Assembly: GCA_029268065.1 (NCBI GenBank)
Contig: JAJUHC010000016.1
Coordinates: 1-64,000, forward strand
DNA length: 64,000 nucleotides
Source: Clostridiales bacterium
GTDB taxonomy: Bacteria > Bacillota > Clostridia > Oscillospirales > Oscillospiraceae
Reading direction: 5' to 3'
Shown: piece by piece, positions 1 to 64,000 of the stretch
Layout: each line of letters begins with the position of its first letter
How positions within the stretch are numbered: position 1 is the stretch's first letter
The notes under the pieces: generated by a model
Database searches by the model: none
What the model was told of the DNA's origin: nothing
What the model saw: the letters and a program-made list of their open reading frames with translations, nothing else
Program-made: the position numbers and the translations under genes

Positions 1-1
1 A

Positions 2-91
2 TTCTGGGGTAAACCCGGCAAGGATGACAATTGCTGCTGCATATTGATTATTCTGGCTCTGCTTTTCCTGTGTTGCTGCTGCAACGACTGA
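2..91 (+). CDS. Small Cys-rich single-pass peptide, C-terminal part (clipped by window edge)
   Basis: The first 91 bases read in one open frame to TGA and give 29 residues; the start lies outside the window. A charged stretch (GKPGKDD) leads to CCC, then a hydrophobic run (ILIILALLFL) and CCCC with a short polar tail. This looks like a tiny membrane peptide with Cys clusters at both membrane faces. The mini-gene at 25569 has the same plan (hydrophobic run followed by Cys-rich tail), so the two may be members of one family. It is too short for the ORF track. I do not know its function; metal binding or a spore-associated role would be speculation. A strong hairpin follows 39 bases downstream. 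Confidence 0.5.
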   Translation, partial: FWGKPGKDDNCCCILIILALLFLCCCCND

Positions 92-129
92 TGCTCAAGA
101 TAACCAGAGGATTCAAACTATACGGCCCG

Positions 130-159
130 AAAAGCTGCGGGAGCAAACCCGCAGCTTTT
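130..159. terminator. Rho-independent terminator, usable on both strands
   Basis: A perfect 12-bp stem (AAAAGCTGCGGG / CCCGCAGCTTTT) closes a 6-base loop. The A-tract before and T-tract after make it a terminator for the Cys-rich mini-gene on the + strand and possibly for the leftward PEP carboxykinase gene. Confidence 0.8.
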
Positions 160-228
160 ATAAAAAGTACTTACCTGCATCTTAGGCAAATACTGTAATC
201 CTTACGGAAGGCCTGCTCACTCATAATT

Positions 229-257
229 CGGTACCCGGCTCGTCGAGCCGGGTACCG
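229..257. repeat. Perfect 14-bp inverted repeat with 1-base centre
   Basis: CGGTACCCGGCTCG is followed by one T and its exact reverse complement. It lies between the stop of the leftward PEP carboxykinase gene and the bidirectional terminator. There is no U-tract on the minus strand, so it is either an mRNA 3'-end stabilising hairpin or a protein-binding palindrome, not a textbook terminator. Confidence 0.6.
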
Positions 258-270
258 TCATTTTACAAAA

Positions 271-2031
271 CTATTTCAGGTTATTATCCAAAACAGAGAG
301 CTCGTGCTCCAGCGCCTTTGGAAGCTTTTCTCCGAATTTTTTGTAGAAGGCTTTGATTCCCTCCACCTCTTCGCGCCAAAGCGTCTTGTCGACCTCCAGC
401 AGGCTTTTCAGCGTCTCTATTGAAACGCCCGACCCATCCAGGTTTATATCCTCCGGCTTCGGCAAATAGCCTATCGCGCACTCCTCGGCGCCGATTTCGT
501 TAAAGCACCTTGCGATGATCCACTCGAGGACGCGCATATTTTCGCCAAATCCCGGCCAGATAAACTGCCCCTTGTCGTCGGTTCTGAACCAGTTTACATT
601 GAATATCTTAGGTTTGTTCGGGATATTGTTTCCCATGTCAAGCCAGTGCTGCCAATAATCGCCCATATGATACCCGCAGAAGGGAAGCATAGCCATCGGG
701 TCGCGGCGCACGACGCCCACGTCGCCTACGGCGGCCGCGGTGGTCTCGGAGGCCATAATAGAGCCTACGAACACGCCGTGCTGCCAGTTCCGGCTCTGAT
801 AGACGAGCGGAGCGGTTTTTGCCCGCCTTCCGCCGAATATGATCGCCGAAATAGGCACGCCCCTGGGATTGTCGAATTCGGGGGATATGCAGGGGCAATT
901 CTTTGCGGGGGCTGTAAAGCGGGAGTTGGGATGCGCGCCCTTTTCGCCGGAATCAGGATCCCAGGGTTCTCCCTTCCAGTTAATGGCGCCTTTGGGAGGA
1001 TTTTTGTCCAGACCTTCCCACCAGACAGTATTGTCTGAGGTGAGAACAACGTTTGTGAATATCGTATTTTTCTTTGTGGTTTCGAGAGCGTTGGGGTTTG
1101 ATTTTGCGTTTGTTCCCGGGGCAACGCCGAAGAAGCCGTTTTCGGGGTTCACGGCCCAGAGACGGCCGTCTTCGCCCACGCGCAGCCACGCGATGTCGTC
1201 TCCGACGCACCAGACCTTATATCCCTTTTTCCTGTAAATCTCAGGAGGAATAAGCATTGCAAGATTGGTTTTTCCGCAGGCGGAGGGGAAGGCGGCGGCA
1301 ATGTAGCGGACCTCGCCCTTCGGGTTTTCAAGCCCGAGAATAAGCATATGCTCGGCAAGCCACTTCTCCTTGCGCCCAAGATAGGAGGCAATTCTCAGCG
1401 CGAAGCATTTCTTGCCGAGAAGGACGTTTCCGCCGTAGCCTGAATTCACCGACATGATTGTGTTTTCTTCCGGGAAATGAACGATATATCTGTTCTCGGC
1501 GTCGAGGTCTGCCTTTGCGTGGAGGCCTTTTATGAAGTCGGGGCTGTCGCCAAGCGCCTCAAAAACCTCCTTGCCCATCCTCGTCATTATCGCCATGCTC
1601 ACGACTACATATATGGAGTCGGTAAGCTCTACGCCGTACTTAGCAAACGGGGAGCCCACGACGCTCATGGAATAGGGAAGGACGTACATCGTGCGGCCTT
1701 TCATAGCCCCGGTGTAGAGCGCCTTGAGCTTTGCGAGCATTTCTTTGGGCTCCATCCAGTTGTTAGTCGGACCCGCGTCCTCCTTATTCCTGCTGCATAT
1801 ATAAGTCCTGCCCTCAACGCGCGCAACGTCGTTGAGAGCCGAACGGTGCAGGACGCACCCGGGAAGCTTTTCCTCGTTGAGTTTTATCAGCTCACCCGTT
1901 GCAAAGCCCTCAGAGCGCAGAGCGTCGAGCTGCTCCTCCGAACCGTCAATCCATACGACCCTGTCAGGCTGAGTCATAGCCGCCATCTCGGCCACCCAAT
2001 CCAATACATGCTTATTGGTGGTAAGCGCCAT
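271..2031 (-). CDS. pckG: Phosphoenolpyruvate carboxykinase (GTP)
   Basis: Converts oxaloacetate and GTP to PEP, GDP and CO2 (or the reverse, anaplerotic direction) in the cytoplasm. The protein shows the GTP-PEPCK signature FPSACGKTNLAM (kinase-1a P-loop, about residue 260), the PEPCK-specific loop SGYGGNVLLGKKC and the metal/kinase-2 segment VGDDIAWL. The length of about 586 residues is normal for the GTP family and longer than ATP-type enzymes. The ORF track starts at a TTG two codons upstream; I prefer the ATG at 2031 because AGGAGG lies 7 bases before it. It appears monocistronic with its own promoter and ends in a strong palindrome. Confidence 0.95.
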   Translation of the reverse strand: MALTTNKHVLDWVAEMAAMTQPDRVVWIDGSEEQLDALRSEGFATGELIKLNEEKLPGCVLHRSALNDVARVEGRTYICSRNKEDAGPTNNWMEPKEMLAKLKALYTGAMKGRTMYVLPYSMSVVGSPFAKYGVELTDSIYVVVSMAIMTRMGKEVFEALGDSPDFIKGLHAKADLDAENRYIVHFPEENTIMSVNSGYGGNVLLGKKCFALRIASYLGRKEKWLAEHMLILGLENPKGEVRYIAAAFPSACGKTNLAMLIPPEIYRKKGYKVWCVGDDIAWLRVGEDGRLWAVNPENGFFGVAPGTNAKSNPNALETTKKNTIFTNVVLTSDNTVWWEGLDKNPPKGAINWKGEPWDPDSGEKGAHPNSRFTAPAKNCPCISPEFDNPRGVPISAIIFGGRRAKTAPLVYQSRNWQHGVFVGSIMASETTAAAVGDVGVVRRDPMAMLPFCGYHMGDYWQHWLDMGNNIPNKPKIFNVNWFRTDDKGQFIWPGFGENMRVLEWIIARCFNEIGAEECAIGYLPKPEDINLDGSGVSIETLKSLLEVDKTLWREEVEGIKAFYKKFGEKLPKALEHELSVLDNNLK

Positions 2032-2049
2032 GTGCAATCCTCCTAAAAC

Positions 2050-2078
2050 ATAATGAATAATATACTGAAGCCAGTCAA
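2050..2078 (-). promoter_or_regulatory. Probable sigma-A promoter of pckG
   Basis: On the minus strand TTGACT (-35) is separated by 17 bases from CATTAT (-10), about 20 bases upstream of the pckG ATG. The -35 matches 5 of 6 and the -10 4 of 6 positions. Confidence 0.4.
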
Positions 2079-2151
2079 TTTACTGACATTCTAGTCTTTG
2101 TTATAGGAAAAATCAAGTTTCTATAAAATACGCCGTATCTTTATGTGAAAA

Positions 2152-3018
2152 TTAAAAAAATAATTTACCGTTGATAAGATTTGATATTCTTGCAAAGCCT
2201 CCGATATCAAGCGCTTCGCCGCGTATATTCTCAGAGTATCCGCATGAAACGATAATGTCCGCAAGCTGATTTTTGCTGAGACGATCATTAAAAATTGCAA
2301 AAAGTCCGTTAACAAGTGTTTTTCTTCTTTGAGCAAAAGACGATTTTACAATTTTGAAAAACAGACTTTCATTTTCTATTTCGGCAGGGGGGAGCGCTCT
2401 CATTTTCAAAGAAACCACGGAGGACCAGACCTTGGGCTGGGGGATAAACGAGTGCGGCGGCACGTCGAAAAGCGGTTCAGGTTCTGTAAAAAAATTAACA
2501 TAAATCGTAAAAGCTCCGTAATCAGGGGTGGAGGGGGAGGCGCAAATCCTGCGCGCCACCTCGCGCTGGACCATAACCGTGATGTTGTCAAAGCATTTAT
2601 CTTCGATAAGCTTGGATAAAAGGGGAGAGGTGATATTGTAAGGAATATTGGCGCAGACCAAAGGCCTGAGCCCCGCAAAATGATTTTTTACTAAATCTGG
2701 AAAATCAACCTTCAAAGCATTGTCGCTAAGAACACTCACATTTGAATAGTCTTTGAGCGTCTCCGAAAGCACGGGGAGCAGAGCCTTGTCGAGTTCAACG
2801 GCAATCACTTTTTTAGCCCTCACGGCCAAGGAGGCAGTTAAAGAGCCAATACCGGGGCCGATTTCAACAACGCCGCAGCTATCGTCGATATTTGACAATG
2901 CGACAATTTTTTCCGGTATCGAAGGATCGATCAAAAAATTCTGACCCATGGACTTGGAAAAGTGAAAACCGTGCCGTGAGAGAAGAGCCTTGATGTCGTT
3001 GATATTGCATAAATCCAT
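2152..3018 (-). CDS. rsmA: 16S rRNA (adenine1518-N6/adenine1519-N6)-dimethyltransferase
   Basis: RsmA/KsgA dimethylates the two adjacent adenines in the helix 45 loop of 16S rRNA during small-subunit maturation. The sequence has the SAM-binding motif VVEIGPGIGSLT and the catalytic NIPYNI motif, with the family's N-terminal SMGQNFLID. The ORF track begins 18 codons upstream at an ATG without a ribosome site; the ATG at 3018 has GGCGGA before it and gives the usual start (MDLCNINDIKALL), so I use that. The product is 288 residues, normal for the family. In Bacillus this gene sits beside rnmV; here the RNase M5-like gene is 13 kb away. Confidence 0.93.
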   Translation of the reverse strand: MDLCNINDIKALLSRHGFHFSKSMGQNFLIDPSIPEKIVALSNIDDSCGVVEIGPGIGSLTASLAVRAKKVIAVELDKALLPVLSETLKDYSNVSVLSDNALKVDFPDLVKNHFAGLRPLVCANIPYNITSPLLSKLIEDKCFDNITVMVQREVARRICASPSTPDYGAFTIYVNFFTEPEPLFDVPPHSFIPQPKVWSSVVSLKMRALPPAEIENESLFFKIVKSSFAQRRKTLVNGLFAIFNDRLSKNQLADIIVSCGYSENIRGEALDIGGFARISNLINGKLFF

Positions 3019-3223
3019 AAGATTTCCGCCTGTATGTTTATTATTGGAGAAAGCAAAACAAAGGTTTATCATTAACTAAACTTGTACTTTGTTTCGGAGC
3101 GAAAAAAACGGCTCTCGCAAGCCAGTCCCGTTTTCCTCGCCATTTTTATCGCGGAAGCTTGAATTTGACAGCGGGGGCGGGGGTTGAGGGATGATTGCGC
3201 CAAGCCCGCACTCCGCTGTAATT

Positions 3224-3251
3224 ATTAAACAAAATAAAAATTTTGTTTAAT
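3224..3251. repeat. AT-rich 12-bp perfect inverted repeat
   Basis: ATTAAACAAAAT and its reverse complement flank AAAA in the 283-base gap between rsmA and the acyltransferase. It may fold at the 3' end of the leftward acyltransferase transcript. The rest of the gap shows no gene. Confidence 0.45.
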
Positions 3252-3301
3252 TCGGAGTAGGGCTAAGACAAAATAATTAGAAAAAATACCTGCAAATTTG
3301 A

Positions 3302-4096
3302 CTAATTAGACGCCTGATTGGAGGGTTTGAATTTTTTCCTGGTCTGATGCTCTTTGTCAAGGACCGCTTTTCTCGCCGGTATGCCAGTCAGCGTATCCAA
3401 TGCGTTCTGCGCCTCAATCACACTATCCAGCCACAGCTTTTTATGCTCGTCAAAATTTCTGCAGTCTTTCCTTACGATAATCGGTTTGCCGAAAACCATA
3501 CGATTGTCCGCCCCTTCGACTGCCTGCTCGATAAATGCTGGCAAAACTGGAATTTCCAGCAGCCTTGCCAGCCAAAAGGCTCCCGGTTCGATATCTTCCA
3601 CACTGTCCTTGTTTATATCATAAATCGTTCCCTGAGAAAAAATCAGAAAATGCTTTGGTTTTTCGCCTTCTTCAAACCATTTAACCGCGGCTCTCATAGC
3701 GGCCTTTGAGCCCCCGAAATTGTTGCGATCAACCGCGGTAACTTTTTCCATTTCCAAAACCGGCATAAGCTCCTCAGGGATTGAAACCCCGTTAAAGCAG
3801 TTTTCCTTCGCGAAAACAAAAAGCTGCGGATAAGACTTTTTGGCTTTATGCATAAGCTCATAATAATAGCTCATTATAAGAGGAGCGTCGGAATCGGTTA
3901 AATGATTTGAAGCTATAACATAAGAAGCGGATGTAAAATCCTCCGGTACATTGTAAGCCTTAAAATTATACACTTTTAATAGCATTTTCTTAACTTCAAT
4001 CAAGCGGTTTTTCAGTTTTTCCGGATCATTTACAATACCAAGTATTTCTCTGATCGCTTCCTCGTTGAACAGTGAACTTGCATTGAACAAATGCAT
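3302..4096 (-). CDS. PlsC-like 1-acyl-glycerol-3-phosphate acyltransferase family protein
   Basis: A 264-residue soluble-looking member of the glycerolipid acyltransferase (PlsC) fold. The catalytic HX4D motif is present as NHLTDSD (about residue 69) and the second conserved block appears as FSQGTIYD, a variant of FPEGTR. A hydrophobic VLPAFI segment follows, as in the family. The N-terminal ~60 residues lack an obvious membrane anchor, and the altered FPEGTR block (Q for E, I for R) makes the exact acyl acceptor uncertain. The start ATG follows GAGGGGGA. The gene stands alone between DUF6873-like and rsmA genes with no shared operon context. Confidence 0.72.
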   Translation of the reverse strand: MHLFNASSLFNEEAIREILGIVNDPEKLKNRLIEVKKMLLKVYNFKAYNVPEDFTSASYVIASNHLTDSDAPLIMSYYYELMHKAKKSYPQLFVFAKENCFNGVSIPEELMPVLEMEKVTAVDRNNFGGSKAAMRAAVKWFEEGEKPKHFLIFSQGTIYDINKDSVEDIEPGAFWLARLLEIPVLPAFIEQAVEGADNRMVFGKPIIVRKDCRNFDEHKKLWLDSVIEAQNALDTLTGIPARKAVLDKEHQTRKKFKPSNQASN

Positions 4097-4132
4097 AGTC
4101 TTCCCCCTCTGACAATGCGGATCGCTGCCGCT

Positions 4133-4894
4133 TTAGTTTGAGTGCTCCTGGATAGGTATCATTGAGCCGACGTCGAACACAGGTTCGTCTGTCAGAAACA
4201 TTATATCTATATTTGACTTTTCAATGAAAGCGAGTATCTTTTTCTCGTCCGGATGCTCGTGCAGTCTTCCGGTAAACGCGATTATGCCTTCAGACAATTT
4301 TCCGCAGCAGCCGCCGATGAAACCGGTATCATAGCCTTCAAGCCTGATATGTCCGCTTTTAATGAGCAGGCTTTCAATCCCCAGCCGACCGGCAAGGCTG
4401 TGTATTCCCATATCGCTCGTGATGATTCTGTCCCTCTTTAAAACGCATACGGAACATTTTGTATATCCCTGGCGCACGTTATGGCATTCTAGCCCTGAAA
4501 AGTCGGCATCTGAAATAATAACAGGGTCTGTATGTTTTAAATTATGGAGCAGTCTGTTACCTAATATGCAGGCATTCAGGCCTATATCGTGAGGATAATC
4601 GGCCTTCTGAGGCTTTGCCGCTTTTATAAGCTCCAAACCGTGCGGAGCCGACGCTTTCAGCTTATCGTAAACAGCGCCGGCCGCGGCCAGCCGGTTTCCG
4701 CCCAAATGGCATACAGACATATCGGCGTGTGAAGCCGTCTGCGGCGCGATATCAGGGTTTTCCGGGATTTCAAGCACCGAAATTCCCTGATTTTCCAATA
4801 TTTTAACTAGTATTTTTGAGTATTTTGCCCCAATTAATACGGTTTTTACTTTTTTTTCGGGCAAATTTGGTTCCTTAACGAAGCGAAATTCCAC
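4133..4894 (-). CDS. DUF6873-like protein (predicted GME/pentein-type fold)
   Basis: About 254 residues. The segments HLGGNRLAAAG, ITSDMGI and TGFIGGCCGKL resemble a clostridial family that I recall as DUF6873, described as a GME-fold protein related to amidinotransferases. I cannot confirm this without a search, and the enzymatic function is unknown. The ORF track extends 50 codons further, but that extension lies antisense to a small gene with a good ribosome site (4969-5133). I therefore take the GTG at 4894, which has AAAGGA 12 bases upstream and a plausible first strand (VEFRFVKEP). It is divergent from the CxC mini-gene across a 74-base promoter gap. Confidence 0.5.
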   Translation of the reverse strand: MEFRFVKEPNLPEKKVKTVLIGAKYSKILVKILENQGISVLEIPENPDIAPQTASHADMSVCHLGGNRLAAAGAVYDKLKASAPHGLELIKAAKPQKADYPHDIGLNACILGNRLLHNLKHTDPVIISDADFSGLECHNVRQGYTKCSVCVLKRDRIITSDMGIHSLAGRLGIESLLIKSGHIRLEGYDTGFIGGCCGKLSEGIIAFTGRLHEHPDEKKILAFIEKSNIDIMFLTDEPVFDVGSMIPIQEHSN

Positions 4895-4968
4895 AGCCTG
4901 AACCTGTCCTTTATAATACGGAGAAATATGCGTAAAATAAGAGCTCAAATTAAAATGGAGGGTTAATG

Positions 4969-5133
4969 ATGAGTTATATCGCGTGCACCTGCGACTGCGT
5001 ATACCAGCGTGACGGAATATGCAATCTTGACCGGGCTGCGTCATCGGGCACTCCGGAGAACGAGGAGAATGCCTGCGTTCATTATATTAAAAGAACGGTT
5101 AAACGCCAATCGCGGCAAAAACAGCGGCCCTGA
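4969..5133 (+). CDS. Small CxC protein of 54 residues (clostridial MSYI-CTC family)
   Basis: An unlisted small gene: ATG at 4969 follows GGAGG by 7 bases and reads MSYIACTCDCVYQRDGICNL, then ACVHYI and a basic tail to TGA. Four Cys in a CTCDC...C...C arrangement suggest a small metal-binding knuckle. Closely similar ~50-residue clostridial proteins exist, often auto-named as a hydroxymyristoyl-ACP dehydratase without basis. A TATAAT hexamer lies at 4912-4917. It is divergent from the DUF6873-like gene and its 3' end overlaps the end of convergent radA by 35 bases. Function unknown. Confidence 0.7.
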   Translation: MSYIACTCDCVYQRDGICNLDRAASSGTPENEENACVHYIKRTVKRQSRQKQRP

Positions 5134-6457
5134 CGGTTTTAACGGGTATCACTTCAAGCCCGTTAGGCACGTTCATTTTTTCCCTGCTGTGCATAGGCAC
5201 GACACAGCGCTTAAAACCAAGACGGCTGACTTCCGAAAGGCGCTGGTCAAGCCTTGAAACGGCTCGTATCTCACCTGTCAGGCCGACTTCCCCAATTGCG
5301 GCAAGGTCGTCCCCGACCGGCTTGTCCAAATGCCCGGACGCGATTGCAAGCACAACCGCAAGATCTGCGGCGGGCTCGTCCAGAATCAGTCCGCCGATGA
5401 CGTTTATATAAGCGTCGGAGGAGTAAATGCTGAGCCCTCCCCTTTTTTCCAGCACCGCAAGCAGCATCATGGCGCGGTTATAATCGATTCCGTTGGAATT
5501 TCTTCTGGGGACGTTATAACTGGAAGGCGTTATAAGCGCCTGTATTTCAGCCAGTATCGGGCGGGAGCCCTCCATAACGCAGGTCACGCAGGTACCCGGG
5601 ACATTTTGAGGGCGCCCCGAAAGCAGCATTTCTGAGGGATTGGCGACCTCGGAAAGGCCGCGGTCGGTCATCTCAAAAACGCCTATCTCGTTTGTGGAGC
5701 CGAAACGGTTCTTGACGGCCCTGAGAATCCGGTAATTGAGATTCTGCTCGCCCTCGAAATAAAGTACGCAGTCCACCATATGCTCGAGCACCTTGGGACC
5801 GGCGATGGAGCCCTCCTTGTTGACGTGCCCTACTATAAAAACCGTTGTTCCGCTGCTTTTCGCGAGCTGCATGAGCGAAAGCGTGCAGTCTTTGACCTGT
5901 CCCACGCTGCCAGGCGAGGAATCAAGCGATTCGTTGTAAAGAGTCTGAATCGAATCGACGATAAGAATATCGGGCCTTACCGCCTCGACCGAATTCAGAA
6001 TTTCAGAAATGTTCGTTTCCGAGAGCACGAGCAGCTCCCTTCCGACGGCTCCGAGACGCTCGGCACGCATTTTGAGCTGCCTCACGGATTCCTCGCCCGA
6101 AATGTAAAGAACCTTCATATAACCCGTCAGGCAGGCGCAGATCTGGAGCAGCAGAGTCGATTTGCCTATTCCGGGAGAACCGCCCACAAGCACGAGCGAG
6201 CCCTTCACGGCGCCGCCTCCGAGTACCCGGTCAAGCTCCCCTATTCCTGTAACTATCCTGATTTCGTCGTCTGAGAGAACGTCCTTTATCGCTACGGGCT
6301 TGTTGGCGGCGACCGCCGTTCCCCTCTTCCCTGCCTGCTGGGAATTAGACGGCTGCTCCGATATCGTGTTCCAGCTGTGGCAGAAGCTGCACTGCCCTTG
6401 CCATTTCGGGAACTCGTTCCCGCATTGGGAGCAAAAATACACGGTTTTAGCTTTCAT
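5099..6457 (-). CDS. radA: DNA repair protein RadA
   Basis: RadA is a RecA-like ATPase with a Lon-like C-terminal domain that drives branch migration of recombination intermediates. The 452 residues show the N-terminal zinc finger (FCSQCGNEF...CSFCHSW), Walker A GGSPGIGKSTLL, Walker B ILIVDSIQ, the RadA-specific KNRFG motif and the inactive Lon-type domain at the C-terminus. It overlaps the upstream cwlD stop by 11 bases, indicating translational coupling. Its 3' end overlaps the convergent small CxC gene. Confidence 0.96.
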   Translation of the reverse strand: MKAKTVYFCSQCGNEFPKWQGQCSFCHSWNTISEQPSNSQQAGKRGTAVAANKPVAIKDVLSDDEIRIVTGIGELDRVLGGGAVKGSLVLVGGSPGIGKSTLLLQICACLTGYMKVLYISGEESVRQLKMRAERLGAVGRELLVLSETNISEILNSVEAVRPDILIVDSIQTLYNESLDSSPGSVGQVKDCTLSLMQLAKSSGTTVFIVGHVNKEGSIAGPKVLEHMVDCVLYFEGEQNLNYRILRAVKNRFGSTNEIGVFEMTDRGLSEVANPSEMLLSGRPQNVPGTCVTCVMEGSRPILAEIQALITPSSYNVPRRNSNGIDYNRAMMLLAVLEKRGGLSIYSSDAYINVIGGLILDEPAADLAVVLAIASGHLDKPVGDDLAAIGEVGLTGEIRAVSRLDQRLSEVSRLGFKRCVVPMHSREKMNVPNGLEVIPVKTVRAAVFAAIGV

Positions 6458-7166
6458 TATTTCCTCCGTAGAATCCGAGGTAGGCCGAGGCTATTGCCCA
6501 TGATATGCGCAGTCTGTATTCATCCGTCTTAAGCAGGGCATCCTCTGTGGGATTTGAAAGGAAGGCGCATTCTATAAGCACGGAGGTGCAGTCCGTATTC
6601 TTAAGAAGATGGATGTTGTCCGAAACTTCCTCAGCCGTCCTTTTGTTTTTGCTGTTAAGAGCCCTAATAAGCGTGTTTTGTATGTAAACCGCGAGCTCGC
6701 GGCTGTCGCCCTTCCTGCCGTAAAACACCTGAGCGCCGAAGGGCTGCTTGCCCGGGTAATTGTTCTGGTGAATGCTTATGAGAACGGGATTTTTCACGCT
6801 GTTTACAAGCTCTGCGCGCCTTTGCATATCGGAATTCTTGCGCGCCTTAACGGTCCTGGCGTCGCTGGGATAATTAAGCTCTGCGGTTTCGCGCGTCATG
6901 ACTGCCGGAACCCCGCAAAGCCCCATTATGAGGTCAAGCCTTTTTGATATATCCAGGTTGATTTCGCTCTCGACGGCGCCGCTTATGGATATGGCTCCTC
7001 CGTCCTCCCCGCCGTGTCCCGGGTCTATTACCAAAACCCGACTGGAGCTTATCACAAAACCCGATTGGACGGGAGCAACGGAGCGGCTTTGCAGAAAGGG
7101 AACGAGAAGCAGCGGCGCCAAAAGCACGGCAAGACAGTATTTTGATTTCATTATAAGAGATTTCAT
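6447..7166 (-). CDS. cwlD: Germination-type N-acetylmuramoyl-L-alanine amidase CwlD
   Basis: Amidase_3 family zinc enzyme that removes peptide side chains from muramic acid, the first step of muramic-delta-lactam formation in spore cortex. An N-terminal signal/anchor (KYCLAVLLAPLLLVPFL) precedes the catalytic domain with VIDPGHGGEDGGA (His, Glu), ISIHQNNY (second His) and the C-terminal VLIECAFLSNP Glu motif. 239 residues match CwlD size. A sigma-G-like promoter lies just upstream, as expected for a spore-cortex gene. It is transcribed with radA, which it overlaps by 11 bases. Confidence 0.9.
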   Translation of the reverse strand: MKSLIMKSKYCLAVLLAPLLLVPFLQSRSVAPVQSGFVISSSRVLVIDPGHGGEDGGAISISGAVESEINLDISKRLDLIMGLCGVPAVMTRETAELNYPSDARTVKARKNSDMQRRAELVNSVKNPVLISIHQNNYPGKQPFGAQVFYGRKGDSRELAVYIQNTLIRALNSKNKRTAEEVSDNIHLLKNTDCTSVLIECAFLSNPTEDALLKTDEYRLRISWAIASAYLGFYGGNNES

Positions 7167-7197
7167 TTGCCGGTACCCCCATCATATATCTTTTAGA

Positions 7198-7226
7198 TGA
7201 TATGAGGACGGGTCAAGCAATATGCA
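7198..7226 (-). promoter_or_regulatory. Sigma-G-like promoter of cwlD
   Basis: On the minus strand TGCATA (-35) and CATATCA (-10) are 16 bases apart. The B. subtilis sigma-G consensus is roughly GHATR and CATWHTA, so the -35 matches fully and the -10 at 6 of 7. The -10 ends about 32 bases before the cwlD ATG. Confidence 0.45.
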
Positions 7227-7260
7227 GACTCATAATATCATAAAAAAGCTGTGACGGCAA

Positions 7261-7292
7261 ATATAAAAATAAAGCCGCGGCATTGCCGCAGC
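7261..7292 (-). terminator. Rho-independent terminator after the DUF3048 gene
   Basis: On the minus strand GCTGCGGC-AAT-GCCGCGGC forms an 8-bp stem (one G-T pair) followed by TTTATTTTTAT. It lies 32 bases after the DUF3048 stop. Confidence 0.8.
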
Positions 7293-7323
7293 ATCAATCG
7301 GTAAAACATAATTCAATCCGGAT

Positions 7324-8382
7324 TCAGGAAATTTGCGCTTTTCTCTCTATGGGAAGGATGTTAATATAAGTAGTACCCGGCGAGAATATAAGATCGCTTC
7401 CGTCCTTAAGCCTGTATGCAAACTGTGAATCGCAGCTTTTCTTTGTCCAGATTATCTCAACATACTTTCCGTTGCAGGCGTAAATCCCTTCGCCGCTTCC
7501 GACAAGGTCTATATCGAGATGCATGGGGTCGTCCCTTGAAACCGATGAATGCTCCGCGTAAAGGACCAGCAGATTTTTTACAGCCGCCTGTTTTCCTGTA
7601 TTTCCGTCCTTATACGGCTCGCCGTACTGGCTTATGTGGTAAAGCCCGTCGCCGCCGCTGTAATCAAAGATTCCGGTTTTGTAGCCGGAAAACTCAACCT
7701 TTAAGGAGCTTGCCGGAAGTCCGCCCTCCGACGAGGGCTTTCCGAACTTCATATTACAGATATAGCCGTTTTTGTGCTGAAGCTGCTCTACGCTTTTGGA
7801 TATGTTCTCCGCTATAAGCTTTCCGTCGGTAAAGAGGCTGTGCTCGTACCCAAACGACATTCTGCCCTCGTCCCGGTAAAAAATCGTGGAGTTGTAAATG
7901 CCGTCCACATGGATTACCGGTCTCACCTCAAGGGCGTCGTAAGCGTAAACGCTGGCGCCGGCGTGAATCAGAATTGCGTCAAGTCCCTCCGCCAAATCTA
8001 GAAAATAGCTGCGAGTGCTTCTAACCGATCCGATTTTGCCAGCCTTGCCGATGTCCTGGTATACCGCGAGCATCCTGGTTATCCCCCCCTCCGCAAGCAC
8101 CTCGAATATAAGGTCCGCCGAGCCGATGCCGCACTGCGGCTGAGCCTCGATTATGTTATTCAGCATAACGGCGTATGGGCGGTTCCCGGAGAGGTCTTTT
8201 TCCGTTTGCAGCCCAGTCAGGGGGTTGAGGTAAGCAATTGGCGGCGGTGCGGTCGCCGGCGGCGGAGATACCGGGGCCGCTGTTGGCTTCGATGAGGCGG
8301 GCGCGCTTTCCCTCGCTGCAGGCGGACCGCAGGCGGCAAGCAATGCGCCGATCAAAACTGTAAGCATGAGTATTTTTTTCAA
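7324..8382 (-). CDS. DUF3048 (YerB-like) lipoprotein
   Basis: 352 residues with a lipoprotein signal peptide ending in a lipobox (LLAAC, Cys 18), then a Pro/Ala-rich linker of about 30 residues, then the DUF3048 domain, recognised by NPLTGLQTEKDLSGNRPYAV, SADLIFEVLAEGGITR and GSVRSTR. The protein should be tethered to the outer face of the cell membrane. The molecular function of the family is unknown; B. subtilis YerB is the namesake. It appears monocistronic, has its own terminator, and is divergent from the DUF4364 gene across a 157-base gap. Confidence 0.88.
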   Translation of the reverse strand: MKKILMLTVLIGALLAACGPPAARESAPASSKPTAAPVSPPPATAPPPIAYLNPLTGLQTEKDLSGNRPYAVMLNNIIEAQPQCGIGSADLIFEVLAEGGITRMLAVYQDIGKAGKIGSVRSTRSYFLDLAEGLDAILIHAGASVYAYDALEVRPVIHVDGIYNSTIFYRDEGRMSFGYEHSLFTDGKLIAENISKSVEQLQHKNGYICNMKFGKPSSEGGLPASSLKVEFSGYKTGIFDYSGGDGLYHISQYGEPYKDGNTGKQAAVKNLLVLYAEHSSVSRDDPMHLDIDLVGSGEGIYACNGKYVEIIWTKKSCDSQFAYRLKDGSDLIFSPGTTYINILPIERKAQIS

Positions 8383-8459
8383 TTCATCACTTCCAATATT
8401 TGTAATTATGTTTTAGATTATATTATTTCTTTTTTATTTTGTCAAAATATTTTTTGGGA

Positions 8460-8488
8460 TTGGCTAAAAGTACGAAATACTGTATAAT
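8460..8488 (+). promoter_or_regulatory. Sigma-A promoter of the DUF4364 gene
   Basis: TTGGCT and TATAAT with an ideal 17-base spacer, about 50 bases upstream of the GTG start. Confidence 0.7.
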
Positions 8489-8539
8489 ATCCTCGGAGCG
8501 GTTCCGATAAGGAAATACTTTGCCGCGGAGGAATTTGCC

Positions 8540-9067
8540 GTGAACAATTTCGGATTTATCCACGATAAGCTGGAAGTAAAAATACTGATTCTATTTATTC
8601 TCAACCGCCTTCCGGAGCCTGTCGGCAAGGAGGCCCTCGCTGAGCTCACCTTATGCGACAACGGCATAACGTATTTCGACTTTGCCGATTCCCTTGGAGA
8701 GCTGGTCTCAACTGCGCATGTCTACGAAAAGGACGGAAAGTATCTCATTACCGACAAGGGCTCAAGAAATGTTGCCGAAATTGAAGGTTTAGTGCCCTAT
8801 TCCGTGAGGATAAGGGCCGAAAAGGAAACTCGGAGGCTTTCTGATGAGCTTATGCGAGGAGCCATGATCAAAACAAGCCGTGAGGAGCGCTCCTCGGGCG
8901 GCTTTACGGTGAGCCTGTCACTCTCGGACGGCATCGACAGCGTGATAAGCATGGAAATCCTCGCCGGGAATGAAAAGCAGGCGGAAAAGATAGAACGTAA
9001 TTTTAACAAGAACGCCGAACACATATACAACGCTGTGGTGAATATTCTGCTGAGCGAGAACCTCTGA
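8540..9067 (+). CDS. DUF4364 family protein (predicted winged-helix)
   Basis: 175 residues with the DUF4364 hallmarks: an N-terminal helical segment (DKLEVKILILFILNRL), a probable winged helix (ITYFDFADSLGEL, KYLITDKG) and a C-terminal alpha/beta part. Members are single-copy and near universal in Clostridia, but no role is established; the fold suggests DNA binding. GTG start chosen because GGAGG sits 7 bases upstream. Monocistronic, with its own promoter and a bidirectional terminator shared with glmS. Confidence 0.82.
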   Translation: MNNFGFIHDKLEVKILILFILNRLPEPVGKEALAELTLCDNGITYFDFADSLGELVSTAHVYEKDGKYLITDKGSRNVAEIEGLVPYSVRIRAEKETRRLSDELMRGAMIKTSREERSSGGFTVSLSLSDGIDSVISMEILAGNEKQAEKIERNFNKNAEHIYNAVVNILLSENL

Positions 9068-9088
9068 GCGTAAATTAAATAAAGAATC

Positions 9089-9122
9089 AAACCCCTGACG
9101 GTTTTACGGCCGCCAGGGGTTT
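9089..9122. terminator. Bidirectional terminator between DUF4364 and glmS
   Basis: AAACCCCTG pairs with CAGGGGTTT across an inner CGG/CCG helix, with T-rich flanks on both strands. It lies between the ends of two convergent genes. Confidence 0.8.
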
Positions 9123-9155
9123 GTGTTACATTTGTATTATGCAATTGTAGAATAC

Positions 9156-10985
9156 TTATTCGACAGTGACCGATTTCGCGAGGTTTCTCGGCTTATCGAT
9201 ATCGCAGCCGCGCAGCAGCGCGACGTAATAAGCGAAGAGCTGAAGCGGAATAACGGCGAGAGATGGCAGAAACATGTCGCAGATATCAGGAACGACTATC
9301 ACATTGTCTGAAACCTGCTTAATCAGAGCCTTGTCGGTTTCGGTAGTTATTGAAAGCACCTTCGCCTCCCTCGACTTGACCTCAACCATGTTGCTGATGG
9401 TTTTTTCAATCAGATTATGGTAGGTTGCGACTGCGATGACAAGAGTGCCGTCCTCAACAAGCGATATGGTGCCGTGCTTGAGCTCCCCGGCGGCATACGC
9501 GTCGGAATGTATGTACGAGATTTCCTTGAGCTTCAGCGAGCCCTCAAGCGAAAGCGCGTAGTCAATATTCCTTCCGATAAAGAAGATGTCCTCATTATTG
9601 AAATAAAGCGAAGCGAGGTACTGGATGTGCTCTTTTTCGCTTAATATCCTCTCAATCTTTTCCGGAATCGTCAACAGCTCCGAAACGAGCTTCCTGTGCT
9701 CGCCATCGTCTATCGTATTGCAGCAGTCCGCAAGATAGATGCCGAGAAGATAGGTAACCGCAAGCTGAGTGCTGTAAGCCTTTGTGGTGGCAACGGCAAT
9801 CTCGGGACCCGCCCAGGTGTATAAGACGTCGTCCGACTCCTTTGCTATCGTGCTTCCCACGACATTCACAATGGACAGAACATAGGCGCCGAGGCGCTTT
9901 GCCTCTCGCAGAGCGGCTATCGTGTCCGCGGTAGTACCGGACTGGCTTATGCAGAGCACCATTGTGCTGTCGTCCAATATCGGGGAGGCGTAACGGAATT
10001 CTGACGCGAGCGCAATCTCGACAGGCTTGCGGACCAGCTTTTCAAGGTTGTATTTAGCCACCATTCCGACGTGGTAAGAGGAGCCGCAGGCCACTATGTA
10101 TATTTTGGATATCCTTTTTGCGAGAGCTTCGGTAAGCTTAATATTTTCAAGACATACCCTTCCCTCTTTAATTCTGGGCATGACAGTCTTTTTTACGACG
10201 TCTGCCTGCTCCATTATCTCCTTGTACATGAAGTGAGCGTAGCCGCCCTTTTCGGCCGCGGATACATCCCAATCCACATGGGAAACCGGCTTTGACTTTT
10301 CAGCGAGAAAGCTGTCAAATATCCTGACACCCTTTGATGTTACGACGGCGTACTCGCCGTCGTCCATGTAAATCACGTCGCGCGTGTATTTGAGCACCGC
10401 CGTGACGTCCGAGGCGATGAAGTTGCCCGTTTCGCTCATCGCCACAATAAGCGGGCTGTCCTTGCGTACCGCTATTATGGTGTCCGGGCAGTCCGAGGAC
10501 ATAATTCCAAGAGCATATGAGCCCGTAAGCCTGTCGATGGCCTTATGCACCGCCTCAAGAAGATTGCCGGAGTAAAAGTAATCTATGAGCTGAGCCACGA
10601 CTTCAGTGTCCGTTTCCGAGTGAAAAACCACGCCCTTTGAAATCAGCATTTCCTTGAGCTTGAGATAGTTTTCTATGATTCCGTTATGGACAATGGCTAT
10701 CCTGCCGGAGCTGCTGGTATGGGGGTGGGAGTTTATGTCCGAGGGCTTGCCGTGAGTTGCCCAGCGGGTATGACCTATGCCGGTCGTGCCCGGGACAGCG
10801 CTTCCGCCGCCGATAAGGTCGGACAGCACCTGGAGCCGCCCCTCGGCCTTCACGACGTTCAGTCTGCCGCCGCTGTGTATTGATACGCCCGCAGAATCGT
10901 ATCCCCTGTATTCAAGCCTTTTAAGCCCCTCGAGCAGTATCGGGGCGGCCTGTTTGGAGCCGCTGTAACCAACTATGCCGCACAT
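9156..10985 (-). CDS. glmS: Glutamine-fructose-6-phosphate aminotransferase (isomerizing)
   Basis: Makes glucosamine-6-phosphate from fructose-6-phosphate and glutamine, the committed step to UDP-GlcNAc and peptidoglycan. The 609 residues begin MCGIVGYSG with the catalytic Cys after Met removal, carry the class-II glutaminase domain (TRWATHGKPSDINSHPH), and two SIS domains ending in the conserved LAKSVTVE. Third gene of a dapF-dapL-glmS unit, 31 bases after dapL. No glmS ribozyme is visible in that short gap, which is unusual for a Firmicute glmS. glmM is in this window at 35.2 kb. Confidence 0.97.
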   Translation of the reverse strand: MCGIVGYSGSKQAAPILLEGLKRLEYRGYDSAGVSIHSGGRLNVVKAEGRLQVLSDLIGGGSAVPGTTGIGHTRWATHGKPSDINSHPHTSSSGRIAIVHNGIIENYLKLKEMLISKGVVFHSETDTEVVAQLIDYFYSGNLLEAVHKAIDRLTGSYALGIMSSDCPDTIIAVRKDSPLIVAMSETGNFIASDVTAVLKYTRDVIYMDDGEYAVVTSKGVRIFDSFLAEKSKPVSHVDWDVSAAEKGGYAHFMYKEIMEQADVVKKTVMPRIKEGRVCLENIKLTEALAKRISKIYIVACGSSYHVGMVAKYNLEKLVRKPVEIALASEFRYASPILDDSTMVLCISQSGTTADTIAALREAKRLGAYVLSIVNVVGSTIAKESDDVLYTWAGPEIAVATTKAYSTQLAVTYLLGIYLADCCNTIDDGEHRKLVSELLTIPEKIERILSEKEHIQYLASLYFNNEDIFFIGRNIDYALSLEGSLKLKEISYIHSDAYAAGELKHGTISLVEDGTLVIAVATYHNLIEKTISNMVEVKSREAKVLSITTETDKALIKQVSDNVIVVPDICDMFLPSLAVIPLQLFAYYVALLRGCDIDKPRNLAKSVTVE

Positions 10986-11016
10986 TTTGAGTACCTTACC
11001 TTTCCAAAGCCTTTTG

Positions 11017-12231
11017 TCAAAGGTTTCTTACTATTCTTTCAACGGCCTCGCTTGCCGATTCCGTGTCTCCAAACGCGGTCAGTCTTATATACCCCTCCCC
11101 GCTGGGGCCAAAGCCCGCGCCCGGGGTGGTGACCACGTTTGCCTTTTCAAGCAGCCTGTCGAAGAAATCCCATGAGCCGATGCCGCCGGGCGTTTTTACC
11201 CAAATATAAGGCGCGTTCACGCCGCCGAACACCTCAAGCCCGACCTTTGTAAGCCCCTCGCGTATTATCCTTGCGTTGTTCATATAGTAATCGATGACCG
11301 CGCGGGTTTCCTTTTTGCCCTGCTCCGTATATATCGCGGCAGCGGCCCTCTGAATAACGTACGGGGTGCCGTTAAACTTGGTGCTCTGACGCCTTCCCCA
11401 AAGCCAATTGAGGGAAACGCCGCCGCGCGTCAAGGCTTTGGGAACTACGGTGTAGGAGCAGCGGGTACCCGTAAAGCCTGCGGTTTTCGAGTAGCTTCTA
11501 AACTCGATGGCGCAGTTCTCGGCGCCCTCTATCTCATAAATGGTGTGAGGGATGGCGGGGTCGGAAATGTATGCCTCGTAGGCCGAGTCAAACAGGATAA
11601 CAGACCCGTTTTTGTTCGCGTAATCCACCCATTCCTTAAGCTGCTCCTTAGTCGCCACCGCTCCCGTCGGATTATTCGGGAAGCAGAGATATATAATATC
11701 CGGCGTCTTGTCCGGGATGGCGGGAGTGAAGCTGTTTTCCTCCGTACAGGGCATATAGACAAGATTTGACCATCGGCCGTCGGAACCGAAGTCACCGGCC
11801 CTTCCGGCCATGGCGTTGGTGTCGACGTATACCGGATAAACGGGATCGCAGACGGCGACAATATTATTTATATCGAAAATATCGCTGATATTGGCGCAGT
11901 CGCTCTTCGCGCCGTCGCTGATGAAAACCTCGTCACTTCCAATTTTTACTCCTCTTGCCTCGTAATCGCTTTTAACTATCGCATTTATGAGGAAATCGTA
12001 TCCGAAATCGGGACCGTAGCCCTTGAAGGTCGACTTCTGCCCCATTTCGTCTACGGCTTCATGAAGGGCTCTAATAACAGAAGGAACCAGGGGCTGGGTA
12101 ACATCCCCGATTCCGAGTTTGATCAGCTTTTTATCAGGATGCGCCGCGGCATATGCCGAGGCCCTGCGGGCCGTCTCCGTAAAAAGATAGCTGCCAGGCA
12201 GCTTCTGAAAATTACCGTTTATTTTTGCCAT
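11017..12231 (-). CDS. dapL: LL-diaminopimelate aminotransferase
   Basis: PLP-dependent class I/II aminotransferase that converts tetrahydrodipicolinate directly to LL-diaminopimelate, bypassing the acylated intermediates. The N-terminus ([13 protein letters not shown]...[12 protein letters not shown]) is the DapL type and the PLP lysine lies in [15 protein letters not shown]. 404 residues is normal. It is 29 bases downstream of dapF, so the last two enzymes of meso-DAP synthesis are made together, and glmS follows. The asd, dapA and dapB partners lie at 47-50 kb. Confidence 0.96.
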
Positions 12232-12260
12232 TGTTTAAACTCCCTTGCTTATGTTGTACT

Positions 12261-13091
12261 TTATATAACGCCGTTAAAGACGATTTCCGCCCCTCCGGTC
12301 ATGTATATTTCCCCCGAATACTCATCCCGCTCGACGAAAAGCTCGCCGCCTGACAGGATGATTTTTGCGCTCCCGCCGCATTTTCCGTTGACATAGGCGG
12401 CAGCCAGTACGGCTGAAGCGCCCGAGCCGCAGGCGAGCGTCTCTCCCGAGCCGCGTTCCCACACCCTTACCTTGAATACTCCTTCCGCGACGGCCTCGGC
12501 AAATTCCACGTTTACGCGTTCCGGAAAGAGGCTGTGGTTTTCGATGGCCGGCCCGTAGAGTTCAAGATCGAGCCTGTCAAGCGCTTCCGCGAAAATTACG
12601 CAGTGCGGGTTTCCCATCGAAAGCGCCGTGATGCTGAATATTCTGCCCGCCGCCGCTATCGGCTTATTGATAAAGTCCTCATCCGGGACGTTCATAGGCA
12701 GAGAAGCAGGCTTAAATGACGGGGCCCCCATGTTGACCCTCACGCTCTTCACGGCGCCGTCTTCGATGTTGAGCCGAAGCTTTTTTACCCCCGCGAGAGT
12801 CTCCACAAGGAGCTCGTTTTCCCTGCAGATGCCGTGCTCGTAAGCAAATTTGCCCGCGCAGCGCAGCCCGTTTCCGCAGACCTGCGCCTCCGTACCATCA
12901 GCATTATATATTTTCATCCTTAGATTTGCAACTTCCGACGGCAAAATAAGTATTATTCCATCGGAACCGATGCCGAAATGTCGGTCTGACAGTTTTTTGG
13001 ACAGCTCCGACGGGTTTTGAGGGGGCGCTTCCTCGAAGCAGTTTATATATATGTAATCGTTTCCCGCGCCCTGCATTTTTGTGAATTTCAT
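12261..13091 (-). CDS. dapF: Diaminopimelate epimerase
   Basis: Epimerises LL-DAP to meso-DAP with two cysteines as acid/base: VCGNGLRC and ETLACGSGASA carry them. MQGAGNDYIYIN and HFGIGSDGII are typical of the family, and 276 residues is normal. The ATG follows GGAAGG. It leads the dapF-dapL-glmS unit and is divergent from the DUF421 gene; no lysine riboswitch is visible in the 123-base gap. Confidence 0.96.
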   Translation of the reverse strand: MKFTKMQGAGNDYIYINCFEEAPPQNPSELSKKLSDRHFGIGSDGIILILPSEVANLRMKIYNADGTEAQVCGNGLRCAGKFAYEHGICRENELLVETLAGVKKLRLNIEDGAVKSVRVNMGAPSFKPASLPMNVPDEDFINKPIAAAGRIFSITALSMGNPHCVIFAEALDRLDLELYGPAIENHSLFPERVNVEFAEAVAEGVFKVRVWERGSGETLACGSGASAVLAAAYVNGKCGGSAKIILSGGELFVERDEYSGEIYMTGGAEIVFNGVI

Positions 13092-13214
13092 AGCGATAAC
13101 CTTCCTGCGTCAGCCCTTCCATTATTTCCGCCCTCTTCCCCGCCCCCGAAAATCGTACATTCCATGGGAATATTCGCCCACAAATATACAAAAAATATCG
13201 GCGGAGGCGATAAT

Positions 13215-13892
13215 TTGGCAATAGTGTTTATCAGAACCATGATCATCTATATAGCTCTGATACTTTCTATGCGCCTGATGGGAAAAAGGCAACTGGGAGA
13301 GCTTGAACTTTCGGAAGTGGTTATCACTGTACTGATTGCCGACCTCGCTTCTCATCCTCTTCAGGACATAGGCATTCCGCTTTTGAACGGGCTTATACCC
13401 ATAGCCGTGCTTATGTGCTGCGAGGTGCTTGTTGCGGGCGGCGTGATGAAAAGCATAAGATTCCGCGCGCTGGTATGCGGCAGACCCAATATAATAATCA
13501 GGAACGGAAGAATAGACCAAAGAGAAATGCTTCGCTGCCGCCTGTGCATTGACGAGCTTACGGAGGATCTGCGGAAAAAGGGGTATGCGGACATCAGCAA
13601 AGTCAAGTACGCCGTGCTGGAAACAGACGGAACCCTCAGCGTGCTTCCCTATGCCTCGGAGGAACCCCCGAGCGCGGCCGCAATGAAGGTTCAGGTGGAG
13701 GATTTTTCCCTGCCACGCTGCGTAATCAGCGACGGAAAGGTCATAGAAAGGATGCTGAAGGAGAGCGGAAAGGATCAGAAATGGCTTGAAAAGCAGCTCA
13801 AAAAGCGGAATATAAGAGACCCGAAGGAGGTCTACTACATGACTGTGGATGATTTTGACAGGATATACTTTTTGGTTAAAGAGGAAAAATGA
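13215..13892 (+). CDS. DUF421 (YetF-like) membrane protein
   Basis: 225 residues: an N-terminal membrane part (about three helices, VFIRTMIIYIALILSMRLMGKRQLGELELSE) and a soluble DUF421 domain with the typical RPNIIIRNGRI. The ORF track starts 66 codons earlier, antisense to dapF; the TTG at 13215 has GGAGG 7 bases upstream and gives the usual family N-terminus, so I place the start there. Its stop overlaps the DUF4363 start (ATGA). DUF421 proteins often occur in spore-formers beside DUF4363; a role in the spore envelope has been proposed for relatives but is not shown here. Confidence 0.85.
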   Translation: MAIVFIRTMIIYIALILSMRLMGKRQLGELELSEVVITVLIADLASHPLQDIGIPLLNGLIPIAVLMCCEVLVAGGVMKSIRFRALVCGRPNIIIRNGRIDQREMLRCRLCIDELTEDLRKKGYADISKVKYAVLETDGTLSVLPYASEEPPSAAAMKVQVEDFSLPRCVISDGKVIERMLKESGKDQKWLEKQLKKRNIRDPKEVYYMTVDDFDRIYFLVKEEK

Positions 13893-14269
13893 AAAAGGAA
13901 ATCATATTCGGCTTGATTTTGATCTGCATATTTGCGGCAACGTTCGTCAATATTTCCATTCTTGAAAAAATAACGCAGGAGCTTACGGAGCTGGTTGACG
14001 AGTCGCTCAGGAGCGTTGAAAGCGGAGACTGGGAAAACGCCGAAAAAAAGGCGGAGGAAGCGGAAAAGCTCTGGGAAAAGGCGGATCCCTATACGCATAT
14101 TTTCGTGAGGCACTCGGAGATAGACTCCACGACCGACGCACTTTACGACTTCGCAAAGGCGCTTTACAGCCGCGAGGCGGGAGAAGCAAGGGGCGCTCAC
14201 AAGGCGCTTTCAGCGCATATTTCAAGCATTGTGGGCATGGAGAAGGTCACTCTGGGAAGCATATTCTAA
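13889..14269 (+). CDS. DUF4363 family protein
   Basis: 126 residues: one N-terminal membrane helix ([20 protein letters not shown]), then helical, charged repeats ([23 protein letters not shown]) as in DUF4363. The domain should face outward or into the forespore intermembrane space. Four-base overlap with the DUF421 gene implies coupled translation, supporting a joint function. The stop overlaps convergent nrdR by 4 bases. Function unknown. Confidence 0.8.
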
Positions 14270-14724
14270 GAGCGGTCGTTCAGGAGCTTGTTAAGTTCGG
14301 CCAAAAAGGTGTTTATGTCCTTGAACTGCCTGTAAACGGAAGCAAAACGGACGTATGCGACCTCGTCGACCTTTTTCAGCCTGTCCATTACGAGCTCGCC
14401 GATTTCCTGACTGCTCACTTCCCGCTCAAGCGAATTCTGAAGCTCCTGCTCGATGTCGTTCGCGATATCGTCGAGAACGGAAATCGAGACCTGCCGCTTG
14501 TCGCAGGCGCGGATCATGCTGTTCAAAAGCTTGACTCTGTCGAAGATCTGGCGGCTTCCGTCCTTCTTGATGACGACGAGAGGCAGCCTCTCCATGATTT
14601 CATAGGTGGTGAATCTCTTCTGGCAGGAAAGGCACTCCCTGCGTCGTCTTATCGTTGTTCCTTCTTCCGCTGGTCTCGAGTCCACAACCTTGCTTTCGCT
14701 GTAATTGCAATAGGGGCATTTCAT
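14266..14724 (-). CDS. nrdR: Transcriptional repressor NrdR
   Basis: Represses ribonucleotide reductase genes in response to ATP/dATP. The 152 residues show the N-terminal zinc ribbon (CPYC...CLSC) and the ATP-cone ([20 protein letters not shown]). GGAGG precedes the ATG. The upstream promoter contains a probable NrdR box, so autoregulation is likely. It ends with a 4-base convergent overlap with the DUF4363 gene; no nrd structural genes are in the window. Confidence 0.96.
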
Positions 14725-14842
14725 ATTATACCTCCGAGGTTACAGAATGTGTTTTTTATCATCATACCATGATTTTTTCAATTCATGGTCAGTATGTCAA
14801 AAAACCTAAGATTAAAAATAAGGTAACAGTTTCGACACGCTC

Positions 14843-14863
14843 AATATCCGCTTTGCGGATATT
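14843..14863. promoter_or_regulatory. 9-bp inverted repeat overlapping the nrdR -10 region
   Basis: AATATCCGC and its reverse complement flank TTT. On the leftward strand the first arm begins inside the TATAAT of the proposed nrdR promoter, a position expected for an operator, or it may form a hairpin at the start of the leader. Confidence 0.35.
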
Positions 14864-14889
14864 ATAACATGTTTACAATATATTGTATA
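14861..14889 (-). promoter_or_regulatory. Proposed nrdR promoter
   Basis: On the minus strand TATACA (4 of 6) is 17 bases from TATAAT. This would leave a leader of about 130 bases before nrdR. Confidence 0.4.
14873..14888. promoter_or_regulatory. Probable NrdR box
   Basis: The palindrome ACAATATATTGT (14875-14886) fits the published NrdR core aCwAtATaTwGt at every position. It lies in the spacer of the proposed nrdR promoter. A near copy with one mismatch (ACAATATATGGT) is at 15318-15329. Confidence 0.5.
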
Positions 14890-14891
14890 TA

Positions 14892-14925
14892 AAAAATACA
14901 GCCTCCTCAATGAAGCTGTATTTTT
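14892..14925. terminator. Terminator after the DUF6514 gene
   Basis: An 11-bp perfect stem (AAAAATACAGC / GCTGTATTTTT) with a 12-base loop, followed on the minus strand by TTTTTTATATA. It lies 4 bases after the DUF6514 stop. Confidence 0.8.
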
Positions 14926-14928
14926 ATT

Positions 14929-15213
14929 CTAAATTGAAGTTCCAAGCATATCCTCGATAACGTCTCTCAGACCTACCGGGGTAACGGTTCCGTTAGACAG
15001 AATCCTGAGAATCACTTCAATTTTTTCCGCGTCGAAGGTTATGCCTCTGATTTTGTCCTCTTCGCCATTTTCAAGCCTGATCCCAACACCATAATTTTCC
15101 AAAACCGCCTCGTTATTGCCGAGAATATCATCGACTGTTATGTAGTACACGACCTCGTAATTGTTTTCCGCCCCAGGGCTTATTTTTTTTCTGCAATACT
15201 CAATTTCCCGCAT
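14929..15213 (-). CDS. DUF6514-like small protein
   Basis: 94 residues, soluble, acidic. The C-terminal pattern VILRILSNGTVTPVGLRDVIEDML matches what I recall of the DUF6514 family of Clostridia (a DIS.. strand, a helix, then P.HLRDVIEDLL). Function unknown. AAAGGAG precedes the ATG. It is monocistronic with its own terminator, and two exact TTCCATAAAA copies 20 bases apart sit about 40-70 bases upstream. Confidence 0.55.
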   Translation of the reverse strand: MREIEYCRKKISPGAENNYEVVYYITVDDILGNNEAVLENYGVGIRLENGEEDKIRGITFDAEKIEVILRILSNGTVTPVGLRDVIEDMLGTSI

Positions 15214-15252
15214 ACCATTCAGCTCCTTTCCCCAATACTTGTGTATAGATTA

Positions 15253-15282
15253 TTCCATAAAATTTGTAAAATTTCCATAAAA
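15253..15282. repeat. Direct repeat TTCCATAAAA, period 20
   Basis: Exact 10-base copies at 15253-15262 and 15273-15282, two helical turns apart, upstream of the leftward DUF6514-like gene. The spacing suits a tandem operator. The surrounding 261-base AT-rich gap has no other clear content besides a near NrdR box at 15318. Confidence 0.4.
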
Positions 15283-15474
15283 ACAATTCGCAATTATCGA
15301 CATAATATGACCAATTTACAATATATGGTAGGAGGTGAAAATTTTTTCTCTTGTAAACCACAATATTATCTGTAAAATAAAAATAGAGCTTAACGCTCCG
15401 TGAATAAAAAGTGAATATTTGAATAGTAGTTTTGTTTTCCCGCTAAAATGTCTGTAAGTTTGGAGTCGCGTCCT

Positions 15475-15729
15475 ATGTTAAAAAAACTTATCAAGCGTAT
15501 GGCGGAGATGTGTGACGAGGCGTATTTTGTGATAAGGTCATCGGTTATTCTGACCGTGGTTTTGCTTTTCTGCTGCCTTCTTCTTATGCTTGCCGCCGGC
15601 AGATTTTCTCCGGATACATACAGGCTCTACCGTCTTGCCGAGGAGCTTTTCCGCATCCCGCAGGCTGTGCTTTTTGTCGCCGCCATAGGCTCGGTCATCC
15701 TGGAGGAGCACATCACAAAAGATTCTTGA
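15475..15729 (+). CDS. Small two-helix membrane protein, unknown
   Basis: 84 residues from the ATG at 15475 (GGAG 11 bases upstream); the ORF track start 9 codons earlier is unsupported. Basic N-terminus, then membrane segments SVILTVVLLFCCLLLMLA and, after a polar linker, AVLFVAAIGSVIL, with a short tail. I do not recognise a family. The last 17 bases overlap the end of the convergent TOPRIM gene. Confidence 0.55.
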   Translation: MLKKLIKRMAEMCDEAYFVIRSSVILTVVLLFCCLLLMLAAGRFSPDTYRLYRLAEELFRIPQAVLFVAAIGSVILEEHITKDS

Positions 15730-16291
15730 TCTCGTCAAGCGTATAAAGCGCGTTCAATACGTCAAGGAGGGCGTTTGAGCTCAATCTGGACGGAAGCCCC
15801 AGCCTTCGGGCTAGGGCCGCTCTGCGTTCCGCGGAACCGTCCGCACCCAAAAGGCCCAGAGAGAAGAGGTCGGTTTTTGAGATGGTATCGGACCTTTGGC
15901 TCCGGGGACTGTCCCCAAAGGTCGCGCCGGCTCTTTTCAGGGCATCGAGCAGGACTTCAGGGGCCATGCCCTCCACCCCCAGCTTGCCCTCCTTTGAAAC
16001 GGCGTTTTTACGCCGTTCTTTTCCTTTTATGTCGGGAATATAGGCGTGCTTGATATTTTCGGAGGCTATCGCCCCTTTAAGGTAGTTGCGTATCATAAAG
16101 CCTGCCCCGTCGCCGTCGGTGAGAATTATTACTCCCCTTTTTTCGGCAAGCCTTCTTATAAGCCCAAGCCTTTCCCTGTCGGAGAATATTCCAAAGCCGG
16201 ACGTTTCAAGAATGGTGGCATCGACTATCTGGGACAGCGCGTTTTTGTCGTATCTTCCTTCGACAACAATGACTTCATTGACCTTAAGCAT
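15713..16291 (-). CDS. rnmV: RNase M5-like TOPRIM protein (DUF4093 type)
   Basis: 192 residues. The TOPRIM core is clear: VVEGRYDK (catalytic Glu) and ILTDGDGAG (Asp pair), followed by a C-terminal DUF4093-type helical part. The family includes RNase M5, which trims 5S rRNA precursors with ribosomal protein L18. It starts 8 bases after holA and belongs to the comEC-holA-rnmV unit; in Bacilli rnmV sits next to rsmA instead. The assignment as 5S maturase is by family; clostridial DUF4093 proteins are less studied. Confidence 0.78.
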   Translation of the reverse strand: MLKVNEVIVVEGRYDKNALSQIVDATILETSGFGIFSDRERLGLIRRLAEKRGVIILTDGDGAGFMIRNYLKGAIASENIKHAYIPDIKGKERRKNAVSKEGKLGVEGMAPEVLLDALKRAGATFGDSPRSQRSDTISKTDLFSLGLLGADGSAERRAALARRLGLPSRLSSNALLDVLNALYTLDEIKNLL

Positions 16292-16299
16292 ACAAGCCC

Positions 16300-17340
16300 C
16301 TATCCGACGGCGAGCTTAATGAGCATAAGCTTCAGAAGCTCCTCGTCTTCCGTGTTATCGCGCTTCATGCGGTAATCCGTGTCCGCGCAGAGCATGACCG
16401 CGTTTTCGCACCAGGCGAGAGACAGCCTCCTTGCGTTTTCTGTAAGGATCCTCGCGGAATACTCGTTTTTCACTTCGCAAAGCTGCTGAAGAAATGCCTT
16501 GTCCTTTCCGCGCTCCAGACACAGCTTTGCATAGTATATCTTTCGAAGCTGCTTTGAAATTATGGCGAGCAGCTTTATGGGCGCCTCCCCGAGCTGCAGC
16601 AGATCGCCCATAATGGAGGCGCTCCTGTCAAAGTCCATTTTTGCTATTGCGTCCGTCATATCGAATACCCTTGCGGAGACAACGGGAGTGCCGACGGCGT
16701 CTATATCTGCCCTTGAGATTTTTTGGGTTTTGGAATAAGCCGCGATTTTCTCCGTTTCAGAAACAAGCGAGGTCATGGAGTCCCCGCAGAGAAAGAGCAT
16801 GTAGTGTGCGTCCTCGCGGTCTATATCGTGACCGAGCGCTCGGAAGCGCCTCACAAGCCATACCGTCAGATCGGAGTCGCTTTGAGGCTTGAATTCAACG
16901 GAAGCGCCGACTTTTTTGATCGTCTGATGGATTTTTAAATTCCCCGAGGGCTTGAATTCGGGATCCGAAAAGAAGAAAACGAGGCAGCAGTAGTCCGGAA
17001 TGTCTTTTATAACCGCTTCAAGCCGCTCTCTGGTTTCCTCCCCGGACCTGTAAAAATCGAAATCGCGCACCTCGACAAGCGTATGCTCGGCAAATACCGG
17101 AAGAATGTCGATAGCCGCCGCAAGCGCGTCAATGTCCAGGTTTTTTCCCTCAAAGCGCTTGAAATTAAACTCCTCAAGCCCGCTCGGCAGCAGGAGCTTT
17201 TTTATTTCCTTGTAGTAGTACTCCTTGAGGTAAGCCTCCTCGCCCCATAGGACGTACAAACGCTTAAGGGCGTTGGCTGAAATGGCCCTTTTGAGTTCAG
17301 AGTACTCCGTATTGTATTTGGCTTCATTTTTATATGCCAT
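16300..17340 (-). CDS. holA: DNA polymerase III subunit delta
   Basis: Clamp-loader subunit that opens the beta clamp. The 346 residues show the HolA N-terminal LYVLWGEEAYLKEYY and the delta C-terminal collar region (LLAIISKQLRKIYYAK). The start ATG overlaps the comEC stop by one base (TGATG), so the two are translationally coupled. This comEC-holA order is widespread in Firmicutes. Confidence 0.92.
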   Translation of the reverse strand: MAYKNEAKYNTEYSELKRAISANALKRLYVLWGEEAYLKEYYYKEIKKLLLPSGLEEFNFKRFEGKNLDIDALAAAIDILPVFAEHTLVEVRDFDFYRSGEETRERLEAVIKDIPDYCCLVFFFSDPEFKPSGNLKIHQTIKKVGASVEFKPQSDSDLTVWLVRRFRALGHDIDREDAHYMLFLCGDSMTSLVSETEKIAAYSKTQKISRADIDAVGTPVVSARVFDMTDAIAKMDFDRSASIMGDLLQLGEAPIKLLAIISKQLRKIYYAKLCLERGKDKAFLQQLCEVKNEYSARILTENARRLSLAWCENAVMLCADTDYRMKRDNTEDEELLKLMLIKLAVG

Positions 17341-19628
17341 CAGTTCGACCTCACCGTAACGTTACCCGAAATATCGGTCCTGAATACCGTAATTGACCTT
17401 GACGCAAGGCGCTCCAGTACCTCTCTTGTCGGATGACCGTAGCTGTTGTACCCCACAGATATGAGGGCCGTTTCGGGTTTTACAGCGTCAAGGAAATCCT
17501 CGGAGGTGGAGTATTTGGAGCCGTGGTGTCCGACGACCAGCACTTCAATATCGGGTATGGGATTATTCTTTACGAGCCGTTGCTCCGTGGCGCTGTCGGC
17601 GTCACCGGTAATAAGGGTATCATATTCTCCGGCGGAGCACAAGACGATAAGTCCGTTGTCGTTATCCCCGGAAGCGCCCTTCACGGGGAAAAGTGAAAGC
17701 GAGACATCCTCGGAATAGAGCTTAAAAATATCGTTTATATAGACGATTTCCGTACCGTTTTGATGGGCCGCGGCGATTATCTTGTCCCTGAGGTTTCCGC
17801 TATCCTCACGTCCGACCGGCGAATTCGGCAATGCGAGCAGCCCGACCCTGCTATTTTGCATGAGCTGATTGACGCCGTTTATATGATCCGTATCAAAATG
17901 CGTTATCACAAGCGCGTCGATTACCCTTCTGTTCACGCTGTGAAGGTATTCCGACGTGTAATTGCCCGTGTTTTCCGATTTCCCTCCTCCGCAGTCGACT
18001 ACAAAGGTGTGGGCCCTCGTTGTGACAACAATACTGGCTCCCTGCCCCACGTCCACGGCCGTAACGGTCATTTTTGCCCTGTCCGACATTAAGCCGGAAA
18101 GCAGTATCGAGAGGCAGAGCGCGATTATTATGCTGCATACCGGGATAATAAGACGCGGTTTTCTCTTCCGGATAAGGTAAAGGCGTATCAGAACCGCGTA
18201 TGTAAAGATAAGCCACAGACGCAAAAAAACGCTCAGCATCGAAACGGAAGCGAATTGGAAGCCCGAAAGGCGCTCTACGGCGGAAACTATATATCTTGCG
18301 GGCCATGATACAAGCAATGCCGCCGCCCTCCCCGCGGGCGGAAAAAGGAAACCAAGCAAAACAGAAACAAGCCCTCCGCAGAAGGCGATAGAGACAGGCC
18401 ATAAAACGAGCAGATTGGAAAGCGGGGCTATAAGGGAGACCTTGTTGAAATACATCGCGATGAGCGGCGTTGTGAATACAAGGGCCCCGGCGCTGCTCGA
18501 GAGCGACGCAGAGACAAAACTCCAAAGCCGCGCGACGATTTTGTTTTCGAAGATACCGCCGTTGCCGCCGAGACTGAGCAGCGCTGAGTTGATGTCCGAA
18601 GAAAAAAGCGTGATTCCTGCGATTGATGCGAAGGAAAGCTGGAGTCCCGCGTTTGCCGCGGAATAAGGATTCAGGAGGAGCAGCAGCATGAGCGCGGCTC
18701 CCAGGGAGGTTACGGTATCGTTCTCGCGGTTAAAAAGCGGCGCAAGAAGCAAAAAGACCTGCATTATCCCGGCTCTTACGACAGAGGGAGTGTTTCCTAC
18801 CATAGCCATGAAGAGCAGTATTGTAGGCACGGCAATCAGCGCCCCCGTTCGTCTGCTTCGCATAAAAAGCATAATAAAGCCGACAAGAAACGAGATGTGC
18901 ATTCCCGATACTGCAACGACATGGCTGACCCCCGTCGAGGACATGGCCGAGGTCAGGAAGTGGTCCTTTGCAAGCTGTGATCTGTCCCCGCTGAGGAGCG
19001 CCGTCATGAACGGCGCCGTATCCTTCGGAAATAACTCCGATATTTTTTCTCTTAAGGCCTTTGAAAGGAACTGAGGATAGTACCTTACAGGGAGGCGGGC
19101 GGCCTTCTGAACATCCGGCTCGCCCTTTTTATACGCAATCAGAAATACTCCGTTTGAGGTGTAGTAATCATTTTCCTGGCCGAAGGAAATATTTGAGCGG
19201 CAGAGCTTCGCGTTCACCTTAATCCTGTCGCCGGGGGCAAGATTGCCCTGCTCTGCGTCGGCGTAGAGCAGCGTTTTAAGGGTTAACCGGCTGTTTTTTG
19301 CGCTTAGATAGACATAGAGCGAAACACCCTGCGAGGTCTTCTGAGGATAGTCGGCGACCTCCCCGCTTATTACCGCAGTCTGCCCGTCAAGATACATAAA
19401 TGGATTAAGAAAGAGGCTGGTATAAAGCAGGTTCCAGATAAGGCCCCCGGCCAAACCGAACGCGGCAAGCATAGCCCTCAGCCTTGCGTCCCCCTTCAAA
19501 AGGAGAGAGAGCACGCCAAGGACCAAAAAAAGAGCCGCAGCCGGCATCTGCCAGTTCGAATAAAGCACATATCTCGTCAAAAACACAGCCGCTGAAAAGG
19601 AAAAAGCAAACAAAGCGAACTTTCTCAA
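17340..19628 (-). CDS. comEC: ComEC/Rec2 DNA internalization channel
   Basis: 762 residues in three parts: N-terminal DUF4131 with membrane helices, the Competence domain with multiple helices (about 215-490), and a C-terminal metallo-beta-lactamase domain (DVGQGASIVV, THFDTDHINGV, GHHGSKYSTSEDFL). ComEC carries single-stranded DNA through the membrane during transformation; the lactamase domain may degrade the other strand. TTG start with GAGGTGA 5 bases upstream. No other com genes lie nearby, so competence is not proven. It follows the HIT-gene terminator. Confidence 0.93.
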   Translation of the reverse strand: MRKFALFAFSFSAAVFLTRYVLYSNWQMPAAALFLVLGVLSLLLKGDARLRAMLAAFGLAGGLIWNLLYTSLFLNPFMYLDGQTAVISGEVADYPQKTSQGVSLYVYLSAKNSRLTLKTLLYADAEQGNLAPGDRIKVNAKLCRSNISFGQENDYYTSNGVFLIAYKKGEPDVQKAARLPVRYYPQFLSKALREKISELFPKDTAPFMTALLSGDRSQLAKDHFLTSAMSSTGVSHVVAVSGMHISFLVGFIMLFMRSRRTGALIAVPTILLFMAMVGNTPSVVRAGIMQVFLLLAPLFNRENDTVTSLGAALMLLLLLNPYSAANAGLQLSFASIAGITLFSSDINSALLSLGGNGGIFENKIVARLWSFVSASLSSSAGALVFTTPLIAMYFNKVSLIAPLSNLLVLWPVSIAFCGGLVSVLLGFLFPPAGRAAALLVSWPARYIVSAVERLSGFQFASVSMLSVFLRLWLIFTYAVLIRLYLIRKRKPRLIIPVCSIIIALCLSILLSGLMSDRAKMTVTAVDVGQGASIVVTTRAHTFVVDCGGGKSENTGNYTSEYLHSVNRRVIDALVITHFDTDHINGVNQLMQNSRVGLLALPNSPVGREDSGNLRDKIIAAAHQNGTEIVYINDIFKLYSEDVSLSLFPVKGASGDNDNGLIVLCSAGEYDTLITGDADSATEQRLVKNNPIPDIEVLVVGHHGSKYSTSEDFLDAVKPETALISVGYNSYGHPTREVLERLASRSITVFRTDISGNVTVRSN

Positions 19629-19642
19629 TGACTCACCTCAAA

Positions 19643-19667
19643 TCAAAAGGGCGGCATAAGGCCGCCC
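19643..19667 (-). terminator. Terminator between HIT gene and comEC
   Basis: On the minus strand GGGCGGC-CTTAT-GCCGCCC is followed by TTTTGATTT. It ends the mltG-U32-alaS-HIT unit. Confidence 0.8.
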
Positions 19668-19678
19668 AGTCAATTTAT

Positions 19679-20020
19679 TCAGACAAGCCTCTCGCCGAGG
19701 GACTTTCCCGCAAGCACATGGAAGTGCAGGTGGAAAACGGTCTGCCCCGCGTCGGCGCCGCAGTTCGATATGACCCGATAGCCGCCGCCGAGCCCGAGCT
19801 GAGCGGCGATTTTCGGTATGACCTCCAGGCATTTTGCGGCAAGCGCCGAATTATCGGTGCTTATTTCGTCCATGGAGGCTATGTGCGTTTTTGGAATAAC
19901 GAGAAAATGCACAGGAGCCTGAGGATTAATATCCTTGAACGCGTAAACATAATCATCCTCATAAAGACAGGATGAGGGGATATCCCCCGACGCTATCCTG
20001 CAGAAAATACAGTCTGACAT
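19679..20020 (-). CDS. HIT family protein (HINT-type nucleotide hydrolase)
   Basis: 113 residues from the ATG at 20020, which has GGGAGG 7 bases upstream; the track start five codons earlier is unsupported. N-terminal CIFCRIASGDIPSS and the catalytic histidine triad HLHFHVL place it in the HINT branch, which hydrolyses nucleoside phosphoramidates such as aminoacyl-AMP. It follows alaS by 23 bases, a sensible neighbour for an aminoacyl-adenylate hydrolase. Confidence 0.9.
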   Translation of the reverse strand: MSDCIFCRIASGDIPSSCLYEDDYVYAFKDINPQAPVHFLVIPKTHIASMDEISTDNSALAAKCLEVIPKIAAQLGLGGGYRVISNCGADAGQTVFHLHFHVLAGKSLGERLV

Positions 20021-20043
20021 GTAAAGACCTCCCAAAACTCAGA

Positions 20044-22683
20044 TTATTGCCTGACATTGGCTGAAATAAAGCCCTCAACCTGTGAAATTGCGCCTTCGAC
20101 GAGCTTTGCATCCTTCGCTCCGCCCATAGCCATATCCGGCTTTCCGCCGCCGCTGCCGCCTGCGATGGAGGTAACGAATTTTATAAGCTCACCCGCCTTC
20201 ATTCCCCTGGAAACGGAATTTTTACCGCATACAGCGAGGATGGTGATCTTTTCCGCCGAGGCGGACGCCAGCACTCCTACGACGTTTTCGTCGCGATCCT
20301 TGAGAGAAGTGGCTATGGTACGCAGGTCGTCCGGCGCCAGACCTTCCATAACGGCGCTCACAAGCTTGAGACCGGAGACGGTCTTTGAAGCCGCCATGAG
20401 CCTTTCGGCTTCCATGCCGAGCTGCTGCTCATGCAGGCGTTCGTAGCTTTTCTTCGCCTCCCTCAGCTCCTCCATGACCTGCTGGCTGCGCTGAAGAAGA
20501 TTCTTGGGATTGGCCTTCAGCTCGTCGGCCACGGAGGATATGAGCCTTGCGCGTTCGTTTAAAAGCTCCAGCGCTTTTTTGCCGACGACCGCCTCGATGC
20601 GGCGAACGCCGGAAGCCACGGAAAACTCTGCCTGGGTGCAGAAGGAACCGATCTTTGCGGTGTTGTTCAGGTGGGTTCCTCCGCAAAGCTCGATGGAGTA
20701 GTCGCCCATTTTTACGACTCGGACGATATCGCCGTATTTTTCACCAAAGAGCGCGGTCGCCCCCATCGCCTTTGCTTCAGCGATCGGCATTTCACGGACG
20801 GTGATCTCAAGGTCTCTCAAAATCATTTCATTGACTTCCGCGTCAACAGCCGAGAGTTCCTCGGGCGTAATGGCTGAAAAATGGGTGAAGTCAAAACGAA
20901 CTATGTCGGGAGTCACGAGAGAACCCGCCTGTTCGACATGGCTTCCAAGGGTGTTGCGGAGAGCCTTCTGGAGCAGGTGCGTCGCGCTGTGCGCCCGCAT
21001 GATGGCCTTTCTCCGCTCCGCGTCGACCTCGGCGTCAACGCGCTGGTCGACAGATATTTCTCCTGACCTTACCATTCCGGTATGCAGGTACTTTCCGTCC
21101 TTGGTGCAGCGGACATCGTTGACATCGAAGGTCATGCCGCCGCTGAAAAGTCTTCCGGTATCGGCAACCTGCCCCCCTTTTTCCGCGTAAAACGGAGTTT
21201 TGTCGAGAACAACCGTTGCTGCCTCGCCTTCAAATGCGGAGGAACGCAGCTCATCCCCGACTATGACGGCAAGCACCCTCGCGCTGCCGCTGAGGCGTTC
21301 GTAGCCCGTGAACTCCGTCTTTATATCCTTGTCGAGTCCAAGGTCAAGTCCGGCCCAGCCGAAATCTCCAAGCGCGGCCGTAGCCGCTCGCGCTCGTTCC
21401 TTCTGCTCCTTCATAAGCGCGGCGAAGGCGTCCTGGTCAACGCTCATGCCCTGCTCCTCGAGAATCTCCACGGTGAGGTCTATCGGAAAGCCGTAGGTGT
21501 CGTAAAGCCTGAAGCTGTTGTCCCCGCTCATCACGGTTTCGCCCCTGGCCTTCATTTCGGAAATGAGGTCTGCGAGTATCTTCATTCCCGCGTCGATGGT
21601 CTTGTTGAAGTTATCTTCCTCGACCCTGATTATTTTCTTGATATAGTCGCGCTTTTCCTCAAGCTCGGGATAGGCCTCCCGGCTTTCGTTTATCACGGTA
21701 TCGCAGACCTCGTACAGGAAGGGTTTCGATACTCCCAGTAGCTTGCCGTGCCTCGCCGCGCGTCTTAAGAGCCTTCGCAGAACATAGCCTCTGCCCTCAT
21801 TTGAAGGGAGCACGCCGTCGCATATGAGCATAGTGGTGCTCCTGATGTGGTCTGTAATGACGCGCAGGGAAATATCGGTTTTCTGGCTCTGACCGTAAGT
21901 CGCGCCTGTTATGCGTGAAACGTGCCTTGTTATGTTCATAACCGTATCGACATCGAAAAGGGTGTCCACACCCTGCATTATGCAGGCGAGGCGCTCCAGA
22001 CCCATACCCGTGTCGATATTTTTCTGCTTAAGCTCCGTATAATTGCCGTTTCCGTCGTTGTTGTACTGCGTGAACACGAGGTTCCAGAACTCCACATAGC
22101 GGTCACAGTCGCAGCCCACCTTGCATTCGGGGCTGCCGCAGCCGTTCTCTGGACCTCTGTCAAAATAAATCTCCGAGCAGGGACCGCAGGGACCCGCGCC
22201 TATCTCCCAGAAGTTGTCGGCCTTGCCGAGCCTCGAAACATGGCTGGGATCAACGCCTACCTCCTTTGTCCAGATGTCATAGGCCTCGTCGTCGTCAAGA
22301 TAAACCGTCACATAAAGCTTGTCCGTAGGAATACCCAGAACCTTTGTGACGAATTCCCATGCCCAGGAGGCCGCTTCCCTTTTGAAATAATCGCCGAAGG
22401 AGAAGTTTCCGAGCATCTCAAAGAAGGTGCCGTGCCGGCTGGTCTTGCCGACACGCTCTATATCCGGCGTCCTGATGCACTTCTGGCAGGTGGTCATGCG
22501 GCTTCTGGGCGGAACCGCCTCCCCGCTGAAGTATGGCTTGAGAGGTGCCATGCCGGAATTTATCAGCAGCAGGCTGTTGTCGCCCTGCGGCAGTAATGGA
22601 AAGCTCGGATGGCGCAGATGCCCCTTGCTTTCAAAAAATGACAGATATTTTTCCCTAAGTTCGTTGAGTCCCAGTTTTTCCAT
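20044..22683 (-). CDS. alaS: Alanyl-tRNA synthetase
   Basis: Charges tRNA-Ala. 879 residues with the class II catalytic core (FESKGHLRHPSFPLLP, MTTCQKCIRTPDIERVG), the editing domain metal motifs (HSATHLLQKAL and CGGTHL) and the C-terminal DHHA1 domain (GGGKPDMAMGG). It lies 18 bases after the U32 gene, so it has no room for its own T-box leader; expression depends on the upstream mltG transcript or an internal promoter. Confidence 0.97.
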   Translation of the reverse strand: MEKLGLNELREKYLSFFESKGHLRHPSFPLLPQGDNSLLLINSGMAPLKPYFSGEAVPPRSRMTTCQKCIRTPDIERVGKTSRHGTFFEMLGNFSFGDYFKREAASWAWEFVTKVLGIPTDKLYVTVYLDDDEAYDIWTKEVGVDPSHVSRLGKADNFWEIGAGPCGPCSEIYFDRGPENGCGSPECKVGCDCDRYVEFWNLVFTQYNNDGNGNYTELKQKNIDTGMGLERLACIMQGVDTLFDVDTVMNITRHVSRITGATYGQSQKTDISLRVITDHIRSTTMLICDGVLPSNEGRGYVLRRLLRRAARHGKLLGVSKPFLYEVCDTVINESREAYPELEEKRDYIKKIIRVEEDNFNKTIDAGMKILADLISEMKARGETVMSGDNSFRLYDTYGFPIDLTVEILEEQGMSVDQDAFAALMKEQKERARAATAALGDFGWAGLDLGLDKDIKTEFTGYERLSGSARVLAVIVGDELRSSAFEGEAATVVLDKTPFYAEKGGQVADTGRLFSGGMTFDVNDVRCTKDGKYLHTGMVRSGEISVDQRVDAEVDAERRKAIMRAHSATHLLQKALRNTLGSHVEQAGSLVTPDIVRFDFTHFSAITPEELSAVDAEVNEMILRDLEITVREMPIAEAKAMGATALFGEKYGDIVRVVKMGDYSIELCGGTHLNNTAKIGSFCTQAEFSVASGVRRIEAVVGKKALELLNERARLISSVADELKANPKNLLQRSQQVMEELREAKKSYERLHEQQLGMEAERLMAASKTVSGLKLVSAVMEGLAPDDLRTIATSLKDRDENVVGVLASASAEKITILAVCGKNSVSRGMKAGELIKFVTSIAGGSGGGKPDMAMGGAKDAKLVEGAISQVEGFISANVRQ

Positions 22684-22701
22684 TTGTATGCCTCCGGTAT
22701 A

Positions 22702-23913
22702 CTAGTTTTGCTTTCTCAGTATGGAATTTGGCGGAGCAAAGCGGGGAAGCCTTGCCTTATAGCGCATCATAGGATGAGGAGTCGAGGATATTTCACTGCC
22801 CTCCGAATCCCGCATATTGCCCATAATAAACCCGACCGGCTCCCCGTCCGGCGTCAAAAGCTCCATGGTGTCGCCCGTAAAAACCCTGTTGCGCTGGGAG
22901 AGCACCGCAGTTCCGTCCGGCTCGCAGTATTCAACGAGGGCGGATATTTCCCAGTCCCTAATATAGAGCGAATTTTCGTAAAACTGCCCATTGCCCTCGT
23001 CGCCAAAGTAAAAGCCTGTATAATAGCGGCGGTGGCTGACCTTCTGAACCTCGTCAATCCAGACCCGAGGAACGCTGCCGTTTTTCAAAAAAGCGTCCTG
23101 CGCCTTCCTGTAAGCGTTTGTAATAACGGCGGCATAATAGGAGGACTTCATGCGCCCCTCTATTTTGAAGGAGTCTATGCCCGCCCTGAGAAGCTCGGGA
23201 ATGTGCTCTATCATGCACAGATCCTTGGAGTTCATGATATGAGCCCCGCCGGAGCCTTCAAAAATCTCAAAGTACTCGCCCGGGCGCTTTTCCTCCATCA
23301 AATAATACTTCCACCTGCAGGGCTGAGCGCAGTCTCCCCGGTTTGCGTCCCTGCCCGCGAGATAATTCGACAAAAGGCAGCGGCCGGATATTGAAACGCA
23401 CATGGAGCCGTGCACAAAAGCCTCAATTTCAAGCTCCCTCGGTGTTTTTGCCCTTATCGCGGCTATGGCGTCCAAAGTGAGCTCTCTGGCGAGAACCACT
23501 CTGGACGCACCCAATTCAAACCACATGGCGGCGCTTTCCGAATTCATTATGCCCGCCTGCGTGCTGACATGCACGGAAATACGGGGAGCATGCTTCTTTA
23601 CAAGCCTCAGTAATCCCATGTCGGTTATTATGACGGCATCCGCACCGATTTCCTGCAGATATTCAAGAAACCGAGGTGCGTGCGATATCTCATCGTCCCC
23701 GGGGACGATGTTGCAGGCGACGTATGCCCTTGCCCCTTTTTCGTGACACATCTGAACGGCGGCTTTAAGCTCGGCTTCGTCAAAGTTTCCGGCCGAGGCG
23801 CGCATTCCGAAGGCTTTGCCGGCGAGATAGACAGCGTCCGCGCCGTAAGTCAGCGCCATATTCAGCTTTTCGGTGTCCCCCGCCGGAGCCAGTATTTCCG
23901 CTCTATCCGCCAT
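22702..23913 (-). CDS. U32 family peptidase-like protein (TrhP/YrrO type)
   Basis: 403 residues. N-terminal LAPAGDTEKLNMALTYGADAVYLAG and the Cys-rich signature SGRCLLSNYLAGRDANRGDCAQPCR define the U32 family. Relatives (E. coli and B. subtilis TrhP) are needed for prephenate-dependent 5-hydroxyuridine formation at tRNA position 34, with the cysteines likely holding an Fe-S cluster. Its position between mltG and alaS is common in Clostridia. It overlaps the mltG stop by 11 bases. Confidence 0.85.
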   Translation of the reverse strand: MADRAEILAPAGDTEKLNMALTYGADAVYLAGKAFGMRASAGNFDEAELKAAVQMCHEKGARAYVACNIVPGDDEISHAPRFLEYLQEIGADAVIITDMGLLRLVKKHAPRISVHVSTQAGIMNSESAAMWFELGASRVVLARELTLDAIAAIRAKTPRELEIEAFVHGSMCVSISGRCLLSNYLAGRDANRGDCAQPCRWKYYLMEEKRPGEYFEIFEGSGGAHIMNSKDLCMIEHIPELLRAGIDSFKIEGRMKSSYYAAVITNAYRKAQDAFLKNGSVPRVWIDEVQKVSHRRYYTGFYFGDEGNGQFYENSLYIRDWEISALVEYCEPDGTAVLSQRNRVFTGDTMELLTPDGEPVGFIMGNMRDSEGSEISSTPHPMMRYKARLPRFAPPNSILRKQN

Positions 23914-25405
23914 AGTCAGCGCTGCTCACAAACTTGTCAAAATCGCTGGAGCTGGTAAAGAAGCTGTGGCTGCCGTTCTTGTGGAGGGCATAGTAGTAAT
24001 AGTTGGTGCTTGCGGGATTGAGAGCCGCCTTAATGGAGTTGATGCCGGGGTTCGCTATCGCGGTCGGCGGCAGTCCCTTGTGTTTATAGGTGTTGTAGGG
24101 GCTGTCGACCTCAAGATCCTTATTCGTGAGCTTCGCCTTTCTCTCCGGCAGTGCGTACTGTACCGTCGCGTCGATCTGGAGATACGGGAAGGAAGAGCTC
24201 TTGAGCCTGTTGTATATTACGGAAGCTATCTTTGAGGATTCGCTCGCGTTCGCCGATTCCTTTTCGACGAGCGATGCGATTTTTATGACGTCGCTCATGC
24301 TGTACCCGAGCTTTTTTGCCTGCGAGTACATGTCCTCGGTCACCTTCGAATCGAAGTTATCAAGGAATTTCTTTATGGCGCTGGAAGCGGTCTCGCCGAT
24401 ATAGAATTCATAGGTGTCCGGGAAAAGGTAGCCCTCGAGCCTTTTTTCATTTCCGAGCGTGGAGCTGTCGAGGAATTTGTAGCTGAAATCATAGTTTGCG
24501 GCGGCGTCCTTGAGCTTTGCGGCGCTGACGACCCTTTTTTCCTCAAGAAGGGCAAATATTTCCGTGAGAGTTTTCCCTTCCGGAATGGTGATCTTAACTA
24601 CCTCGTCGGAGCTGCCAGCCTGCATCTGCGTTACTATCGCGCGGTAATCAAGCTCGCTGGTCAGCTTATACATTCCGGGATCGATCTTCTTGTCGGCTCC
24701 GGCGATAGCGCCGAAAATTCGGAAAAGAAGCTTGTATTCGATGATTCCGGCTTTTTTCAGCTCGTTTGCAACCTGCCGCATCGTGAAGTTCTGCGGTATC
24801 GTGACGGTAGCGGTGATTTCGGGCTTGTTCAGCGCAAAAACGTCGTTTGCGCTCAGCCAGGCGACGCAAGCCAGGAAAAAGCTCACAATGAATACGAAAA
24901 GGATGTATCGTACCCCTGTCAGGCGAAATTTTCTCTTTTCACCGCCCCGGTTTTCGGGACTGCGCTTATTTTGAGCTTTTCCGCCGTCACTTTTCGCGGC
25001 GGGAATTCTGTTCGGGCCTCCGGCTGCATGCGGCCTTTGCCGTCCGACATCGTTTTTTGTGGCGACGACGCCGGCATTTGAAATGGGCGAAGGCTCCTTC
25101 GGTCTGCCGACTGCGGGAATAGCCCTGGTTTCCTGCATCATTATATCGCTGCTTTGAAACGAATTTCTCTGCTTTGAGACGTGTTTAGGGGAAACTCTGG
25201 TATCGTTCTCCTTTTTTGCGCCGAAGATGTCCTCATATATGTCATAATCCAGAAGATCGGGGGCGTGAACGGCCTCAAAATCTCCCAGTTCCTTGTCAAT
25301 GGATCGGAGCAGCTCGTCGAGGTCCACATTATCTGAGGAGGACGGCTCGGACTTTGCGGTATCATATCCGAACGATCCGCCTTTATAGTCTTTCGGGGTT
25401 GCCAT
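23903..25405 (-). CDS. mltG: Endolytic transglycosylase MltG
   Basis: Membrane-bound YceG-family enzyme that cuts nascent glycan strands and sets their length. 500 residues: an unusually long polar, low-complexity N-terminal region of about 160 residues, one membrane helix (ILFVFIVSFFLACVAWL, about 168-184), a LysM-like segment, then the catalytic domain with VEKESANASESSKIASVIYNRL (catalytic Glu) and LQIDATVQYAL. The long cytoplasmic tail contains an acidic DLDELLRSIDKEL stretch. First gene of an mltG-U32-alaS-HIT unit; AAAGGAG precedes the ATG. Confidence 0.9.
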   Translation of the reverse strand: MATPKDYKGGSFGYDTAKSEPSSSDNVDLDELLRSIDKELGDFEAVHAPDLLDYDIYEDIFGAKKENDTRVSPKHVSKQRNSFQSSDIMMQETRAIPAVGRPKEPSPISNAGVVATKNDVGRQRPHAAGGPNRIPAAKSDGGKAQNKRSPENRGGEKRKFRLTGVRYILFVFIVSFFLACVAWLSANDVFALNKPEITATVTIPQNFTMRQVANELKKAGIIEYKLLFRIFGAIAGADKKIDPGMYKLTSELDYRAIVTQMQAGSSDEVVKITIPEGKTLTEIFALLEEKRVVSAAKLKDAAANYDFSYKFLDSSTLGNEKRLEGYLFPDTYEFYIGETASSAIKKFLDNFDSKVTEDMYSQAKKLGYSMSDVIKIASLVEKESANASESSKIASVIYNRLKSSSFPYLQIDATVQYALPERKAKLTNKDLEVDSPYNTYKHKGLPPTAIANPGINSIKAALNPASTNYYYYALHKNGSHSFFTSSSDFDKFVSSADYGG

Positions 25406-25568
25406 GTTAATTCACTCCTTTGAAGGTAACCGTATCTCGGGGGTGTGCATAGAATATCTCAGACGGGCAAAAAGCTCCGTAGGCTTCAAAAAGAAAGGCT
25501 CCCGCGTCTGTGCCGCACTACGAGTGGGATAGCGATTGAAACAATATGTGCGGAGAAAGGAATTAATT

Positions 25569-25694
25569 ATGTTTTTCGGAACTTCCGGCGGAAATTCTTG
25601 TCTCTGGATTATACTTATCCTTGTTGTCCTTTTCTGCTGCTGCGGCTGCGGCAACGAAACATCCGATCGCGGCGGCTGCGGCTGCGGCTGCTAA
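25569..25694 (+). CDS. Small Cys-rich single-pass peptide of 41 residues
   Basis: Too short for the ORF track. GAAAGGA precedes the ATG by 8 bases. MFFGTSGGNSCLWIILILVV continues into LFCCCGCGN and ends RGGCGCGC: a Gly/Ser start, one membrane-length hydrophobic run, then nine Cys in the tail (ten in all). The plan matches the clipped peptide at 2-91, suggesting a family. It lies between the divergent mltG and the end of convergent 5-FCL. Function unknown; the Cys-rich tail could bind metal or form disulfides. Confidence 0.6.
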   Translation: MFFGTSGGNSCLWIILILVVLFCCCGCGNETSDRGGCGCGC

Positions 25695-25716
25695 TGTGAT
25701 AAGCGGGTTGCGGGGC

Positions 25717-26292
25717 TCAGCAGAGCCTCGCAATTTCTTTTTCTGTTATTATACAACATATTTTTACATCGTGTCTCTCAAAAGGCACTGATTCCAATAA
25801 AAATTTCGAACGGGCTATACCGGCGGTAAAAAACTTCCCGTTTTGAAGAAACCTGTCGTAATACCCCCCGCCCTGTCCCAGGCGGTAACCGTCCATGGAG
25901 TATGCCAGAGCGGGAATTATCGCGAAATCTATTTTGTCAGGCGAAATGACTTCCGCGTTTTCAGGCGGCTCGGGGATATTTAGGGCTCCGGGTCTGAGCA
26001 CGGAAAGGTCGCTTACAATTACAGCGTCCATTATTCCTTTTCCGTGGCAGAGGGGCAAGGCGACTGTTTTGCCCATTTTAAGAGCGAGCTCGATAATTTT
26101 ATGCGTATCGGGCTCGTTGCCTATGCTGAAATAGGAAAAAACGACCTTTGCGGACAGGAATTCAGGCAAATCCGCAATATTTTCAAGGATTCCGGCGTCG
26201 CTTTCCGCGATATATTCGGGACTCAGCTCTGCATATTGCCGTCTCAGCTCGCTGCGGAGGCTTTTCTTTTCCAATGCGGTTTCAGTCTTCAT
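25717..26292 (-). CDS. 5-formyltetrahydrofolate cyclo-ligase
   Basis: ATP-dependent conversion of 5-formyl-THF to 5,10-methenyl-THF, keeping one-carbon folate available. 191 residues with KKSLRSELRRQY at the N-terminus and the diagnostic GQGGGYYDRFL near the C-terminus. Its start overlaps the DJ-1 gene stop by 11 bases, the last of a run tagA-tmk-DJ-1-5-FCL with overlapping ends. Confidence 0.92.
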   Translation of the reverse strand: MKTETALEKKSLRSELRRQYAELSPEYIAESDAGILENIADLPEFLSAKVVFSYFSIGNEPDTHKIIELALKMGKTVALPLCHGKGIMDAVIVSDLSVLRPGALNIPEPPENAEVISPDKIDFAIIPALAYSMDGYRLGQGGGYYDRFLQNGKFFTAGIARSKFLLESVPFERHDVKICCIITEKEIARLC

Positions 26293-26827
26293 AATAAATA
26301 CCCGTCCTTATTTTCTCCGCGGCTTCCCGCCCCTTCAGGTACGCGAGCAGCTCGAGCGCAAAATCCAAAGCGGCCCCAGCGCCCCTTCCGGTAATGAGCT
26401 TTCCGTCACGGACGGTTTTCAGCGTGGAATCGACCACGGCCCCGGTCATCTCGTCCTCCATACCGGGATAGCAGGTTATTTTTCTTCCGTTAAGGAGCGA
26501 AAGCTTTGCAAGCACCCTCGGACCCGCGCATATAGCGGCGAGCGGGACGCCCTCCCTCGCCGCCTTTTTTATGATATCCGAGCACGCGGGGCTGCCTTCT
26601 ATGGACCTGACTCCGCCCAGGCCGCCCGGAATTACAAGCATTTCCGCATTTTCGGTTTTTATGTCGTCAACCTCGATATCCGCGGCGACTTCAATACCGT
26701 GGCCTCCCGTTATGCGCTTTGAACCGACTCCGGACAGCTGAACCTCAGCTCCCCCGCGCCTGAGAATATCGCAGGGGGCAAGCGCCTCTATTTCCTCAAA
26801 GCCTGCGCCTAGTATAATGTATACCAT
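26282..26827 (-). CDS. DJ-1/PfpI family protein
   Basis: 181 residues from the ATG at 26827; the track start 44 codons earlier lies inside tmk. The fold signature runs VYIILGAGFEEIEALAPCDILRR, and the nucleophile elbow AAICAGPRVLAK carries the conserved Cys, with EIEA supplying the partner Glu. Family members include chaperone/deglycase-like and ThiJ-type proteins; the exact activity cannot be read from sequence. The ATG shares its A with the tmk stop (TAATG). Confidence 0.88.
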   Translation of the reverse strand: MVYIILGAGFEEIEALAPCDILRRGGAEVQLSGVGSKRITGGHGIEVAADIEVDDIKTENAEMLVIPGGLGGVRSIEGSPACSDIIKKAAREGVPLAAICAGPRVLAKLSLLNGRKITCYPGMEDEMTGAVVDSTLKTVRDGKLITGRGAGAALDFALELLAYLKGREAAEKIRTGIYYED

Positions 26828-27489
26828 TAAAGCATCCCCTTCAACACGGCAACGATGTCCTGGTGTATATCCTGAATCCCCCGCATGGCGCCGTTCTCGG
26901 TGCATTTGATTTTCAGCCATCCGTAGTATTCTGCGGCCTCCTCGGCGCTTTCGCTGCACCTTTTCAGGTACTCGATATCGGTTTCGTGAATATCGCCCTT
27001 CGTATTTGACTCGGCTTCGCGTCTACGCATCTGCTCTATCGCTAACTCCGTCGGAACGTCCATGAAAATCACCTTGTCGGGCTCCGGCAGTCCTATAAGC
27101 CCGTACTCGAAATCGGAAAGCCATTTGAAAAACGCCTTCCTTTCGATTTTGCTTAGCTTCGAGCCCTGATGTACCGCGTTGCTGGTGGTATATCTGTCGG
27201 CAAGCAAAAGCCCGCCTCCCCCGTAGTAATCCTGCCACGATTTTTTATACGAGGCAAAGCGGTCCACAGTAAAAAACACTGAAGCCGCGTAGGCGTTGAC
27301 GTCCTCGGGCTTAGAGCCGAACTCCCCCGCGAGATACATTCTGAGAGGAGCCGAGGAAGGCTCGGTATACTGCGGAAAAACGAGCCTCCTGAAGGGCCTT
27401 TTCTCCGCCTCCATGCGGGCGCAGAGCATCCTGAACTGAGTAGACTTGCCGGAGCCGTCTATTCCTTCGAATACAATCAGACTGCCCAG
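26827..27489 (-). CDS. tmk: Thymidylate kinase, apparent CTG start
   Basis: Phosphorylates dTMP to dTDP. The ORF track begins at an internal ATG and lacks the P-loop. Reading upstream in frame gives LIVFEGIDGSGKSTQFRML, the TMP kinase Walker A, before a stop 9 codons further. No ATG, GTG or TTG lies between that stop and the P-loop; the best start is CTG at 27489 (CTG GGC AGT), with AGGTGA 6 bases upstream, giving 220 residues. Other motifs: DRYTTSNAVHQG (DR.. motif) and VIFMDVPTELAIEQM. It starts 6 bases after the tagA stop. A sequencing error is the other explanation. Confidence 0.85.
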   Translation of the reverse strand: MGSLIVFEGIDGSGKSTQFRMLCARMEAEKRPFRRLVFPQYTEPSSAPLRMYLAGEFGSKPEDVNAYAASVFFTVDRFASYKKSWQDYYGGGGLLLADRYTTSNAVHQGSKLSKIERKAFFKWLSDFEYGLIGLPEPDKVIFMDVPTELAIEQMRRREAESNTKGDIHETDIEYLKRCSESAEEAAEYYGWLKIKCTENGAMRGIQDIHQDIVAVLKGML

Positions 27490-27495
27490 AGCTCA

Positions 27496-28206
27496 TCACC
27501 TGCCTTTGAATCTTTCTGCAATAACCGCCAACAGGAAAAGCGGCAGCTTAGCCATGCGCTTTATGCGGCTGGGCTGCTTAATCAGCCTGTATAGCCACTC
27601 GAGTCCTGCCTTGCACCAGGCCTCCGGCGCGCGCTGCGCAACTCCGGCGAAAACGTCCAAAACCCCGCCGAGTCCCGCCATCAGCCCTACATCCAGGTCA
27701 GCTGCGTGCCTTCGCATCCAGAGCTCCTGCTTCGGAAATCCGGTGCAGACGAGCAAGAAATCCGGCTTCGCGTTGTTTATGGCTGTTATAATCGGGGAAT
27801 CGTCCTTATAATAACCGTCGGCCGTCCCGCAAATCTGGATACCGGGAAAGGCTTTTTTGAGATTTTCGGCGGCCGCTTCCGCCACTCCGGGCTTAGCGCC
27901 GAATAAGAATACCTTTTTACCCTCGGACGCGAGAAGCTCAATGTAGGCCGTCGCAAATTCAATGCCGGGCACTCTAGTTTTAAGAGGCCGTCCCAATATT
28001 TTCGCGCCGTATATTATCCCGATACCATCGGGCAGCGAAAGCGCGGCGCCGCTCAGAGCCTCTCTGAACTCTTCATCTTTTCTCGCGAGCCATACCATCT
28101 CGGGGTTTGGAGTAACGACGTAAGCCCCCCTGAGCCCGGCCGCGATACTGAGCGCCTCTTCGATAGTAATATTGTCAAAGCCGACGCCGAGAACATCAAT
28201 ACGCAT
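27496..28206 (-). CDS. WecG/TagA/CpsF family glycosyltransferase
   Basis: GT26 family enzyme, 236 residues, with the signatures VVTPNPEMVWLARKD, SLPDGIGI, RVPGIEF and GFPKQELWMRRH. Relatives add N-acetylmannosaminyl residues to lipid-linked GlcNAc in teichoic acid or enterobacterial common antigen synthesis; no teichoic acid genes are nearby, so the acceptor is unknown. The ATG at 28206 follows a TTG used by the ORF track. First gene of the tagA-tmk-DJ-1-5-FCL chain, 23 bases after guaB. Confidence 0.85.
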   Translation of the reverse strand: MRIDVLGVGFDNITIEEALSIAAGLRGAYVVTPNPEMVWLARKDEEFREALSGAALSLPDGIGIIYGAKILGRPLKTRVPGIEFATAYIELLASEGKKVFLFGAKPGVAEAAAENLKKAFPGIQICGTADGYYKDDSPIITAINNAKPDFLLVCTGFPKQELWMRRHAADLDVGLMAGLGGVLDVFAGVAQRAPEAWCKAGLEWLYRLIKQPSRIKRMAKLPLFLLAVIAERFKGR

Positions 28207-28228
28207 CAAATCACCGTCAATTCAGATA

Positions 28229-29722
<1,494 letters not shown>

Positions 29723-29780
29723 TTACGCCTCGAGGACGACATTGTAATGTTAAAATGGTTTGAAAATGCATATTTTCCGT

Positions 29781-29809
29781 AGTTTACTCCCAAGCCCTGA
29801 AAAAGTCAA
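29781..29809 (-). promoter_or_regulatory. Probable guaB promoter
   Basis: On the minus strand TTGACT is 17 bases from TAAACT (5/6 and 4/6), leaving a leader of about 70 bases. Confidence 0.45.
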
Positions 29810-29840
29810 TACAAAAGACCCTAAAACACCCTTTTGTCTA

Positions 29841-30674
29841 CTATTTTTCACCGAAACGCGCGTAAAAAAACATGTATTGCTGTGCGACTCCCGCATATTC
29901 GCCGAAAACCGAGGGTGAAAAGCCGTCTCCATAGTGTTTTGCAAGCGTTTTTTTCATCCAGACGTCTATCGGGAAGGCTCCCAGCATGTTGAGACCGAAA
30001 AGGATGACGCAATTTGCTACCTTGTCCCCCACGCCGTTCAGGGTTTTCAGGGCCCTCAGAGCCTCGTCGTAGCCTGAACGGGCGAGGGCTCCGAGATCGA
30101 GCGCGCCGCAGGAGACTGCGCGCGCCGCGCCGATTATGTACTCCGCCCTGTACCCGCATCTTATGGGCTCAAGCTCGCGTGAAGAAAGCCCTGCAAGAGT
30201 ATCCGCCGACGGAAAGGTGTGAAGGGTCCTTCCCTCGAAGCAGATAGGCTCTCCGAACATTAAGCACAGGGATTCGATTATTTTTTTTATCCGCGGGATA
30301 TTGTTGCATTGGGAAACAATGAAGGAGCAGAGAGCTTCCCAGGGATCCTGGCGGAGTATCCTGATTCCTTTTCCGAAATCGGAGGCGCTGCGCATATGAC
30401 TGTCGATGGCGACCGACCTGCGTATTTCCTCGTAGTTCCGGTCCAGATCAAAGTAGTCAACGAGTTCCTCAGGAGCTGTACCTTCGCTGGCGCGGATACA
30501 AATTCTGTCTCCGTCATGGAAAACCTTTGCGGCGTGTCCCCTGAACACGCCTGTGTAGACGCCTTCACCGTCCGCGTTCCACCGAAAGCACTGGCCGCAC
30601 TCGAATATTTTGACCGGGTCAAAATCGAGAGCGTCGATTATTTCGATTTGGTTGTTGGTCATAATATAATGCAT
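29841..30674 (-). CDS. 8-oxoguanine DNA glycosylase (OGG1-like)
   Basis: Excises oxidised guanine by base-flipping and beta-elimination. About 277 residues: an OGG_N domain (FECGQCFRW) and the HhH-GPD domain with LNGVGDKVANC (catalytic Lys in the helix-hairpin-helix) and the conserved Asp in FPIDVWM. The track start is too early; starts at 30674 or 30662 both fit, with AGG about 9 bases before the former. Monocistronic, divergent from spoVAD. Confidence 0.88.
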   Translation of the reverse strand: MHYIMTNNQIEIIDALDFDPVKIFECGQCFRWNADGEGVYTGVFRGHAAKVFHDGDRICIRASEGTAPEELVDYFDLDRNYEEIRRSVAIDSHMRSASDFGKGIRILRQDPWEALCSFIVSQCNNIPRIKKIIESLCLMFGEPICFEGRTLHTFPSADTLAGLSSRELEPIRCGYRAEYIIGAARAVSCGALDLGALARSGYDEALRALKTLNGVGDKVANCVILFGLNMLGAFPIDVWMKKTLAKHYGDGFSPSVFGEYAGVAQQYMFFYARFGEK

Positions 30675-30812
30675 AATGCAGTACCTGTATGTAAAATAAC
30701 AATAGTCTGGCGCTCTGCGCCGGCCCCTGCGCCGGGGAGCGGCGCCTGTAAAATGTGTGCGGCGGCGAAACCTTATAGCGTACATTATAGCACGGTTTCA
30801 CTGTCATAAAAA

Positions 30813-30841
30813 ACATGTTTTTTGATTTTTACGGCATATTA
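30813..30841 (+). promoter_or_regulatory. Sigma-G-like promoter of spoVAD-spoVAE
   Basis: CATATTA (30835-30841) fits the sigma-G -10 consensus CATWHTA fully, and ACATG 17 bases upstream matches GHATR at 4 of 5. It lies about 40 bases before the spoVAD ribosome site. Confidence 0.45.
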
Positions 30842-30889
30842 ATGCGAAAAAGTGAAAAAATTATCTCATAAAGCTCTTGGGGTGATGAT

Positions 30890-31897
30890 TTGAGTACAAA
30901 ACATTTGGGAAAGCAAACTGTTTTCCTGCAGACCCCGCCCTCCGTCATTGGCCGTGCCTGCGTCGTGGGAAAAAAGGAGGGCGAGGGCCCGCTCTGCGGC
31001 GGCTTTGATTACATCAACGAGGATTCCTATTTCGGAATGGAAACCTGGGAAAAGGCCGAGGTGGCGATGCAGAAGCAGGCCTTCTCGCTTGCCCTGAACA
31101 AAGCAGGAATTCCTCCCTCCAGCGTCGAATATGTCTTTGCGGGAGACCTTCTCAATCAGTGCATAGGCTCATCGTTTTCAATGCGAGATTCCACTTCGGG
31201 CTTTTTCGGCTTGTACGGCGCCTGCTCAACGATGGCCGAGTCGCTTTCGCTGGCTGCGATGGCCATAGACGGCGGGTTCGCGGATATAACGGCGGCAGTC
31301 ACGTCCTCTCATTTTTGCTCCGCCGAGAGGCAGTTTCGCTTTCCTCTTGAATACGGCGGACAGAGGCCGCCCACATCCCAGTGGACGGTTACCGGCGCCG
31401 GAGCCGTGATTCTGTCCTCGGGCGGCTGCGGGCCGCATATTACCCACATAACGACCGGAAAAATCGTGGACGCGGGAATAAAGGACTCAAACAACATGGG
31501 GGCAGCGATGGCCCCCGCAGCCTACGACACGCTGAGTACGCACTTTGAGGATACGGGTCTTTCCCCCTTCGACTACGACCTGATAGTCACAGGAGATCTC
31601 GGGAGCGTAGGGCACGCGGTGGTTTTGGATTTTTTCAGGGACGACGGCGTAGACCTTTCGGCCATTTATCAGGACTGCGGGCTCATGATATTCTCGCAGG
31701 AGCAGGACGTGCAGGCCGGTGCTTCCGGCTGCGGCTGCTCGGCGGTCGTCCTCACCTCGCATATACTCAAAGGGATAGAGAGCGGCAGATGGAAAAAGGT
31801 TCTCTTTGCGGCGACAGGCGCGCTCATGTCGCCCACCTCCGTTCAGCAAGGCGAAAGCATACTCGGGATTTGCCACGCGGTTTCCATATCTTCTTAA
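30890..31897 (+). CDS. spoVAD: Stage V sporulation protein AD
   Basis: Thiolase-fold protein of the SpoVA channel that moves dipicolinic acid into the forespore and out at germination; SpoVAD binds DPA. The 335 residues include QTPPSVIGRACVVGKKEGEGPL, FGLYGACSTMAESL and VTSSHFCSAERQFRFPLEYG, all typical. TTG start with GGGGTGAT upstream. It is followed after 18 bases by spoVAE; spoVAC is not present on either side. Confidence 0.95.
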   Translation: MSTKHLGKQTVFLQTPPSVIGRACVVGKKEGEGPLCGGFDYINEDSYFGMETWEKAEVAMQKQAFSLALNKAGIPPSSVEYVFAGDLLNQCIGSSFSMRDSTSGFFGLYGACSTMAESLSLAAMAIDGGFADITAAVTSSHFCSAERQFRFPLEYGGQRPPTSQWTVTGAGAVILSSGGCGPHITHITTGKIVDAGIKDSNNMGAAMAPAAYDTLSTHFEDTGLSPFDYDLIVTGDLGSVGHAVVLDFFRDDGVDLSAIYQDCGLMIFSQEQDVQAGASGCGCSAVVLTSHILKGIESGRWKKVLFAATGALMSPTSVQQGESILGICHAVSISS

Positions 31898-31915
31898 TCT
31901 GGAGGCTGATGCGAT

Positions 31916-32275
31916 ATGTTTATTGGTTACCTGAAGGCGTTTTTGGCCGGCGGAGCGCTCTGCCTAATTGGGCAGCTGCTTATAGACAAGACGAAGCTGA
32001 CACCCGCAAGAATACTGGTTTCCTACGTTGTGGCGGGAGTCGTGCTCGGAGCCGTGGGCGTATATAAGCCCTTTGCCGAATGGGCTGGCGCTGGGGCGTC
32101 GGTGCCCCTGACCGGCTTCGGAAACGTGCTTGCGCAGGGCGTGAAAAAAGCCGTGGACAGCAGCGGCGCCCTCGGAATATTCATGGGCGGACTCACCGCC
32201 GCGGCGGCGGGCGTATGCGCGGCCGTATTTTTCGGATACATGGTGGCGCTCATATTCAAGCCAAGGGAAAAATAA
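31916..32275 (+). CDS. spoVAE: Stage V sporulation protein AE
   Basis: 119-residue integral membrane protein with about three to four helices (FLAGGALCLIGQLLID, ILVSYVVAGVVLGAVG, GIFMGGLTAAAAGVCAAVFFGYMVALI), matching the SpoVAE(b) subunit of the DPA channel. Co-transcribed with spoVAD under the sigma-G-like promoter and ended by a terminator. The usual SpoVAC membrane partner must be encoded elsewhere. Confidence 0.9.
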   Translation: MFIGYLKAFLAGGALCLIGQLLIDKTKLTPARILVSYVVAGVVLGAVGVYKPFAEWAGAGASVPLTGFGNVLAQGVKKAVDSSGALGIFMGGLTAAAAGVCAAVFFGYMVALIFKPREK

Positions 32276-32291
32276 AGGTGCCAAATATTAG

Positions 32292-32336
32292 CGGACGCGG
32301 CCTATGAGGGGCGGCGTCCGTTTAAACATCTTTTTT
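32292..32336 (+). terminator. Terminator after spoVAE
   Basis: CGGACGC pairs with GCGTCCG over a 15-base loop, followed by a T-rich tract ending in TTTTTT. Confidence 0.65.
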
Positions 32337-33126
32337 AAATAAAGCGTGCGGTCTGCCCGTGCCTTGAAGAAATCTCAACGCTCAGAGCTGCGAATTCCTC
32401 ATTCAGCCAGGACTTCAGCGCCTCGCAAACAAGGTTTTCGGTGCAGAAGTGATCCGCGTCGATAAGGTTTATGCCCTCCTCCTTTGCGGCAAGGAAGGTA
32501 TCGTACTTTATATCCGCGGTAACGAAGGTGTCGCACTTCTTTGCAAGAGCCTGCGGCAGGTCGCCGCCGCCCGAGCCTCCGACCACAGCGACGCGCCTCA
32601 CCGGGATTCCGGCGTCGTGGTAGCGCAGACCGGCTGAATTCAGTATCTGCTTGAGACTGGGCAGAAACTGCGCCATTGTCACTTCGGAGGGCAATTCGCC
32701 CGTCCTGCCTATCCCGTATTCCACCCCGTTCGGCGATACGCCGTCGACAGCGAGCAGCCCGATATTCTTCAAGCCTATCGCCTCGGCAAGCCTGTCGTTG
32801 ACTCCCCCTTCCGCCGCATCCAGGTTTGTGTGCATGCAGACGGCGGATACTCCGTTGCTGAGAAGCCGGACGACCTTCCTTCCCGTCCTGTCGGAGTCCG
32901 TAACGCTTTTCAGTTCAAAAAACAGTGGGTGATGGGAAACGATGAGCTCCGTACCCTTTCCAATGGCCTCGCTTATGACCTCGTCGGTGATGTCGAGCGC
33001 TATCAGTATTCTGCCGACCTCCCTGTTCGAAAAGCCCGCGAGAAAACCAACGTTGTCAAAATCCATTTTCAGGCTTTTGGGGGCTTTTTTCTCAAGAAAC
33101 ATGTATATGTCGTTTACTGTCGGCAT
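32335..33126 (-). CDS. Nif3-like dinuclear metal center protein (DUF34)
   Basis: 263 residues from the ATG at 33126 (AGGAGAG upstream; one-base TGATG overlap with trmK). Metal-binding motifs IVSHHPLFF (His pair), MHTNLDAAEGGVND and the C-terminal DADHFCTE are the DUF34/Nif3 set. The family is often called GTP cyclohydrolase I type 2, which is doubtful; a metal-dependent housekeeping role is all that can be said. The trmK-Nif3 pair is conserved in Firmicutes. Confidence 0.9.
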   Translation of the reverse strand: MPTVNDIYMFLEKKAPKSLKMDFDNVGFLAGFSNREVGRILIALDITDEVISEAIGKGTELIVSHHPLFFELKSVTDSDRTGRKVVRLLSNGVSAVCMHTNLDAAEGGVNDRLAEAIGLKNIGLLAVDGVSPNGVEYGIGRTGELPSEVTMAQFLPSLKQILNSAGLRYHDAGIPVRRVAVVGGSGGGDLPQALAKKCDTFVTADIKYDTFLAAKEEGINLIDADHFCTENLVCEALKSWLNEEFAALSVEISSRHGQTARFI

Positions 33127-33824
33127 CAAAGCTCTCCTCTCATGCATTTCAAATCCTCCAATACGCGCTCAAGCTCTGCGATACGCTCGGGATTCCTTAT
33201 ATCCTTTGAATTTTTCATGCCATTGACGGCGCTTGATATTCTTCTTATATTGACGTCGAGGTAAGGTAAAAGCAGCGGCGGCCTTTCAATAAAAAGAGCC
33301 TCGGGAATTATCAGTCCGGCGCCTTCGGGCGGCTTTCTGCGCCCCGCCCTTACGAGGAAAATTATATATATTTCGCCGCTGTCCTCGGCAAGCCGCGCGT
33401 ATTCTATGAAAAATCCCCTTTTATAAAGCCAGGATATCAAATCCGGCTGCTTTGTCATCGGCTGGAGTACCAGACTGTGCCTTCCGTCAGCTATCCAGCC
33501 TGCGGGGCTGAGAATGTCTGAAATCGTCTCCCCGCCCATTCCGGCTATTATAATAGTTTCCGCGCTATCCGCAGCAAGATGGGAAACGCCGTCGGACAGC
33601 ACGAGCTCAAGTCCGTTTCCGATTCCGTAAGCGTCGGCGTTCCGCCTTGCGTTCTCAAGCGGCTCGGCGTTTATGTCCGACGCAATCACATGTTCCGCGA
33701 GTCCGGACTTGAGGAGCCAAATCGGAACATAGCCGTGATCCGTTCCGACGTCCGCCACGCGTTTTGAATCACCGCAAAGCTCGGCGACGGCAAGCAGTCG
33801 GTTTGAAAGCCTTATATTGTTCAT
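33126..33824 (-). CDS. trmK: tRNA (adenine22-N1)-methyltransferase
   Basis: SAM-dependent methylation of A22 in the tRNA D-loop region. 232 residues with motif I ADVGTDHGYVPIWL, the conserved IIIAGMGGETI and LVLQPMTKQPDLISWL. AGGGTGAT is directly upstream of the ATG. It starts 14 bases after a strong terminator, so transcription comes either from read-through of the DUF1858 unit or a promoter overlapping that hairpin. Confidence 0.93.
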   Translation of the reverse strand: MNNIRLSNRLLAVAELCGDSKRVADVGTDHGYVPIWLLKSGLAEHVIASDINAEPLENARRNADAYGIGNGLELVLSDGVSHLAADSAETIIIAGMGGETISDILSPAGWIADGRHSLVLQPMTKQPDLISWLYKRGFFIEYARLAEDSGEIYIIFLVRAGRRKPPEGAGLIIPEALFIERPPLLLPYLDVNIRRISSAVNGMKNSKDIRNPERIAELERVLEDLKCMRGEL

Positions 33825-33837
33825 ATCACCCTTAAAG

Positions 33838-33862
33838 ATAAAAGCCGGAGGACCCGGCTTTT
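33838..33862 (-). terminator. Terminator after the DUF1858 gene
   Basis: On the minus strand AAAAGCCGG-GTCCT-CCGGCTTTT followed by A/T-rich sequence; it separates the DUF1858 gene from trmK. Confidence 0.8.
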
Positions 33863-33870
33863 AACAGCTC

Positions 33871-34062
33871 TTATTCGGCGTTCAGCTTCTTGAGGAACTC
33901 GTCTGTGTCCACGCCGTGCACGGCGCAGGCCTCCTCAACCGTTTCCCCGCTTGCCATAACGCAGCCCAGACAGTGCATGCCTATTTCAAAAAACAAAGGC
34001 GCCTTATGAGGGGCTATGTCAAGAATATCAGAAATAACAGTATCTTTGGTGATTTTATCCAT
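33871..34062 (-). CDS. DUF1858 small protein (ScdA-N/RIC-like domain)
   Basis: 63 residues: the DUF1858 helical domain with HCLGCVMASGETVEEAC, the CxxC that in related proteins lies near a metal or redox centre. Stand-alone copies are common in anaerobes and are listed as hybrid cluster-associated disulfide oxidoreductases without proof. GGAGG lies 8 bases before the ATG, and a strong terminator follows. Confidence 0.85.
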   Translation of the reverse strand: MDKITKDTVISDILDIAPHKAPLFFEIGMHCLGCVMASGETVEEACAVHGVDTDEFLKKLNAE

Positions 34063-34172
34063 CGAGATGACCTCCGTTAAATAATTGATATTATTATACC
34101 CTTTTATTCAAAAAATGCAATATCAAACAAACAGAAAGCCATTCCGGGCAATTGAATATAATTACAACTGTA

Positions 34173-34203
34173 AAAGCTTAGGGATGCGTCCGCATCCCTA
34201 AGC
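34173..34203 (-). terminator. Terminator after the zinc-ribbon gene
   Basis: A 13-bp near-perfect stem (GCTTAGGGATGCG arm) with TTTTA on the minus strand. Confidence 0.8.
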
Positions 34204-34213
34204 CTGTTTCAAT

Positions 34214-34495
34214 TCAGTTCTGAGATTCCTTGATCTTCGCAAAGCAGTCACTGCAATATACGGGTCTGTCCGACTTCGGCTCGAAGGGAACCTTGGCTTC
34301 GCCTCCGCAGCTGGCGCATGTGGCGGTAAAGTACTCTCTCGGACCTCTTGCAGCGTTCTTTCTAGCATCACGGCAGGTCTTGCAACGCTGGGGCTCGTTC
34401 TGGAAGCCTCTCTCAGCATAGAACTCCTGCTCACCGGCGGTGAAAACGAATTCCGACCCGCACTCCTTACATACCAATGTTTTGTCTTCGTACAT
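34214..34495 (-). CDS. Double zinc-ribbon protein (zf-trcl type)
   Basis: 93 residues with four CxxC pairs: VCKECGSEF, RCKTCRDAR, ATCASCGGE and YCSDCFA, forming two zinc ribbons. This is the clostridial probable zinc-ribbon family (PF13451-like). Function unknown; nucleic-acid or protein binding is plausible. Monocistronic, with its own strong terminator. Confidence 0.82.
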   Translation of the reverse strand: MYEDKTLVCKECGSEFVFTAGEQEFYAERGFQNEPQRCKTCRDARKNAARGPREYFTATCASCGGEAKVPFEPKSDRPVYCSDCFAKIKESQN

Positions 34496-34548
34496 TTTGA
34501 ATCCTCACTTTTGACATAAATCTTGCCACATGGGCTTGTAATATGCGT

Positions 34549-35169
34549 TCAGCCTAGACTGATATCGCCATAATTAAGTTGTGTCAGCTTCCTTCTGACA
34601 CGCTGGACGGCATTATCCACCGATTTAAGAGGTTTATTAATTTTTTTCGCAATCTCGCGATAGGATAAGCCTTTAAGATACAACCCCATAATCTCGGCTT
34701 CAAGTCCGGATAAGTGAACTGCGAAGTCGGATAAAATCTCGTCTGAACGCTCTTTGTCAATAAGCAGGTCTTCCGGTTCTCTGCGGAAAGCGGCGTGCAG
34801 GATGGAATCCGCAAGAAGCGGTTCTCCATCAATAGAGGGTGCTTCCAAGGGTACATAGTCGTTTAATGGCGCGTGCTTTGAGCCAGCGGCTGATTTTATC
34901 GCGCTGTACATTCTTCGCCTGATGCATAACTCGGCGTAGGTTTTAAAAGAAGCGCCGCCGTTTGGATCGTAGTCTCTGAGTGCATATATAAGGCCGAGCA
35001 TTCCCTCCTGGATCAGATCCTCGCTGTCTCCGCCCGCGAGGAAAAATGGCCGCGCGCAGGCTCTTACCAATCGGGCATATTTCTCAACAAGTCTCTCTTC
35101 GGCGTCTCTGTCGCCTGAAATCGCCAAGCGCTGAAGCTCTTCGTCACTAAGATTTTTTAACTTTTCCAT
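34549..35169 (-). CDS. sigH: RNA polymerase sigma-H factor
   Basis: 206-residue sigma-70 family protein. Region 2 (EDLIQEGMLGLIYALRDYDP and YAELCIRRRMYSAIKSA) and the SigH-specific HAPLNDYVPLE match B. subtilis Spo0H closely, as does region 4 (GLSYREIAKKINKPLKSVDNAVQRVRRKL). Sigma-H drives the transition to sporulation (spo0A, spoIIA and others in Bacillus). It lies between glmM and the zinc-ribbon gene. Confidence 0.9.
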   Translation of the reverse strand: MEKLKNLSDEELQRLAISGDRDAEERLVEKYARLVRACARPFFLAGGDSEDLIQEGMLGLIYALRDYDPNGGASFKTYAELCIRRRMYSAIKSAAGSKHAPLNDYVPLEAPSIDGEPLLADSILHAAFRREPEDLLIDKERSDEILSDFAVHLSGLEAEIMGLYLKGLSYREIAKKINKPLKSVDNAVQRVRRKLTQLNYGDISLG

Positions 35170-35246
35170 ACTCAGCCAAATCTCGCTATTCTGTCAAATA
35201 TTATAAATAACCCGTTAAGAAAAGTCAAGTATTTATACAAAATTAT

Positions 35247-36614
35247 TTAATAATTTGAAGAATTTATCAGACTTTTTATAGTATTTGATAATTTTTCGGC
35301 AATATTTCTTGCATTTTCCATCTCCGAAGCTTCAACCATCACCCTTATAAGAGCCTCGGTTCCCGAGGGCCTTACCAGGATGCGGCCGCTGTCCCCGAGA
35401 ATTTTTTCACTGTTTTGGATCTCAAGCAATAGTTTTTCAGACTCCATGATGCGGTTTTTGACCGAGTTGCCGCCTTCTATGGGGACATTGAGCAGCATTT
35501 GAGGAAACTTCGGTATTTCGGAAACCAGCTCCGAAACGGACTTGCCGGAGCCCGTCAGAACGCTCAAAAACTTGACCGCTGCAAGCTGCCCGTCCCCTGT
35601 CGTGGAGTCGTCCAGGAATATCATGTGACCCGACTGTTCGCCTCCCAGATTGTAGCCGCCTTCCTGCATCATTCGAAGCACATACTTGTCGCCGACGCTT
35701 GCGCAGAGAAGGTTTATGCCGTTATCTCTGGCATACTTATGAAATCCCATGTTTGACATGACGGTTGCCACGATGGTGTTTCCCTTGAGCTTTCCCAGCT
35801 GCTTGAGTCTCCGTCCGCAGATGCCCATTATGCGGTCGCCGTCTACGATTCCTCCCTTTTCGTCAACGATAAGGCAGCGGTCCGCATCCCCGTCGAAGGC
35901 CATGCCCAGGTCGAAGCCCCCGTCGGCGACGTACTCCGAAAGCGCCTGAAGATGAGTAGAACCGCAGTTCCGGTTTATGTTCGTGCCGTCTGGTTTATTG
36001 TTAATTATGCTTAGCTCCAGGTCAAACAGTGAAAAAAGCCTTTCCGCCGTACGGCTGGATGCGCCGTTTGCACAGTCAATCGCCACCTTTAAGCCCCGTA
36101 TATCCCCTTCCCTGCAGCCTGCGATGTGCTCTATGTACCTTTCCGCCCACTTTTCGCCGCCCGGGAGAACCCTTCCGATGTCCCCGTTGGTTTTTTCGGG
36201 CAGGTGCTCTCCCGATAATATATAATCCTCTATTTTCTGTTCGAGCTCGTCTGAAAGCTTGAAGCCCTCCGAGCTGAATATTTTAATTCCGTTGTCCTCG
36301 TAGGGGTTGTGCGAAGCGGAAATTACAATTCCGGCGTCCGCGCGGGCGGCCGCGGTAATAAAAGCCACCGCGGGCGTAGGAATAACTCCGAGGGGCATGA
36401 CATCGGCTCCCGCGGAGCACAGCCCGGCCGTCAGGGCTGCTTCGAGCATATCTGAGGATATCCTGGTATCCTTTCCTATCGTAAAAACCGGCCTTCGGTG
36501 CTTTTCGTTCGAAAGGGCGAGAGCTGCGGCCTTTCCGATGTTAAAAGCAAGTTTTGAATCCAGATCCTTATTTGCAACGCCCCTGATACCGTCGGTACCA
36601 AAAAGTATACCCAT
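35247..36614 (-). CDS. glmM: Phosphoglucosamine mutase
   Basis: Converts glucosamine-6-phosphate to glucosamine-1-phosphate. 455 residues: MGILFGTDGIRGVAN, the catalytic phosphoserine loop ISASHNPYEDNG, the metal loop AFDGDADRC and the C-terminal phosphate-binding RPSGTEALIRVM. It uses the product of glmS in this window. It is 124 bases downstream of ruvB and could share that transcript. Confidence 0.96.
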   Translation of the reverse strand: MGILFGTDGIRGVANKDLDSKLAFNIGKAAALALSNEKHRRPVFTIGKDTRISSDMLEAALTAGLCSAGADVMPLGVIPTPAVAFITAAARADAGIVISASHNPYEDNGIKIFSSEGFKLSDELEQKIEDYILSGEHLPEKTNGDIGRVLPGGEKWAERYIEHIAGCREGDIRGLKVAIDCANGASSRTAERLFSLFDLELSIINNKPDGTNINRNCGSTHLQALSEYVADGGFDLGMAFDGDADRCLIVDEKGGIVDGDRIMGICGRRLKQLGKLKGNTIVATVMSNMGFHKYARDNGINLLCASVGDKYVLRMMQEGGYNLGGEQSGHMIFLDDSTTGDGQLAAVKFLSVLTGSGKSVSELVSEIPKFPQMLLNVPIEGGNSVKNRIMESEKLLLEIQNSEKILGDSGRILVRPSGTEALIRVMVEASEMENARNIAEKLSNTIKSLINSSNY

Positions 36615-36738
36615 TATAACATTAACCTCCGTTTGTCCCGCGGCAGCGTATTCGGATAAATACTCCGCGGAGTGTTTGGCACGCCGGTCTGCTGCGCGCC
36701 CTTAAAAATTCCCCGGCGGCACAAGCCGCGGATAAGAG

Positions 36739-37773
36739 TCACATATCCAGGCTTTGCTGCCCCACAAAAGCAATCCCCAGGTGCTCGTAAGCCTTTCTGG
36801 TAACGCATCTGCCACGCGGCGTCCTTGTGATGTAACCCTTCTGAAGCAGGTATGGCTCGTAGACGTCCTCCAGAGTGACCGTTTCCTCGTTTATTGTCGC
36901 TGCGAGCGTTTCAAGGCCGACAGGTCCTCCGCCGTAGTTTTCGATTATACTGCGGAGCATACGCCTGTCAATGGAATCGAGCCCGCAGTGGTCGACCTCA
37001 AGTCTCGTCAGCGCGTCGTCTGCCACTTCTCTGGTGATGACGCCGTTTGCGAGCACCTGTGCGAAATCGCGCACGCGTCTCAGCATCCTGTTTGCTATAC
37101 GCGGGGTACCCCTGCTGCGGGCGGCAAGTTCTCTTGCGCCGGACGGATCTATTCCGATCCCGAGTATTCTCGCGCTGCGCTCCACAATCCGCTGAAGCTC
37201 CTCGGTAGAATAAAGCTCAAGCCTCTCGACCACTCCGAAACGGTCCCTCAGAGGCGCCGAGAGCTGCCCCGATCGGGTGGTCGCCCCGATAAGCGTGAAT
37301 TTTTTCAGCTCAAGGCGTATTGAGCTCGCGGAAGGCCCCTTACCCATGATAATATCAAGGGCGTAATCCTCCATCGCGGGATACAGTATCTCCTCGACGG
37401 CTCTGTTGAGACGATGTATCTCATCCACAAACAGTATATCGTTTTCGTTCAGATTGGTTAAAAGCGCGGCCAGATCGCCCGGCTTCTCTATCGCCGGACC
37501 CGAGGTTATGCGCATGTTGACATTCATCTCGTTTGCTATTATCGAGGCCAGAGTGGTTTTGCCGAGCCCCGGGGGGCCGTGGAGCAGGACATGGTCGAGC
37601 GGCTCTCCGCGCATTTTGGCGGCTTCGATGTATACGGAGAGATTCTTCTTTGCTTTTTCCTGGCCGACATACTCCGAAAGTGTTTTCGGGCGCAGGGAGC
37701 TCTCGCCCTCGTCTTCCGCAATAAGCGAGGTCGTCACTATCGGTTCAAATTTTTCCGAGTAATCTATCGCCAT
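36739..37773 (-). CDS. ruvB: Holliday junction branch-migration helicase RuvB
   Basis: AAA+ motor of the RuvAB complex. 344 residues with [16 protein letters not shown], Walker [12 protein letters not shown], Walker [11 protein letters not shown], sensor [17 protein letters not shown] and a C-terminal winged helix ([14 protein letters not shown]). Last of the ruvC-ruvA-ruvB operon, 11 bases after ruvA. Confidence 0.97.
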
Positions 37774-37784
37774 TTTTACGCCTT

Positions 37785-38381
37785 CTATCTCAGCATTTTC
37801 TTGAGGGCGTTCCGGATTACCTCCTCAAGCGGCAGTTCCATGTCCACTCCGCTCAGCGCGGAAGAAATCTCGCTCTGAGTATAACCAAGCACCGCGAGCG
37901 CGGAAGCCGCGTCGGAAGCCTTAGACAGGGACGCGCCGCTCAGCACGGGCACTGTGCCCGAAACGGGATATTCCGACAAATCCTTGGCGAGCTTGTCCTT
38001 GAGCTCAAGAATGATCCGCTGCGCGATCTTTTTCCCGATGCCCGGCGCAGTCGTCAGAGCTTTATCGTTGTTTGTGATAACCGAGGCTGCAAAGCTTTCC
38101 GGCGTGTTTGAGGACAGGATCGAGAGCGCGGCCCTGGGCCCCACTCCGGACACCCCGATAAGCATTTCAAAGCAGCGCCGCTCGCTTTCCGTAAAAAAGC
38201 CGTATATGTCGAAGGCGTCTTCTCTTATATGGCAATATGTATACAGCTTCGCTTTTTCGCCTGTTTTAAGGAAAGAGAGGGTGTTTGCGGTAGTATGGCA
38301 GGCATATCCGACGCCTCCGCAGTCTATTACCGCGAGGCTGGGCTCGATATGCGCGACCTCTCCGCTCAAATAGTAGAACAT
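37785..38381 (-). CDS. ruvA: Holliday junction DNA helicase subunit RuvA
   Basis: Tetrameric junction-binding protein. 198 residues: N-terminal OB fold ([20 protein letters not shown]), two helix-hairpin-helix motifs ([14 protein letters not shown] and [16 protein letters not shown]) and the C-terminal RuvB-binding domain. Its start overlaps ruvC by 16 bases, with AGGAGGAG inside ruvC as ribosome site. Confidence 0.96.
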
Positions 38382-38881
38382 GTACCGGCTCCTCCTACTG
38401 TATTAAGAAGCGATTCAGCGCTTCTGGCATGGCACAGTGCGATGGCAAGCGCATCGGCGGCGTCGTCAGGCTTGGGAACCGCTTCGAGCTTCAGAAGTCT
38501 CCGCACCATCTCCATGACCTGAGATTTCTGCGCGCGCCCGTATCCCGCCACGGTCTGCTTGACCTGCAGCGGAGTGTACTCAAACAGCGGAACGGACATG
38601 TTTACGCCGGCGAGAAGCAGTACGCCCCGCCCGTGGGATACCGCTATGCCCGTTTTGAGGTTTGTGTTGAAGAAAAGCTCCTCCACGGCTATCGCGTCCG
38701 GCCTGTAAGTATCGATAAGCTGCAGAGCGTCGTTGTATATGCAGCCGAGCCTCTGCGACAGCGGCATGTCTGAGGGCGTAGTGATAACGCCGTAGCGAAC
38801 GGGCTGCTGAAGGTTTTTTTCCGAGCTGATGATCCCAAAGCCAACCGTTGCGATTCCCGGGTCAAAACCCAATACAATCAA
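38366..38881 (-). CDS. ruvC: Crossover junction endodeoxyribonuclease RuvC
   Basis: Resolves Holliday junctions. 171 residues with the RNase H-fold acidic residues in GFDPGIATVGFGI, VEELFFNTN and the C-terminal PDDAADALAIALCH. First gene of the ruvCAB operon. Confidence 0.96.
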   Translation of the reverse strand: MIVLGFDPGIATVGFGIISSEKNLQQPVRYGVITTPSDMPLSQRLGCIYNDALQLIDTYRPDAIAVEELFFNTNLKTGIAVSHGRGVLLLAGVNMSVPLFEYTPLQVKQTVAGYGRAQKSQVMEMVRRLLKLEAVPKPDDAADALAIALCHARSAESLLNTVGGAGTCSTI

Positions 38882-38960
38882 TCCTCGCGCCTCCCAACAG
38901 ATAAAATTTTACCACAAATCTTTATTATTGCAACACGGGAAATTTCTGTCACAAAAACGG

Positions 38961-38985
38961 GAAAAGCAGGAGTAAACGCTCCTGC
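38961..38985 (-). terminator. Terminator after xerD
   Basis: On the minus strand GCAGGAG-CGTTTA-CTCCTGC followed by TTTTCCCGTTTTT, 19 bases after the xerD stop. Confidence 0.8.
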
Positions 38986-39003
38986 CTTGAATATACCGTG
39001 AGA

Positions 39004-39894
39004 TTAGGCTCTGGGATGTGCCCGGTTGTAGACGTCCTTCAGCTTGTTTTTTACAAGCTGTGCGTAAACCTGCGTTGAGGATATGTCGGCGTGCCCCAGC
39101 ATCTCCTGTATAGAGCGGAGGTCCGCGCCGTTTTCCAAAAGGTGTGCCGCAAAGGAATGCCTGAGGGTATGCGGCGTGATATCCTTCTCGATATGCGCCT
39201 TTTCCTGATAATGCTTAATTATTTTCCAAAAGCCCTGCCGGGACATCTTTTCACCGTTGACGTTTACAAAGACGACCGGCTCGCCCGGGTCGGCTATCAT
39301 CCGCGGCCTTGCCTGCGTCAGGTAATCGCTCAGAGCGCGAATGGCGACGGGATACATCGGTATAAATCTTTCTTTTCCCTTGCTTTCGCACCTTATGACT
39401 CCGACATCAAGATTTATGTCCTTTTCCTGAAGCTCGATAAGCTCGCTCACGCGTATGCCGGTCGCGTAAAGAAGCTCAAGCATGGCTTTGTCCCGGTAGC
39501 CTTTGGCGTCCTTGCATTCCGGCTGCTCCAAAAGCCTTTCGACCTCGTCGCCGCTGAGAATCTGAGGCAGCTTTTTTTGCTGCTTGTCAGGTATAATCTC
39601 ATCGATGGGATTGTCCTTCGTAACGCCTATCGTGTAAAGGTACCTGTAAAAACACCTGAGGGAGGCAATAGAGCGGGAGATAGTCGAAACCGATTTTCCG
39701 TTTTTCTTGAGCCAGAATATGTATGCCTCAGCCTGCTTTCGGTCAATCGATGAAAAGCCGGGAAGCTTTTCTCTTTGGATAAATCTTTCAAACTGGTTGA
39801 CGTCTCTCACATAGGAAAGGAGGGTGTTTTTAGAAACATGCTTGGCATCTTCCAAATAGCGTTCAAAATTATTAACGTAAACAGAATCAGTCAA
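39004..39894 (-). CDS. xerD: Site-specific tyrosine recombinase XerD
   Basis: Resolves chromosome dimers at dif with XerC or alone. 296 residues: N-terminal SAM-like core-binding domain and catalytic domain with ATGIRVSEL (Arg), HTLRHSFAAHLLENG (His, Arg), LGHADISSTQVYAQ (His, Tyr). It follows the SpoIIM-like gene by 23 bases, an order resembling B. subtilis where spoIIM lies near ripX/xerD, which favours the housekeeping recombinase over a mobile-element integrase. Confidence 0.92.
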   Translation of the reverse strand: MTDSVYVNNFERYLEDAKHVSKNTLLSYVRDVNQFERFIQREKLPGFSSIDRKQAEAYIFWLKKNGKSVSTISRSIASLRCFYRYLYTIGVTKDNPIDEIIPDKQQKKLPQILSGDEVERLLEQPECKDAKGYRDKAMLELLYATGIRVSELIELQEKDINLDVGVIRCESKGKERFIPMYPVAIRALSDYLTQARPRMIADPGEPVVFVNVNGEKMSRQGFWKIIKHYQEKAHIEKDITPHTLRHSFAAHLLENGADLRSIQEMLGHADISSTQVYAQLVKNKLKDVYNRAHPRA

Positions 39895-39917
39895 CGCTTG
39901 ACTCTCCTCTCCGGGAA

Positions 39918-40529
39918 TTAATTGACCTTAAAAATAATGGCGGCTAATACAGGCAGGGCGTAAGCCTCTATAACAGCGGAACAGAAAAGCGCGGCAAAGC
40001 AGTAAAGGCTGCGCAGAAAGAACGCTTTGTCATATACATAGCGCAGGGACTTGCGGTAGAGTACTCCCGATGTGAGCTCAAGGGAAGAATTGAAGGACTG
40101 CACGGCGAGAATAAAAAAGCAGGGCAAGGCTATTATCGAAGGCAGCCCAAAGCGGAAAAATGCAACAAAAAATCCGCCTTTGCCAAGAGCGCGAACCGCC
40201 GCCGCCGCAGATAAGCTTAGGAAAAAGCCCTTGAGACAGGAAATAAGCGGAAGAAGCAAAAAGCCGGGGATAACAAAACCGAGCAAAAAAGCGGCGAAAT
40301 GAAACGGAACGGCAGCAAGGAAAACCTCGAAAAGGCTCTTGCCGCCATACAAGACGCCGCCCTCTTCCATTAATAGACGCCCCAGGGAAAGCACCTTGTC
40401 TGACGGAATATAGTTGGCGGACAGGGTGCCGACAAGGGCGCCAAAAAGGAAAAAGGAAGCGCAGACTGGAAAACCCGCCGCCCTTAAACGGCCGGAACAG
40501 AAGCTAAATCCGGTATTACTCAGGCTCAT
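39918..40529 (-). CDS. spoIIM: Stage II sporulation protein M-like membrane protein
   Basis: About 203 residues and five predicted membrane segments (for example FFLFGALVGTLSANYI, FHFAAFLLGFVIPGFLLLPLI, PVLAAIIF). SpoIIM forms the DMP engulfment complex with SpoIID and SpoIIP. The call rests on topology, size and the conserved linkage with xerD rather than a single diagnostic motif. Start placed at the ATG at 40529, which has GGGGTGAT upstream; the track start 10 codons earlier lacks one. Confidence 0.6.
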   Translation of the reverse strand: MSLSNTGFSFCSGRLRAAGFPVCASFFLFGALVGTLSANYIPSDKVLSLGRLLMEEGGVLYGGKSLFEVFLAAVPFHFAAFLLGFVIPGFLLLPLISCLKGFFLSLSAAAAVRALGKGGFFVAFFRFGLPSIIALPCFFILAVQSFNSSLELTSGVLYRKSLRYVYDKAFFLRSLYCFAALFCSAVIEAYALPVLAAIIFKVN

Positions 40530-40886
40530 TAAAATCACCCCGTAACACAATATGGACAAGAGGTGAATTTAATAACTAATTAACGTAAATTTCTTCGGTA
40601 ATTAATATATTACAACCTTTATGCATTATCAAGCGAAAATGAAGCGGATTTTAATTTTTGTATATTATGACAAAATATTATGTAAACAAATTTATGTAAA
40701 CCTCGCAACTACATAGCCTCGATGCTGCCCGCGAGTCGGCTTGAAATCAACATTTTGTATAATTCACTTTTTATAATTCTATATATTGAGCAGCCTGCGT
40801 AAAATTATGTCAACTTATTCTCCTGCAGCCGACAAGCCCGCTTCGCCTGATTTTACACACATTTGTAAAATATTACTCCATGTAAT
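40530..40886. other. 357-base gap without a gene
   Basis: AT-rich with two GC-richer islands. It contains an exact direct repeat TTATGTAAAC at 40678-40687 and 40692-40701 (period 14). I see no ORF with a ribosome site, no tRNA and no known riboswitch. It must hold the promoter of the leftward spoIIM-xerD unit and the 3' end of the TIGR04086 gene transcript. Confidence 0.5.
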
Positions 40887-41288
40887 TCAGATTCTTTTCG
40901 CCGACCTTGCGGACAATATCGCGCCCAGGACGCTTCCAATCAAGATTGACGCGAATATATAAGGGGTAAGGGCGCCCGTCAGAGCCTTGCTTTTGCTCAA
41001 AGCCGATATTATGAGCGTAAGCAAAAACATCACCGCGCCGGTTCCGAGTCCGGTTAAAAGGGCCTTGCCTTTCTGCCGCCTTGAAGCTGAATACGAGCCG
41101 AAGAGCGCCCCGAGCGCGACGGAAAGAATAGTCGCTTCCTTCATGTACATTTCCGGAATCTTATCCATTGAGGTTAAAACCGCAATTATCAGAAGTAAAA
41201 TCATCGCGGACATCAAGCCCGTCAATCCGCCAATGCCGGCATTCAAGAATACATTGGGTTCGGATCTCTCCCCGTTTTTACGCATCAT
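40887..41288 (-). CDS. TIGR04086 (YrzE-like) membrane protein
   Basis: About 134 residues with four predicted helices (GGLTGLMSAMILLLIIAVL, ATILSVALGALFGSYSA, GLGTGAVMFLLTLIISAL, YIFASILIGSVLGAILSA) and a basic loop SASRRQKGKALLTGLGTG, the TIGR04086 pattern. Function unknown. The ORF track adds 22 unsupported codons; GGGGGG precedes tandem ATGs at 41288 and 41285. Found near yajC in several Clostridia, as here. Confidence 0.65.
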   Translation of the reverse strand: MMRKNGERSEPNVFLNAGIGGLTGLMSAMILLLIIAVLTSMDKIPEMYMKEATILSVALGALFGSYSASRRQKGKALLTGLGTGAVMFLLTLIISALSKSKALTGALTPYIFASILIGSVLGAILSARSAKRI

Positions 41289-41406
41289 AAGCCCCCCCGG
41301 TTCAAATATGGTTTGTACCACATTCATATTCACCGGGAGGGCAATAAATACCAATTTTTTAAGTCAAGCCGCGGTTGTTCAAGCCGAGGGGCGCGACGGT
41401 ATGCGC

Positions 41407-41871
41407 CTACTGGTTTTCAAAGGAAATATTGACCTCCACGGGGACTCCGTCCGCGATAAGCTCCACGCAGAGTATCTGGTCCGAGCTCATCTTTACCGTG
41501 ACGTTTTCCCCTCTTAGCATGGTAGGCGTCGAAATATCTATTTTGATGCCCATATTGGAAAAGCTGGTGGCCGCGTTGGCCGTCAGCATATTTGTAAGCT
41601 CCGACACGGCGCTCCCGGCCATCTCGTCAAATTCCTCGATCGGCATGCCCATCATCATGGTTGAGGCAATTTTCTTAGCCGATTCAACCTCCAGCATATA
41701 TACGACGTTGCCTCTGATGTCTCCCACGAGGCCGAGCACTATGATTACTCCGGAGCCGGCGACTTCGTTCGTTTTCGCGCAGAGCTTGCCCAGCTTAATG
41801 TCGCAGAATCCCAGCTGCGGCATTACGGTCGTGAAGGATTCAATAAACGGGTTTACGCATTTTGCGTCCAT
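41407..41871 (-). CDS. cheX: CheX-type phosphatase protein
   Basis: 154 residues of the CheC/CheX/FliY phosphatase fold. The active-site helix reads SAVSELTNMLTANAAT, with the E-x2-N motif used to dephosphorylate CheY-P. It overlaps the upstream response regulator-CheX gene by 19 bases, so both proteins are made together. No chemotaxis or flagellar genes are in the window, so the target is likely the receiver of its partner. Confidence 0.85.
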   Translation of the reverse strand: MDAKCVNPFIESFTTVMPQLGFCDIKLGKLCAKTNEVAGSGVIIVLGLVGDIRGNVVYMLEVESAKKIASTMMMGMPIEEFDEMAGSAVSELTNMLTANAATSFSNMGIKIDISTPTMLRGENVTVKMSSDQILCVELIADGVPVEVNISFENQ

Positions 41872-42725
41872 TCCGCATCCCCCTTTGTAAAGCCGACGTT
41901 AAGCAGGAATTCGCCGAGACTTGATTCCGCAATGGCCGTCATGGTAGTGAAGTTTGGCGCCGAGATGAGCACGCTGTCGCCGGTAAGTATGGAAGGAGGA
42001 GCCACTCGAAGCCCGAGGGCTTTATTTTTTCTGTTCAATATGGAACAGGCGTTGCCGGCAATAATGTTGGCGAATTCGGAGAGGGCCGCGACCATTTCGT
42101 CGTTGCTCTTCGGCTCCCTTTTGAAGACCGCCGCCGCTATGTTGTTTGCCGTTTCCTTTGAGATGTCAATAAGCATCCTGCCGGCAAACTTGCCTATAAT
42201 GCCTATAATAATCGACATTCCCTCCGACAGCTGCTCTTTTGAGCACGAAAACTCGGACTTATAGGTGAGCAGTGTCTTGGTCATCTTGTTGAGGCCGTCC
42301 AGCAGGGCTTCCTTAAAGACCGGAAAATACTCCTTTTGAAGATACTTGTACAACTCCTCGGTAGCCATTACTCTTGTGATCATCATTATGAGCTCGTCGC
42401 CGTCAAAAGGCTTCTGGATATATGCCGAAACCTTGTTTTTCTTCGCGTTGGCAACTATTTCATCGTCCATCATCGAGCTTATTACAATAACCTTGACGTT
42501 TTCGTCGATTTCATGTATCGCCCGCGTGCACTCAAGACCGTCGGTGCCGGGCAGCGTCATGTCCATAGTAACCAGATTCGGCTTTTTTTCTTTGACTACG
42601 GACTTTACCTCATCCAGTGAGCCGGCCTCCCCGACCACCTCATAACCGTTTGACTCGAGTATGTTTCTGATAAATGCGATCGAAAACGCCGAGTCGTCCA
42701 CTATGACTATTCTGATTTTTTCCAA
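41853..42725 (-). CDS. Response regulator: receiver fused to CheX-like domain
   Basis: 290 residues: a CheY-like receiver (about 1-120; IVDDSAF acid pair, VTMDMTLPG phospho-Asp, VISSM, YIQKPF Lys) then a linker and a CheX/CheC-like domain (about 150-285) containing ALSEFANIIAGNACS with the E-x2-N pattern. No DNA-binding domain. The fusion could dephosphorylate itself or a CheY. Coupled to a stand-alone CheX by a 19-base overlap. Its relation to motility cannot be judged here. Confidence 0.85.
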   Translation of the reverse strand: MEKIRIVIVDDSAFSIAFIRNILESNGYEVVGEAGSLDEVKSVVKEKKPNLVTMDMTLPGTDGLECTRAIHEIDENVKVIVISSMMDDEIVANAKKNKVSAYIQKPFDGDELIMMITRVMATEELYKYLQKEYFPVFKEALLDGLNKMTKTLLTYKSEFSCSKEQLSEGMSIIIGIIGKFAGRMLIDISKETANNIAAAVFKREPKSNDEMVAALSEFANIIAGNACSILNRKNKALGLRVAPPSILTGDSVLISAPNFTTMTAIAESSLGEFLLNVGFTKGDAEWTQNA

Positions 42726-42835
42726 TTTTAATCACAACCTTTTCGGAGATTTTTCTCATACTTCCTTTCACAATATTTATCGGTCTGTTTTTTAAATTTT
42801 TCATGCCGTATTCAAAAAATATAAAAAATAAACAA

Positions 42836-42888
42836 TAAAAAGCCCCGGGCGTCGGGATGGGCAAGCCATTTTCCGCTACCAAGGGCTT
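42836..42888 (-). terminator. Imperfect hairpin with T-tract after yajC
   Basis: On the minus strand AAGCCC pairs with GGGCTT followed by TTTATTG, over a long 37-base loop with possible inner pairing. It could be a weak terminator after yajC or part of a small structured RNA. Confidence 0.35.
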
Positions 42889-42916
42889 AATTACAATATT
42901 TAGTATTAAAAAGCCG

Positions 42917-43225
42917 TTATTTGTTTTCCTTCTCCTTCTTCGGAACCGGCCTTGCGTTCGGATCGAAGCCGTTCTTTGTGGAAACGCCCCAGTTTTTTAT
43001 CTGAACGCGCACCCTGTCCTCTCCGGTCTCAATAACAAGCATATCGCCCTCGACGCTGATAACCTTTCCAACTATTCCGCCGATCGTCACCACTTCGTCG
43101 CCGGGAGCAATTTCTTTTCTCATCTGAGCGATGGCTTTTCTCTTCTTGCTGTCCGGGCGTATCATGAGGAAATAAAGAACTATGACCATGCCCACAAGAA
43201 AGATATAATAAGTGTATTGTTCCAT
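42917..43225 (-). CDS. yajC: Preprotein translocase subunit YajC
   Basis: 102 residues: one N-terminal helix (YYIFLVGMVIVLYFLMIRP) then the YajC domain (GDEVVTIGGIVGKVISVEGD). An accessory of SecDF-YajC in protein export. AGGAGG precedes the ATG. It sits after tgt, as in many bacteria, but has its own promoter. Confidence 0.95.
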   Translation of the reverse strand: MEQYTYYIFLVGMVIVLYFLMIRPDSKKRKAIAQMRKEIAPGDEVVTIGGIVGKVISVEGDMLVIETGEDRVRVQIKNWGVSTKNGFDPNARPVPKKEKENK

Positions 43226-43272
43226 CTCTGAACCTCCTGTAATAATTCGGCGGAAAACTGCCTAACAGTTTT

Positions 43273-43301
43273 ATTATATACGTTATCATGTAAAAATACA
43301 A
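43273..43301 (-). promoter_or_regulatory. yajC promoter
   Basis: On the minus strand TTGTAT and TATAAT with a 17-base spacer, about 48 bases upstream of the yajC ATG and directly after the tgt stop. A small AAAACTG/CAGTTTT hairpin follows in the leader. Confidence 0.55.
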
Positions 43302-43307
43302 GAATAA

Positions 43308-44438
43308 TTACTCAAGGCAAGCAAATTTTTCATAAAAGCGCAGTCTAAACTGGCTATAATCCCCAAATTCAAGCTCAAAACGAATTTTTTCCATTAATTT
43401 ATTGTAAAAATACAGATTATGGATAACGGCATGCCTCATGGCGAGCATTTCTTCAGCCTTAAAGAGATGCCTGAGGTATGCCCTCGAATAGCGCTTGCAT
43501 ACAGGGCAGCCGCAGCTCGGGTCGATGGGCAGCGGATCGTTCTCATATCTCTTGTTTCGGATGTTCAAGACACCGTCCCAGGTGTAGAGCCGCCCATGCC
43601 TTCCGTTCCTGGCGGGCATGACGCAGTCGAAAAAGTCTATGCCCCTGTAAACGCTTTCAATAATGTTCAGCGGCGTCCCTACGCCCATCAGATAGCGCGG
43701 CCTGTCCGCGGGCATGTGCTCCTCCACGCATTCTATCGTATCGTACATCTCCTCAGCGGTCTCGCCGACGGCCAGCCCCCCGATAGCATAGCCCGGCAAA
43801 TCCAGCTCTGCGATCCTGTCCATGTGTTCGCATCTGAGGTCCTTATAGGTGGCGCCCTGATTTATTCCGAAAAGCATCTGTCCCGGATTCACCGCCCCCG
43901 CTTCCCTGTTCAGGCGTTCCAGCTCGTCGCGGCAGCGGACGAGCCAGCGATAGGTACGGTCGCAGGATTTTTTCACGTAGTCGTATGCCGAAGGTATCTC
44001 TACGCACTCGTCGAAGGCCATCGCTATATCCGAGCCGAGGTTTGACTGTATCCGCATACTTTCCTCCGGCCCCATGAATATATGCCTTCCGTCAACGTGC
44101 GAATTGAATCTTACGCCCTCCTCGCTTATTTTTCTGAGTCCGGAGAGCGAATATATCTGAAAGCCTCCGCTGTCAGTCAGTATAGGTCCGTTCCAGTCCA
44201 TAAATCTGTGCAGGCCGCCAAGACTCCTTATAAGCCCGTCGCCCGGTCTCACATGCAGGTGGTAGGTATTTGAAAGCTCAATCTGACAGCCTATGCGCTC
44301 AAGGTCCTCCGACGAAAGAGCCCCTTTGATTGCCGCCTGAGTGCCTACGTTCATGAATACCGGAGTCTGCACGACTCCGTGCGGGGTTTCAAAGGAACCG
44401 AGCCTTGCCTTGCCCTGAGTACATTTAAGTTTAAACAT
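43308..44438 (-). CDS. tgt: tRNA-guanine transglycosylase
   Basis: Exchanges G34 for preQ1 in tRNAs with GUN anticodons, toward queuosine. 376 residues from the ATG at 44438 (AAAGGTGA upstream): ILTDSGGFQIYSL (catalytic Asp region), DCVMPARNGRHG and the zinc site CGCPVCKRYSRAYLRHLF. 53 bases after queA. The order queA-tgt-yajC is the common one. Confidence 0.97.
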   Translation of the reverse strand: MFKLKCTQGKARLGSFETPHGVVQTPVFMNVGTQAAIKGALSSEDLERIGCQIELSNTYHLHVRPGDGLIRSLGGLHRFMDWNGPILTDSGGFQIYSLSGLRKISEEGVRFNSHVDGRHIFMGPEESMRIQSNLGSDIAMAFDECVEIPSAYDYVKKSCDRTYRWLVRCRDELERLNREAGAVNPGQMLFGINQGATYKDLRCEHMDRIAELDLPGYAIGGLAVGETAEEMYDTIECVEEHMPADRPRYLMGVGTPLNIIESVYRGIDFFDCVMPARNGRHGRLYTWDGVLNIRNKRYENDPLPIDPSCGCPVCKRYSRAYLRHLFKAEEMLAMRHAVIHNLYFYNKLMEKIRFELEFGDYSQFRLRFYEKFACLE

Positions 44439-44491
44439 ATATTCACCTTTGTATATACCTTTGTATAAAAGAGGACGGTTATCCCGTCCGC

Positions 44492-45514
44492 TCAAATTAT
44501 TATCGTCGCGTCCCCGAAACTGAAAAACCTGTACCGCTCCCTGATCGCTTCCTCATACGCCCTTATTATGTTTTCCCTTCCTGCGAGAGCCGAGACAAGC
44601 ATAATAAGGGTGCTCTCCGGAAGGTGAAAGTTGGTTATAAGCCCGTCGACGCACTTGAAGCGGTAGCCGGGATAAATAAAAATGTTAGTCCACCCGGCGT
44701 ATTCGCGCACAAAACCGCCCTCATCGCAGCGCGACTCGAGCGTTCGGCAGGATGTTGTTCCGCAGGAAATTATCCTGCCTCCGGCTCGCTTTGCGGCGTT
44801 TATCTTATCGGCGGTTTCCTTCGAAATCATACAGTATTCGGCGTGCATCTCGTGGTCCTCGATGTTTTCAGCCTTGACGGGGCGGAAGGTGCCGAGTCCG
44901 ACGTGGAGGGTAATGCAGGCGATAAGCACTCCTTTTTCCTCAAGCTCCTTAAGCAGCTCTTTGGTGAAGTGCAGCCCCGCGGTAGGCGCCGCCGCCGAGC
45001 CGGGCTCCTTTGAATAAACGGTCTGGTACCGCTCCGAGTCCAGCAGCTCCTCTTTAATGTACGGAGGCAGGGGCATTTTGCCCAGCCTTTCGAGTATCTC
45101 CAGAAATATTCCCTCGTACTTAAATTCAATAAGCCTGTTTCCGCCGGGAGCCTTGTCCAATACCACCGCGCTCAGCTCCCCGTCCCCGAAAACCAGCTTC
45201 GTTCCCGGTTCGGTTTTTTTACCCGGCCTCGTAAGACACTCCCAAACCTTATTGCCTTTGTCCGTCAGGAGCACGACCTCAACCGCGCCTCCGCTTTCAC
45301 GCCTGCCGAAGAGCCTCGCCGGAATGACCCGCGAATCGTTCAGCACCAGGCAGTCGCCCGGCTTAACAAGACTCGGAAGGTCGTAAAAATGCAGGTGCCT
45401 GATGTTGCCCGAAAGCTTGTCGATCTCCATGAGCCTTGAATGGTCGCGCTTTTCGATAGGCGTCTGTGCGATAAGCTCCTCAGGCAGCTCAAAGTAAAAG
45501 TCACTCTTTTTCAT
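44492..45514 (-). CDS. queA: S-adenosylmethionine:tRNA ribosyltransferase-isomerase
   Basis: Adds the ribosyl part of SAM to preQ1 in tRNA giving epoxyqueuosine. 340 residues with [38 protein letters not shown] and [12 protein letters not shown]. Starts in an ATGA overlap with the SpoIID-like gene stop. No preQ1 riboswitch was seen upstream. Confidence 0.97.
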
Positions 45515-46941
45515 GCTATGGTGACCCCGTTGAAGTAGTATTTTATGATTTCGTCATAAGTCTTTCCCAGCTGAGCCATTGCCTTTGCGCCGTACTGGCT
45601 CATACCGACATTATGCCCCCATCCCGACCCGTTTACAACATAGGTTGCCCCGGTTTGAGGGCGGCCGCTGCCGTAGGAATCGATGGTCTGCAGCCCGCTG
45701 CCGGTCATTACCGAGATTTTTCCGGATTCAACCGCAACCTTTGAAACTCCGCCGTCGCCACCTGTCGCAAAGGTTGAGAATATGCTTTCGAGTGGATTGT
45801 CGCCGCTGTTGATAAAGAGTCCCGTCTTGGTGCTTGAGGAACCGGTTATGGTAAAGCGCTGGCTGTAAGTGTACTTGCCGAGCGCGGAGCTGCAAAGGAT
45901 GTTACCGGCCTCCTGCTTTTTTACGGTTACCGAAGTCTTGCCGTCGCTGAAGGTAAGCGAGAGTATGTTTCCGACCGAGGTATAGGTCGGAGTGACGCTC
46001 GTAACGGTACCTATCTCATACCCGTTCTTTTTTAATAACTCTGTTATTTCGGCGGCGGTGTATGTAAACGTCCAATTGCTTTTACCGGTATCAACGGATT
46101 GTTCGTAATCGTCAAATTTGGCGACGAGGTAAGGGAGCGCGGTAACCCATACGTTCTCGCTGGATTCGGTGGCACCGCCGTTGGAGGAATAGAAGAAGGT
46201 TGTGCAGGGCTTGTCGTTATAAAGCACGTACTTGCCCGCCGTACCGTCCACTGCGGCGTCGGAGTTCGCGGTCGCAAACGAAGTTCCGGCGTACACCTGG
46301 CAATGATCGGTGTCGCATACGTCGAAATCGCCGTGGGCATTCAGGTGGTTCGCGACGAAATTCCTTGCACACATGGCCTGCGCCTTCAAAGCCTCCAGAG
46401 GCCAGGAGGCGGACATCTCCACGGGGACCACGCCCTTGACGTAATCCTCGATATTCACAACGTTAATTACCTGCATTTTACCGCTTTTCAGGGCTGTGAC
46501 TTCAAAGCCGCCATAATACTTGTAGTTCCAGTTAGTACCCGTAATGGATTTGGCGGTGCCGCTGTCGACAGGCATAATCGCAAGCGCGGCCGTGGCCGCT
46601 GCCGCCTGGTACAGTACGGTGTTGTCAGAAGGGTTTGTAACTACGAGAACTCCGTTTTTGACGTTAACGTCTATGGAGCTGAGGCCCGCGGCGGTTGTGA
46701 CCGTACCCTTTACAAACTTCCTTGAAGCATCGAAGCTTCCGAAGCTGAAGCCCTTGCCCACGACGTTGCTGAGCCTAAGCGTGGACATGGCGGTTCCGTT
46801 TCCTTCATAGCAAAGCCCTATCCTGAGCGTCGTCACCGGGTTTGTGTATGCCCGGGCGGCAGGAGCTCCGGAAAAAAGTATCGATAAGGCAGCTGAAATG
46901 AAAATCGCGGGACGAAGGATTCTGTTTATAATCTTTGACAT
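45511..46941 (-). CDS. SpoIID/LytB domain protein, secreted
   Basis: 476 residues with a signal peptide ([19 protein letters not shown]) and a SpoIID domain: [53 protein letters not shown] and the C-terminal [17 protein letters not shown]. SpoIID relatives are lytic transglycosylases acting on denuded glycan. It is longer than classic SpoIID (about 340) and coupled to queA, so it is probably a paralogue rather than the engulfment SpoIID itself. Divergent from the lysine riboswitch unit. Confidence 0.85.
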
Positions 46942-47011
46942 GTATCTGACTCCGCTGTATGTATTAGTATTTTTTTTATTGGCAAAAACGAAAATAATAA
47001 ATAAAATAATA

Positions 47012-47040
47012 TTGACACGGTCAATATCGCGTGATAATAT
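47012..47040 (+). promoter_or_regulatory. Promoter of the asd-dapA-dapB transcript
   Basis: TTGACA and TAATAT with a 17-base spacer, about 13 bases before the first paired element of the lysine riboswitch. Confidence 0.75.
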
Positions 47041-47053
47041 GGCTAAAATAATT

Positions 47054-47222
47054 GCAGCGTAGAGGCGCGGCCTTAATGATTATAAGCGGCGAGGACTCCG
47101 GTGTCCGGTGACCCGCTTTGAAAGGTAAGGCTGCCGAAGCTCAGGCGGGATCGGAGCCGCGTGTGCTGGTCTAAGGGTTAAGAGCCCTTCGACTGTCATC
47201 CTGAGGATGGAGAGCTAACTGC
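47054..47222 (+). ncRNA. Lysine riboswitch (L box)
   Basis: The leader holds the conserved L-box blocks in order: GTAGAGGCGCG, GAAAGGTAAGGCTGCCGAAG, GCTGGTCTAAGG, CGACTGTCATC and GGATGGAGAGCTAACTGC, parallel to B. subtilis lysC. Hairpins P4 (AAGGG...CCCTT) and P5 (CATCC TGA GGATG) are clear and P1 closes GCAG with CTGC. Lysine binding should favour the downstream terminator and shut off asd-dapA-dapB. Confidence 0.92.
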
Positions 47223-47270
47223 TTTTGAAATATAAGCTTCCCTCAAACCGACGGGGACATTATATTACAA

Positions 47271-47309
47271 AATCAGCTGGTTTTTCAACCCGCTGATTAT
47301 TATTTTATC
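47271..47309 (+). terminator. Riboswitch-controlled terminator
   Basis: AATCAGC-T-GGTT / AACC-C-GCTGATT stem followed by ATTATTTTAT, between the L box and asd. Expected to form when lysine is bound. Confidence 0.75.
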
Positions 47310-47381
47310 GATAATTAATATTTTCCATAGATACTCTGTCAGATATTGAGTTAATATATAAAAACTAGTCGGAGGTACAGT

Positions 47382-48458
47382 ATGAAAAAGTATAAAGTGG
47401 GAGTAATCGGTGGAACAGGAATGGTTGGGCAGCGCTTTGTGTCGCTGATGGAAAATCATCCCTGGTTCAACCTTACGGTAATCGCAGCAAGTCCGCGCAG
47501 CGCCGGCAAAACATATGCGGACGCAGTCGGAGCCCGCTGGGCCCTCGAAACCCCCATGCCGGAAAAGTTTAAAGGAATTATCGTCAAGGACGCGGAAGCC
47601 GACGCCGAGGCGATTGCCTCTGAGGTCGATTTCGTTTTTTCAGCGGTTGATATGAAGAAGGACGAAATAAAGGCGCTTGAGGAAAAATACGCGAAATTCG
47701 AGTGTCCGGTTGTTTCCAATAACAGCGCCCACCGCTGGACGCCCGACGTTCCGATGGTGGTTCCCGAAATAAATCCCGAGCATATAAAGGTAATCGAGGC
47801 TCAGAGAAAACGTCTCGGCACAAAGCGCGGTTTTATCGCGGTGAAATCTAACTGCTCGCTGCAGAGCTATATTCCGGCCCTTCATCCCCTCCGCGGTTTC
47901 GGTATCGAGAAGGTTCTCGTCTGCACATACCAGGCGATCTCCGGAGCCGGCAAGACCTTCGAGACCTGGCCTGAAATGCTGGACAACGTGATTCCCTATA
48001 TAGGCGGCGAGGAGGAAAAATCCGAGCAGGAGCCGATGAAGCTTTGGGGAAAGGTCGAAAACGGAGTCATAGTAAACGCGTCCTCCCCCTCCATAACGGC
48101 GCAGTGCATCAGAGTACCCGCTTCGAACGGTCATATGGCGGCGGTGTTCGTGTCGTTCAGGAAAAAGCCTGAAATGGAGGAGATGCTCAGGCTCTGGAAA
48201 TCCTTTGCCGGCAGGGCACAGGAGCTCAATCTTCCCACGGCGCCAAAACAGTTCCTGCACTACTTTGAAGAGGAGAACAGGCCTCAGACAAAGCTCGACA
48301 GAAACCTCGAAAACGGCATGGCGGTTTCAATCGGACGCCTTCGCCCCGACACCCAGTATGATTACAAGTTCGTCTGCCTTTCACACAATACTCTTAGGGG
48401 CGCGGCCGGCGGAGCGGTACTGCTCGCCGAGCTGCTCTGCGCGGAAAACTACATTTAA
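47382..48458 (+). CDS. asd: Aspartate-semialdehyde dehydrogenase
   Basis: NADPH-dependent reduction of aspartyl phosphate to the semialdehyde, the branch point to lysine/DAP and threonine/methionine. 358 residues of the archaeal/fungal-like class: GVIGGTGMVGQRFVSLMENHPWF (nucleotide loop), VSNNSAHRW, the catalytic Cys in VKSNCSLQS, and HMAAVFVSF. GGAGG precedes the ATG. First gene under the lysine riboswitch. Confidence 0.95.
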   Translation: MKKYKVGVIGGTGMVGQRFVSLMENHPWFNLTVIAASPRSAGKTYADAVGARWALETPMPEKFKGIIVKDAEADAEAIASEVDFVFSAVDMKKDEIKALEEKYAKFECPVVSNNSAHRWTPDVPMVVPEINPEHIKVIEAQRKRLGTKRGFIAVKSNCSLQSYIPALHPLRGFGIEKVLVCTYQAISGAGKTFETWPEMLDNVIPYIGGEEEKSEQEPMKLWGKVENGVIVNASSPSITAQCIRVPASNGHMAAVFVSFRKKPEMEEMLRLWKSFAGRAQELNLPTAPKQFLHYFEEENRPQTKLDRNLENGMAVSIGRLRPDTQYDYKFVCLSHNTLRGAAGGAVLLAELLCAENYI

Positions 48459-48487
48459 CAACATAATTGCAATTGGAGGATGACATT

Positions 48488-49375
48488 ATGAAGACACCCG
48501 TATTCACCGGAAGCGGCGTTGCGATAGTCACACCGTTTAAGGACGGCAAGGTAAATTTTGAAAAGCTCGCAGAGCTTATCGACTTTCAGATAGACGGCGG
48601 CACCTCGTCCATTATAATCTGCGGCACCACGGGTGAAAGCGCCACCCAGTCTCTCGAGGAGCATGCCGCGACAGTTGACTTCTGCGTAAAGCACACTAAC
48701 GGACGCGTGCCCGTAATAGCGGGCGCCGGCAGCAACGACACGATGGCGTCGAAGTTCCTTTGCCAGCACGCCGAGAAATCAGGCGCCGACGCGCTGCTGA
48801 TAGTAACCCCCTACTACAACAAGGCTACCCAGAAGGGTCTTATAAAGCATTACATGACCCTTGCCGACTGCGTCAATATCCCGATCATCCTGTATAACGT
48901 ACCGAGCCGCACCGGCTGCGGCTTCACCGCTGAGACCTATTACGAGCTTTCAAAGCACCCGAACATCAACGGCGTAAAGGAAGCTTCGGGAAACTTCACC
49001 CTCGTCAATACTGCCATGTCCATGTGCGGCGACGACCTCTACTTCTGGAGCGGCAACGACTCCGATGCGCTTCCCATGATGTCGCTGGGCGCCAAGGGCG
49101 TAATCTCGGTAATTGCCAACCTGATGCCCGAGCTGACGGCAAAAATATGCGAGTACGCGCTTAAGGAGGATTTTGTTTCCGCCCGCAAGCTGCACCTTCA
49201 GTATGTCCAGCTCATGGAATCCATGTTCATCGAGGTAAACCCCATTCCGATCAAAACCGCCATGAATCTTGCCGGCATGGACGTCGGCGAGCTCAGGCTT
49301 CCCCTCTGCGAGATGGAGCCCTCCAACCTCGAAAAGCTGAAGAAGGCCATGGGCGCAAAGGGATTCAAGGTATAA
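48488..49375 (+). CDS. dapA: 4-hydroxy-tetrahydrodipicolinate synthase
   Basis: Condenses aspartate semialdehyde with pyruvate. 295 residues: AIVTPFKDGKVNF, CGTTGESATQSLEEH, LIVTPYYNKATQKGL, YNVPSRTGC (Tyr) and GVKEASGN with the Schiff-base lysine. ATG at 48488 has GGAGG 8 bases upstream; the track start is the TTG overlapping that site. 29 bases after asd. Confidence 0.97.
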   Translation: MKTPVFTGSGVAIVTPFKDGKVNFEKLAELIDFQIDGGTSSIIICGTTGESATQSLEEHAATVDFCVKHTNGRVPVIAGAGSNDTMASKFLCQHAEKSGADALLIVTPYYNKATQKGLIKHYMTLADCVNIPIILYNVPSRTGCGFTAETYYELSKHPNINGVKEASGNFTLVNTAMSMCGDDLYFWSGNDSDALPMMSLGAKGVISVIANLMPELTAKICEYALKEDFVSARKLHLQYVQLMESMFIEVNPIPIKTAMNLAGMDVGELRLPLCEMEPSNLEKLKKAMGAKGFKV

Positions 49376-49402
49376 AAAATACATAGAAAAGAGTGAGGCT
49401 TG

Positions 49403-50161
49403 ATGATTAAAATAATTATTTCCGGCTGCAACGGGCGCATGGGTCAGTTTGTCGCGGCTGCCTGCCGCGCGGACGAGGACCTGAAGGTCGTAGCGGGCTT
49501 TGACATAAACCCGGTAAAGCTCTCCGACTTCCCTGTTTATTCCGACCCGATGGAGTTTGGGGGCAGCGCGGACGTTGCGGTCGATTTTTCGAATCCTGCG
49601 GCACTTCCCGGTCTCCTCACCTACTGCGAGGCCCGCAGGCTGCCTGTTGTTCTCTGTACCACAGGATACTCCGAAGCACATTTGGCGATGATAAGCAAAG
49701 CGGCTGAGTCCATTCCAGTGTTTAAGTCCGCCAATATGACCATAGGCATAAACCTGCTTATGCGCCTTGTCAAGGAAGCTGCGGAGGTTCTCGGGGCGGG
49801 CTTCGATATCGAAATCGTCGAGCGTCATCACAACAAAAAGATCGACGCGCCGAGCGGCACGGCGCTCATGCTTGCCTCCGCGGCCGCTTCCGGGCTTGAT
49901 TACTCGCCTGAATACGTTTATGAAAGAGAAAGCGTGAGAAAGGAACGAGGGAAGAAGGAAATCGGCATTTCCGCGGTGCGGGGCGGTACGATTCCCGGTG
50001 AACACGAGGTGATATTCGCGGGAAACAACGAGGTCATCGAGTTCAAGCACACGGTATACTCCCGCGAGGTTTTCGCGGCTGGAGCCGTGAGGGCGGCCAA
50101 GTATCTGGCAAAGCAGAAAACGCCGCGAATATACGATATGAACGACGCGCTTTTCGGCTGA
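49403..50161 (+). CDS. dapB: 4-hydroxy-tetrahydrodipicolinate reductase
   Basis: NAD(P)H reduction to tetrahydrodipicolinate, the substrate of DapL encoded at 11.0-12.2 kb. 252 residues: ISGCNGRMGQFV (dinucleotide loop), the active-site motif VERHHNKKIDAPSGTAL and SAVRGGTIPGEHEVIFAG. The ATG at 49403 follows a TTG used by the ORF track. Last gene of the riboswitch-controlled operon. Confidence 0.97.
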   Translation: MIKIIISGCNGRMGQFVAAACRADEDLKVVAGFDINPVKLSDFPVYSDPMEFGGSADVAVDFSNPAALPGLLTYCEARRLPVVLCTTGYSEAHLAMISKAAESIPVFKSANMTIGINLLMRLVKEAAEVLGAGFDIEIVERHHNKKIDAPSGTALMLASAAASGLDYSPEYVYERESVRKERGKKEIGISAVRGGTIPGEHEVIFAGNNEVIEFKHTVYSREVFAAGAVRAAKYLAKQKTPRIYDMNDALFG

Positions 50162-50174
50162 AAATTTAAAATTA

Positions 50175-50210
50175 CGGCGGCAAGGTATCTGTCCTTGCCG
50201 CCGTTTCTTT
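50175..50210 (+). terminator. Terminator of asd-dapA-dapB
   Basis: CGGCGGCAAGG / CCTTGCCGCCG 11-bp stem with 7-base loop, then TTTCTTTT, 13 bases after dapB. Confidence 0.9.
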
Positions 50211-51067
50211 TACTTTTTAACGATTGGAAGCCAGACCTCGCATTTGTAGTTATCGGAGAACTGGTCGCCTTCAAAATAAAGCTCTATGTCCGGCGCGTTT
50301 GCGTATTCGTAGCCCGAGCTCGGAAGCCATTCCGTAACGATGCGTTTCTGAAGCGACTGTATCGCGTCGGGCATAGCCCCTACGCATTCGAAAATCGCCC
50401 ATGTGGCTTCTGGCACCGTGAATTCCTCCATTCCGTCAGGAGCGGCCTTATCTGTCGAAACGGCAATGTAATAATCAAAGTTCTGGCTCGGAGCGTATGT
50501 GCACAAGCCGATCACTCCGAAGGGTTCCCTGTTTATAAGTCCGCACAGCTTAGATATGACGCCATCCTTGTGAGCCTTTTGCCAGAGCTTCGGCACCTTT
50601 GCAAACGATTCCTCGATCCCCGATATAAATTTTTCCTTAATTCCGACGATCCTGAATGCTTCCCTTTTTTCGATTCTGTAATTCATTTCCGCTTCTCCTT
50701 TAATCATAATTTTGAAGCTGATTGGCGGATAGGCCTTCAGGCAGGTACCCTTTTTCCGGGCGGACGAGGGCGCGATGCCGTGAACGCTTTGAAAAGCGCG
50801 GTTGAACGCCGTCGGCGAATCGTAACCGTACCTAAGCGCTACGTCGATAACCTTTTCCCCGCCGTCCTGAAGATCCATCGCCGCCATTGTCATTCTGCGC
50901 CTTCGGATATATTCGGACAGTGGCATGTCCGCGATATACGAGAACATCCTTTGAAAATGAAAGGTCGAGCATCTTGCCGTGCGCGCGGCGGTTTCAAGGT
51001 CGATTTCGCCCTGCAGATTGCGCTCGATATACTGCATTGCTTCGTTCAGACATTCCAGCCAATCCAT
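50210..51067 (-). CDS. AraC family regulator with GyrI-like effector domain
   Basis: 285 residues: two helix-turn-helix motifs at the N-terminus (LETAARTARCSTFHFQRMFSYI and VIDVALRYGYDSPTAFNRAFQ) followed by a GyrI-like/BacR effector-binding domain (MNYRIEKREAFRIVGIKEKF). This N-terminal DNA-binding plus C-terminal ligand pocket plan is that of Rob/SoxS-like multidrug or stress sensors. The ligand and targets are unknown. Monocistronic; its stop abuts the dapB terminator. Confidence 0.88.
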   Translation of the reverse strand: MDWLECLNEAMQYIERNLQGEIDLETAARTARCSTFHFQRMFSYIADMPLSEYIRRRRMTMAAMDLQDGGEKVIDVALRYGYDSPTAFNRAFQSVHGIAPSSARKKGTCLKAYPPISFKIMIKGEAEMNYRIEKREAFRIVGIKEKFISGIEESFAKVPKLWQKAHKDGVISKLCGLINREPFGVIGLCTYAPSQNFDYYIAVSTDKAAPDGMEEFTVPEATWAIFECVGAMPDAIQSLQKRIVTEWLPSSGYEYANAPDIELYFEGDQFSDNYKCEVWLPIVKK

Positions 51068-51143
51068 TCCATCACCTCCAAGCGATTAAAGTTTAATAGT
51101 TTTCCGGATTGATTTCCTCTCATTATCTGCACGATTATGAGAG

Positions 51144-51578
51144 CTAAAGCCACTGTATAAAGCCGGTTTTATCGTTTCTGTTATAGCCGGCGTTCTCGTA
51201 AAACCTCAAAGTCGAGTCCAGCTTCGAGCCGGTAAGCAGCATTATCTTGTAGCAGCCGGATCTGACCGCAATATCCTTTGCGAGCTTAAGGCAGGCGGTG
51301 GCAAGGCCCCTGTTCCGATACTTTTCGCGGGTAACAACATTCTCGATAAGCGCATAGGGCCTTTGACCGTGCGTAAGATTCGGAATGACAACAAGAACGC
51401 AGCTTGAAACAATTTCATCACCCTCTTCGGCAACAATTATGTGATGATTACTGTCAGTCAGTATCTCTTCCCACAGGTTTTTGAGCCTGCCGTCCGTTTC
51501 CGGCATCGGATTGTTGTTAAGCTCGGTATAGAGGCTCAGTAAGCCCAAAAGATCGTCCCTCGCAGCTTCTCTTATCAT
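51144..51578 (-). CDS. GNAT family N-acetyltransferase
   Basis: 144 residues with the acetyl-CoA binding core ALIENVVTREKYRNRGLATACLK (motif A, RxxGxA) and the C-terminal FYENAGYN. Substrate not predictable. Solitary gene between the AraC regulator and the DNA-repair pair; GAGG precedes the ATG. Confidence 0.85.
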   Translation of the reverse strand: MIREAARDDLLGLLSLYTELNNNPMPETDGRLKNLWEEILTDSNHHIIVAEEGDEIVSSCVLVVIPNLTHGQRPYALIENVVTREKYRNRGLATACLKLAKDIAVRSGCYKIMLLTGSKLDSTLRFYENAGYNRNDKTGFIQWL

Positions 51579-51694
51579 ATGCCCTCCTCGAATAATGTCG
51601 AAACATTGGAATTAAGCGCATTTAAATGCAGTAAAACGGCACATAAAATGCTCATAAAGTAATAATAAAATATCATAAAATGCGGATAAACTCA

Positions 51695-52495
51695 CTATTT
51701 TCCGTCCGAAATCAGGCTCCGCTCCCCTGATAATCCCGCTCCGGGCACAGCCGTCATTTCCGTCAGCTGCGCCCAGTAGCGTTTCGGCATATGCGACATG
51801 CGGCACTTAGGATTCTCCCTGCCCTCGACGGCGATGGTATCGTAAAACCTCTTCCATAGCGCGCGGTAGCGAAGCTCGTCGCTCTCCGCGGAGGGCGGCG
51901 TGAAGCCGTCGACGCTTATGATGCGGCTTTTTCCGCTGTCCGCTATGAGGAGCAGCGAATTCGTCTTGTCGTGGATTAGAAAAAAGCCCTGGGGATAGCG
52001 GCTCAGAAAGTGGTATTTCAGTATGGGGAGCACATTGTTCTTCGGCTCTATGGTGGCGACGAGCCCGCCGCCGAAGTCTGAAAAGCGGACAAAGCCGCGC
52101 AGAAGTGCGGTTTCGTTCAAAAGATGGTTCACCGCCTTATTCAAGGTGAACACGGTCTCGTCGCTGAGCATGCGCATGACCTTCCTGCCGCATTTGAAGC
52201 CGAGATACAGGAAGTTGAGGATATGCGCCTCCCTGTCGTACAGGCAGGTAAGATAGGCGTGGTAGACAAAGGTCATGGCCTCTCCTGATATCTTTTCGGA
52301 AATCGCTTTCATCACCCTTTTTGCCTTTTTGCTGTCCGTAACGATTTCCTTTACCTCAAAGAAGGTGCCCTGCCCCTGATTGCAGTTCACGATATTGTTG
52401 GGAACCTCCCTGCTGTAAAAGCTCTCGTACACGCAGGTCATAAGTCCCTTGAAGCTGCCGTCATAGCTGTAAACTATATCTGACCTGTCAAGCAT
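51695..52495 (-). CDS. TIGR03915 family putative DNA repair protein (DUF4130)
   Basis: 266 residues with the DUF4130 pattern: YSYDGSFKGLMTCVYESF at the N-terminus and KRYWAQLTEM near the C-terminus. The family always accompanies the radical SAM protein TIGR03916, as here, and is thought to act in DNA repair or modification. Resemblance to uracil-DNA glycosylase partners has been suggested for related systems; no activity is proven. Starts in a 22-base overlap with the radical SAM gene. Confidence 0.85.
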   Translation of the reverse strand: MLDRSDIVYSYDGSFKGLMTCVYESFYSREVPNNIVNCNQGQGTFFEVKEIVTDSKKAKRVMKAISEKISGEAMTFVYHAYLTCLYDREAHILNFLYLGFKCGRKVMRMLSDETVFTLNKAVNHLLNETALLRGFVRFSDFGGGLVATIEPKNNVLPILKYHFLSRYPQGFFLIHDKTNSLLLIADSGKSRIISVDGFTPPSAESDELRYRALWKRFYDTIAVEGRENPKCRMSHMPKRYWAQLTEMTAVPGAGLSGERSLISDGK

Positions 52496-53805
52496 TTTAT
52501 CACGTCCCCTCTGGTTACCGTTTCATTTTCAAAGAGAGAGAGCTGCTCCCCCGCCGAGCCCTCGAGAAGCTCCGTGCTCCGCTCGGACATTAGACCGCGC
52601 AGTATGCTGTCGTGCGAGAGCCTGACTCCTTCCATGGTTTTCCCCTTGCAGAGTATAAAATACTGCGCCCTTTTGAGGACGACTCCGAGCTTTTTCAGCC
52701 CGTCGAAATCGAGGGCTCCCGTCCTTCTCGCGGCGACTATCTTCTTCGCACTTTTCACTCCCACACCCGGGATACGAAGCAGGGTTTCATAGTCCGCGCT
52801 GTTTATTTCTACGGGAAAACGCTCGAGATGCGTAAGCGCCCAGCTGCATTTGGGGTCCACGAAAGTATTGAAGTTCGGGTTCTTTTCGTCGAGCAGCTCG
52901 GAAGCGTCAAAATGGTAAAAGCGCATCAGCCAGTCAGCCTGATAAAGCCTGTGCTCCCTCAGAAGCGGCGGCTTGCTTGTAAGCGCAGGAAGGTTCCTGC
53001 CCTCTACCATTGGGATATACGCCGAATAGAAAACCCTCTTCAGACCGTAGCCTTTATAAAGCGCCGCGGCCAGCGTCAGAATCTGATAGTCGGTCTCGGG
53101 GCTCGCCCCGATTATCATCTGCGTGCTCTGCCCTGCCGGCGCGAATTTCGGCGCGCTTTTATAGCGAACAAGCTCCGTCCGGCTCTCCGTTATGCTGCGC
53201 TGTATCGTCCTCATGGGATTCAGAATCTTCTCCCTGCTTTTGTCAGGGGCAAGAAGCAGGAGACTCTTCTGCGAAGGCAGCTCGATATTGACGCTCATCC
53301 GGTCCGCAAGCAGGCCTATGCGCCTTATCAGCAGCTCGTCGGCCCCCGGAATCGCCTTTGCGTGTATATAGCCCCTGAACCTGTACTCGTTTCTCAGAAG
53401 CTCCAGGACCCTTATCATCTGCTCGCAGGTGTAGTCCGGGTTTCTAATCACGGCGGAGCTCAGGAATAGTCCCTCGATATAATTCCTTCTGTAAAACTGC
53501 ATCGTGAGGTCCGCGAGCTCCTTCGGCTCAAATGATGCTCTTTTAATGTCGTTTGTACGGCGGTTTATACAGTAGCTGCAGTCAAAAACGCAGGAGTTGC
53601 TCAGCAGAACCTTCAGCAAGGTGATGCAGCGGCCGTCCGCGGCGAAGCTGTGGCAGATGCCGGAGGCGACGGTGCTGCCGATCTCTCCCTTCTTTCCGGC
53701 GCGGTCCACCCCGCTCGAGGTGCAGGCTACGTCGTACTTCGCCGCGGAGCCCAGTATCGAAAGCTTTTCTGAAATATCCGTCGTTATCGCCCCCACATCG
53801 AACAC
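52474..53805 (-). CDS. Putative DNA modification/repair radical SAM protein (TIGR03916)
   Basis: About 443 residues. The radical SAM cluster motif is CVFDCSYCINRR (CxxxCxxC), and a C-terminal helix-hairpin-helix (LLRIPGVGVKSAKKIVAARR) suggests DNA binding. Family members start with D.KL.IL..AAKYD followed by SG.....GICHS, as seen here. The track start is unlikely because a TTGAAT-17-TATATT promoter overlaps it; GTG at 53805 or 53796 is better. Makes a two-gene unit with TIGR03915. Confidence 0.85.
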   Translation of the reverse strand: MFDVGAITTDISEKLSILGSAAKYDVACTSSGVDRAGKKGEIGSTVASGICHSFAADGRCITLLKVLLSNSCVFDCSYCINRRTNDIKRASFEPKELADLTMQFYRRNYIEGLFLSSAVIRNPDYTCEQMIRVLELLRNEYRFRGYIHAKAIPGADELLIRRIGLLADRMSVNIELPSQKSLLLLAPDKSREKILNPMRTIQRSITESRTELVRYKSAPKFAPAGQSTQMIIGASPETDYQILTLAAALYKGYGLKRVFYSAYIPMVEGRNLPALTSKPPLLREHRLYQADWLMRFYHFDASELLDEKNPNFNTFVDPKCSWALTHLERFPVEINSADYETLLRIPGVGVKSAKKIVAARRTGALDFDGLKKLGVVLKRAQYFILCKGKTMEGVRLSHDSILRGLMSERSTELLEGSAGEQLSLFENETVTRGDVIKCLTGQI

Positions 53806-53867
53806 AAGTTCTATATAGAATATAACACAAATAATATCAGGATTCAACACTTTTTTTTGATTTGAGC

Positions 53868-53901
53868 TATCAATTTTTTGCCCGGTAAATTATAATTGAT
53901 A
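53868..53901. promoter_or_regulatory. Inverted repeat over a -10 element
   Basis: TATCAATT and AATTGATA are 18 bases apart; the right arm overlaps TATAAT at 53891-53896 before the zinc-ribbon membrane gene. The layout suits a repressor site, though it may be chance in AT-rich DNA. Confidence 0.3.
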
Positions 53902-53930
53902 AGAGATGATTGTTTGGGGAGCTTTGACTT

Positions 53931-54956
53931 ATGATTTGTTCGAAATGCGGAGGCATAATCGGAGACGGCCTGAGCGAATGCAAAGCCTGCGGGGCGCGCG
54001 TTGAGTTGAGCGACAAGGCTCTGGATCAGGTCATAGTTAAGGAACTGGACTCCGGAAGCCTTGTGTATTTCAGGCCATCAAAAACGGATATCGAGTCCCT
54101 CGACGTTTCGGAGCTGTCCGAGCTTTACTCATCCAATGAAATACTCTCCGCTCTCAAATCCCTGTATATCGAGCCTTCCGACGAGGAAAGACCCTTGGGC
54201 GATCCGGATACACGTTACGAAGAACCGGAGGACGAAAGCTCGGACGAAAAAATCAGGCTGTACTCTTCAGAAAGGGATATCGATTTTTCGGATGACGAGG
54301 ATACGTCGGACAGGGATGCGAAATCGCGGAAGCTGATTTTCAAATACGTTACCTCCGCCAGAACCAAAACCTTTGACGGCAATACGGGCCTCCCCGAAAA
54401 AACGGAGCCGTCAGGCAAAAAATCCCCGGGGGATTCTGGCGTCTCACCCGTCGCTTTTAGCCCGGACGGGAACGCCAGGCTCGGCAAGGAAAGCGAAACG
54501 CGGGATTTAGAATGCGAACCCACTATGTCGGATATTCCTTCCGATGAGGAGGACTGCCCCGAGTTCGACCTCGAATTCAAGCCAACGCTTTATAACGGAG
54601 ATTATAAAGACGGGGACGGCGCCGCCGTGAGCGGGCGCGAGGGCTGCGCTTCCCGCGGCGACGATAGTATCTCGGCGCCAGGCTGGATGGGAATTTTCCT
54701 TCTGCTGCTTATCCCCGGGATTAACCTGCTGCTCCTGATTATCTGGGCTTTCGGAGGCTGCCGCAAAAAGCAGAAAACCTCCTTTGCGCGGGGAATACTG
54801 TTCCTTTTGATTATCGCCGCAATAATAGGCGCTCTTTTTACCACGGTTTTTAAGGATTTTCTGCCGCCCGTCCTGGAGGCGCTTTCCAGGGCATTTGCCG
54901 CGGCTTCGGGATTCGCGGACTACGTTATAAAGCCGATACGGGGCATCATCAAGTGA
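53931..54956 (+). CDS. Zinc-ribbon membrane protein with long acidic linker
   Basis: 341 residues: an N-terminal zinc ribbon (ICSKCGGIIGDGLSECKACGA), an acidic, low-complexity linker of about 190 residues, and two to three C-terminal membrane segments (IFLLLLIPGINLLLLIIWAF, GILFLLIIAAIIGALF). The zinc ribbon and linker should be cytoplasmic. I recognise no named family for the whole protein. TTTGGGGAGC lies before the ATG. Solitary, with a bidirectional terminator downstream. Confidence 0.65.
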   Translation: MICSKCGGIIGDGLSECKACGARVELSDKALDQVIVKELDSGSLVYFRPSKTDIESLDVSELSELYSSNEILSALKSLYIEPSDEERPLGDPDTRYEEPEDESSDEKIRLYSSERDIDFSDDEDTSDRDAKSRKLIFKYVTSARTKTFDGNTGLPEKTEPSGKKSPGDSGVSPVAFSPDGNARLGKESETRDLECEPTMSDIPSDEEDCPEFDLEFKPTLYNGDYKDGDGAAVSGREGCASRGDDSISAPGWMGIFLLLLIPGINLLLLIIWAFGGCRKKQKTSFARGILFLLIIAAIIGALFTTVFKDFLPPVLEALSRAFAAASGFADYVIKPIRGIIK

Positions 54957-55014
54957 TGCAAGTCAGAAACCGGCATTCGGGGCCCCGTTGACGGTCATTT
55001 ATATGTGGCAAGCA

Positions 55015-55062
55015 AAAACCAAGCATATCGCCGATTTCAGCGACATGCTTGGTTTTCTGCAT
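55015..55062. terminator. Bidirectional terminator
   Basis: AAAACCAAGCAT / ATGCTTGGTTTT, a perfect 12-bp stem with 18-base loop, T-rich on both exits, between the zinc-ribbon membrane gene and the end of the leftward SLH gene. Confidence 0.85.
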
Positions 55063-55105
55063 TTATTTGATAATCCTGGCTATGTGTTTTGCGGTTTTGC
55101 CGGGC

Positions 55106-58100
55106 TTATATCAGCTTTGATTTTTGGAGCAGACGCTCGGCCATGACCGCCACCTCGGCGCGGGTGATATAATACTTCGGGGCAACGGTGCTTGCGGTCT
55201 TTCCGGTGACTACCCCCGCCTTGATGCAGGAGGCTATGCCGCTTTTCGCGTAATCCGAGACTGTGGCCGCGTCCGTATAAGCTCCGAGCAGGCCGCTTAC
55301 GTCGCCTTCGGACAAGTTGACATCGAGACCGGTTATTTTCATCGCTCTCGCAACCATGGTCATTGCCTGCTCACGGGTAATCAGGTCGTTCGGCCCGAAG
55401 GTCTTGTCGTCATACCCTTTTATTATGCCGTACGACGACGCCGTTTTAACATATTTGCAGTACCACGAGGAGGCGTCCACATCGCCGAAGCCGTTGGAAC
55501 CGATTCCGGGTTCAAGTCCGAGGGCCTTTACCATGATGGCCGCAAATTCGGCGCGCGTGATGCTGCGATCCGGGTCGTACTTATTGTCGCCTACTCCGTT
55601 TACGACCATTCTTGACCCCATATTGTTGATCGAGCTCTTAGCCCAATGATTTTCAGCGTCCGTGAATTCGACAGGGTTATAAATCACCGAATAAACGCTG
55701 TTCGTGAGGCTGTTGATCTTTGCGTAGTATTTCCCTCCGATTACGACGACCTCCGTCGGGACGTGCCGCACGCTTCCGTTCGGCTCGACAACGATTCCCG
55801 TTGTGATTTTGCTTGGGTCGACGCCGTCGGGTATCGCAACCATTCTTTCCACATAGGAGTTGAAGGCGCTGACATCAACGGTCTGACCGTTATAGGTGCA
55901 TCTTACCGTAAACTCAACCGCCGGCACCATGATTGCAAATCCCCCGTCATTTGCAGCGTTCTCGACGACTCTCACCGTCGATGCCGGAGGCTCGGATATT
56001 GATACATCCACGCTTATGCTGCCGAGGGATACGTTCTCCCCGAACTTTGCCGATACCGCGTCAATGTTTATTTCAGACGCAGGCAGCGTGTAGGTGGCGG
56101 AATCGGTTCTTATGACAAGAGTCGCTTCCTTGTTTTCCATATTCTTGACAGCCTGCCCGTCAAGCCTGCCGACAGCCGTGTCGGCACCCGTTGTTATCGG
56201 AACCGTGATTGTGGAGCCTCTGGCGGCATTGTTCAGTACATTTTCAATATCCCGCGAGGTCATAGTCACGGTCGTAGTAGTGCCGGACGCCGAGGTCGTT
56301 GTAGTTACTGTTCCCGCCGTCTGAGTCTGTCCCCCGACTTCGACCTTCGCCCCAGTATCGGCGGCGGGCGCCGACGGTCCGCTGGAGCTGCCGCCGGTCG
56401 AGTAGACTTCGACAAGATAGCTTGTGCCGTTCGTGAGTCCCGTTATTTCCGTGCCCGTCAGCGCGGCGGCATCGGACGCGCTTGCCGAAAGCGTCCCGTC
56501 AGCCTTGACGTAATAGACCGCTGAGCCGACGGTGACCTTGTACCTTGTTCCGCTCGTGAGTCCCGTTATTCTCCCGTTGCCCGCCGTTCCGAGGGAGCCT
56601 GAGGCGAGAACGACAGCCGTCGATATTTCTTCGACGAAGTATGTGGAGCCGTTGACCAGGCCGATAAGCTCGGTGCCTGTCAGGGGCGCGGAATAGGCGG
56701 GGTCAAAAGCAAGGTAGCCCGCCGCGGTTGAATATAAGGTGATTCCGCCCATGGTTACCTTATAGGCTTTACCCGAGGTAAGACCGCTTATCGTGCCGTT
56801 GCCGGCGGTGCCGAGGGAGCCGGACGCGAGGTATAAGCTCGCAGCGCTTCCCGTCCTGAGATAGATGTCGGCGGCAAGGTTTAAGAGGATTTCTCCGTTT
56901 ATCGTACTGGAAGCGTTTTGGAGCGAAGCGTCGGGGGTCCACGCGTCAAAGGAGCTTCCACTCATTTCCGAAGCAAGCAGCGCGCAGTTTGAGACGCTGG
57001 TGGAATTCATCTCCACCCCCCTGCCGCTTATGACCCTTATTAACGCCAGGCCGCTCCCGTGAATCGTTTTGCCGAATAACGACGCGCTGAGCGTGTTTGT
57101 GCCGGATACTTTCATTATGGAAACGGCAACTCCGTTGGCGCTTGTGAGCTTCGCTGCGCCAGACAGGGTCAGGCTGGAATTACCTAATGAGGACTGAATT
57201 GTAATTGCCGACATATTGCCGCTGCAGCTTACGCTGCCTCCGCTTATGTCTATGGTACCATCGCTCGAGTTAACAGCGGTTCCTTCAGAGCTGAGGCTGC
57301 CGCCCGTGATATTGATTGTTCCGGCGCCGACATTTGCGATAGCTCCGGCTTTGCCGCTTATGCTGCCGCCGGAAATGGTGACCTGTCCCGAGCCGGTTTT
57401 TGCCAGGGCGATACCGTTTGCCGCGTCCGCAGTTACGGTTCCGCCGCTGATAATCAGCGTTCCGCCGTCCATGCGAATAGTTTGGAAGGGAATGATTATA
57501 CTCGTGCTGCCGGATACCGTCAGATAGCCGGTATTTTGGATCCCGACGCCTCTCGAATCCGTTGAGGTGAAGGTCCCGCCGGAAACGGAAGAGTCTGAGG
57601 AGGCAGAAGCCGAGTTCATGATGCAGACGGTATCCTGCGGAGTCCCGTTTCCTGCCGAGAAGCTTCCTCCGGCGACGGTCATTTTTCCGGCGTTACTTAT
57701 GATTATGCCGTTCGACCCCTCGACATGGAAGGCGCCGCCGTTTATTGTCAGCGTCCCGGTGCCGGAGTCCGTATTTTGATTGTCGATGCAGATAAAGCCC
57801 GTACCGGAGCCCGTAAACGTGCCGTCGTTGATCGTCAAAACGGCTTCGCTTGTCAAGCACCTTGAATTTGCCCCAGAAACCGTAAACGTACCGCCGTTTA
57901 CAGTGAGGCTTTTTCCGTATTTTACATAAACCGCGCTGAAGGAGGTCGGGTTTTCTATCGTCGCGCTGATTTTAACAGCGTCAAAAATAACCGCCCCGCC
58001 AGTTACGAGCCCGACGCCGTCGTTAATCGCAGCATCGTCCAAAATCTCCACATTTCCCAAATAGGTCGCGGGGATAAGCGTATTCGCCGCGTTATTCGAG

Positions 58101-61100
58101 CTGAAGTTCCGTTCGCTTACCCGCAGGGGATTTGTTTCGCTTCCGAGCTGTATGGTGAGCTTTCCGTCAGCTCCGCTGTTTGTGCACGCCGCCAGAGCGG
58201 AGGCGAGGGTCGTATAGGCGCCGGCGCCGTCAACCTGGAAGCTGCTGGGGCCTCCGGTTACGGTATAGTCCGGCTGGACGGCTGCAAGCGTTATGCCCGC
58301 TCCCGCCGTGACGTTCCCGCCGCTCACGACTATTGTGCCGGATACGGACTGTCCGTTGCCTGCCGACGCGCCGATTACTGCGACGTAGCTGCCGTTCGGC
58401 ACCCCCGTGATCGTATAGCTGCCGTCCTGCGCCGTCGTTGCAGTATAAAGGACGTTTGAATACGCCGTGTCGGTCGAGGCGTAGAGCTTAACCGTGAGGC
58501 CTCCGACCGGAGCGCCCGTCGTCCCCGGCAAAACCGTGCCTGATATCGAGTATGTAGCACAAACCGCCGTCAGCGCCACCGCTTTTGAAACGCCGTTCAG
58601 CGACGCGGTCAGGGTAACGCCGCCTCCGCTTATGACCGCAGCGCTGCCGCCGCTCAGGCTGATAACGCTGGTATCGCTCGAAGTCCAATACACGGAGTTT
58701 GTCGTGCAGACCGTGAACGCGGAGCTTACGGAGGAAGCTTTTTCAGTTTGCGAAAGCCTTATCGGCGCAGCCGAGACGTAAGCGGCGTCTGTGGATTCAA
58801 TTCCGGTGAGGCGCGGGTAGAAGTCCGAAGAGAAGGTCCATTTTCCGCTGTCCCAGCCGCTGAATGCCGGGTTGCCGAGCATCTCGGTAGTGAGCTTTCC
58901 GACGGCGGCGCCGTCCGAATCGCTGCCGTTTATCCCGCCGGCCGCGCACATTTGCTTGTCGTAATAGCAGCCTGTTACCGTGCCGCTGCTGCCTCCCGCG
59001 ATGCCGCCTATGTTGGAGCCGCCGCTCACGCCACCTGCGCTGTAACATTCGGACAGGGTGATATTATTATCCATATTCCCCACTACGCCGCCGACTAGTC
59101 TCGTTCCGCTTACCTCACCCGCGTTATAGCAGGCGGATATGGAACCATCGACGAATGATCCAGCCACGCCGCCGACATATTTGACGCCGCTTATGCCGCC
59201 CGCGTTATAGCAATACCGCATCGTTCCGCCGCTGTAGCCCACCACGCCGCCGACGCTGTTGCTGCCCCCGCTGACTCTGCCCATATTGTAGCAGTACTGC
59301 ATTGTGCCCGACATACTGCCTGTTACGCCGCCGACGTATACGTCGGTCGAGCTGACGCTTCCTGTGTTGCGGCAGTTTTCCGCCGTACCGCCTGGGACGG
59401 CACCGATCACGCCGCCGATATTATAGCCGCCGCTAACGCTGCCGCTATTGTAGCAGTTTCTTATTATAGCGCCAGTTCTATTATCGCCCGCCACGCCGCC
59501 GACATAAGCTGTCCCGTTTATAACGCCGGTGTTGTAGCAGTTTTCGATTGTTCCTGAATTACTGCCGACCACAGCTGCTGTATAAAAGTCGCCCTCGATA
59601 TAGCTGTCTGTCACTCCGACATTTTTTACCGTGGCGCCTTCGATAAATCCAAACAGGCCCTGGAAACTGGAGCTGTTTTTGATATAGATTCCGCTTACCT
59701 TGTAACCGTCGCCGTCGAAGACGCCGGTAAATCTACTCGTACTGTTGCCGATCGGCGTCCAGCTGTTCGAGGGTGCGGAAGAGCCCCAGTTTTCGTAATC
59801 CGAGGCGTTTTGATTGAGCACGATATCGGCGCTCAGCTTGTAACAGGCCGAGCTTGCCGGCACGCCGCCGATGCTTGCGCCCGCGTTGACCTGCTGCGCC
59901 ATGTAGGCGAGGTCCGATCCCGACGCTATCAGGAAGGGGTCGGACGAGATTCCGGAGCCGGAAAGGCTCGCGCTGACGGATCCATCCCAGGCGGCCGGCG
60001 CTTCAGGTTGCAGAACGACGTCAGCGCCCGCAGTGACGTTCGCGCCGGCGACGGTGAATTGCCCCGACTCAGACAGCATGTAGCTGCCGGCATGCGCCGC
60101 AACTACGGCTAAGTATGTTCCGTTGGGCACCTCGGTGATTTCAAAGAAGCCCTTAACGTCCGTTGTGTCGGAATAGCTTGTGGGTGCCCCTGAGGAATAG
60201 AGCGTTACGGTGATTCCGCCGACAGAGGCGCCGGTCGTGTTCGCATACACCCTGCCGGAGACTACGAAGCTTGTGCATAACTGTACGTTATAGGTCGTGC
60301 CGTTTGTAAGCCCCGTAATCGCGGTTCCAATCAGCGGCGCGGCGTCTGCCGCGTTTGCAGTCAGCGTCCCGTCCGCCATGACGTAATAGGTGTCGGAGCC
60401 GGAGGTGACCTTGTATACCCTGCCGGAGTCGAGCCCCGTGACCGTCTTGTCTCCGGCTGTTCCGAGAGAGCCGGAAGCGAGAGATACTGCGGCGGTATAT
60501 TCCTCGACCAGGTAAGTTGTGCCGTTAAGAAGTCCCGTTATGGACGTACCGACAAGCGCTCCGCAAAGCGAGGCTTCGCTAGTAAGCGTACCGTCCGACT
60601 GTACATAATAAACATTCGAGCCTGAGGTGACCTTATAGGCTTTGCCCGAGGTCAGCCCGGTTATCGTGCAGTCGCCTGCCGTACCGAGGGATCCCGGCGC
60701 AAGGATCACCGTTTTGGGCCGGACTTTGAGATAAATGTCCGTCACCGACGCGTTGGCGCCGCTTGTCAGGTTTGAGATCGAATCCCCGTTCGTTGCGCTA
60801 ATAAGGCTTGCGAGAGCGGAGTCGCTCGCCCAGCCGACGAAATCCATGTTGCCGTCTATGCCGGATGCGGTTACAACGGCATCCGTGTAATCGGCGCTGC
60901 TTATCTTTTTCAGGGAGTCGCCCGGGTCGGTTTTTCCCGTTATGCTTATGGCCCCACCCGTGCTGTTGTGTATGGTCTTACCAAACAGGGAGAGACTTCC
61001 CGTGTGCGTATAGTTCGTGTTGAGCTTAGAAAACGATATCGTACGGGCCGATACCGAGCTGAGCACCGCGCTGCCGCTTACCGAGGCGGTAACGCTTGTG

Positions 61101-62575
61101 CCGTTCAAGGTATACGGCCAAATATACACGGCCGGTCCCGAGGTTCCCGTGCACTTCACTTCGCCTCCGCTGATGCTCAGTGTCCCGCTGAGTGTCCCGC
61201 TGAGCTGAGACAAAGCGCCGCTCTGCGCTCCGGAAATTGTTCCTCCGCTTATATTCAAGGTTCCGCCCTGATGATTTATGCCGTTCGCGGAGGAGGATGT
61301 AAATGTGCCGCTTTCGATGGTGGTCTTGCCTTCGCCGTGTTTGTATATGGAGTCGTTGGCCGCCGATATGCTGGCTTCCTTGATATACAGCGAACCGTTG
61401 CCGCTGGTTACGGTTCCGCTGTCGTATATTGCCCTATACCCGGACGTTATGCTCGTATGTGTTCCGGAAATCGAAACCGACGAGCCTCCCTCAATATATA
61501 CAGCATATGAATTAATGCCTGTTCCCGAGCATTCTATCGCAGTGTTATCCCCGATTGTGACTGTCGCTTCGGAAGCTCTTATCACATTGGCGGAGGCCGA
61601 GCCTGACGTGTTTGAAGCCTTCAGGCTGCAGCCTTCAAACGACACTGACGAGTTGGCGGCGGATACGGCGTAGCCGGTCGTGCCCGTCGCCTCTATCGTG
61701 CCGCCCGTAACGGTCAGGCTGGAGGACGAAATGTTGTTTACGGGCGTCTTGTTTGACGATATATAGGTTGGAACTAAGTGATCCGCTTCTGAAATCGTTA
61801 CCGTACCGCTATTATAAATCGCATAATAGCTGCCGCTGTTACTTATTGTGCCTCCAGATATGGCGGCGGTACACGAAGTTACGTTATATAGGCACACGGT
61901 GTAGGATCCGGATGAGCTTATGGTGCCCGCTGACATATTGAATATGTTATTATTATACACCACATACGAATAACTTCCGCTGGCTGAGATTGTGCTCCCG
62001 GAGCCCGAGACGTTAACCGTGCCGTCGTTAGCAATACCGTAGGATTTTTCCCCGAAAACCGTGAGGGCGGTGTTTCCCGTAATATTCAGGGCGCCGCCGT
62101 TTTTCACACTCAGCAATTTAAACAAATTGGAATTTCCGATAGCCGATGACATCTCTAAATCGAGGAAGGTCGCCGTCACACCAGCCGGGATTATAATGGC
62201 GGCACCGGCAGAAACAGCGGCATCATCCGACACCGTGATAGCGCCAATATAGGTTGCGCTCATATTCAGCGAATAGGTGTTGCTACCGTCAGTGACCTCG
62301 TAAATGCTCAGAGGCGTTCCCGCGCCGCCGAACTGGATCACCGTTGTTCCGTCTCCGTTGCCGTCCGAGCAGCCGGAAACAGCGTCCGAAAAGGTGAGGC
62401 CGCTCGTTGTTGCGGCGCTTGAGCAGTTGCTTAGTGCAAAGGCGCCGCCGTCGTTGGTTATTATAAAGTCCGCGGTCGGCGCAGGGTCCGCTTTCGCGGG
62501 AAGCGATATCCCCGTGAATAGCGAAATCATGATTGACAGGGTCAGGACAACGCTTAAGATTTTTTTAGCCTTCAT
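55106..62575 (-). CDS. Giant S-layer-anchored (SLH) mosaic surface protein
   Basis: 2489 residues from the ATG at 62575 (AAAGGAG upstream; the track adds ten codons). Order: signal peptide cut after PAKA (about 29); parallel beta-helix-type repeats rich in G/S/T (about 45-600); two SLGTAG repeats (about 622-770); a carboxypeptidase-regulatory-like beta-sandwich (GRVYANTTGASVGGITVTLY); eight GLUG-like repeats (about 990-1210); a Big-like domain; a second carboxypeptidase-like domain (GTVLPGTTGAPVGGLTV); a second beta-helix; two more SLGTAG repeats (about 1913-2058); a linker region; three SLH domains (about 2302-2489). The SLH domains should bind pyruvylated wall polymer. Function is probably adhesion or glycan binding. 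It follows a degenerate receiver gene by 30 bases. Confidence 0.9.
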   Translation of the reverse strand: MKAKKILSVVLTLSIMISLFTGISLPAKADPAPTADFIITNDGGAFALSNCSSAATTSGLTFSDAVSGCSDGNGDGTTVIQFGGAGTPLSIYEVTDGSNTYSLNMSATYIGAITVSDDAAVSAGAAIIIPAGVTATFLDLEMSSAIGNSNLFKLLSVKNGGALNITGNTALTVFGEKSYGIANDGTVNVSGSGSTISASGSYSYVVYNNNIFNMSAGTISSSGSYTVCLYNVTSCTAAISGGTISNSGSYYAIYNSGTVTISEADHLVPTYISSNKTPVNNISSSSLTVTGGTIEATGTTGYAVSAANSSVSFEGCSLKASNTSGSASANVIRASEATVTIGDNTAIECSGTGINSYAVYIEGGSSVSISGTHTSITSGYRAIYDSGTVTSGNGSLYIKEASISAANDSIYKHGEGKTTIESGTFTSSSANGINHQGGTLNISGGTISGAQSGALSQLSGTLSGTLSISGGEVKCTGTSGPAVYIWPYTLNGTSVTASVSGSAVLSSVSARTISFSKLNTNYTHTGSLSLFGKTIHNSTGGAISITGKTDPGDSLKKISSADYTDAVVTASGIDGNMDFVGWASDSALASLISATNGDSISNLTSGANASVTDIYLKVRPKTVILAPGSLGTAGDCTITGLTSGKAYKVTSGSNVYYVQSDGTLTSEASLCGALVGTSITGLLNGTTYLVEEYTAAVSLASGSLGTAGDKTVTGLDSGRVYKVTSGSDTYYVMADGTLTANAADAAPLIGTAITGLTNGTTYNVQLCTSFVVSGRVYANTTGASVGGITVTLYSSGAPTSYSDTTDVKGFFEITEVPNGTYLAVVAAHAGSYMLSESGQFTVAGANVTAGADVVLQPEAPAAWDGSVSASLSGSGISSDPFLIASGSDLAYMAQQVNAGASIGGVPASSACYKLSADIVLNQNASDYENWGSSAPSNSWTPIGNSTSRFTGVFDGDGYKVSGIYIKNSSSFQGLFGFIEGATVKNVGVTDSYIEGDFYTAAVVGSNSGTIENCYNTGVINGTAYVGGVAGDNRTGAIIRNCYNSGSVSGGYNIGGVIGAVPGGTAENCRNTGSVSSTDVYVGGVTGSMSGTMQYCYNMGRVSGGSNSVGGVVGYSGGTMRYCYNAGGISGVKYVGGVAGSFVDGSISACYNAGEVSGTRLVGGVVGNMDNNITLSECYSAGGVSGGSNIGGIAGGSSGTVTGCYYDKQMCAAGGINGSDSDGAAVGKLTTEMLGNPAFSGWDSGKWTFSSDFYPRLTGIESTDAAYVSAAPIRLSQTEKASSVSSAFTVCTTNSVYWTSSDTSVISLSGGSAAVISGGGVTLTASLNGVSKAVALTAVCATYSISGTVLPGTTGAPVGGLTVKLYASTDTAYSNVLYTATTAQDGSYTITGVPNGSYVAVIGASAGNGQSVSGTIVVSGGNVTAGAGITLAAVQPDYTVTGGPSSFQVDGAGAYTTLASALAACTNSGADGKLTIQLGSETNPLRVSERNFSSNNAANTLIPATYLGNVEILDDAAINDGVGLVTGGAVIFDAVKISATIENPTSFSAVYVKYGKSLTVNGGTFTVSGANSRCLTSEAVLTINDGTFTGSGTGFICIDNQNTDSGTGTLTINGGAFHVEGSNGIIISNAGKMTVAGGSFSAGNGTPQDTVCIMNSASASSDSSVSGGTFTSTDSRGVGIQNTGYLTVSGSTSIIIPFQTIRMDGGTLIISGGTVTADAANGIALAKTGSGQVTISGGSISGKAGAIANVGAGTINITGGSLSSEGTAVNSSDGTIDISGGSVSCSGNMSAITIQSSLGNSSLTLSGAAKLTSANGVAVSIMKVSGTNTLSASLFGKTIHGSGLALIRVISGRGVEMNSTSVSNCALLASEMSGSSFDAWTPDASLQNASSTINGEILLNLAADIYLRTGSAASLYLASGSLGTAGNGTISGLTSGKAYKVTMGGITLYSTAAGYLAFDPAYSAPLTGTELIGLVNGSTYFVEEISTAVVLASGSLGTAGNGRITGLTSGTRYKVTVGSAVYYVKADGTLSASASDAAALTGTEITGLTNGTSYLVEVYSTGGSSSGPSAPAADTGAKVEVGGQTQTAGTVTTTTSASGTTTTVTMTSRDIENVLNNAARGSTITVPITTGADTAVGRLDGQAVKNMENKEATLVIRTDSATYTLPASEINIDAVSAKFGENVSLGSISVDVSISEPPASTVRVVENAANDGGFAIMVPAVEFTVRCTYNGQTVDVSAFNSYVERMVAIPDGVDPSKITTGIVVEPNGSVRHVPTEVVVIGGKYYAKINSLTNSVYSVIYNPVEFTDAENHWAKSSINNMGSRMVVNGVGDNKYDPDRSITRAEFAAIMVKALGLEPGIGSNGFGDVDASSWYCKYVKTASSYGIIKGYDDKTFGPNDLITREQAMTMVARAMKITGLDVNLSEGDVSGLLGAYTDAATVSDYAKSGIASCIKAGVVTGKTASTVAPKYYITRAEVAVMAERLLQKSKLI
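56402..56838 (-). repeat. SLGTAG repeats 3 and 4 in the SLH gene
   Basis: Two tandem units of about 70 residues, each starting LASGSLGTAGNG and ending LTNGT.Y.VE-like. They pair with copies 1 and 2 some 1,150 residues earlier in the protein. Confidence 0.85.
58950..59610 (-). repeat. GLUG-like repeat block (eight units)
   Basis: Units of about 27 residues with the pattern NCYN.G.VSG...VGGV.G, a beta-helical GLUG repeat found in secreted adhesins. Aromatic/Cys core positions are kept in all eight units. Confidence 0.85.
60281..60710 (-). repeat. SLGTAG repeats 1 and 2 in the SLH gene
   Basis: Two tandem units of about 70 residues: PGSLGTAGDCTITGL and SGSLGTAGDKTVTGL starts, each followed by KVTSGS.. 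YYV..DGTL. The same unit recurs at 56402-56838. Confidence 0.85.
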
Positions 62576-62605
62576 CAAATAATTCTCCTTTCGTGTTCGC
62601 TGCAC

Positions 62606-62962
62606 TCATTTTTGACCTTTAATATAGTTGTTTATTTTTTCTTTTGTAAGCGGGTATGTAAGATACCCATAGGCCCCGACTTCATATGCGTCCACCGCGT
62701 AGCGCTCGTCCTCCGCAATAAACACAATCCTTATGTCCGTACTTATCTTCCGAACCGCTTCGGCGGCCTTAAAGCCAGGTATTCCGTCCCTCCCCAGCCT
62801 GATGAAGCAATAATCCGGCGGGGTGCTTCCCGTCTGCTCGAGGAACCCGACCCAATCGTCAAAGACGAGAATGCCGTCAACGCTTTTGCACTCGGAAAGC
62901 CGGCTGAGCATTTGAGTCCGTGCTTTTCCCCGCTCGTCCAGTACATATACCCTCAAATGCAT
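62606..62962 (-). CDS. Degenerate (pseudo-)receiver domain protein
   Basis: 118 residues from the ATG at 62962, with AGGGGGGGAGG upstream. It has the receiver fold pattern (VYVLDERG acid pair, VFIAEDERYAVDAYEVGAYGYL), but the phospho-Asp position in PDYCFIRL is Arg, the Thr/Ser after beta-4 is Ala (VFIAE) and the beta-5 Lys is Tyr (YPLT for KP). It therefore cannot be phosphorylated in the normal way. Its C-terminal half aligns well with the receiver of the SARP regulator encoded upstream ([17 protein letters not shown]), suggesting duplication. It lies 30 bases before the SLH giant, probably on one transcript. Confidence 0.8.
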   Translation of the reverse strand: MHLRVYVLDERGKARTQMLSRLSECKSVDGILVFDDWVGFLEQTGSTPPDYCFIRLGRDGIPGFKAAEAVRKISTDIRIVFIAEDERYAVDAYEVGAYGYLTYPLTKEKINNYIKGQK

Positions 62963-63006
62963 GCCTCCCCCCCTTACGCAATTTTGCATGATTCCATTTT
63001 TTGGGG

Positions 63007-63015
63007 ATTATATCA
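63007..63015 (-). promoter_or_regulatory. Extended -10 promoter of the pseudo-receiver/SLH unit
   Basis: TGATATAAT on the minus strand (TG-n-TATAAT), about 45 bases before the pseudo-receiver ATG; no good -35 was seen. Confidence 0.5.
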
Positions 63016-63060
63016 TCCGGTTTTCTACAATTTTTCCACAAGAAAAAATTGAAACAGGAA

Positions 63061-63101
63061 AAAAGCCGAAATTCCGTCACGCATCGACGAAATTTCGGCT
63101 T
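63061..63101 (-). terminator. Terminator after the SARP regulator
   Basis: An 11-bp perfect stem (AAGCCGAAATT / AATTTCGGCTT) with an inner CGTC/GACG helix and a T-tract on the minus strand. Confidence 0.85.
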
Positions 63102-63143
63102 CAAACAAAAAATTCTATTAAAACTTCCAGCCGCAGCCGGCTT

Positions 63144-64000
63144 TTATTGCTCAATCAGCTCCTGAAGCTTTTTCTCAGGCTTTATTCCAAGCTCCTTCTC
63201 AAGGAAATCGGCGTAGGTCTTAAAATGCCTTATTGCGCTGCCCTTGTTTCCGCTTTCCCTGTAAAGTATGAGCAGAAGCTCGGAAATCTCCTCCAGATAA
63301 GGGTTCGCGTTGTAGGCCTTGAGCAAAACCCTCTCCGCTTTATCGTACAGCTTCTCCCCTATGTAGCTCTTTGAAAGCTCGAGGACGCACTGGTCGTAGA
63401 GCCTGGACAGTCTTTCGCTTTCAAAATCCGACCAGGGATAGAATTCTCCCTCCAGGTAGGAAGCCGTGTAAAGCTCCTCCATTTCCTCAAGCGCTTTGCT
63501 TCTGTTGCCGCCGCTTTTCTCAAAAAGCTCGCAAAATCGCTCCACGTCCCAGTCGACAGAGCCGCACTTCAGAGAATAGCTGCTGTTCATGCTAATCAGA
63601 TCGCCGTCGATTCCATACGCGTTAAGCGCTTTTCGGATGTAATAGCTGCTGTTGTAAAGCTGCTTGACCGCTTTCTCCGGATCGTCCTCCGGCCACAGCC
63701 TGTCCAAAAGCTCGTCCTTTGAAATACTCCGTCCGTGATTTTGAAGCAGATACGCGAAGAGCTCCCTGGCTTTCTCTATCCGCCATTTTATCGGCTCCTG
63801 CCCTTCCCAGCCCATCCGGAACCTTCCAAAGCACCGTATCTGGAGCTTTGAACCACGCCGCTCTCTTCTGAGAGGGGATTTTCCCCTCAAACGCTCGACA
63901 GTTTTCTCCAGGCGCTCTTCCGTAATCGGCTTCAGCAGATAATCCATGGCGTGAAGCTCGAATGCCTCGACCGCATACTGGTCGTAGGCCGTCACGAAAA
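63144..64000 (-). CDS. SARP-type response regulator (receiver-wHTH-BTAD), 5' end outside window
   Basis: The open frame runs to the window edge, so the start and most of the receiver are missing. What is visible: the receiver end [30 protein letters not shown]-like with the normal Thr and Lys, a winged-helix DNA-binding domain ([34 protein letters not shown]) and a bacterial transcriptional activator domain with TPR-like helices ([27 protein letters not shown]). It resembles the SARP/BTAD regulators of Clostridia. It is a good candidate to control the SLH locus next to it. Confidence 0.85.

Follow-up and report, generated by a model that had tools for sequence, protein, structure and literature searches.

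An SLH-anchored mosaic surface protein with a duplicated helix-SLGTAG block beside a BTAD two-component system in a Clostridiales bacterium

Multi-modular surface proteins with SLH anchors have been described in Bacillota, among them ChiW of Paenibacillus FPU-7, which is exported and joins SLH modules to helix-like and Ig-like parts (PMC5132251). Small beta domains of the Ig-like or fn3 type decorate the C-terminus of phage tail tubes and are also present in bacterial surface proteins (PMC9022992). The SARP/BTAD regulators of Streptomyces combine a BTAD domain with direct-repeat operators near the -10 box (PMC10972967); these operators consist of heptamers with 4-nt spacers, i.e. of 11-bp units (PMC5930380; PMC10972967). 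Pseudo-receivers that keep the receiver fold without the phospho-acceptor Asp and Lys are also known (PMC12632262). The locus described here lies in a stretch of 64,000 nucleotides (the window) of contig JAJUHC010000016.1 (C16) of a Clostridiales bacterium. No catalytic domain was found in its surface protein, which differs from ChiW-type proteins (PMC5132251) also in a duplicated helix-SLGTAG block and an adjoining, apparently dedicated regulator. The SLGTAG unit, a small domain repeated in the protein, resembles the tail tube decorations (PMC9022992) in size and beta structure, but profiles assign it to none of Big_1, Big_2, I-set and fn3, and the fold searches gave no match to Ig or fn3. 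Unlike the Streptomyces SARPs (PMC10972967), the regulator has a receiver domain, a 7TM kinase partner and a Bacillota host, and it adjoins surface protein genes and not antibiotic clusters. The aspartate-less receiver of the locus differs from the described pseudo-receivers (PMC12632262) in that it stands alone, between the BTAD regulator and the surface gene.

The reading that we favour, with a probability of about two in three, is that the locus encodes a dedicated, sensor-controlled and operator-switched surface scaffold, anchored by SLH domains and grown by block duplication and domain capture. The surface gene would give a long scaffold, probably for adhesion or sensory display, in which a helix-SLGTAG block was duplicated and GLUG and Ig-like parts were captured; the SLGTAG unit would be a compact beta domain, acting as spacer or decoration, paired after each helix block. 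The neighbouring receptor kinase and BTAD regulator would switch expression of the gene, the regulator binding an 11-bp direct repeat that lies close before the -10 box and so turning on a unit of receiver and surface protein. A tuning or damping role is possible for the aspartate-less receiver, which would be made along with the surface protein.

All features given below for the window lie on its minus strand. The open reading frame of the surface protein covers 55106-62605. The likely start is the ATG at 62575, preceded by an AAAGGAG ribosome site, which gives a protein of 2489 aa (55106..62575) with three SLH and two CarboxypepD_reg stretches in Pfam. The N-terminus, MKAKKILSVVLTLSIMISLFTGISLPAKA, was read by eye as a signal peptide ahead of residue 30 and passed a crude hydrophobicity test. 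Helix-like block 1 (residues 30-619, 60719..62488) is followed by SLGTAG units A (620-693, 60497..60718) and B (694-767, 60275..60496), both delimited by self-comparison of the protein, and by a first carboxypeptidase-regulatory-like domain (769-858, 60002..60271; PF13620, two stretches, 8e-10 for the protein as a whole). A GLUG block (870-1245, 58841..59968) has seven GGVxG steps spaced 26-28 residues apart; scanned alone, it matched PF07581 at 7e-10 and 39 bits, against a cut-off of 20.5. It is followed by an Ig-like domain of Big type (1262-1337, 58565..58792), which is weak (aBig_2, E 0.057, below the cut-off), and by the second carboxypeptidase-regulatory-like domain (1338-1430, 58286..58564), seen by Pfam and by its match to the first. 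Helix-like block 2 (1431-1910, 56846..58285), recognised by alignment to block 1, then precedes SLGTAG units C (1911-1984, 56624..56845) and D (1985-2060, 56396..56623), again from self-comparison. The C-terminal part consists of a conserved linker domain without a Pfam family (2066-2300, 55676..56380), typical of the region ahead of this type of SLH triplet, and of three SLH domains (55109..55669; Pfam 5e-34, 116 bits against a cut-off of 20.8). By its domains and export signal the protein would be an SLH-anchored surface protein, predicted to bind wall polymer. The helix-like blocks had no match in Pfam or by PDB sequence search and showed a weak periodicity of 15 and 22-23 residues; the label beta-helix is a suggestion from this pattern. 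PDB sequence search gave no convincing match for the linker domain either, and the linker-SLH module was present in 29 of the 300 phylum genomes searched.

The SLGTAG unit measures about 74 aa. Neither Pfam nor NCBIfam has a curated family that takes it, and PDB sequence search gave no convincing match. The original prediction had known no name for it and had allowed that an existing family might take it; none in these collections did. The closest approach was fibronectin type III (PF00041), for which the whole protein scored 24.7 bits against a cut-off of 25 and a single unit 14.5. AlphaFold models were all beta, with pLDDT 93 for the pair and pLDDT 96.9 and pTM 0.84 for the single unit. Foldseek, run with pair and single unit on the PDB and with the single unit also on BFVD, gave nothing below E 0.02 and no convincing fold match. 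For the single unit, no PDB match had E <0.5 and no fn3 was among the top hits, although Foldseek can miss small beta domains.

The unit is not unique to the window protein. Wider searches found it in one more protein of the window genome, at about 13 loci of named genomes (including Tepidibacillus, Anaerotignum, Clostridium, Brevibacillus, Alkaliphilus and Peribacillus) and in prophages. In the named loci its partners were SLH, CWB2, SbsC-type or Big_2 domains, where Pfam detected any. Within the genus (5 genomes) and family (201 sampled) it was seen in this genome only, and in the phylum sample in 5 of 399 genomes; the unit has therefore probably moved horizontally. On viral contigs a tail tube protein (phrog_6686, E 7e-106) has the unit as its C-terminal domain, and 16 of 21 units matched this tail tube family in PHROGs, at the C-terminal end of its profile. 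L112 and L128, two further proteins from phage surroundings, likewise carry it at the C-terminus. Over 65-184 the core of the prophage tail tube shows homology to the tail tube of Dp-1, and the match ends short of the SLGTAG unit. This placement C-terminal to a tail tube core, as in decoration domains, holds for the prophage relatives and does not concern the window protein. Cultured phages and plasmids gave no tblastn match to the unit.

These results also bear on another possibility, that the SLGTAG units are the active part of the protein, as ligand-binding (e.g. glycan-binding) domains, and the remainder a stalk. Conservation is strong across all units, the modelled fold is confident and compact, and the unit's C-terminal place in tail tube proteins is one where Ig-like domains may help adsorption. 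However, conservation falls mainly on G, L, Y, V and N of turns and core, no conserved acidic cluster was found among the units, and no fold match to a binding domain was obtained. A binding role is doubtful on this evidence, and the role of spacer or decoration is preferred. In one exported protein (L024, genome G346), SLGTAG-like units flank a serine-hydrolase (beta-lactamase-like) domain on both sides.

A second protein family has a beta-helix-like part, one or two SLGTAG units and then an SLH or membrane anchor. At all nine readable loci it follows a tape-measure gene, either at once or after one small gene; PHROGs scoring covered three of these tape-measure genes, and the remainder were judged by sequence likeness. 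Six of these loci are bacterial (L028, L029, L031, L033, L036, L134) and three are viral contigs (L110, L111, L113). The second SLGTAG protein of the window genome, on contig C12, belongs to this family by 44-75% identity and by tree, and the contig begins at this copy. In a tree of 39 units, the C12 units grouped with those of phage elements; the window units were not placed. The six bacterial loci (L134 in genome G435) and a locus on contig C5 of the window genome (L133) are compact phage-like elements with a sigma factor (phrog_351), a tape-measure gene (phrog_1068), often a recombinase/excisionase-like gene and usually an SLGTAG surface protein, which the C5 element lacks. No capsid genes were seen in the flanks, and the elements might be satellites providing a tape measure.

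Upstream of the surface gene lies a set of regulatory genes. A 7TMR-DISM histidine kinase (C16:64251-66128, beyond the window; Pfam 7TMR-DISM_7TM, His_kinase, HATPase_c) is next to a BTAD response regulator (63144..64000, continuing to C16:64235 beyond the window; Pfam Response_reg, Trans_reg_C, BTAD), which is of the BTAD/SARP type by 39.4 bits vs 22.1 for BTAD and 29.4 vs 26.2 for Trans_reg_C. Then come an intrinsic terminator-like hairpin of 18 pairs (63062..63102), the longest in a region where the number of such sites was near chance, and a two-gene unit of receiver and surface protein. The short stand-alone receiver (62606..62962; Pfam Response_reg 5e-7) starts at the ATG after GGGGGGAGG and stops 30 bp upstream of the surface gene; alignment to intact receivers showed that it is aspartate-less (D to R, K to Y).

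A paralogous cassette was found on contig C6 of the same genome (kinase 49%, regulator 62% and receiver 49% identity), leading into a GLUG-linker-SLH protein, and genome G412 has the same four genes (47, 52 and 39% for kinase, regulator and receiver). Clostridium ragsdalei combines kinase, BTAD regulator and an SLGTAG protein with a CWB2 anchor. When the linker-SLH module was used as query and the upstream region of twenty hits was inspected, G412 had the full cassette, G390 a decayed version and G223 a kinase-regulator-SLH arrangement; most hits were without a cassette. In the decayed cassette (L138, 8290-13297) the kinase and the BTAD regulator survive as fragments, the receiver looks intact and the GLUG-linker-SLH gene is frameshifted. 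Three of the four receiver copies are aspartate-less, with D to R in the window, C6 and G412, and the G390 copy keeps Asp and Lys. Only ordinary receivers were found when the aspartate-less form was sought in 149 relatives and 15 unit-bearing genomes. BTAD regulators of two genomes of the same genus (G001, G002) had neither surface partner nor repeat. In another genome of the same family (G007, L090, 7768-15840), a kinase and BTAD regulator are found with an 11-bp repeat and TATAAT, a large exported adhesin-like protein in two frames and a sortase-like gene.

The kinase-regulator pair could instead serve other genes, its proximity to the surface gene being historical. The terminator-like hairpin between regulator and surface unit fits such a view, as does the scarcity of the pair beside linker-SLH proteins elsewhere. 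Against it, both paralogs and members of other families retain the cassette, and the operator-like repeat recurs exactly at the cassette. We regard this alternative as improbable, and control of the surface gene by its neighbours as the better reading.

The putative promoter (63007..63041) reads TTGTGGAAAAA TTGTAGAAAAC, 7 bp and TATAAT, so that an 11-bp direct repeat stands 7 bp before the -10 box. The C6 cassette has TTTGGTTAAAT TTTGGTGAAAT, 8 bp and TATAAT; three GGAGAAT repeats stand in G412, and in G223 the TTTTTGTTTAT pair is perfect. Period-11 repeats before TATAAT were found in 5/5 cassette gaps, with p 0.001-0.014 each in dinucleotide shuffles, and no other period was consistent. The comparison was widened to 31 distinct BTAD genes with downstream sequence, a set gathered partly via BTAD and SLH queries and not random, for which period 11 was no selection criterion. 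Exact TATAAT with a period-11 repeat was found in 9 of the 31 and in 0 of 799 control ORFs; with one mismatch in TATAAT the counts were 14/31 and 3/799, and periods 9, 10, 12 and 13 occurred in the BTAD gaps in 0-1 genes. The commonest gap between repeat and TATAAT in the set was 8 bp, a distance to the -10 box that is usual for SARPs as well. In most hits the next gene, or the one after a short receiver, has an N-terminus that looks export-like by a crude test. It is very improbable that the repeats are AT-rich, low-complexity matches that fell beside -10 boxes by chance: two sites are T-rich (G223, C. ragsdalei), but several are not (GGGAGAAT, ATGTCAGAATG, TTTATTGGACA), the score was rarely reached by shuffles or the control gaps, and period 11 alone stands out. 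The repeats fit the published 11-bp SARP units, and the regulator is predicted, from sequence, to bind them. Five other matches to a loose operator pattern in the window genome were rejected as targets; they precede ordinary genes and their repeats are mostly weak. At L030 (2600-2660), where no BTAD gene adjoins, a perfect TTTTGTAAGAG x2 stands 8 bp from TATAAT; the genes that follow encode an acetyltransferase-like protein, a protein of tail-collar type and a surface protein with SLGTAG.

A broader joint reading is put forward tentatively: SLGTAG may be a new small beta fold swapped among phage tails, the cargo of phage elements and host wall proteins, and BTAD two-component systems across Bacillota may be dedicated surface-protein switches working through an 11-bp direct-repeat operator. 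If the exchange is true, host and virus show the same domain on their surfaces, and SLGTAG offers a unit to search with for an unassigned domain connecting phage tails to bacterial surface proteins. The operator is a concrete prediction for Bacillota BTAD response regulators, for whose targets, as for BTAD with SLH, surface proteins or Firmicutes, a literature search found nothing relevant. The operator prediction and the SLGTAG link can each be tested with one purified protein.

The original prediction had described two related half-architectures joined together, with the unit four times in two distant tandem pairs. Both the relationship and the pairs (620-767 and 1911-2060) were recovered by self-comparison. 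Residues 61-766 aligned with 1456-2057 in one collinear match spanning helix block and SLGTAG pair (33%, E 1e-60), and the carboxypeptidase-like domains matched separately (766-858 vs 1338-1436, 48%, E 2e-15). Identity was 60% between the SLGTAG pairs and 26% between the helix blocks (E 5e-22, z ~19 over shuffles). The four units share 51-66% of their residues and 57-71% of their DNA, and the longest exact repeat within the gene is 17 bp, which indicates an old duplication and, even for a draft assembly of 50 contigs and 89% completeness, dismisses an assembly artefact or recent copy-number variant. Copying of whole modules did not hold up: only the helix-SLGTAG block is a collinear duplicate, the carboxypeptidase-like domain lies C-terminal to block 1 but N-terminal to block 2, and the GLUG/Ig part occurs once, so that the halves are related and not simple copies. 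The layout could have arisen by tandem duplication, the GLUG/Ig part being inserted later next to the middle domain. The original prediction had also missed the linker domain and the upstream cassette. Giant SLH proteins are ordinary in this genome, since 63 SLH hits were spread over >20 ORFs, several of them >1400 aa.

Follow-up and report, generated by a model that had tools for sequence, protein, structure and literature searches.

A phosphorylation-dead lone receiver heads the predicted output operon of a kinase/SARP pair and recurs in a surface-protein cassette of Bacillota

Genes at the locus

The window is a stretch of 64,000 nucleotides, positions 1 to 64,000 of contig JAJUHC010000016.1 from a Clostridiales bacterium (assembly GCA_029268065.1). 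Near its end, on the minus strand, lie genes for a regulator, a lone receiver-like protein, and a giant surface protein; a sensor kinase gene is present in the adjoining contig sequence. The kinase (625 aa, contig positions 64251-66128) consists of a 7TMR-DISM membrane part and LytS-type His_kinase and HATPase domains, and its gene precedes that of the regulator, at a distance of 15 nt. The regulator, REC-SARP (63144 to 64000, continuing to contig position 64235, minus strand), contains a receiver (REC), an OmpR-type DNA-binding domain (DBD), and a BTAD, as assigned by Pfam on the part within the window. The full protein on the contig has 363 aa, and its alignment reveals intact Asp, Thr, and Lys residues.

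The lone receiver-like protein (62606 to 62962, minus strand) has 118 aa when translation is taken to start at the ATG at 62962, which has a ribosome binding site (RBS); the longest listed open reading frame begins 9 codons further upstream. The protein matches Pfam Response_reg (PF00072) at 4.1e-7, with 30.6 bits versus a curated cut-off of 30.2. Its AlphaFold2 model (mean pLDDT 81, pTM 0.78) has the β1-α1...β5-α5 order of a (βα)5 receiver, and Foldseek matches the model to the solved receivers CheY, Spo0F, KdpE, and NarL with TM of about 0.7-0.76. Thus, the receiver fold suspected in a first-pass annotation of the sequence was obtained by structure prediction.

Alignment with the neighboring REC-SARP places Arg55 (codon 62798-62800, minus strand) at the phospho-Asp position, Ala83 (codon 62714-62716, minus strand) at that of Thr, and Tyr103 (codon 62654-62656, minus strand) at that of Lys, confirming all three substitutions on which that annotation had based its view of a phosphorylation-dead receiver. 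The phospho-acceptor Asp, the Thr/Ser, and the Lys are all absent; an acidic pair (D9/E10) and the aromatic residue at K-3 (Tyr100) are retained. The protein is a pseudo-receiver, that is, a recognized receiver without the active-site residues. Its likeness to the SARP receiver in the segment YAVDAYEVGAYGYL, which the annotation had pointed out, is real but is common to this type of receiver generally rather than specific to the pair.

Downstream lies the gene for the surface protein (55106 to 62575, minus strand; 2489 aa), which has a signal peptide, CarboxypepD_reg-like domains, and three C-terminal SLH domains. The junction from the pseudo-receiver stop codon to the surface-gene ATG (62576 to 62608, minus strand) includes the RBS AAAGGAG and a gap of 30 nt.

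Recurrence of the cassette

The arrangement of 7TM sensor kinase, REC-SARP, pseudo-receiver, and surface protein is a recurrent four-gene cassette with two copies in this genome. The second copy, on contig C6, encodes a kinase, a REC-SARP, a pseudo-receiver that is 47-50% identical to that of the window and also has Arg for Asp, and then a 1433-aa SLH protein. Further cassettes occur in L023, L024, L025 (Syntrophomonas palmitatica, whose contig starts within the SARP gene), G1134, and G1136; G940, G1024, and G932 have divergent versions. The linkage seen at first in the window alone therefore recurs, both in this genome and in other Bacillota. No description of such a cassette came up in literature searches.

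A single-sequence search in the window's family returned, besides the genome's own two copies, full-length regulators only, and profile searches were adopted. These detected a pseudo-receiver in three of the class sample and four of the phylum sample, and in no other sampled genome of the window's family and order. A scan of a genome collection covering 84,980 species added three pseudo-receivers, that of S. palmitatica included, and inspection of REC-SARP neighborhoods yielded the divergent lineages G940b/G1024b and G1215, plus one member in G932. With a diverse 12-member profile, half of the genomes yield ordinary receivers at 1e-12, and most pseudo-receivers are separated from the rest by a clear gap (about 3e-36 to 3e-22); the G932 member, which falls amid ordinary receivers at 1e-18, was identified from its residues and context. 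The spread of the pseudo-receiver is patchy.

Among 16 pseudo-receivers the Asp position is occupied by Arg in 14, by Lys in one, and by Pro in one, and never by Asp. None of the 16 has the β5 Lys, Thr is replaced by Ala or Ser, and the K-3 aromatic residue is present in each of the 15 that were tabulated. Gene order varies: in G799 the pseudo-receiver gene lies downstream of the giant gene, and orphan copies occur in G940a/G1024a and G769. The orphans in L087 and L088 (about 7992-8407) retain a SARP-type promoter without a surface gene, with a hairpin folded for L087, while the orphan at L072:9718-10218 adjoins an IstB-like gene at the contig end. Many cassettes of kinase, REC-SARP, and surface gene, such as L107, L130, L138, and L142, contain no lone receiver at all; thus, a lone receiver is not required for the switch.

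Predicted transcription units

Between REC-SARP and the pseudo-receiver lies an intrinsic terminator (63062 to 63102, minus strand), a 41-nt hairpin with an 18-bp stem and a T tail, at about -25 kcal/mol. It is followed by a SARP-type promoter (63007 to 63039, minus strand) in which the direct repeats GTGGAAA and GTAGAAA, at an 11-bp pitch, precede a TATAAT (63007-63012) located about 44 nt ahead of the pseudo-receiver ATG. SARPs are reported to bind to direct repeats spaced 11 bp apart, of which the 3' one is 8 bp from the -10 element (PMC10936776). The window site agrees with this spacing rule, the distance from the 3' repeat to the -10 element being 9 bp in the 7-mer frame used here, and it is the only strict SARP-type site on either strand of the window. 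A search for a SARP-type operator upstream of the window's own kinase gene, as would be expected for autoregulation, found none.

In the various cassettes 140-400 bp, approximately, separate REC-SARP from the pseudo-receiver, and side-by-side comparison of these stretches reveals 7-bp direct repeats at an 11-bp pitch, followed by TATAAT. The repeats are GGTTAAA/GGTGAAA in C6, GATGAAA twice in L023, GGTGAAA/GGTGAGA in G1134, GGTGAAA twice in G854, GGGAGAA in G1136 and G940a, and GTTTAGT twice in G940b. In dinucleotide shuffles every pseudo-receiver promoter tested gave p <= 0.003; the repeat rule was taken from the literature, and the permitted spacer range (7-10 bp) was fixed after the sites had been seen. 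The G932 stretch contains the 11-bp repeat ATTTAGGG twice, with a weak -10 element under the scan threshold. Such a site is also present ahead of the surface gene in the G1155, G978, and G1082 cassettes, which have no pseudo-receiver (p 0.003-0.015, shuffles). A joint pattern of the genome's two sites, with two mismatches allowed, has 2 matches in the 2.44-Mb genome, both before pseudo-receiver genes, and the reversed-pattern control has 0; as the pattern was derived from these same two sites, the count measures specificity and is not an independent discovery. Folding places a terminator hairpin ahead of the promoter in the window, C6, L024, L025, G1134, and G940a. In G1134 a second SARP-type site (GGTGAAA/GATGAAA, TATACT) lies after the pseudo-receiver and before genes for secreted proteins (L085:5606-6038).

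Given the intervening terminator and separate promoter, REC-SARP and the pseudo-receiver are probably not on one transcript. The order of terminator and then promoter makes the kinase and REC-SARP one predicted unit, and the pseudo-receiver and surface protein another. Cotranscription of the latter two genes, an assertion of the first-pass annotation, is upheld by the 30-nt gap and the promoter directly before the pseudo-receiver, and by the other cassettes, in most of which the two genes are close or overlapping (overlapping in several). This second unit is likely the target of the kinase/REC-SARP unit, as judged from the predicted operator, and the pseudo-receiver gene is likely the first gene of REC-SARP's predicted output operon.

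Origin, selection, and transfer

The first-pass annotation had derived the pseudo-receiver from a local duplication of the adjacent SARP receiver. A phylogeny of 111 domains, taken from SARP, LytR-type, hybrid-kinase, and lone receivers, groups the 15 pseudo-receivers included in one clade with support of 100/99, which becomes 99/86 after the active-site columns are dropped (15 rows). With a sixteenth pseudo-receiver (113 domains), all 16, from Bacillota genomes, form one clade (100/96) apart from all SARP receivers; pseudo-receivers are fast-evolving, and long-branch attraction could tighten this clade. The AU test rejects a sister relationship between the window pseudo-receiver and the adjacent SARP receiver (p 1.8e-5, and 8e-5 without the active-site columns), and its nearest relatives are pseudo-receivers of other genomes. 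Consequently, a recent local duplication followed by decay, although the two proteins belong to one receiver superfamily with a similar α4-β5 segment and comparable events did occur in other cassettes, is rejected and is the least credible of all the readings considered here. The test does not reject a common clade that joins the pseudo-receivers to the SARP receivers of the cassettes (p 0.12); thus, they may have arisen anciently from such a receiver.

The comparable events concern four lone receivers with intact sites (G1005, G1074 twice, and G989), located within or next to the output operon in further REC-SARP cassettes (L135:6050-6403, L137:8449-8856, L140:11900-12307, and L143:8263-8649). 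Three of the four are situated between the SARP and surface genes, and the other after the surface gene. In the 111-domain tree they fall into two groups, each sister to the SARP receivers of its own cassette type. On this phylogeny, local duplication produced intact lone receivers at least twice, independently of the pseudo-receiver clade. These proteins could possibly serve as phosphate sinks, and the arrival of a lone receiver in such cassettes by separate events suggests that this position has a function.

As judged from substitution rates, the pseudo-receiver is under purifying selection. Among C6-type pseudo-receivers dN/dS is 0.25-0.27, versus 0.26 for their SARPs, and between the orphan pseudo-receivers of G940 and G1024 it is 0.08. 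Pairwise distances among pseudo-receivers correlate with those among their SARPs (r 0.94, Mantel p 0.0002), which indicates that the two travel together, not that they are in contact; shared inheritance alone may explain it. The C6 cassette shares 93-95% DNA identity with its S. palmitatica counterpart (L009:1391-9382 versus L025), and the alignment breaks off about 170 bp beyond the surface gene, which suggests that the C6-type cassette was transferred horizontally. Alternatively, a binning error of contig C6 may lie behind the S. palmitatica-like cassette.

Proposed mechanism and alternatives

The recurrence of the four genes in distant bacteria suggests a built-in feedback part that is independent of phosphate. 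The locus can be read as a self-contained surface-display cassette in which the pseudo-receiver provides phosphorylation-independent, output-encoded feedback on the kinase/SARP pair, probably as a brake (a probability of roughly 0.55). The 7TM sensor kinase would phosphorylate REC-SARP, which would then bind to the two direct repeats with the 11-bp pitch that occupy the place of a -35 box; this binding, like the direction and the target of the feedback, is inferred rather than observed. As the anatomy of the locus strongly implies, bound SARP would turn on the two-gene operon for the pseudo-receiver and the giant SLH protein. The pseudo-receiver, unable to accept phosphate, would accumulate in proportion to output and would most likely bind either the transmitter domain of the kinase or the receiver of the SARP, probably restraining expression of the surface protein. 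Several findings count against this reading: many cassettes of this kind have no lone receiver, the orphan copies in G940a/G1024a and G769 lack the setting of the cassette, and the kinase is of the LytS/7TMR-DISM type and not of the CckA type, unlike that of the known system that it would most resemble (Osp, below). The first-pass annotation had conjectured a role in feedback, as a decoy or as a dimer partner. Although still conjectural, such a role is better founded than from the window alone, given the gene's place in the operon that the SARP is predicted to control and the wide recurrence of the cassette.

The foremost alternative, though an unlikely one, is dimerization of the pseudo-receiver with the SARP receiver by way of the α4-β5 face, which would stabilize an active form and give positive feedback, an idea modeled on BldM/WhiI or CmrRST. 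Heterodimer models are listed in a review (PMC12632262), conservation within the family is highest in α4 and β5, and the K-3 aromatic residue is kept. However, the same segment is conserved across LytR-type receivers generally, a SARP on its box is a side-by-side dimer (PMC10936776), and a partner without a DBD would be likelier to poison it than to help. Less probable still is a sensor role, in which a small ligand or anion would occupy the Arg-filled pocket and the protein would convey the presence of a metabolite to the kinase, the SARP, or another target. The pseudo-receiver domain of the kinase ShkA is described as binding c-di-GMP (PMC7010744), and here Arg is conserved in the formerly acidic pocket, but the surrounding residues are variable, and beyond the Arg/Gly there is no evident conserved pocket of the ligand type. 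That the short gene is a mere translational leader for the large one, its protein inert, would fit the short or overlapping junctions but is very improbable given that the protein is under purifying selection (dN/dS 0.25 and 0.08), that orphans are retained without a surface gene, and that the G799 gene sits after the giant.

Beyond the preferred feedback reading of this locus, a wider proposal can be made only tentatively, at somewhat less than even odds. The Asp-to-Arg pseudo-receivers may be an undescribed single-domain family that is dedicated to feedback in SARP-type two-component systems and encoded with their output, spread horizontally in one cassette with a giant surface protein, the kinase, and the regulator. 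In this view the gain of Arg and the loss of Lys would jointly constitute a charge swap that locks the receiver in one conformation.

Relation to known systems

The closest parallel is Osp of Rhodobacter sphaeroides, a receiver-like protein that is activated by CtrA and that, unphosphorylated, binds to the transmitter domain of CckA and inhibits its kinase activity (PMC9430884). Like the window protein as interpreted here, Osp stands alone, lacks key active-site residues, is activated by the system's own regulator, and acts unphosphorylated (PMC9430884); the counterpart of activation by its own regulator would be the predicted SARP-type operator before the pseudo-receiver gene. Unlike the window protein, which has Arg, a predicted surface-protein operon, and a LytS-type kinase, Osp retains Asp51 and targets a hybrid kinase. 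The likeness would be one of design.

Other bacterial pseudo-receivers and Asp-less receivers share a receiver fold without the phosphotransfer residues, but the common replacement of Asp is Glu (PMC12632262), whereas here Arg is nearly fixed and the protein is cassette-bound and has a single domain. CmrRST of Clostridioides difficile likewise combines a kinase, a normal regulator, and a pseudo-receiver protein at one locus (PMC12632262); CmrT, however, is an OmpR-family regulator with its own DBD, while the window protein is a receiver only, on the predicted output transcript. AfsR and other SARP activators have the OmpR-type DBD, the BTAD, and 11-bp direct repeats upstream of the -10 element (PMC10936776), but here REC comes first, the regulator is paired with a 7TM kinase, and it is predicted to act on an operon for a surface protein in Bacillota. 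The window protein belongs to a cassette-bound, single-domain Asp-to-Arg family that heads a SARP-type predicted output operon. This operon would provide a SARP operator and target outside Actinobacteria and would link SARPs to surface proteins.

The mode of action of bacterial pseudo-receivers is called a mystery in a 2025 review (PMC12632262). The cassette, in which kinase, regulator, predicted operator, pseudo-receiver, and output are found together, is a compact and naturally replicated test case; it is also carried by a named species, Syntrophomonas palmitatica JCM 14374, and cassettes with an intact lone receiver, or without any, are natural controls. Other variants of the cassette differ in their gene content. 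A RelE/ParE-like toxin gene on the opposite strand lies between REC-SARP and the pseudo-receiver at L111:5153-5470 and L147:5358-5931, with a likely antitoxin gene in L147. In G799 the giant protein ends in dockerin-like repeats, as seen by eye (L109:6079-12001, L073:2-11099), and the gene after that of the pseudo-receiver encodes a protein in which Pfam detects a cohesin domain. The two proteins resemble a cellulosome pair, and the same SARP-type promoter is predicted upstream of both.
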